Under the pieces are notes generated by a model, which was given only the letters and a program-made list of their open reading frames with translations, searched no databases and was not told the DNA's origin. Below are positions 1-13,437 of a stretch of DNA of 13,437 nucleotides, one piece after another. The position numbers and the translations under genes are program-made. This DNA comes from Chloroflexota bacterium (GTDB lineage: Bacteria > Chloroflexota > Ktedonobacteria > Ktedonobacterales > Ktedonobacteraceae). Positions within the stretch are counted from its first letter, which is position 1. Each line of letters starts with the position of its first letter. The stretch spans positions 1 through 13,437 of the forward strand of contig VBHV01000062.1 of NCBI GenBank assembly GCA_005881995.1, read 5' to 3'.

Positions 1-469
1 CGGTGAAATGCTCATAGATGCGCGGCAGGTTGGGGTGCAGCAGATCGGCCAGCAGGTGCGCTTCTCGTTCAAAGGCGGCTTCGGCCTCCTGTAAACGAGC
101 TGGGGGCAAGCCCGCGCTGCTCATTTCTTTGATGGCGACGGGACGATTGTTGAAGCGGGTATCGGCGGCTTTATAGACCGCGCCCATACCACCCTGACCA
201 ATGCAACTGAGCAATTGGTAGCGACCGCCGAGTACCATCTGCTGGGCAAGTGTACCGGTGCTATGTTTGAATGGGAGCAGCGTAGCGCAATTCTGACAGA
301 AGCGGGCTGTAGGTGGGTTTGCTGCCCCACAGGTATCACAAAATTGCTCCTGGATGGTGTCCAGGGTATCTGGCGTTGTCTGCATTCCTGGGGAGGTTTG
401 CGGTTCTTGCTTTAATTGATCTTCTAGCGCGTCCCGAGTTTCGGCGTCTTCCATATTTTTACTATCCAT
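1..469 (-). CDS. Serine/threonine protein kinase with N-terminal zinc ribbon (3' end outside window)
   Basis: This is the first 156 residues of a Hanks-type protein kinase, read on the minus strand from ATG at 469 to the window edge. Residues 1-42 are acidic, Gln-rich and probably disordered. A zinc ribbon follows, with paired cysteines C44/C47 and C58/C61 (CDTCG and FCQNC). The kinase fold then starts with YQLL. The glycine-rich ATP loop GQGGMGAVYKA is at 91-101, the ATP-binding lysine K114 lies in VAIKEM, and the helix-C glutamate is probably E136 in FEREAHLL, followed by HPNLPRIYEHF. The catalytic HRD and DFG motifs would lie beyond the edge. The start lies 11 bases after the rsmA stop, so the two are probably co-transcribed. 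I see no strong Shine-Dalgarno, and ATG at 454 is an alternative start. The family phosphorylates proteins in signalling; the substrate cannot be told. Confidence 0.9.
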   Translation of the reverse strand, partial: MDSKNMEDAETRDALEDQLKQEPQTSPGMQTTPDTLDTIQEQFCDTCGAANPPTARFCQNCATLLPFKHSTGTLAQQMVLGGRYQLLSCIGQGGMGAVYKAADTRFNNRPVAIKEMSSAGLPPARLQEAEAAFEREAHLLADLLHPNLPRIYEHFT

Positions 470-480
470 TACAAATTATA

Positions 481-1353
481 TTAGCGCATGGCATGCCATA
501 AACGTAACCAATCCTCGATAGATAATGTTTCGGCGCGGCGGCTGGGATCAATGTTAGCAGCCGTAAGAGAGGCGCGCACCTCCTCATTTTTTTGGTGCAG
601 GTGGTGTGTGAGCGAATTATGGAGTTGCTTGCGCCGCTCTGCGAAACCGGCCTGCACCAGCCGAAAGAAGCTATCACGCTGCTCAGGTGTCAAAGGGACC
701 TGTTTCCGCAGGTCCACACGCAGGATTGCCGAGTCTACCTTCGGGGCGGGATAAAAGGCGCGGGCCGGTACGTGCGCGATAATTTTTGGCTGCCCATAAA
801 ACTGGATACTCACTCCCAGCAGGCTCAAATCGCCGGGACCGGCTACGATGCGCTGCGCCACCTCGTACTGCACCATCACCACCAGCAGGCGCGGCGCATT
901 TCCGCTCTCTAAAAAATGACGGAAGGTGGGCGCGGTAATATAATAGGGCAAATTTGCGACGAGCTTATAGGGTTCCTGCTCAAAGACCTCCTGCGGATCG
1001 AGATAGAGCAGGTTACGCGCCAGCAGCTCGACGTTGCGAAACTCGCCCGTGGTTTTCGCGAGCAGGGCGAGCATATCGCGCTCTAACTCGACGGCGACAA
1101 CTCGCCGGGCATGTTTCGCCAGTTCGCGTGTCAGGACTCCTGTTCCCGCGCCCACTTCTAATACCTGGTCGTTTGGCTCGATCTCGGCTGCCTCGATAAT
1201 ACGCTGCAATATGGCGCGATCCACCAAGAAGTTCTGCCCAAACGCTTTGTTGGGCCGCATATGATGGGCATACAACAGGTTACGTAGCTCGTGGATGTTG
1301 GTCAGGTCTAATTCATCATGCGCCGCGGGGGCGCGTTGTCCAATCTCCGTCAA
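481..1353 (-). CDS. rsmA: 16S rRNA (adenine(1518)-N(6)/adenine(1519)-N(6))-dimethyltransferase RsmA/KsgA
   Basis: This 290-residue protein matches the KsgA/RsmA family, which uses SAM to dimethylate two adjacent adenines in helix 45 of 16S rRNA during small-subunit maturation. Motifs in order are FGQNFLVD (38-45), the SAM loop VLEVGAGTGVLT (64-75), VAVELERD (86-93), the catalytic NLPYY (134-138) and FYPAPKVDSA (200-209). The C-terminal helical domain (about 215-290) is present. Length is near the usual 270-290. The start is TTG at 1353, the only candidate between an in-frame TAG just upstream and the conserved domain; the ribosome site (GAGTG) is weak. Two unusual residues are N114, where the family normally has Asp (usual GDAL-like motif), and Y163 in MVQYEVAQRI, where Lys is common. 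The gene lies between a membrane protein gene 36 bases upstream and the kinase 11 bases downstream, suggesting one transcript. Confidence 0.95.
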   Translation of the reverse strand: MTEIGQRAPAAHDELDLTNIHELRNLLYAHHMRPNKAFGQNFLVDRAILQRIIEAAEIEPNDQVLEVGAGTGVLTRELAKHARRVVAVELERDMLALLAKTTGEFRNVELLARNLLYLDPQEVFEQEPYKLVANLPYYITAPTFRHFLESGNAPRLLVVMVQYEVAQRIVAGPGDLSLLGVSIQFYGQPKIIAHVPARAFYPAPKVDSAILRVDLRKQVPLTPEQRDSFFRLVQAGFAERRKQLHNSLTHHLHQKNEEVRASLTAANIDPSRRAETLSIEDWLRLWHAMR

Positions 1354-1389
1354 TGTTTCACTCTACATATCTATACAATTATTCACAGT

Positions 1390-1995
1390 TTACCATCCCC
1401 AGGGACCGCGACGACGGCGTCCTCCCCACATCGCTCTGCTAATCGCGCTGGCAAGTAGCAAGAGAATAAAAATCGGTACGAAAATGGCTCCGAATATGAA
1501 TCCCAAACCGCCGTGTTCCCCAAACAAAAACCAGTGACCGGGCATAAAAAGCCCTTGCAGCAAGGATATCATGATTAAAATAAACAGGATCGAGCCAAAG
1601 CGGAATGGTCTGCGCGCGTGCTCTTGCGGGCGCGCCCAGGGCGGTACACCCTGTCCAGAATTGTTTTGCTGCGTGCTATAGCCGCTATGGGGACGATAGC
1701 CCTGCTCGTAGGCATCGCCATCGTTGCTGTACGGATTATACTGATATGTAGGCGCTGGGTGCTGTCGTGCGGGTGTAGGGACCCGATTTATCGCGTCCTG
1801 GGCGCTCGCTTGTCCATCCTGTGCCTGGTACACCTGCTGCATTGGGATGTCATATTCATAGCTGGAGGGCGGCTCGTCTCTGGGTACTGCCTCCGAGTTG
1901 AGATTGCCGGACCAGGAATACGGATACTGCGGAGCGTATATTTCATCTTCGTTCTCAGACTGCTGTTGTCGTGGAACAAATTCTTGCTGGCTCAT
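1390..1995 (-). CDS. Pro/Gln/Tyr-rich protein with two C-terminal membrane segments, function unknown
   Basis: I do not recognise a family. The protein has 201 residues from ATG 1995, chosen because AAGGGAG lies 7 bases upstream; an in-frame ATG at 2025 has no such site. About the first 130 residues are low-complexity and rich in Pro, Gln, Tyr, Asn and Ser, and probably disordered. Two hydrophobic segments follow: about 20 residues from FGSILFILIM, then about 22 residues from LGFIFGAIFVP, separated by a short Gly/His loop. The protein ends in a basic GGRRRRGPWGW tail, so it is likely a small inner-membrane protein with a long soluble N-terminal region. Part of that region (QDAINRVPTP) is encoded by a copy of the family 2 palindromic repeat at 1775-1798. 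It is first in a minus-strand group with rsmA and the kinase. Confidence 0.75.
   Translation of the reverse strand: MSQQEFVPRQQQSENEDEIYAPQYPYSWSGNLNSEAVPRDEPPSSYEYDIPMQQVYQAQDGQASAQDAINRVPTPARQHPAPTYQYNPYSNDGDAYEQGYRPHSGYSTQQNNSGQGVPPWARPQEHARRPFRFGSILFILIMISLLQGLFMPGHWFLFGEHGGLGFIFGAIFVPIFILLLLASAISRAMWGGRRRRGPWGW
1775..1798. repeat. Family 2 palindromic repeat copy inside a coding sequence
   Basis: The plus strand reads GTAGGGACCCGAT followed by TTATCGCGTCC, an imperfect palindrome. It matches copies at 10055, 10910, 12202 and 12254. It lies fully within the membrane-protein gene and is translated as DAINRVPT, so it is an in-frame insertion or a co-opted copy. Confidence 0.8.
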
Positions 1996-2189
1996 TGTGG
2001 TCTCCCTTGCCCCGTTAAGGGGCATTGAAACAATGCATGTGAGGGATATACCCCTACTCTATAAGATACGAAACGCAGATACAAGAGTTGCAATACGGGC
2101 GAGATCAATCCAGGAACTTCCGCGCACCTGAAACGTGTAAGGGCTGCAAAGCGTTATAGTATAGTAATATTGACTTTATGCTTGATTGC

Positions 2190-2256
2190 TACCAGGGCAG
2201 GGACTGGCTCTAGCCCGTACTGCGACCAGGGCAGGGGCAAGCCCAGCCCCTACCCT
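2190..2256. repeat. GC-rich repeat cluster with tandem CCAGGGCAGGG units
   Basis: CCAGGGCAGGGAC (2192-2204) recurs as CCAGGGCAGGGGC (2226-2238). The second unit forms an inverted repeat, AGGGGC-AAGCCCA-GCCCCT, followed by ACCCTA. It resembles the other palindromes here in ending near CCCTA, but the core differs, so I treat it as a third type. Confidence 0.6.
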
Positions 2257-2365
2257 ATACGAAATGTTACCCTGACGTTTCAGTTGTCACGATAAATACC
2301 GGGATGATGATCTATACCAAATGTACCTATATATCCTACATAAGTCAAGCATTAGCAGGCTGATA

Positions 2366-2374
2366 TGCTATGAT
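2366..2374 (+). promoter_or_regulatory. Possible extended -10 promoter of the PBP gene
   Basis: TGCTATGAT matches the extended -10 form TGnTATnnT, about 70 bases before the ATG at 2444. No clear -35 box lies 16-19 bases upstream, which an extended -10 can tolerate. A transcript from here would carry the half copy of the family 1 repeat in its leader. Confidence 0.35.
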
Positions 2375-2393
2375 ACAATTTGAGTATTTTGAA

Positions 2394-2414
2394 GGCAGTC
2401 GGAATGAGAATCCA
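2394..2414 (+). repeat. Half copy of family 1 repeat in the PBP leader
   Basis: The segment starting GGCAGTCGGAATGAG and ending TCCA matches the right arm and tail of the three full copies inside the PBP coding region. No left arm is seen upstream. Confidence 0.65.
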
Positions 2415-2443
2415 GTGCTTTTCAAAGAATGGCAGGTGTCTTC

Positions 2444-4096
2444 ATGGATGAGTTGAACAATTCTAACGGTAATCACGACGATGACGAGGTTACGCAGCGA
2501 GTAATTCCTTCCCGACTGCCTGGGCCGCAGGCCAGGACGCAGTCCGTTGGCAGTCGGAATGAGGACCCAGTTCCTTCCCGACTGCCTGGGCCGCAGGCCA
2601 GGACGCAGTCCGTCCGGGAGCCTGGCAGTCGGAATGAGGACCCAGTTCCTTCCCGGCTGCCCAACAACCTGGAGTCGCAGGCCAGGACGCAGTCCGTTAG
2701 CAGTCGGAACGAGGATCCAACGCTGACGTGGAAGCAAAAAAAGGGTGACAGCGGCGCGGTGCATGTGATTGAACGCGAACACGAACCGAAACGGGGGAAG
2801 GACCTGGTTGACACAGGCAGCCGCGAAGCCACCCGCGGGCGTTCATCCAACCCATCTCTAATGGGGGTTGACGCACAAAACCAGGCGCTGCGCCGTGCTC
2901 GTATTAATCGCATCATGTTTATTAAGCGGCGGCAGTTGAGGCAGAGCCGCGTAGAAAAGGCGACTCCACGCTTGATGGTGGCTGTGGTGATTGCCTGCGC
3001 CGTGCTCTTTTCTCTGTTCACCGGGACACTGGGAGCCGCTTTTGCTTATTATGAAGCACAATTGCCGCTTTTGAATGGCATCGCCGACCACCAGATGTTC
3101 CAGACAACACATATTTATGATCGTAACGGGAAATTACTGGAGGCATTGTACGATCCGAAATATGGTCGCCGCACCTATGTGAATTATACTGATATCTCGT
3201 CCATGCTGGTGAATGCCACGGTCGCCACCGAAGACCGCACATTCTGGAACAATGGGGGCGTCGACTTCCAGGGTATTGTGCGCGCGGCTTTTACGAATTT
3301 TCAAAGCCAGACGGTGGTCGAGGGCGGCAGCACGATTACACAGCAGTTGATCAAGAACCAGTTTTTCCAGAATCAGCCCAGAACGGTGCAAATCAAGAGT
3401 GAGGAAGCGCTGCTGGCCTATGGTCTGACACAACAGTATCCCAAGTGGAAGATCATGGAGATGTACCTGAATACAGTCTACTACGGCGATTTGAATTATG
3501 GCATCGAGGCAGCCGCGCAGGACTATTTCAATCTCCAGCCCAAATGCACGCGCACGAAGTGTACCCCCGCGGCATCCCAGCTTGATCTTGCCCAGGCCTC
3601 GCTGTTGGCAGGACTTCCGCAGCTTCCTTCCTACTATAACCCGATCATGAACAGGGCGGCGGCGCTTGACCGGCAAATGTACGTGCTGCAGTCAATGGTG
3701 GAGATGAACTATATTACTCCTGCGCAGGCACAGCAGGCGGAGCGAGAGACGGCCACATTCAAGTTCCAATCGTTTAGATCACGACAGGGTATCCAGGCCA
3801 CGCACTTTGTGCAATATGTCATCGACAGCGTGCTGGTTCCCCTGATTGGCGCACAAAACCTGTATGATGGGGGGTACAACATCTATACCACGCTCGACTT
3901 GAATTTAGAGAAGAAAGTGGAGCAGATCGCCAATAGCCACCTCTACCAGGTGACGTGCGATAATTATCTCGGCTGTTATGGGCCGCTCAATACCCAGAAC
4001 AATGTCAATAATGCAGCGGTGCAACGATACCGGGCCATTGGTGCGCGGCAAGTTCAACGCGGCCACCTCACCCCGCCAGCCGGGTTCGTCGTTTAA
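2444..4096 (+). CDS. Class A penicillin-binding protein, 5' part (glycosyltransferase domain); frameshifted
   Basis: This is the N-terminal part of a bifunctional PBP that polymerises lipid II and crosslinks peptidoglycan outside the membrane. I chose ATG 2444 (MDELNNSNG, with GGCAGG 7 bases upstream); ATG 2429 is in frame with a weaker site. Numbering from 2429: 25-97 is three tandem repeat-encoded units (SRLPGPQARTQSV-like); 100-180 is a basic cytoplasmic region; about 183-208 is the membrane anchor; 265-311 is the GT51 core with ATEDRTFW (putative catalytic E268) and GGSTITQQLIKN; EMYLNTVYYGD is at about 344-354. The transpeptidase linker follows. The family match stops at NNAAV (4021). 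The last 25 or so codons to the TAA at 4094-4096 are out of frame. The matching frame resumes at 4023, so a stretch of conserved sequence is missing and the gene is broken as given. Confidence 0.9.
   Translation: MDELNNSNGNHDDDEVTQRVIPSRLPGPQARTQSVGSRNEDPVPSRLPGPQARTQSVREPGSRNEDPVPSRLPNNLESQARTQSVSSRNEDPTLTWKQKKGDSGAVHVIEREHEPKRGKDLVDTGSREATRGRSSNPSLMGVDAQNQALRRARINRIMFIKRRQLRQSRVEKATPRLMVAVVIACAVLFSLFTGTLGAAFAYYEAQLPLLNGIADHQMFQTTHIYDRNGKLLEALYDPKYGRRTYVNYTDISSMLVNATVATEDRTFWNNGGVDFQGIVRAAFTNFQSQTVVEGGSTITQQLIKNQFFQNQPRTVQIKSEEALLAYGLTQQYPKWKIMEMYLNTVYYGDLNYGIEAAAQDYFNLQPKCTRTKCTPAASQLDLAQASLLAGLPQLPSYYNPIMNRAAALDRQMYVLQSMVEMNYITPAQAQQAERETATFKFQSFRSRQGIQATHFVQYVIDSVLVPLIGAQNLYDGGYNIYTTLDLNLEKKVEQIANSHLYQVTCDNYLGCYGPLNTQNNVNNAAVQRYRAIGARQVQRGHLTPPAGFVV
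2509..2569 (+). repeat. Family 1 palindromic repeat, in-frame coding copy 1
   Basis: The left arm CCCGACTGCC pairs with the right arm GGCAGTCGG around a GC-rich centre, followed by AATGAGGACCCA. It encodes SRLPGPQARTQSVGSRNEDP. The reverse complement matches the intergenic copy at 10854 through AACG, GCGT, CTGCG and CCAGGCAGT. Confidence 0.85.
2575..2644 (+). repeat. Family 1 palindromic repeat, in-frame coding copy 2
   Basis: This has the same arms and tail as copy 1, with a few extra codons (REPG) before the right arm. It starts 66 bases after copy 1, a multiple of three, so the frame is kept. Confidence 0.85.
2650..2719 (+). repeat. Family 1 palindromic repeat, in-frame coding copy 3
   Basis: This is a diverged copy with left arm CCCGGCTGCC and right arm beginning AGCAGTCGG, encoding SRLPNNLESQARTQSV. 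It starts 75 bases after copy 2, again a multiple of three. The CCCAACAACC stretch after the left arm is shared with the intergenic copy at 11343. Confidence 0.8.
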
Positions 4097-5270
4097 GCCG
4101 ATCGTGTATGCCACCGCCTTTGAGATGGGCTGGTATCCAGCCATGATCATTCCCGACCATAAGACAATCTATCCCACGCTGGTCTCGCAGAATCCACTCA
4201 AGTACTACACGCCGCAGAACTACGATGGCAAGTTCCACTCTGGCTTTCCTATGACTGTGCGCAACGCGATCGCCAATTCCTTTAACATTCCCGCCATTGA
4301 CGCGATTGAATTTGCTGGCATTCCCAATGTCTTGAATATGGCGGGCCGCCTGGGCTTGACGGAAGTGGCCTCCCGCTCCCCGCAATCACTTGGCCCTTCG
4401 ATGGCAATCGGCGCTAGCGAGGTCTCGCTGCTCCACCTGACGGGCGCGTATGCTACCTTTGCCGATCGCGGCGTACGGGTGCCGCAGAGCGCTATTCTAG
4501 AAATTACCAACAGCCAGGGTCAGGTACTTTACAGCTTTGACGCGGCGCATCCTCGTGGAGTGCGCGCTATGCGCGAGGATGTGGCCTTTCTGATGAGCAG
4601 CATTCTCTCCGATAAGCGTTCGCGCTATCATGAATTTGGGCCTGGTAACCCGCTGGAGTTAGACCGCCCGGCAGCGGCGAAGACGGGGACCACCGATAGT
4701 TTCCGCGATAACTGGACGCTGGGTTATACTCCCTATCTCACAGTGGGAGTCTGGGCCGGCAATAGCGACAACAGCATCATGCAGAATGTGATTGGCATTA
4801 CAGGGGCTGGCCCGATCTGGCACGACGTGATGGAGTACGCGTCAAATTACTATAAGTATCCGCCTGATGATTTTATTCGGCCATCAGATGTCCACTCGGG
4901 AACGGTTTCCGCCTACACCGGCCTGCTACCACATCCCGGCGAACCGACGGTGACGGACTGGTTTATTGATGGCACCATGCCCACCATCCAGGGTTCCTAT
5001 ACTCCACCGCCACTGACATGTGAGGGAGATGGGTGCACTACTCCACCGCCTTGCACAGGGGATGTATGCCCGCCACACTGTATTTTTGGGTGTCCTCCTC
5101 AACACTGTCAGCCAAATTGCGGACAAACCGTGGGACCACCAACTCAGGGAGCGACAACACCCTACTTCACTAATGTACCGGCGACGCCAGGAAATGGTAT
5201 GAATACGCTGATAAAGCAATACAACGAAGGTAACACCGTGCAAACGAGAGGATTGCTACGTAATGGCTGA
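3978..5270 (+). CDS. Class A penicillin-binding protein, 3' part (transpeptidase domain); frameshifted
   Basis: This frame carries the transpeptidase half of the same PBP, which makes D-Ala-D-Ala-derived crosslinks and is the beta-lactam target. Family-like sequence begins at N16 (4023); the first 15 codons are out-of-frame readings of the preceding domain, and ATG 3978 has no ribosome site, so it is not a true start. Active-site motifs are complete: SSFK (37-40, catalytic S37), SFN (101-103) and KTGTT (235-239). What is missing is the strand before SxxK, normally an AVV-x-DP-x-TG-E-LAM-x-GS type segment. After residue 340 comes an unusual extracellular tail: Pro-rich with eight cysteines (C348, C353, C359, C364, C368, C372, C377, C381), then a Thr/Gly/Asn-rich end. 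The stop overlaps the start of the next gene by 8 bases. Confidence 0.88.
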   Translation: MGRSIPRTMSIMQRCNDTGPLVRGKFNAATSPRQPGSSFKPIVYATAFEMGWYPAMIIPDHKTIYPTLVSQNPLKYYTPQNYDGKFHSGFPMTVRNAIANSFNIPAIDAIEFAGIPNVLNMAGRLGLTEVASRSPQSLGPSMAIGASEVSLLHLTGAYATFADRGVRVPQSAILEITNSQGQVLYSFDAAHPRGVRAMREDVAFLMSSILSDKRSRYHEFGPGNPLELDRPAAAKTGTTDSFRDNWTLGYTPYLTVGVWAGNSDNSIMQNVIGITGAGPIWHDVMEYASNYYKYPPDDFIRPSDVHSGTVSAYTGLLPHPGEPTVTDWFIDGTMPTIQGSYTPPPLTCEGDGCTTPPPCTGDVCPPHCIFGCPPQHCQPNCGQTVGPPTQGATTPYFTNVPATPGNGMNTLIKQYNEGNTVQTRGLLRNG

Positions 5271-5859
5271 TAGAGCGGAAGAGACCGGCACGAATCACGT
5301 AGATGAAAGGTCACGAGAGGATGCGGCTGAAACGCAAGGGGGAGAAGAGCAAGAAGGACAGGCAGAGGAGCGCCCAATCAATATGAGCGCCGGGACGGTT
5401 ACGCCAGAGGCGGCTTTTCGGCCATTAACACGCATGGAGCGGCGCAACCTGTGGATTACAGAGTACGGTGAACAGGATTTCGCGCTGCAAATGTGGACGC
5501 GGCTGGTGGAGCAGCAGGACCTTGAGATCGAGATGATGCTCCAGATGCATGGCCTATTGATCTTTGGCGTGATGGTGAGCACGCTACGGTATGCCCAGTT
5601 TTATATCGATCTGAATGAGGAACTGCACCGGGAGCATGAACCCGACACGGCTGATGCCCTGCGTGACTACTATATCGCGCTGGTGCCTCCGCGAGACGCG
5701 CCAGAGATCGGGCCGGAGGGATTGCCCACAGTTTCCCGCTATATTCATATGCGTGATGTGACGATTATGAGCGCTGGCCATAAGATCAAGGTGCCCTACT
5801 GGCGCGGCAAGATTCGCGAGGTGGATGCATTCGTAGTGGGGGCAACTGCAGCTGAATAA
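5263..5859 (+). CDS. Hypothetical protein, translationally coupled to the PBP
   Basis: I do not recognise a family. The protein has 198 residues. Residues 1-40 are very acidic and Gln/Glu-rich, probably disordered. Residues 50-135 look alpha-helical (MERRNLWITEYGEQDFALQM and following), with one short hydrophobic stretch near 95-107 (GLLIFGVMVSTL) that is marginal for a membrane helix. The C-terminal part (about 150-198) is mixed, with HKIKVPYWRGKIREVDAF. No signal peptide is visible, so it is probably cytosolic or membrane-associated. The ATG overlaps the last 8 bases of the PBP frame (TAATGGCTGA), and GAGAGGA lies about 11 bases upstream. This suggests coupled translation and a role linked to the PBP, but no function is shown. 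It converges on the rlmA-like gene, with 29 bases between. Confidence 0.75.
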   Translation: MADRAEETGTNHVDERSREDAAETQGGEEQEGQAEERPINMSAGTVTPEAAFRPLTRMERRNLWITEYGEQDFALQMWTRLVEQQDLEIEMMLQMHGLLIFGVMVSTLRYAQFYIDLNEELHREHEPDTADALRDYYIALVPPRDAPEIGPEGLPTVSRYIHMRDVTIMSAGHKIKVPYWRGKIREVDAFVVGATAAE

Positions 5860-5888
5860 GAGCTTAAAAAGAGATAGCGATCTTTTTG

Positions 5889-6746
5889 TCATTTTCGCCG
5901 GAATACCAGCGCAGTACATTCTACTTCTGTCTCGATCTCTTCGATGTTCAGAATGGCCTGGTGCATCTCATGCGATTGGTGCCAGTAATTGGGGGTCATG
6001 ATTACGAGCTGTTCGACCTGGTGGCGGTTCAAATGCACGGGGTACGAGATGGTGGAAGATGCGACGAAGGCAAACTGGTCCGCAAACTGCTGCTTTACAT
6101 GTTGCTGCTTCTGCTCCTCGATATTCAATAGTCGAAGCTCTGTACGCAGGCGCAGGAGGTGTTGAGGGCCGGGGATTACCACGATCAGCATGCTTCCGGG
6201 GGCAGTGATACGCGCAAACTCGCCTGGATTCCTGGGGGCGAAGATGTTCAGAATGGTGTGGATACTGGCATCTGCAAGCGGCAAGCGCTGCTTTATATCG
6301 GCCACGACGAAGAGGACAGGCGAATAGCGCTTAGCAGCCATCCTTGCCGCTTCTTTCGAGCTATCCATACCGATATAGCAGTTGTGCGGTTGGGAAGCAA
6401 GGGCGCGCTGCAGGCGAGCGAGATAATAGCCTTCGCCGCAGCCAGCATCGAGGATATGCAGAGGATCTGAAACCGGCTGTAGATGGGTACGAACGAGCTC
6501 ATTCACTCTAGCGGAAACAGGTGAATACAGCCCGTGCTCCAGAATGTCCCTGCGCGCCCTCAGCATTTCTTTAGTATCGCCGGGGCGTTTTTGAAGAAGC
6601 AGGTTGACGTATCCTTCTCTAGCGATATCAAATGAGTGCGCTTTCGCACATTTGAGCGCCTGATCGACCTGCGTAAAGGAGGAATGACAGATAGGGCAGG
6701 TGAGCAGATGCGCGCAGTATTCTGCAGTTCGCTCATCCTGGCTCAT
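5889..6746 (-). CDS. rlmA: RlmA-type 23S rRNA (guanine-N1)-methyltransferase
   Basis: The protein has 285 residues from ATG 6746, chosen because GGAGGG lies 4 bases upstream; a GTG at 6785 in the same frame lies in the loop of a hairpin and has no ribosome site. The N-terminal zinc finger uses C17, C20, C33 and H37 (CPIC and CAKAH), followed by FDIAREGYVNLLL, a signature of RlmA/RrmA. Then come RPGDTKEMLRARR, the SAM loop LDAGCGEGYY (99-108), MDSSKEAARMAAKRY (127-141), IFAPRNPGEFAR and PGPQHLLRL, and finally the MTP motif (250-252). The order and wording closely follow E. coli RlmA, which methylates G745 of 23S rRNA. Gram-positive TlrB (G748) is a near relative, so the exact base is inferred. 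It follows the UDG gene on the same strand, but a hairpin lies between them. Confidence 0.88.
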   Translation of the reverse strand: MSQDERTAEYCAHLLTCPICHSSFTQVDQALKCAKAHSFDIAREGYVNLLLQKRPGDTKEMLRARRDILEHGLYSPVSARVNELVRTHLQPVSDPLHILDAGCGEGYYLARLQRALASQPHNCYIGMDSSKEAARMAAKRYSPVLFVVADIKQRLPLADASIHTILNIFAPRNPGEFARITAPGSMLIVVIPGPQHLLRLRTELRLLNIEEQKQQHVKQQFADQFAFVASSTISYPVHLNRHQVEQLVIMTPNYWHQSHEMHQAILNIEEIETEVECTALVFRRK

Positions 6747-6770
6747 GTAACCCTCCGCCACAAATTGACT

Positions 6771-6801
6771 AAACCGGACGCCCACAAGAGGCGTCCGGTT
6801 T
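6771..6801 (-). terminator. 12-bp perfect hairpin after the UDG gene
   Basis: AAACCGGACGCC and GGCGTCCGGTTT form a perfect 12-bp stem with a 7-base loop, 14 bases after the UDG stop and before the rlmA ribosome site. On the minus strand the stem ends in TTT and is followed by AGTCAATTTG, so the U tract is short. It is likely a terminator or transcript-end stabiliser, possibly active in both directions. Confidence 0.6.
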
Positions 6802-6814
6802 GTGCTGCGCTTGA

Positions 6815-7453
6815 TTAGAACAACGACATTTGTTGAGGCGGGTCCTCTTTGGCTTTGGGGGGTTCGGCCTTTCGATTGCCTTCGGCTGCCACGCGCTCGG
6901 CTTCGGCAATGATGACGGGTATTTTTTTGAAGTCGGCGCGAATGGTGTCTTTGAGGCTGGCCTGGTGCAGACCGGCGGCGGGATGATACATAGCGATACA
7001 GATGCGCCCGTCGATCTTGCGCGCTCGGCCATGGATGACGCTGATTTTTTCGTTGCCAAAGAATTTCGCCATAGAATGGCGGCCCAGGGTGACAATGACC
7101 GGGGGATTGATGGCGGCGATTTGCCGGTCAAGATAGTCGTTGCAGGCAGCGATCTCTACTGGCTCCGGGTCGCGGTTGCCAGGGGGGCGGCATTTGACAA
7201 CGTTGGTGATAAAGACGTCCGCTCGTTTGAGGTTGATGCTCGCCAGGAGTTCGTCTAGAAATTGCCCGGCGGGACCGACAAATGGGCGACCCTGTCTATC
7301 TTCATGGAATCCTGGGCCTTCGCCAATAAAAAAGATTTTGGCATGTGGATTTCCCTCGCCGGGAACAGCCTTTGTGCGGCCTTTAGAGAGATCACATTTA
7401 GTGCATACAGAGACCTCCGCGGCCACCTCCTTTAAGATCTCTTCGGGCGACAT
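6815..7453 (-). CDS. Uracil-DNA glycosylase, family 4 (4Fe-4S)
   Basis: This 212-residue enzyme removes uracil from DNA, the first step of base excision repair. Four cysteines expected to hold a 4Fe-4S cluster are visible: C17 and C20 (CTKC), C88 and C104. Motif A is GEGPGFHEDRQGRPFVG (44-60) and motif B is HPAAGLHQ (157-164), both typical of family 4; the family 1 water-activating Asp is absent, as expected. Core length fits the usual 180-220. After residue 185 comes a charged linker ending in QQMSLF at the extreme C-terminus, which fits the QLxLF-type sliding-clamp binding consensus. The start at ATG 7453 has GAGGG 4 bases upstream. The gene follows pnp on the same strand, separated by a 155-base gap with a large hairpin. 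Confidence 0.92.
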   Translation of the reverse strand: MSPEEILKEVAAEVSVCTKCDLSKGRTKAVPGEGNPHAKIFFIGEGPGFHEDRQGRPFVGPAGQFLDELLASINLKRADVFITNVVKCRPPGNRDPEPVEIAACNDYLDRQIAAINPPVIVTLGRHSMAKFFGNEKISVIHGRARKIDGRICIAMYHPAAGLHQASLKDTIRADFKKIPVIIAEAERVAAEGNRKAEPPKAKEDPPQQMSLF

Positions 7454-7506
7454 ATTACCCTCTTTCCCAAATAATGTTTTTTATTTTTGTAGGATTCAAC
7501 AAGGCA

Positions 7507-7586
7507 GAGAGGCGACCGCTCGGCTCCTTTCGTTCTGCCAACGCTGCTGCGCGTCAAGCAGGACGAAAGGAGAAAGGTCACCTCCC
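7507..7586 (-). repeat. Diverged family 1 palindrome between pnp and the UDG gene
   Basis: CTCCTTTCGTTCTGC (7524-7538) pairs with GCAGGACGAAAGGAG (7558-7572) with one wobble. The outer arms GAGGCGACC (7509-7517) and GGTCACCTC (7576-7584) pair with one mismatch. The centre CAACG..CTGCTGCGCGTCA resembles the family 1 core. It could act as a hairpin at the 3' end of the pnp transcript. The rest of the gap is unremarkable. Confidence 0.65.
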
Positions 7587-7609
7587 TCTCTTCACGCTCA
7601 GTTTTACGA

Positions 7610-9838
7610 TTACCAGCGGCGCTCTGGGGGACGCTGACCAAAGCCGCTATCACGGCGCGGGCCACCAGGACCGCCAGGGCCGCCAGGACCACGACCAGGG
7701 TTGTTGGAGCCAGGGCCCATTGGACGGCGCTGGCCACCAAAACCACCGCCGCTGCCACCACGATCTCCATAGCCACCACCGCCGGGGCGACCTCCGCGAT
7801 CTCCATAGCCACCGCGGTCTCCGTAGCCACCGCCGGAGCGATCACGATCTCCGTAACCGCCAGGGCCACGATTGGGCATTGAACCTTCACGTGGAGGACG
7901 ATTGCCATAGCCGCCGGGACGTCCCATGCCGCCGCGACCAGGGCCACCATATCCGCCACGTCCGCCGCGTTCGCTGTCCAACTCGGCGGCACTGGGCATT
8001 TCGCCGCTCAAGGCAGCGCGGCGTGAGAGATTGATGCGTCCCTGCTGATCGACTTCGACCACCATGACGGTGATTTCGTCGCCGACCGAGACCACGTCTT
8101 CGGGGCGATTCACCTGGTAGTCGGCCAGCTGCGAGGTACGCACGAGGCCTTCTTTACCGGGCAGGATTTCCACGAATGCGCCGAAATCGACGAGGCGGCG
8201 CACAGTGCCGGTATAGATGCGGCCAACCTCTACTTCTTCGGTTAAGGCGCGCACGGCATCCATAGCATGCTGCATGGCATCGCCGGAGGTAGCGGAGATG
8301 TTGACGGAGCCATCATCCTCGATATCGATCTTCGCGCCGCTCTCCTCCTGAATCTTGCGGATCATCTTTCCGCCTGGGCCGATGACGGCGCCGATCTTTT
8401 CAGGGTTAATTTTGATGGTCTGGATACGCGGGGCGTAATCCGACAATTCTTCGCGGGGGGCGTCGATGGTGTCGAGCATTTTTTCCATGATGAACATGCG
8501 GCCTTCGCGCGCCTGCTCTAAGGCCCTGGACATGATCTCGTAGGTGATGCCTTTGACTTTGATGTCCATTTGCAGGGCGGTCACGCCATCAGCCGTTCCA
8601 GCGACTTTGAAGTCCATGTCACCCAGGGCGTCTTCGATGCCCTGAATGTCGGACATCACGGCCCATTTGCCCGCGCGCTCACCTTCACCGGTGATGAGGC
8701 CCATGGCTACGCCCGCGACAGGAGCGTGGATGGGCACACCGGCATCCATTAAGGAGAGGGTGGTGCCGCACACGGAACCCATCGAGGTCGAGCCGTTTGA
8801 CGAGAGCACGTCGGAGACGGCGCGGATGGTATACGGGAATTCTGCCTGCGTGGGGATGACCGCCGCGACTGCGCGTTCTGCGAGCGCGCCATGGCCGATC
8901 TCACGTCGTCCCGGGCCGCGTAAGGGCTTACTCTCACCGGTCGAGAACGGTGGGAAGTTGTAGTGGTGCATAAAGCGCTTGCTTTCGCCGGAACCCAGGC
9001 CGTCGAGGATCTGCTCCTCGCCAGGAGAGCCAAGCGTAATGACGCTGAGTACCTGGGTCTGCCCGCGGGTGAAGATGGCGGAGCCATGTGTGCGCGGCAG
9101 CAGCCCTACCTCGCAACTAACGGGGCGAATGGTCTTGAGGTCGCGTCCATCGGGACGAACGCCGTTGTCCAGGATGTTGTTGCGCACATATGCTTTCAGC
9201 TCTTTTTCGTAGAAGGAGATGATGTCCTTCAAACGATCCGGATACTCTGCGCCGAGCGCGGCGATCAGTTCGCCCTGCACTGCATTGAGCGCAGCTGAAC
9301 GGATGGCCTTGTTGGGATTATTGACCGCCGCTTCAAAACGCGGCAGCACAAAAGCGGCGACTTTGCTGCGCAGGTCCTGGTCAACCGCCGGGGCCTCAAA
9401 GGGTCGCTTGGCGATATTGACAGCCTGCGTCAGTTTTTCTTGCATTTTGATGATATCTTGCAAGGCTTCCTGGCCGAAGCGCACGGCTTCGAGCATCATC
9501 TCTTCAGGAAGTTCTTTCGCGCCAGCCTCAACCATCATGACGGCATCTGAGGTGCCTGCTATGGCAAGATCAAGGCGCGAGTTGGGCATCTGCGACTCAA
9601 ACGGATTGATCACCAGCTGATCATCGATATAGCCGACGCGCACGGCGCCGACCGGTCCGGCGAAAGGAATATCGGAGACGGAGAGAGCCGCCGATGCCCC
9701 TACGATGCCCATGATGTCGGAATCGTTTTCCTGGTCAGCCGAGAGCACGGTGATGACGATCTGTACATCGTTACGATACCCTTTGGGGAACAGTGGACGA
9801 AGAGGGCGATCAGCAAGGCGGCAGGCAAGGATGGCATG
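7610..9838 (-). CDS. pnp: Polynucleotide phosphorylase, 3' part (PH domain 1 remainder, PH2, KH, S1, RGG tail); frameshifted
   Basis: PNPase degrades RNA 3'-5' with phosphate, as a trimer in the cytosol. The matching frame starts at 9838 with [20 protein letters not shown]; a GTG at 9748 could only start a shortened protein. Numbering from 9748: the rest of PH domain 1 and the helical linker to about 185; PH domain 2 (about 190-430) with phosphate-binding [11 protein letters not shown] (317-327) and metal-binding D373/D379 (DALGDMDFK); KH (about 441-500) with GPGG (457-460); S1 (about 508-578) with VDFGAFVEI. Residues 594-712 form a Gly/Arg-rich tail of about 119 residues with repeated GGYGDRGG units, unlike the short ends of most PNPases. 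The conserved PH1 segment before HAILACRL is absent and the upstream part is in another frame, so the gene is broken as given. Confidence 0.93.
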
Positions 9839-10041
9839 CCGGCATACATGCGTTCTTCTACATCAACGGTCAGCGGGAAAAAATCGATACCTTCCCGAGG
9901 TTCGTCGCTACCTACGGCGGTAGCCAGGATAACAGTGTCGCCGTAGCGCACCAATACGGCGCCATTGGCCTGTTCTGCCACGCGACCGGTCTCGATGCTC
10001 ATGACCCGGCCACCGATGACAGCTTCTTGACGGTGAATCAT
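9700..10041 (-). CDS. pnp: Polynucleotide phosphorylase, 5' part; frameshifted
   Basis: The first 67 or so residues match PNPase closely: [20 protein letters not shown], then [21 protein letters not shown] and [16 protein letters not shown]. After MYAG (9838) the frame is wrong, and the remaining 45 residues to the stop at 9700 are unrelated to the family. The next frame resumes with [15 protein letters not shown]. In relatives a segment like AGKIPGGFIKREGRPSE lies between, so about 17 residues (roughly 49-51 bases) are missing. That segment includes the conserved RNA-contacting loop of PH domain 1. The start ATG 10041 has GGAGG 4 bases upstream. A family 2 repeat lies just before the ribosome site. 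Confidence 0.9.
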
Positions 10042-10054
10042 AGTTCCTCCGAAT

Positions 10055-10080
10055 GGACACGATAAATCGGGTCCCTACAC
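10055..10080. repeat. Family 2 palindromic repeat before the pnp ribosome site
   Basis: GGACACGATAAATCGGGTCC followed by CTACAC is an imperfect palindrome. On the pnp strand it starts GTGTAGGGACCCGAT, the same variant as the copy inside the membrane-protein gene. It ends about 5 bases before GGAGG of pnp, so a hairpin here could affect pnp translation. Confidence 0.75.
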
Positions 10081-10141
10081 TACCCCTGTGGATAAAGTTC
10101 TGGCCTCTGTTTGCCATAGTACTCAAGGGGCTTTTGATCTC

Positions 10142-10170
10142 AGGGGGACCGCGATGGTCGCCCCTACAAC
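10142..10170. repeat. GGGCGACC-type palindromic repeat, diverged copy
   Basis: AGGGGGACC and GGTCGCCCCTACA flank a 5-base centre. The end CCCCTACA is shared with the other palindromes. A second copy of this type is at 11978-12005. Confidence 0.6.
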
Positions 10171-10443
10171 ACATTTCTTACAGGCTCAGCGATTACACCT
10201 GTTTTGCTTTACTGCGTTCCCCTGCTCGCTTGTTCTTAACGTTACACTTCTTCTCTCTGTCGTGGGTCCGAAATGCGAAGTACCTTCTGTCTTCTCTGTT
10301 TCCTTATTCCTGCGGTTCCGAATGTGTGCGTCGATTATTGAATGCGGAATTTGCTTTGAAATACCTCGGATGTTTTTCGTCGTCTCAATCTCTCTTCAAC
10401 ACGATGCACATGCCTGTCTATCAGGTGGGAGAATACTAGAGCA

Positions 10444-10477
10444 GCGGCCGGTTGCCATACTCGAAAGAGCCGACCGC
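10444..10477 (-). promoter_or_regulatory. Hairpin after rpsO
   Basis: On the minus strand GCGGTCGG pairs with CCGGCCGC (one G-U pair) around an 18-base loop, starting 16 bases after the rpsO stop. No T tract follows, so it is not a classical terminator. It could be a processing or stability element in the rpsO-pnp transcript. Confidence 0.4.
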
Positions 10478-10493
10478 ACCCAAAATTCTATTA

Positions 10494-10763
10494 TTAGTGG
10501 CGCAAGCCAAGTTTCGCAATTAACGCGCGGTAGCGCTCCGGGCTTTTCCTGCTGAGATAGGCCAGAAGTCGGCGGCGCTGACCAACTAACATCAACAGTC
10601 CACGGCGCGAATGCAGGTCATGCTTATGTACCTTGAGATGTTCTGTTAGCTGGTTGATGCGTTTGGTCAGGATGGATACCTGTACCTCCGGCGATCCAGT
10701 ATCGGTTTCGTGAACGCGGGCATCAGCAATGATTTCCGCTTTTTCTTCGAGACTTAACGGCAC
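10494..10763 (-). CDS. rpsO: 30S ribosomal protein S15
   Basis: S15 is a small 16S rRNA-binding protein that helps assemble the central domain of the 30S subunit. The sequence from GTG 10763 is exactly 89 residues, the usual length, and reads [19 protein letters not shown], then [45 protein letters not shown] and the end [18 protein letters not shown] and HDxHSRRGL are family signatures. GTG is chosen because AGGAGG lies about 10 bases upstream and because reading further upstream would add residues the family lacks. It lies between rplL upstream and pnp downstream. The pairing with pnp is common; the nearness of rplL is not. Confidence 0.96.
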
Positions 10764-10806
10764 GTTTTTTACACCTCCTATGTGCCAGGTTGAGCAAAGG
10801 GAACTT

Positions 10807-10845
10807 CCAGGTTGCATTATAGCATGCTTAGCAACCTGGACGCAA
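10807..10845 (-). promoter_or_regulatory. rpsO promoter overlapped by an inverted repeat
   Basis: On the minus strand a perfect -10 TATAAT (10816-10821) lies 18 bases from a weak -35 TTGCGT (10840-10845), about 50 bases before the rpsO GTG. CCAGGTTGC and GCAACCTGG form a perfect 9-bp inverted repeat (10807-10815 and 10831-10839) around the -10 box, with an AGCATGCT palindrome in the middle. This would suit a repressor operator, or a hairpin at the transcript start. Confidence 0.6.
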
Positions 10846-10853
10846 TTCTCTTC

Positions 10854-10904
10854 TTCCGACTGCCAACGAACGGCGTTCTACGCTGCGCGCCAGGCAGTAT
10901 TCCC
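10854..10904 (-). repeat. Family 1 palindromic repeat between rplL and rpsO
   Basis: TTCCGACTGCC and GGCAGTATTCC flank the core AACGAACGGCGTTCTACG and CTGCGCGCCA. The right arm has lost the CGG, so the stem is shorter than in other copies. It lies next to the family 2 copy at 10910. Confidence 0.85.
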
Positions 10905-10909
10905 TTTGT

Positions 10910-10933
10910 GGACGCGATTTATCGCGTCCCTAC
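10910..10933. repeat. Family 2 palindromic repeat at the rplL stop codon
   Basis: GGACGCGAT-TT-ATCGCGTCC followed by CTAC is a near-perfect 9-bp palindrome. On the rplL strand it reads GTAGGGACGCGAT, and the TAG of that motif is the rplL stop codon. It may also serve as the transcript-end hairpin. Confidence 0.8.
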
Positions 10934-11313
10934 TTGATGGTGACTTTGGCGCCAACTTCGGCCATTTTATCGGCGATTTTCTGGGCCTCTTCTTTAGAGA
11001 CGGCTTCTTTGATGGGCCTGGGGGCCTCGTCAACGACGGCTTTCGCCTCTTTCAGGCCGAGGCCGGTGAGTTCGCGCACGACTTTGATGACGTTGATCTT
11101 GTTCGGGCCAACCTCGGAAAGGATGGCGTCAAACTCGGTCTGCTCTTCAGCAACGGGCGCGGGCTCAGCTTCGGTGGGGGCGGCGACTGCTGGGCCTGCG
11201 GCGGCCACAGGGGCCGCACTTACGCCCCACTTCTCCTGGAGCGTCTTGGTCAACTCGACCAGTTCCAGTACATTCAGCTTTTCAATTTCGGTGATAATGG
11301 TATCTACGGACAT
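10930..11313 (-). CDS. rplL: 50S ribosomal protein L7/L12
   Basis: L7/L12 forms the flexible stalk that recruits and stimulates translation GTPases. The 127-residue sequence has the N-terminal dimerisation domain ([29 protein letters not shown] start, 1-30), an Ala/Pro/Glu-rich hinge (about 32-58) and the C-terminal factor-binding domain [35 protein letters not shown] and VGAKVTIK. Length and end are as usual. ATG 11313 is preceded by AAGGAGAAAGGA. It follows rplJ by 97 bases, most of it a family 1 repeat, and both are under the rplJ leader. Its stop codon comes from a family 2 repeat. Confidence 0.97.
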
Positions 11314-11342
11314 GGTTTTCCTTTCTCCTTCATGGGTCCTTA

Positions 11343-11402
11343 TTCCGACTGCCCAACAACCAGACGAACTGCATTCTACGCTGCGCGTCAGGCAGTCGGA
11401 AA
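11343..11402 (-). repeat. Family 1 palindromic repeat between rplJ and rplL
   Basis: Full arms TTCCGACTGCC and GGCAGTCGGAA (11 bp, perfect) flank a core with CAACAACCAGACGAAC and ACGCTGCGCGTCA. It lies 8 bases after the rplJ stop. On the mRNA it would form a strong hairpin between rplJ and rplL, possibly setting the L10:L12 output ratio or a processing site. Confidence 0.88.
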
Positions 11403-11410
11403 GGTATTAA

Positions 11411-11941
11411 TTACTCATGTTCTTGCAGTTGTTCTGCACGTGCTTGAATGACGTAACAAAGATCGCGCATGGGCGCGGTGAGCAAACTATAGGTTGTTGC
11501 CAGTGGCCCCTGAATTACGCCAACGGCCTGGGCCTTGGCGTAATTTTTCCCGCCTGGCATCCTGGCAAGATTCTCGACCTGTTCAGCAGTCAATGCACGA
11601 CCGCCGAGGATGCCCGCTTTCAATACAACAATTTTCGATGTGCGCACGTAGTCAGCTATGGCTTTGGCGGCAGTTATCTCATCGTCGTAGCCGAGCGCGA
11701 CGGCAGTCTGACCGTTGAAGATGCTTTTATCCAGCTCTGTCATATTGTTCCGTTCAGAAGCAATACGCAGGAGCGTGTTTTTAGCAATCTGGAACTCTAG
11801 CTTGGCGGCACGCATTTTATTGCGCAGGTCGTTCATATCTTTGACCTTCAAGCCCTGGGTCTGCACCAGTATGGTGACTGAAGCACGGCCCAACTTATCG
11901 GCCAATTCATCGATGACTTCTGCCTTTGCCGGTGTAGGCAT
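11411..11941 (-). CDS. rplJ: 50S ribosomal protein L10
   Basis: L10 anchors L7/L12 dimers to 23S rRNA at the base of the stalk. The 176-residue protein has the usual N-terminal pattern (MPTPAKAEVIDELADKLG, then VTILVQTQGLKVKDMNDLR), KLEFQIAKNTLLRIA in the rRNA-binding domain, and MTELDKSIFNGQTAVALGYDD. It ends in a helical, Glu/Gln-rich tail where L12 dimers bind (MRDLCYVIQARAEQLQEHE). Length is normal. ATG 11941 has AGGAGGGAG about 7-10 bases upstream. In other bacteria L10 with L12 represses its own operon by binding the leader; a matching leader structure lies at 12006-12175. A palindromic repeat sits between that terminator and the ribosome site. Confidence 0.96.
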   Translation of the reverse strand: MPTPAKAEVIDELADKLGRASVTILVQTQGLKVKDMNDLRNKMRAAKLEFQIAKNTLLRIASERNNMTELDKSIFNGQTAVALGYDDEITAAKAIADYVRTSKIVVLKAGILGGRALTAEQVENLARMPGGKNYAKAQAVGVIQGPLATTYSLLTAPMRDLCYVIQARAEQLQEHE

Positions 11942-11977
11942 GTGTGTTCTCCCTCCTTTCCTGGGAAGATAGGGGTT

Positions 11978-12005
11978 CTAGGGCGACCGCCAGGGTCGCC
12001 CTTAC
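11978..12005. repeat. GGGCGACC-type palindromic repeat in the rplJ 5' region
   Basis: CTAGGGCGACC and GGGTCGCCCTTAC flank a 4-base centre, giving a perfect GGGCGACC stem. It lies between the leader terminator and the rplJ ribosome site, so it would be in the mRNA only when the terminator is read through. Confidence 0.75.
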
Positions 12006-12039
12006 AAAAAATCGGCCCCCGGTTGATTACCGAAGGCCG
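12006..12039 (-). terminator. Intrinsic terminator (attenuator) before rplJ
   Basis: On the minus strand CGGCCTTCGGT pairs fully with ACCGGGGGCCG (11 pairs, two of them G-U) around the loop AATCA, and is followed at once by A and six Ts. This is a textbook intrinsic terminator, but it lies upstream of rplJ rather than after a gene, as expected of an attenuator. Confidence 0.85.
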
Positions 12040-12175
12040 CGAAAGATTCTGCCTGGTTCACACTGGCGGAGTATGACTGTGATTTCTGGTCATGCTCGAT
12101 AGAGCCGGGTGAATTACGCTATCCCCTCGGCAAGCCGACACCTGTGGTGCCATTTACATGCCCTCTGGCATACTT
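12006..12175 (-). promoter_or_regulatory. L10-leader-like attenuation element upstream of rplJ
   Basis: The 355-base gap before rplJ holds a structured leader. In transcript order it shows the hairpin ATGCC-AGAG-GGCAT (12158-12171), then CACCACAGGTG and CGGCTTGCCGAGGGGAT (about 12122-12150), resembling the CAGGTG..TGCCGAGG core of known L10 leaders. A longer variable part and the intrinsic terminator at 12006-12039 follow. Known L10 leaders bind L10-L12 and lower rplJL expression. The match is by eye. An Rfam covariance search would decide it. Confidence 0.65.
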
Positions 12176-12201
12176 GCTGTCTTCGGTTGGATTTTATTCT
12201 G

Positions 12202-12278
12202 TTGTAGGGACGCGATTTATCGCGTCCAGGCCCTGGTTCAAGATGTGCCTAGTGGACGCGATTATCGCGTCCCTACAA
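12202..12278. repeat. Inverted pair of family 2 palindromes (MITE-like composite)
   Basis: TTGTAGGGACGCGAT..ATCGCGTCC (12202-12227) and GGACGCGAT-TATCGCGTCC with CCTACAA (ending 12278) are two palindromes in opposite orientation, 26 bases apart. The outer ends TTGTAGGGACGCGAT and ATCGCGTCCCTACAA form terminal inverted repeats of a 77-bp unit, lying 18 bases after the rplA stop. Confidence 0.75.
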
Positions 12279-12296
12279 TGAAAACGCCTCAATTGT

Positions 12297-13004
12297 TTAG
12301 ACTGGTTTCAATGCTGTGGCAGCAGCGACATCGATCCGGACACTGGGCGACATGGTGGATGAAAGCACGACGCTCCTGATATAGGTGCCTTTGGCGCCGG
12401 TTGGCCTGGCGCGCACAACTGCATCAATGACGGATGTGAGATTTGCCATCAACGCGTCTTCGCTAAAGGACAGTTTACCTGCCGGGACATGTAGCAGGGA
12501 TGTTTTATCAACTCTAAATTCGACACGGCCAGCTTTGACATCGCGCACGGTTTTGGCGATGTCAAAGGTAGTCGTTCCAGCTTTGGGGCTGGGCATCAGA
12601 CCGCGCGGGCCGAGCTTTTTACCAAGGCGGCCAACTTTGCCCATGACATCGGGGGTCGCAATGGCGACATCAAAGCCAGTCCAGTCGGCCTCGATCTGTT
12701 TGATGAGGTCATCCAGGCCGACAAAATCCGCGCCTGCAGCTTCCGCTTCAGATACTTTCTCACCCTGCGCGAACACCAGCACCTTGACTTCTCTACCGGT
12801 TCCTGCGGGCAACATGGCGACACCACGCACCATTTGGTCGGCATGGCGAGGATCAACGCCAAGCCTCATGTGAACTTCGAGGGTAGGATCGAACTTCACG
12901 TAGTTTATTTTCTTGAGGAGTGAAACAGCTTCCTGGGGCTGATAGAGCTTGCCATCTTCAACGAGCTTCTGCGCCTCCAGGTATTTTTTTCCATGTTTTG
13001 CCAT
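12297..13004 (-). CDS. rplA: 50S ribosomal protein L1
   Basis: L1 forms the mobile L1 stalk that moves with E-site tRNA, and in many bacteria represses rplKA. From ATG 13004 it has 235 residues, the usual length, beginning MAKHGKKYLEAQKLV. Signatures are VHMRLGVDPRHADQMVRG, VLVFAQGEKVSEAEAAGADF, DVAIATPDVMGKVGRLGKKL, GPRGLMPSPKAGT, VEFRVDKTSLLHVP and GAKGTYIRSVVLSSTMSPS. An in-frame TTG at 13058 would add 18 residues the family lacks. The best ribosome site, AAGGAGGG, lies 14 bases before the ATG, a rather long spacing. rplK ends 108 bases upstream, with a family 1 repeat in the gap. Confidence 0.96.
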   Translation of the reverse strand: MAKHGKKYLEAQKLVEDGKLYQPQEAVSLLKKINYVKFDPTLEVHMRLGVDPRHADQMVRGVAMLPAGTGREVKVLVFAQGEKVSEAEAAGADFVGLDDLIKQIEADWTGFDVAIATPDVMGKVGRLGKKLGPRGLMPSPKAGTTTFDIAKTVRDVKAGRVEFRVDKTSLLHVPAGKLSFSEDALMANLTSVIDAVVRARPTGAKGTYIRSVVLSSTMSPSVRIDVAAATALKPV

Positions 13005-13064
13005 ACTATTTGTTTTCGCCCTCCTTGTGGCAATATAACCGCAGTGACTTGCGGGCAATCTTAC

Positions 13065-13112
13065 TTCCGACTGTCAACGAACGGCGTTCTACGCTGCGCG
13101 TCAGACAGTCGG
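13065..13112 (-). repeat. Family 1 palindromic repeat between rplK and rplA
   Basis: TTCCGACTGTC and GACAGTCGG flank a core with AACGAACGGCGTTC and ACGCTGCGCGTCA. Both arms differ from other copies at the paired position (GCC/GGC becomes GTC/GAC), a compensatory change that keeps the stem. It begins directly after the rplK stop codon. Confidence 0.88.
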
Positions 13113-13437
13113 CTAGGAATTTACTAACGTGATCCCCATACTGCGGGCTGTTCCTTCGACCATGCTCTCAGCGCCTTCAATATCGATCACGTTGAGGTCT
13201 TTCATCTTGAGTTCAGCGATCTCGCGCAGCTTGGCACGGTTAATCGAGCCAACCTTGGTCTTATTGGGGATCGCCGACCCCTTTTCCACTCCGGCAGCCT
13301 TCTTCAACAGATCGGTTACGGGTGGAGTTTTGGTAATAAATGTGAACGAACGATCTTCATAGATCGTAATTTCAGCCGGGATTACCATCCCTACCTGACC
13401 CGCGGTACGCTCGTTGTACTCCTTACAGAACGCCATA
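13113..13437 (-). CDS. rplK: 50S ribosomal protein L11 (5' part outside window)
   Basis: L11 binds the GTPase-associated region of 23S rRNA. About the last 107 residues are present; the usual length is about 141, so some 35 N-terminal residues lie beyond the edge. The Met at 13436 is the internal Met of the [11 protein letters not shown] motif and not the start. Further signatures are [60 protein letters not shown] and [10 protein letters not shown]. The end is LVNS followed by TAG, with the family 1 repeat starting on the next base. It is the first gene of the rplK-rplA-rplJ-rplL run. Confidence 0.96.

Follow-up and report, generated by a model that had tools for sequence, protein, structure and literature searches.

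In-frame copies of a palindromic repeat in a PBP gene belong to a probably mobile element family of Ktedonobacteria

The DNA analyzed here, a stretch of 13,437 nucleotides from a bacterium of the family Ktedonobacteraceae (hereafter the window), carries genes for an rRNA adenine dimethylase, a PBP in two reading frames, a UDG-family protein and PNPase, together with rpsO, rplL, rplJ, rplA, and rplK. Copies of a short palindromic element lie both within the PBP gene and in the spacers between other genes. These copies were scored with two covariance models of length 62–65. The first, R1, was built from 11 copies and at most 114 candidates were scored with it per genome; the second, R2, was built from 81 matches and applied to 400 genomes of the phylum with at most 13 candidates scored per genome, and the counts are lower bounds. 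The PBP gene parts and element copies in the window are as follows.

2394..2414, + strand: right half of an element copy upstream of the PBP start codon, found by repeat search
2429..4096, + strand: PBP ORF 1 with the transglycosylase domain (PF00912, 3.7e-55; homologues), in a gene interrupted downstream
2504..2565, + strand: element copy 1, predicted translation PSRLPGPQARTQSVGSRNEDP, 66-nt unit 2505-2570, frame open; R1 88.8 bits and R2 74.9 bits, this copy being in the training set of both models
2570..2640, + strand: element copy 2, predicted translation PSRLPGPQARTQSVREPGSRNEDP, 75-nt unit 2571-2645; R1 78.6 bits, R2 61.1 bits
2645..2715, + strand: element copy 3, arms decayed, predicted translation PSRLPNNLESQARTQSVSSRNEDP, 75-nt unit 2646-2720; R1 62.0 bits, R2 41.5 bits
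3978..5270, + strand: transpeptidase part of the PBP in a different frame (PF00905, 2.4e-13)
7525..7573, - strand: decayed copy between the UDG-family gene and PNPase; R1 21 bits, E 0.0048 (7523-7573); R2 28.1 bits, E 3.9e-5, with this copy in the R2 training set
10848..10900, - strand: intergenic copy with truncated left arm in the rplL-rpsO gap, R1 51.4 bits (neighbors by Pfam)
11337..11407, - strand: intergenic copy in the rplJ-rplL gap, R1 73.4 bits (neighbors by Pfam)
13059..13120, - strand: intergenic copy in the rplK-rplA gap, R1 80.0 bits (neighbors by Pfam)

The PBP of the window is of class A and is broken, with its transglycosylase and transpeptidase domains in two frames (interruption at 3978-4096), whereas in its relatives P0003 (915 residues) and P0006 (861 residues) a single ORF encodes the protein. 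The real start is likely the ATG at 2443, because relatives begin with MDE. A sequence-only reading of this DNA had described three tandem palindromic copies inside the gene. This was borne out: three tandem units of 66, 75, and 75 nt occupy positions 2505-2720 in frame in the ORF 2429-4096 (+) and share the reading frame PSRLP..QARTQSV..SRNEDP. The start-to-start distances of 66 and 75 nt given in that reading were measured at the same values, and the half copy that it placed before the start codon corresponds to the right half at 2394-2414. Other parts of the description held with adjustment. The translated block exists and is 72 residues long rather than 70; the arms are like those of the ribosomal spacers in copies 1 and 2, whereas those of the third copy are decayed (CCGGCTGCC/AGCAGTCGG); and the repeated unit, while palindromic, exceeds the palindrome and takes in a tail, AATGAGGACCCAG. 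The N-terminal region that holds the units precedes a long predicted helix and the transglycosylase domain, and an AlphaFold model of the N-terminal ORF was too poor for use (mean pLDDT 42). Translation of the three copies is predicted from the open frame, and as the gene is broken they may not form part of a working enzyme.

Repeat arms had also been reported in the gaps of the ribosomal operon, and two complete copies and one truncated copy were confirmed in spacers between ribosomal genes. Arm pairs of the form CCGRCTGYC-N17..47-GDCAGTCGG occur four times per strand in the window and in none of 300 dinucleotide-preserving shuffles, which were counted on one strand. Further repeats are present in the window. 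A second palindrome, GTAGGGACGCGATTTATCGCGTCC, which starts with GTAG as do many REPs, is found at four places (1774-1801, 10055-10075, 10909-10930, and 12207-12228), with six matches over both strands against none in 200 shuffles. Its copy at 1774 lies inside an ORF at 1390-2025 (-) that has no Pfam match, and may also be translated. A short repeat pair, TGCTACCAGGGCAGGG, is located at 2187-2236 upstream of the PBP gene, in an intergenic region shared by several repeats, and a GGCCACC-type tandem repeat at 7732-7963 lies near the 3′ end of the PNPase gene.

The element is a three-way junction of roughly 62–75 nt, in which an outer stem of 9 bp encloses two small hairpins, and can be folded as single-stranded DNA or RNA. 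Its unpaired TG, A, and GTT are nearly invariant across copies, while 16 of its 19 pairs have changed on both sides. Over 81 aligned matches (79 distinct), 98.8% of 1374 cells are paired, compared with 74.9% in shuffles and 24–51% in slid controls of the structure; fitting the alignment to a related structure favors this result, although the controls are still far lower. The covariation score is 0.548 against 0.141 for shuffled alignments, a value reached in 0 of 500 shuffles, and slid partners give at most 0.060. DNA folding z-scores range from −2.9 to −4.7 for copies 1 and 2 and the two complete spacer copies, but copy 3 scores only −1.2. No Rfam match at or above the curated gathering score was found in the window or in 10 loci.

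Matches to R1 at E ≤0.1 were obtained in 17 of 47 genomes of the class, a set that includes genomes of the Ktedonobacter, Dictyobacter, and Thermogemmatispora loci. The best E value is 5.8e-4 or lower in 15 of these genomes, and matches near E 0.1 in the other two (G004 and G044) were treated as chance. The repeat is abundant in related genomes: at least 100 R1 matches were counted in G030, 32 in G040, 21 in G035, 17 in G007, and 16 in G008. In the 400-genome sample of the phylum, R2 matched 17 genomes, all already among those of the class search, and no genome outside the class of the element, Ktedonobacteria, yielded a match. Searches of viral and plasmid collections gave no match. The initial pattern, CCGACTGCC..GGCAGTCGG, had no match in 11 genomes and was found in 2 of 47 genomes of the order; it is nearly matchless because the arms vary by subfamily, and the breadth of the family is visible only with the covariance model. 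The coding subtype was not found by pattern in any of the 47 class genomes, in which the coding peptide gave 12 weak matches in 11 genomes (best E 0.11) that were taken as chance. Therefore, its host lineage is probably not among these genomes.

Relatives of the PBP differ in how many units they carry at the same site. Among the 120 PBP homologues listed of 6486 matches, the block is absent except in P0003, P0004, and P0005. Of the two outcomes that the sequence-only reading had named as refuting it, neither was obtained, with the abundance of the repeat measured in related genomes, and its interpretation is supported. The site holds no copy in P0006, one in P0003, two in P0004, two in P0005, and three in the window; P0003 is a cluster of 20 member sequences at 90% identity, with the copy number read from P0003 itself. 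At the unoccupied site of P0006 (82% identical) the tail reads IQQIVP-LWKLTKGD, versus VTQRVIP-(25 residues)-TWKQKKGD in P0003. The nearest named PBP relatives of the window are Ktedonobacteria, and two further homologues, P0015 and P0109, have a lone SRLP each. An Arg-Glu-Pro triplet of the second unit in the window recurs in the second unit of P0004, the pattern expected from unequal exchange between copies. Since tandem-repeat copy number is easily mis-assembled and the PBP gene has a frame break, an assembly or sequencing artefact has to be considered. However, separate clusters (P0003, P0004, and P0005) carry one or two copies, and we judge an artefact to be very improbable as the source of the block, although the number of copies counted in the window may yet be incorrect.

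Protein searches placed the peptide RLP..PQARTQSVGSRN.DP inside eight protein types besides the PBP:

P0123: no Pfam family
P0124: GAF histidine kinase, three units
P0125, P0127, and P0129: GltD-like oxidoreductase
P0126 and P0130: membrane protein
P0128 and P0133: HutF
P0131: NTP_transf_5
P0132: PurQ, 188 aa
P0134: aldose epimerase

The query of the first search was residues 24-104 by themselves and that of the second the corresponding piece of P0126, with 10 and 9 rows, respectively, at E ≤10; the carriers outside the window are known here from their protein sequences alone. Of seven non-PBP rows in the first search, P0123 has an E value of 1.2e-10 and the rest lie between 0.016 and 1.5, so that in this search it is the aligned peptide that supports the match. 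In the second search, the carriers besides the query have E values of 1e-16 to 7e-6. The sole row without a unit, P0135 (E 5.2), is a close relative of P0126 and has VGTRFIAST three times at the corresponding place, whereas in P0126 the unit splits that motif (VGTRFI-unit-AST). VGTRFIAS is the + strand reading of the second palindrome of the window. In PurQ (P0132), ASLTNNA is present three times in tandem directly after the two nested palindromes of that protein.

The N-terminal tails of PBPs differ in length and sequence among Ktedonobacteria, as might be expected if the block were no more than a tandem repeat of the protein or an extension particular to the lineage, with the palindrome incidental. 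This reading is contradicted by like DNA with an equal fold in the non-coding spacers of the window, and the identical type of peptide is present in unrelated proteins; we regard it as scarcely credible.

Orthologues of several carriers were then compared at the place of the insert. Those of the aldose epimerase are found in 25 of the 47 class genomes, and in each of them the alignment covers both flanks of the insert but the block is missing; in 12 aligned orthologues exactly 25 residues are missing (NRGDEA-MPIAPGFHPYF). For the GltD-like protein, with orthologues in 20 of 47 genomes, 12 of 12 aligned sequences are without the block and 22 residues are missing. HutF orthologues are present in 27 of 47 genomes and are likewise without the block in 12 of 12 alignments, though the flanks are variable there. 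The AlphaFold model of P0134 (mean pLDDT 70.7, 13 sequences) has a predicted fold that matches mutarotase structures. Its insert, residues 146-171, has a pLDDT below 50 and is the stretch of lowest confidence, but residues 47-52, 60-85, and 270-276 also fall below 50, so this is soft evidence. Alignments to PDB structures did not cover the insert region of HutF, and for PurQ and the epimerase they give only a hint of an empty site, as what aligns beyond the insert falls short of significance on its own. Taken together, these comparisons show the element in several unrelated proteins that have uninterrupted relatives, and such blocks may be misread as domains. A target duplication ‘MP’ at the epimerase and GltD-like inserts was considered and rejected, because units that lie inside other palindromes start with MP as well, so that the MP at these inserts may belong to the element itself.

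An empty site at the DNA level was found in a hydantoinase B gene. The gene of G002 contains the element antisense to its reading direction, and the orthologue in G001 is without it, with flanks 94.3% and 95.7% identical. A single base pair of the empty allele is replaced by 67 bp in the filled one, so the net insert is 66 bp, and no target duplication is visible at this one site. The peptide encoded by the element there, APIRPANDASASSFAQAGRKE, is unrelated to the peptide of the window, which argues against a function of the peptide.

We also examined where copies lie in related genomes. Outside the window 117 copies were considered, 70 from R1 and 47 further ones from R2. The 74 R1 matches were reduced to 70 by dropping L219 minus and L167 plus (duplicates of matches on the other strand) and two odd L195 rows, and the 68 R2 matches to 47 by dropping 19 already counted and two L268 rows that represent the same place as L219. 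An ORF that is 120 aa or longer and leaves a margin of 20 aa on either side covers 34 of the 117, and 9 of 16 covering ORFs scanned against Pfam had no match. One copy lies within a Pfam match, that to Hydantoinase_B in G002. In G005, a TnpB gene (L255:621-2096; OrfB_IS605, Cas12f1-like TNB) contains two in-frame element matches antisense to the gene, one between its two Pfam matches and one ahead of the first. In the GDE_N_bis, PNPOx, Dak1, and DAHP_snth_FXD ORFs the element is found only before the domain, and the real start may be further in; an HTH_36 match (L276) fell below the cut-off. Copies within or between Pfam-matched gene parts thus number 2 of 117, or 3 if the other copy in the TnpB gene is included, and outside the window coding insertion is an exception, rare but real.

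These antisense copies bear on whether the peptide could be a short linear module that spread by copying to many proteins and is under selection as protein sequence. Near-identical peptides in a single frame are indeed seen in the carriers found, but the search peptide fixes the frame, so that only this frame could be found and a constant frame cannot be concluded. In addition, the G002 hydantoinase B reads the other strand of the element as an unrelated peptide, the TnpB gene of G005 also has the element in antisense, and orthologues manage without the block. Selection for the peptide is accordingly a most unlikely explanation.

The majority of the copies examined lie outside recognized genes, and some are tandem or nested. 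Excising a copy and joining its flanks restores the signature of another copy in 11 of 70 cases, compared with 49 of 17147 random positions. All 11 nested copies have the same orientation and are mostly found in the second hairpin; two cases with long or odd inner parts, L222 and L175 (at 971), are less certain, giving a nested total of 9–11 of 70. Because copies nest in this way and units also lie inside the second palindrome, hairpin loops are suggested to be favored, or safe, landing places. Many copies in G030 (L166-L204) directly follow a conserved GTAGGGCC..CCCTTG.GGG stretch that resembles another composite repeat.

The element could instead be kept for a function of its RNA or DNA fold, for example as a cis-acting RNA in ribosomal and other transcripts, with the coding copies as by-catch or as carriers of that function into mRNA. 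Compensatory change that conserves the fold far above controls, the almost invariant unpaired nucleotides, and the three window copies in ribosomal-gene spacers are all in line with such a role. Against it, some class genomes have no match and one has at least 100, presence and copy number differ at single sites, many copies are nested or tandem, and transposition machinery that reads the fold would yield equal covariation. We therefore think a fold function unlikely, if less so than the protein-level and artefact explanations.

The explanation we favor, and hold to be highly probable, is that the repeat is a family of small, non-autonomous, mobile palindromic elements of Ktedonobacteria, which are soil bacteria, and that it is tolerated by proteins. 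We infer mobility from sites that are seen empty in some sequences and filled in others. Insertions of 66 or 75 nt would preserve the frame and, where they reach a flexible tail or loop, would be tolerated, with selection purging only those that are harmful; unequal recombination or slippage between units could subsequently produce the tandem copies. No function of the peptide would be needed. The weakest step of this scheme is the movement itself, in which an enzyme recognizing the folded single strand would move the element without target duplication, with a preference for hairpin loops including those of other palindromes. A mechanism that acts on single strands, as in the IS200/IS605/REP type, would account for both the recognition of the fold and the missing duplications. 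Counts of Y1 transposases (PF01797, 1e-5) do not track element number among the class genomes compared: G007 has none with 17 R1 matches, G039 has none with 0 R1 but 11 R2 matches, G036 has 18 with no R1 match, and G040 has 40 with 32 R1 matches. A more specific proposal is that the element is structure-recognized mobile DNA, a three-way-junction strand that is moved without target duplication by an enzyme other than a REP transposase, prefers the hairpin loops of its own and other palindromes, and is a recurrent source of in-frame protein segments in free-living bacteria. We offer this only tentatively, as possible but on balance doubtful.

Palindromes that code for protein have been discussed for Rickettsia, Wolbachia, Methanocaldococcus jannaschii, and some REP-rich genomes (PMC2229807, PMC2996958, PMC6649704, PMC3733652). 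The RPEs of Rickettsia are in-frame inserts of 105–146 bp, and in guanylate kinase activity is altered but retained (PMC2229807). The sequence-only reading had likened the present repeat to RPEs. In behavior the likeness holds, as both are stem-loop repeats found between genes and in frame in unrelated conserved proteins, where they are tolerated rather than helpful (PMC2229807). In size it does not, since the element spans 62–75 nt (66/75-nt units, 66-bp net insert). The element is further set against RPEs, by description, in its three-way-junction fold, its Chloroflexota host, its series of 0–3 copies at one site, and its nested copies. The coding palindromes reported from Wolbachia and M. 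jannaschii are likewise in-frame inserts outside Rickettsia (PMC2996958). PARCELs also are palindromic DNA encoding protein repeats in tandem, but they are described for repeat proteins with surface phenotypes, whereas the element interrupts unrelated enzymes with one to three units (PMC2996958).

REPs tagged with GTAG/GTGG or CGTC resemble the element as high-copy small palindromes that form clusters and are occasionally inserted in frame into genes (PMC3733652, PMC6006769); the first of these papers reports intragenic REPs, GTAG repeats in Chloroflexi, and a CGTC tag at one end of CGTC REPs (PMC3733652). By the definition given in the second, a REP has GTAG/GTGG 0–2 nt 5′ of the stem, a basal stem of 7–20 paired nt, and a loop of 2–5 nt or one further stem (PMC6006769). 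The 9-bp basal stem of the element is within this range, but its interior consists of two hairpins. A GTAG/GTGG tag adjoins the stem in 1 of 123 copies on either strand, a set that omits the decayed copy at 7525, and in 1 of 132 matches. A rough test for CGTC in the terminal 12 nt of either strand found it in 4 of 132 matches.

MITEs are short, non-autonomous sequences with inverted repeats that insert into genes. The element shares each of these features, but its one DNA-level empty site has no target duplication. Thus, set apart by these descriptions, it is a translated palindromic repeat that behaves like RPEs but is missing the size of RPEs and the tags of REPs. The suggestion that it is perhaps undescribed in this lineage agrees with our searches, in which neither Rfam nor the literature yielded a described element of Ktedonobacteria; no coding palindrome of Ktedonobacteria was found in a literature covered in part, with subscription papers mostly missing, and absence in print is not proven.

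The element adds a family of RNA or DNA structures without an Rfam match, which should aid annotation and prevent such blocks from being read as domains. With its covarying fold, its empty sites, and alleles of zero, one, two, and three copies at one gene, it provides a system for watching and testing the birth of protein segments from mobile DNA.
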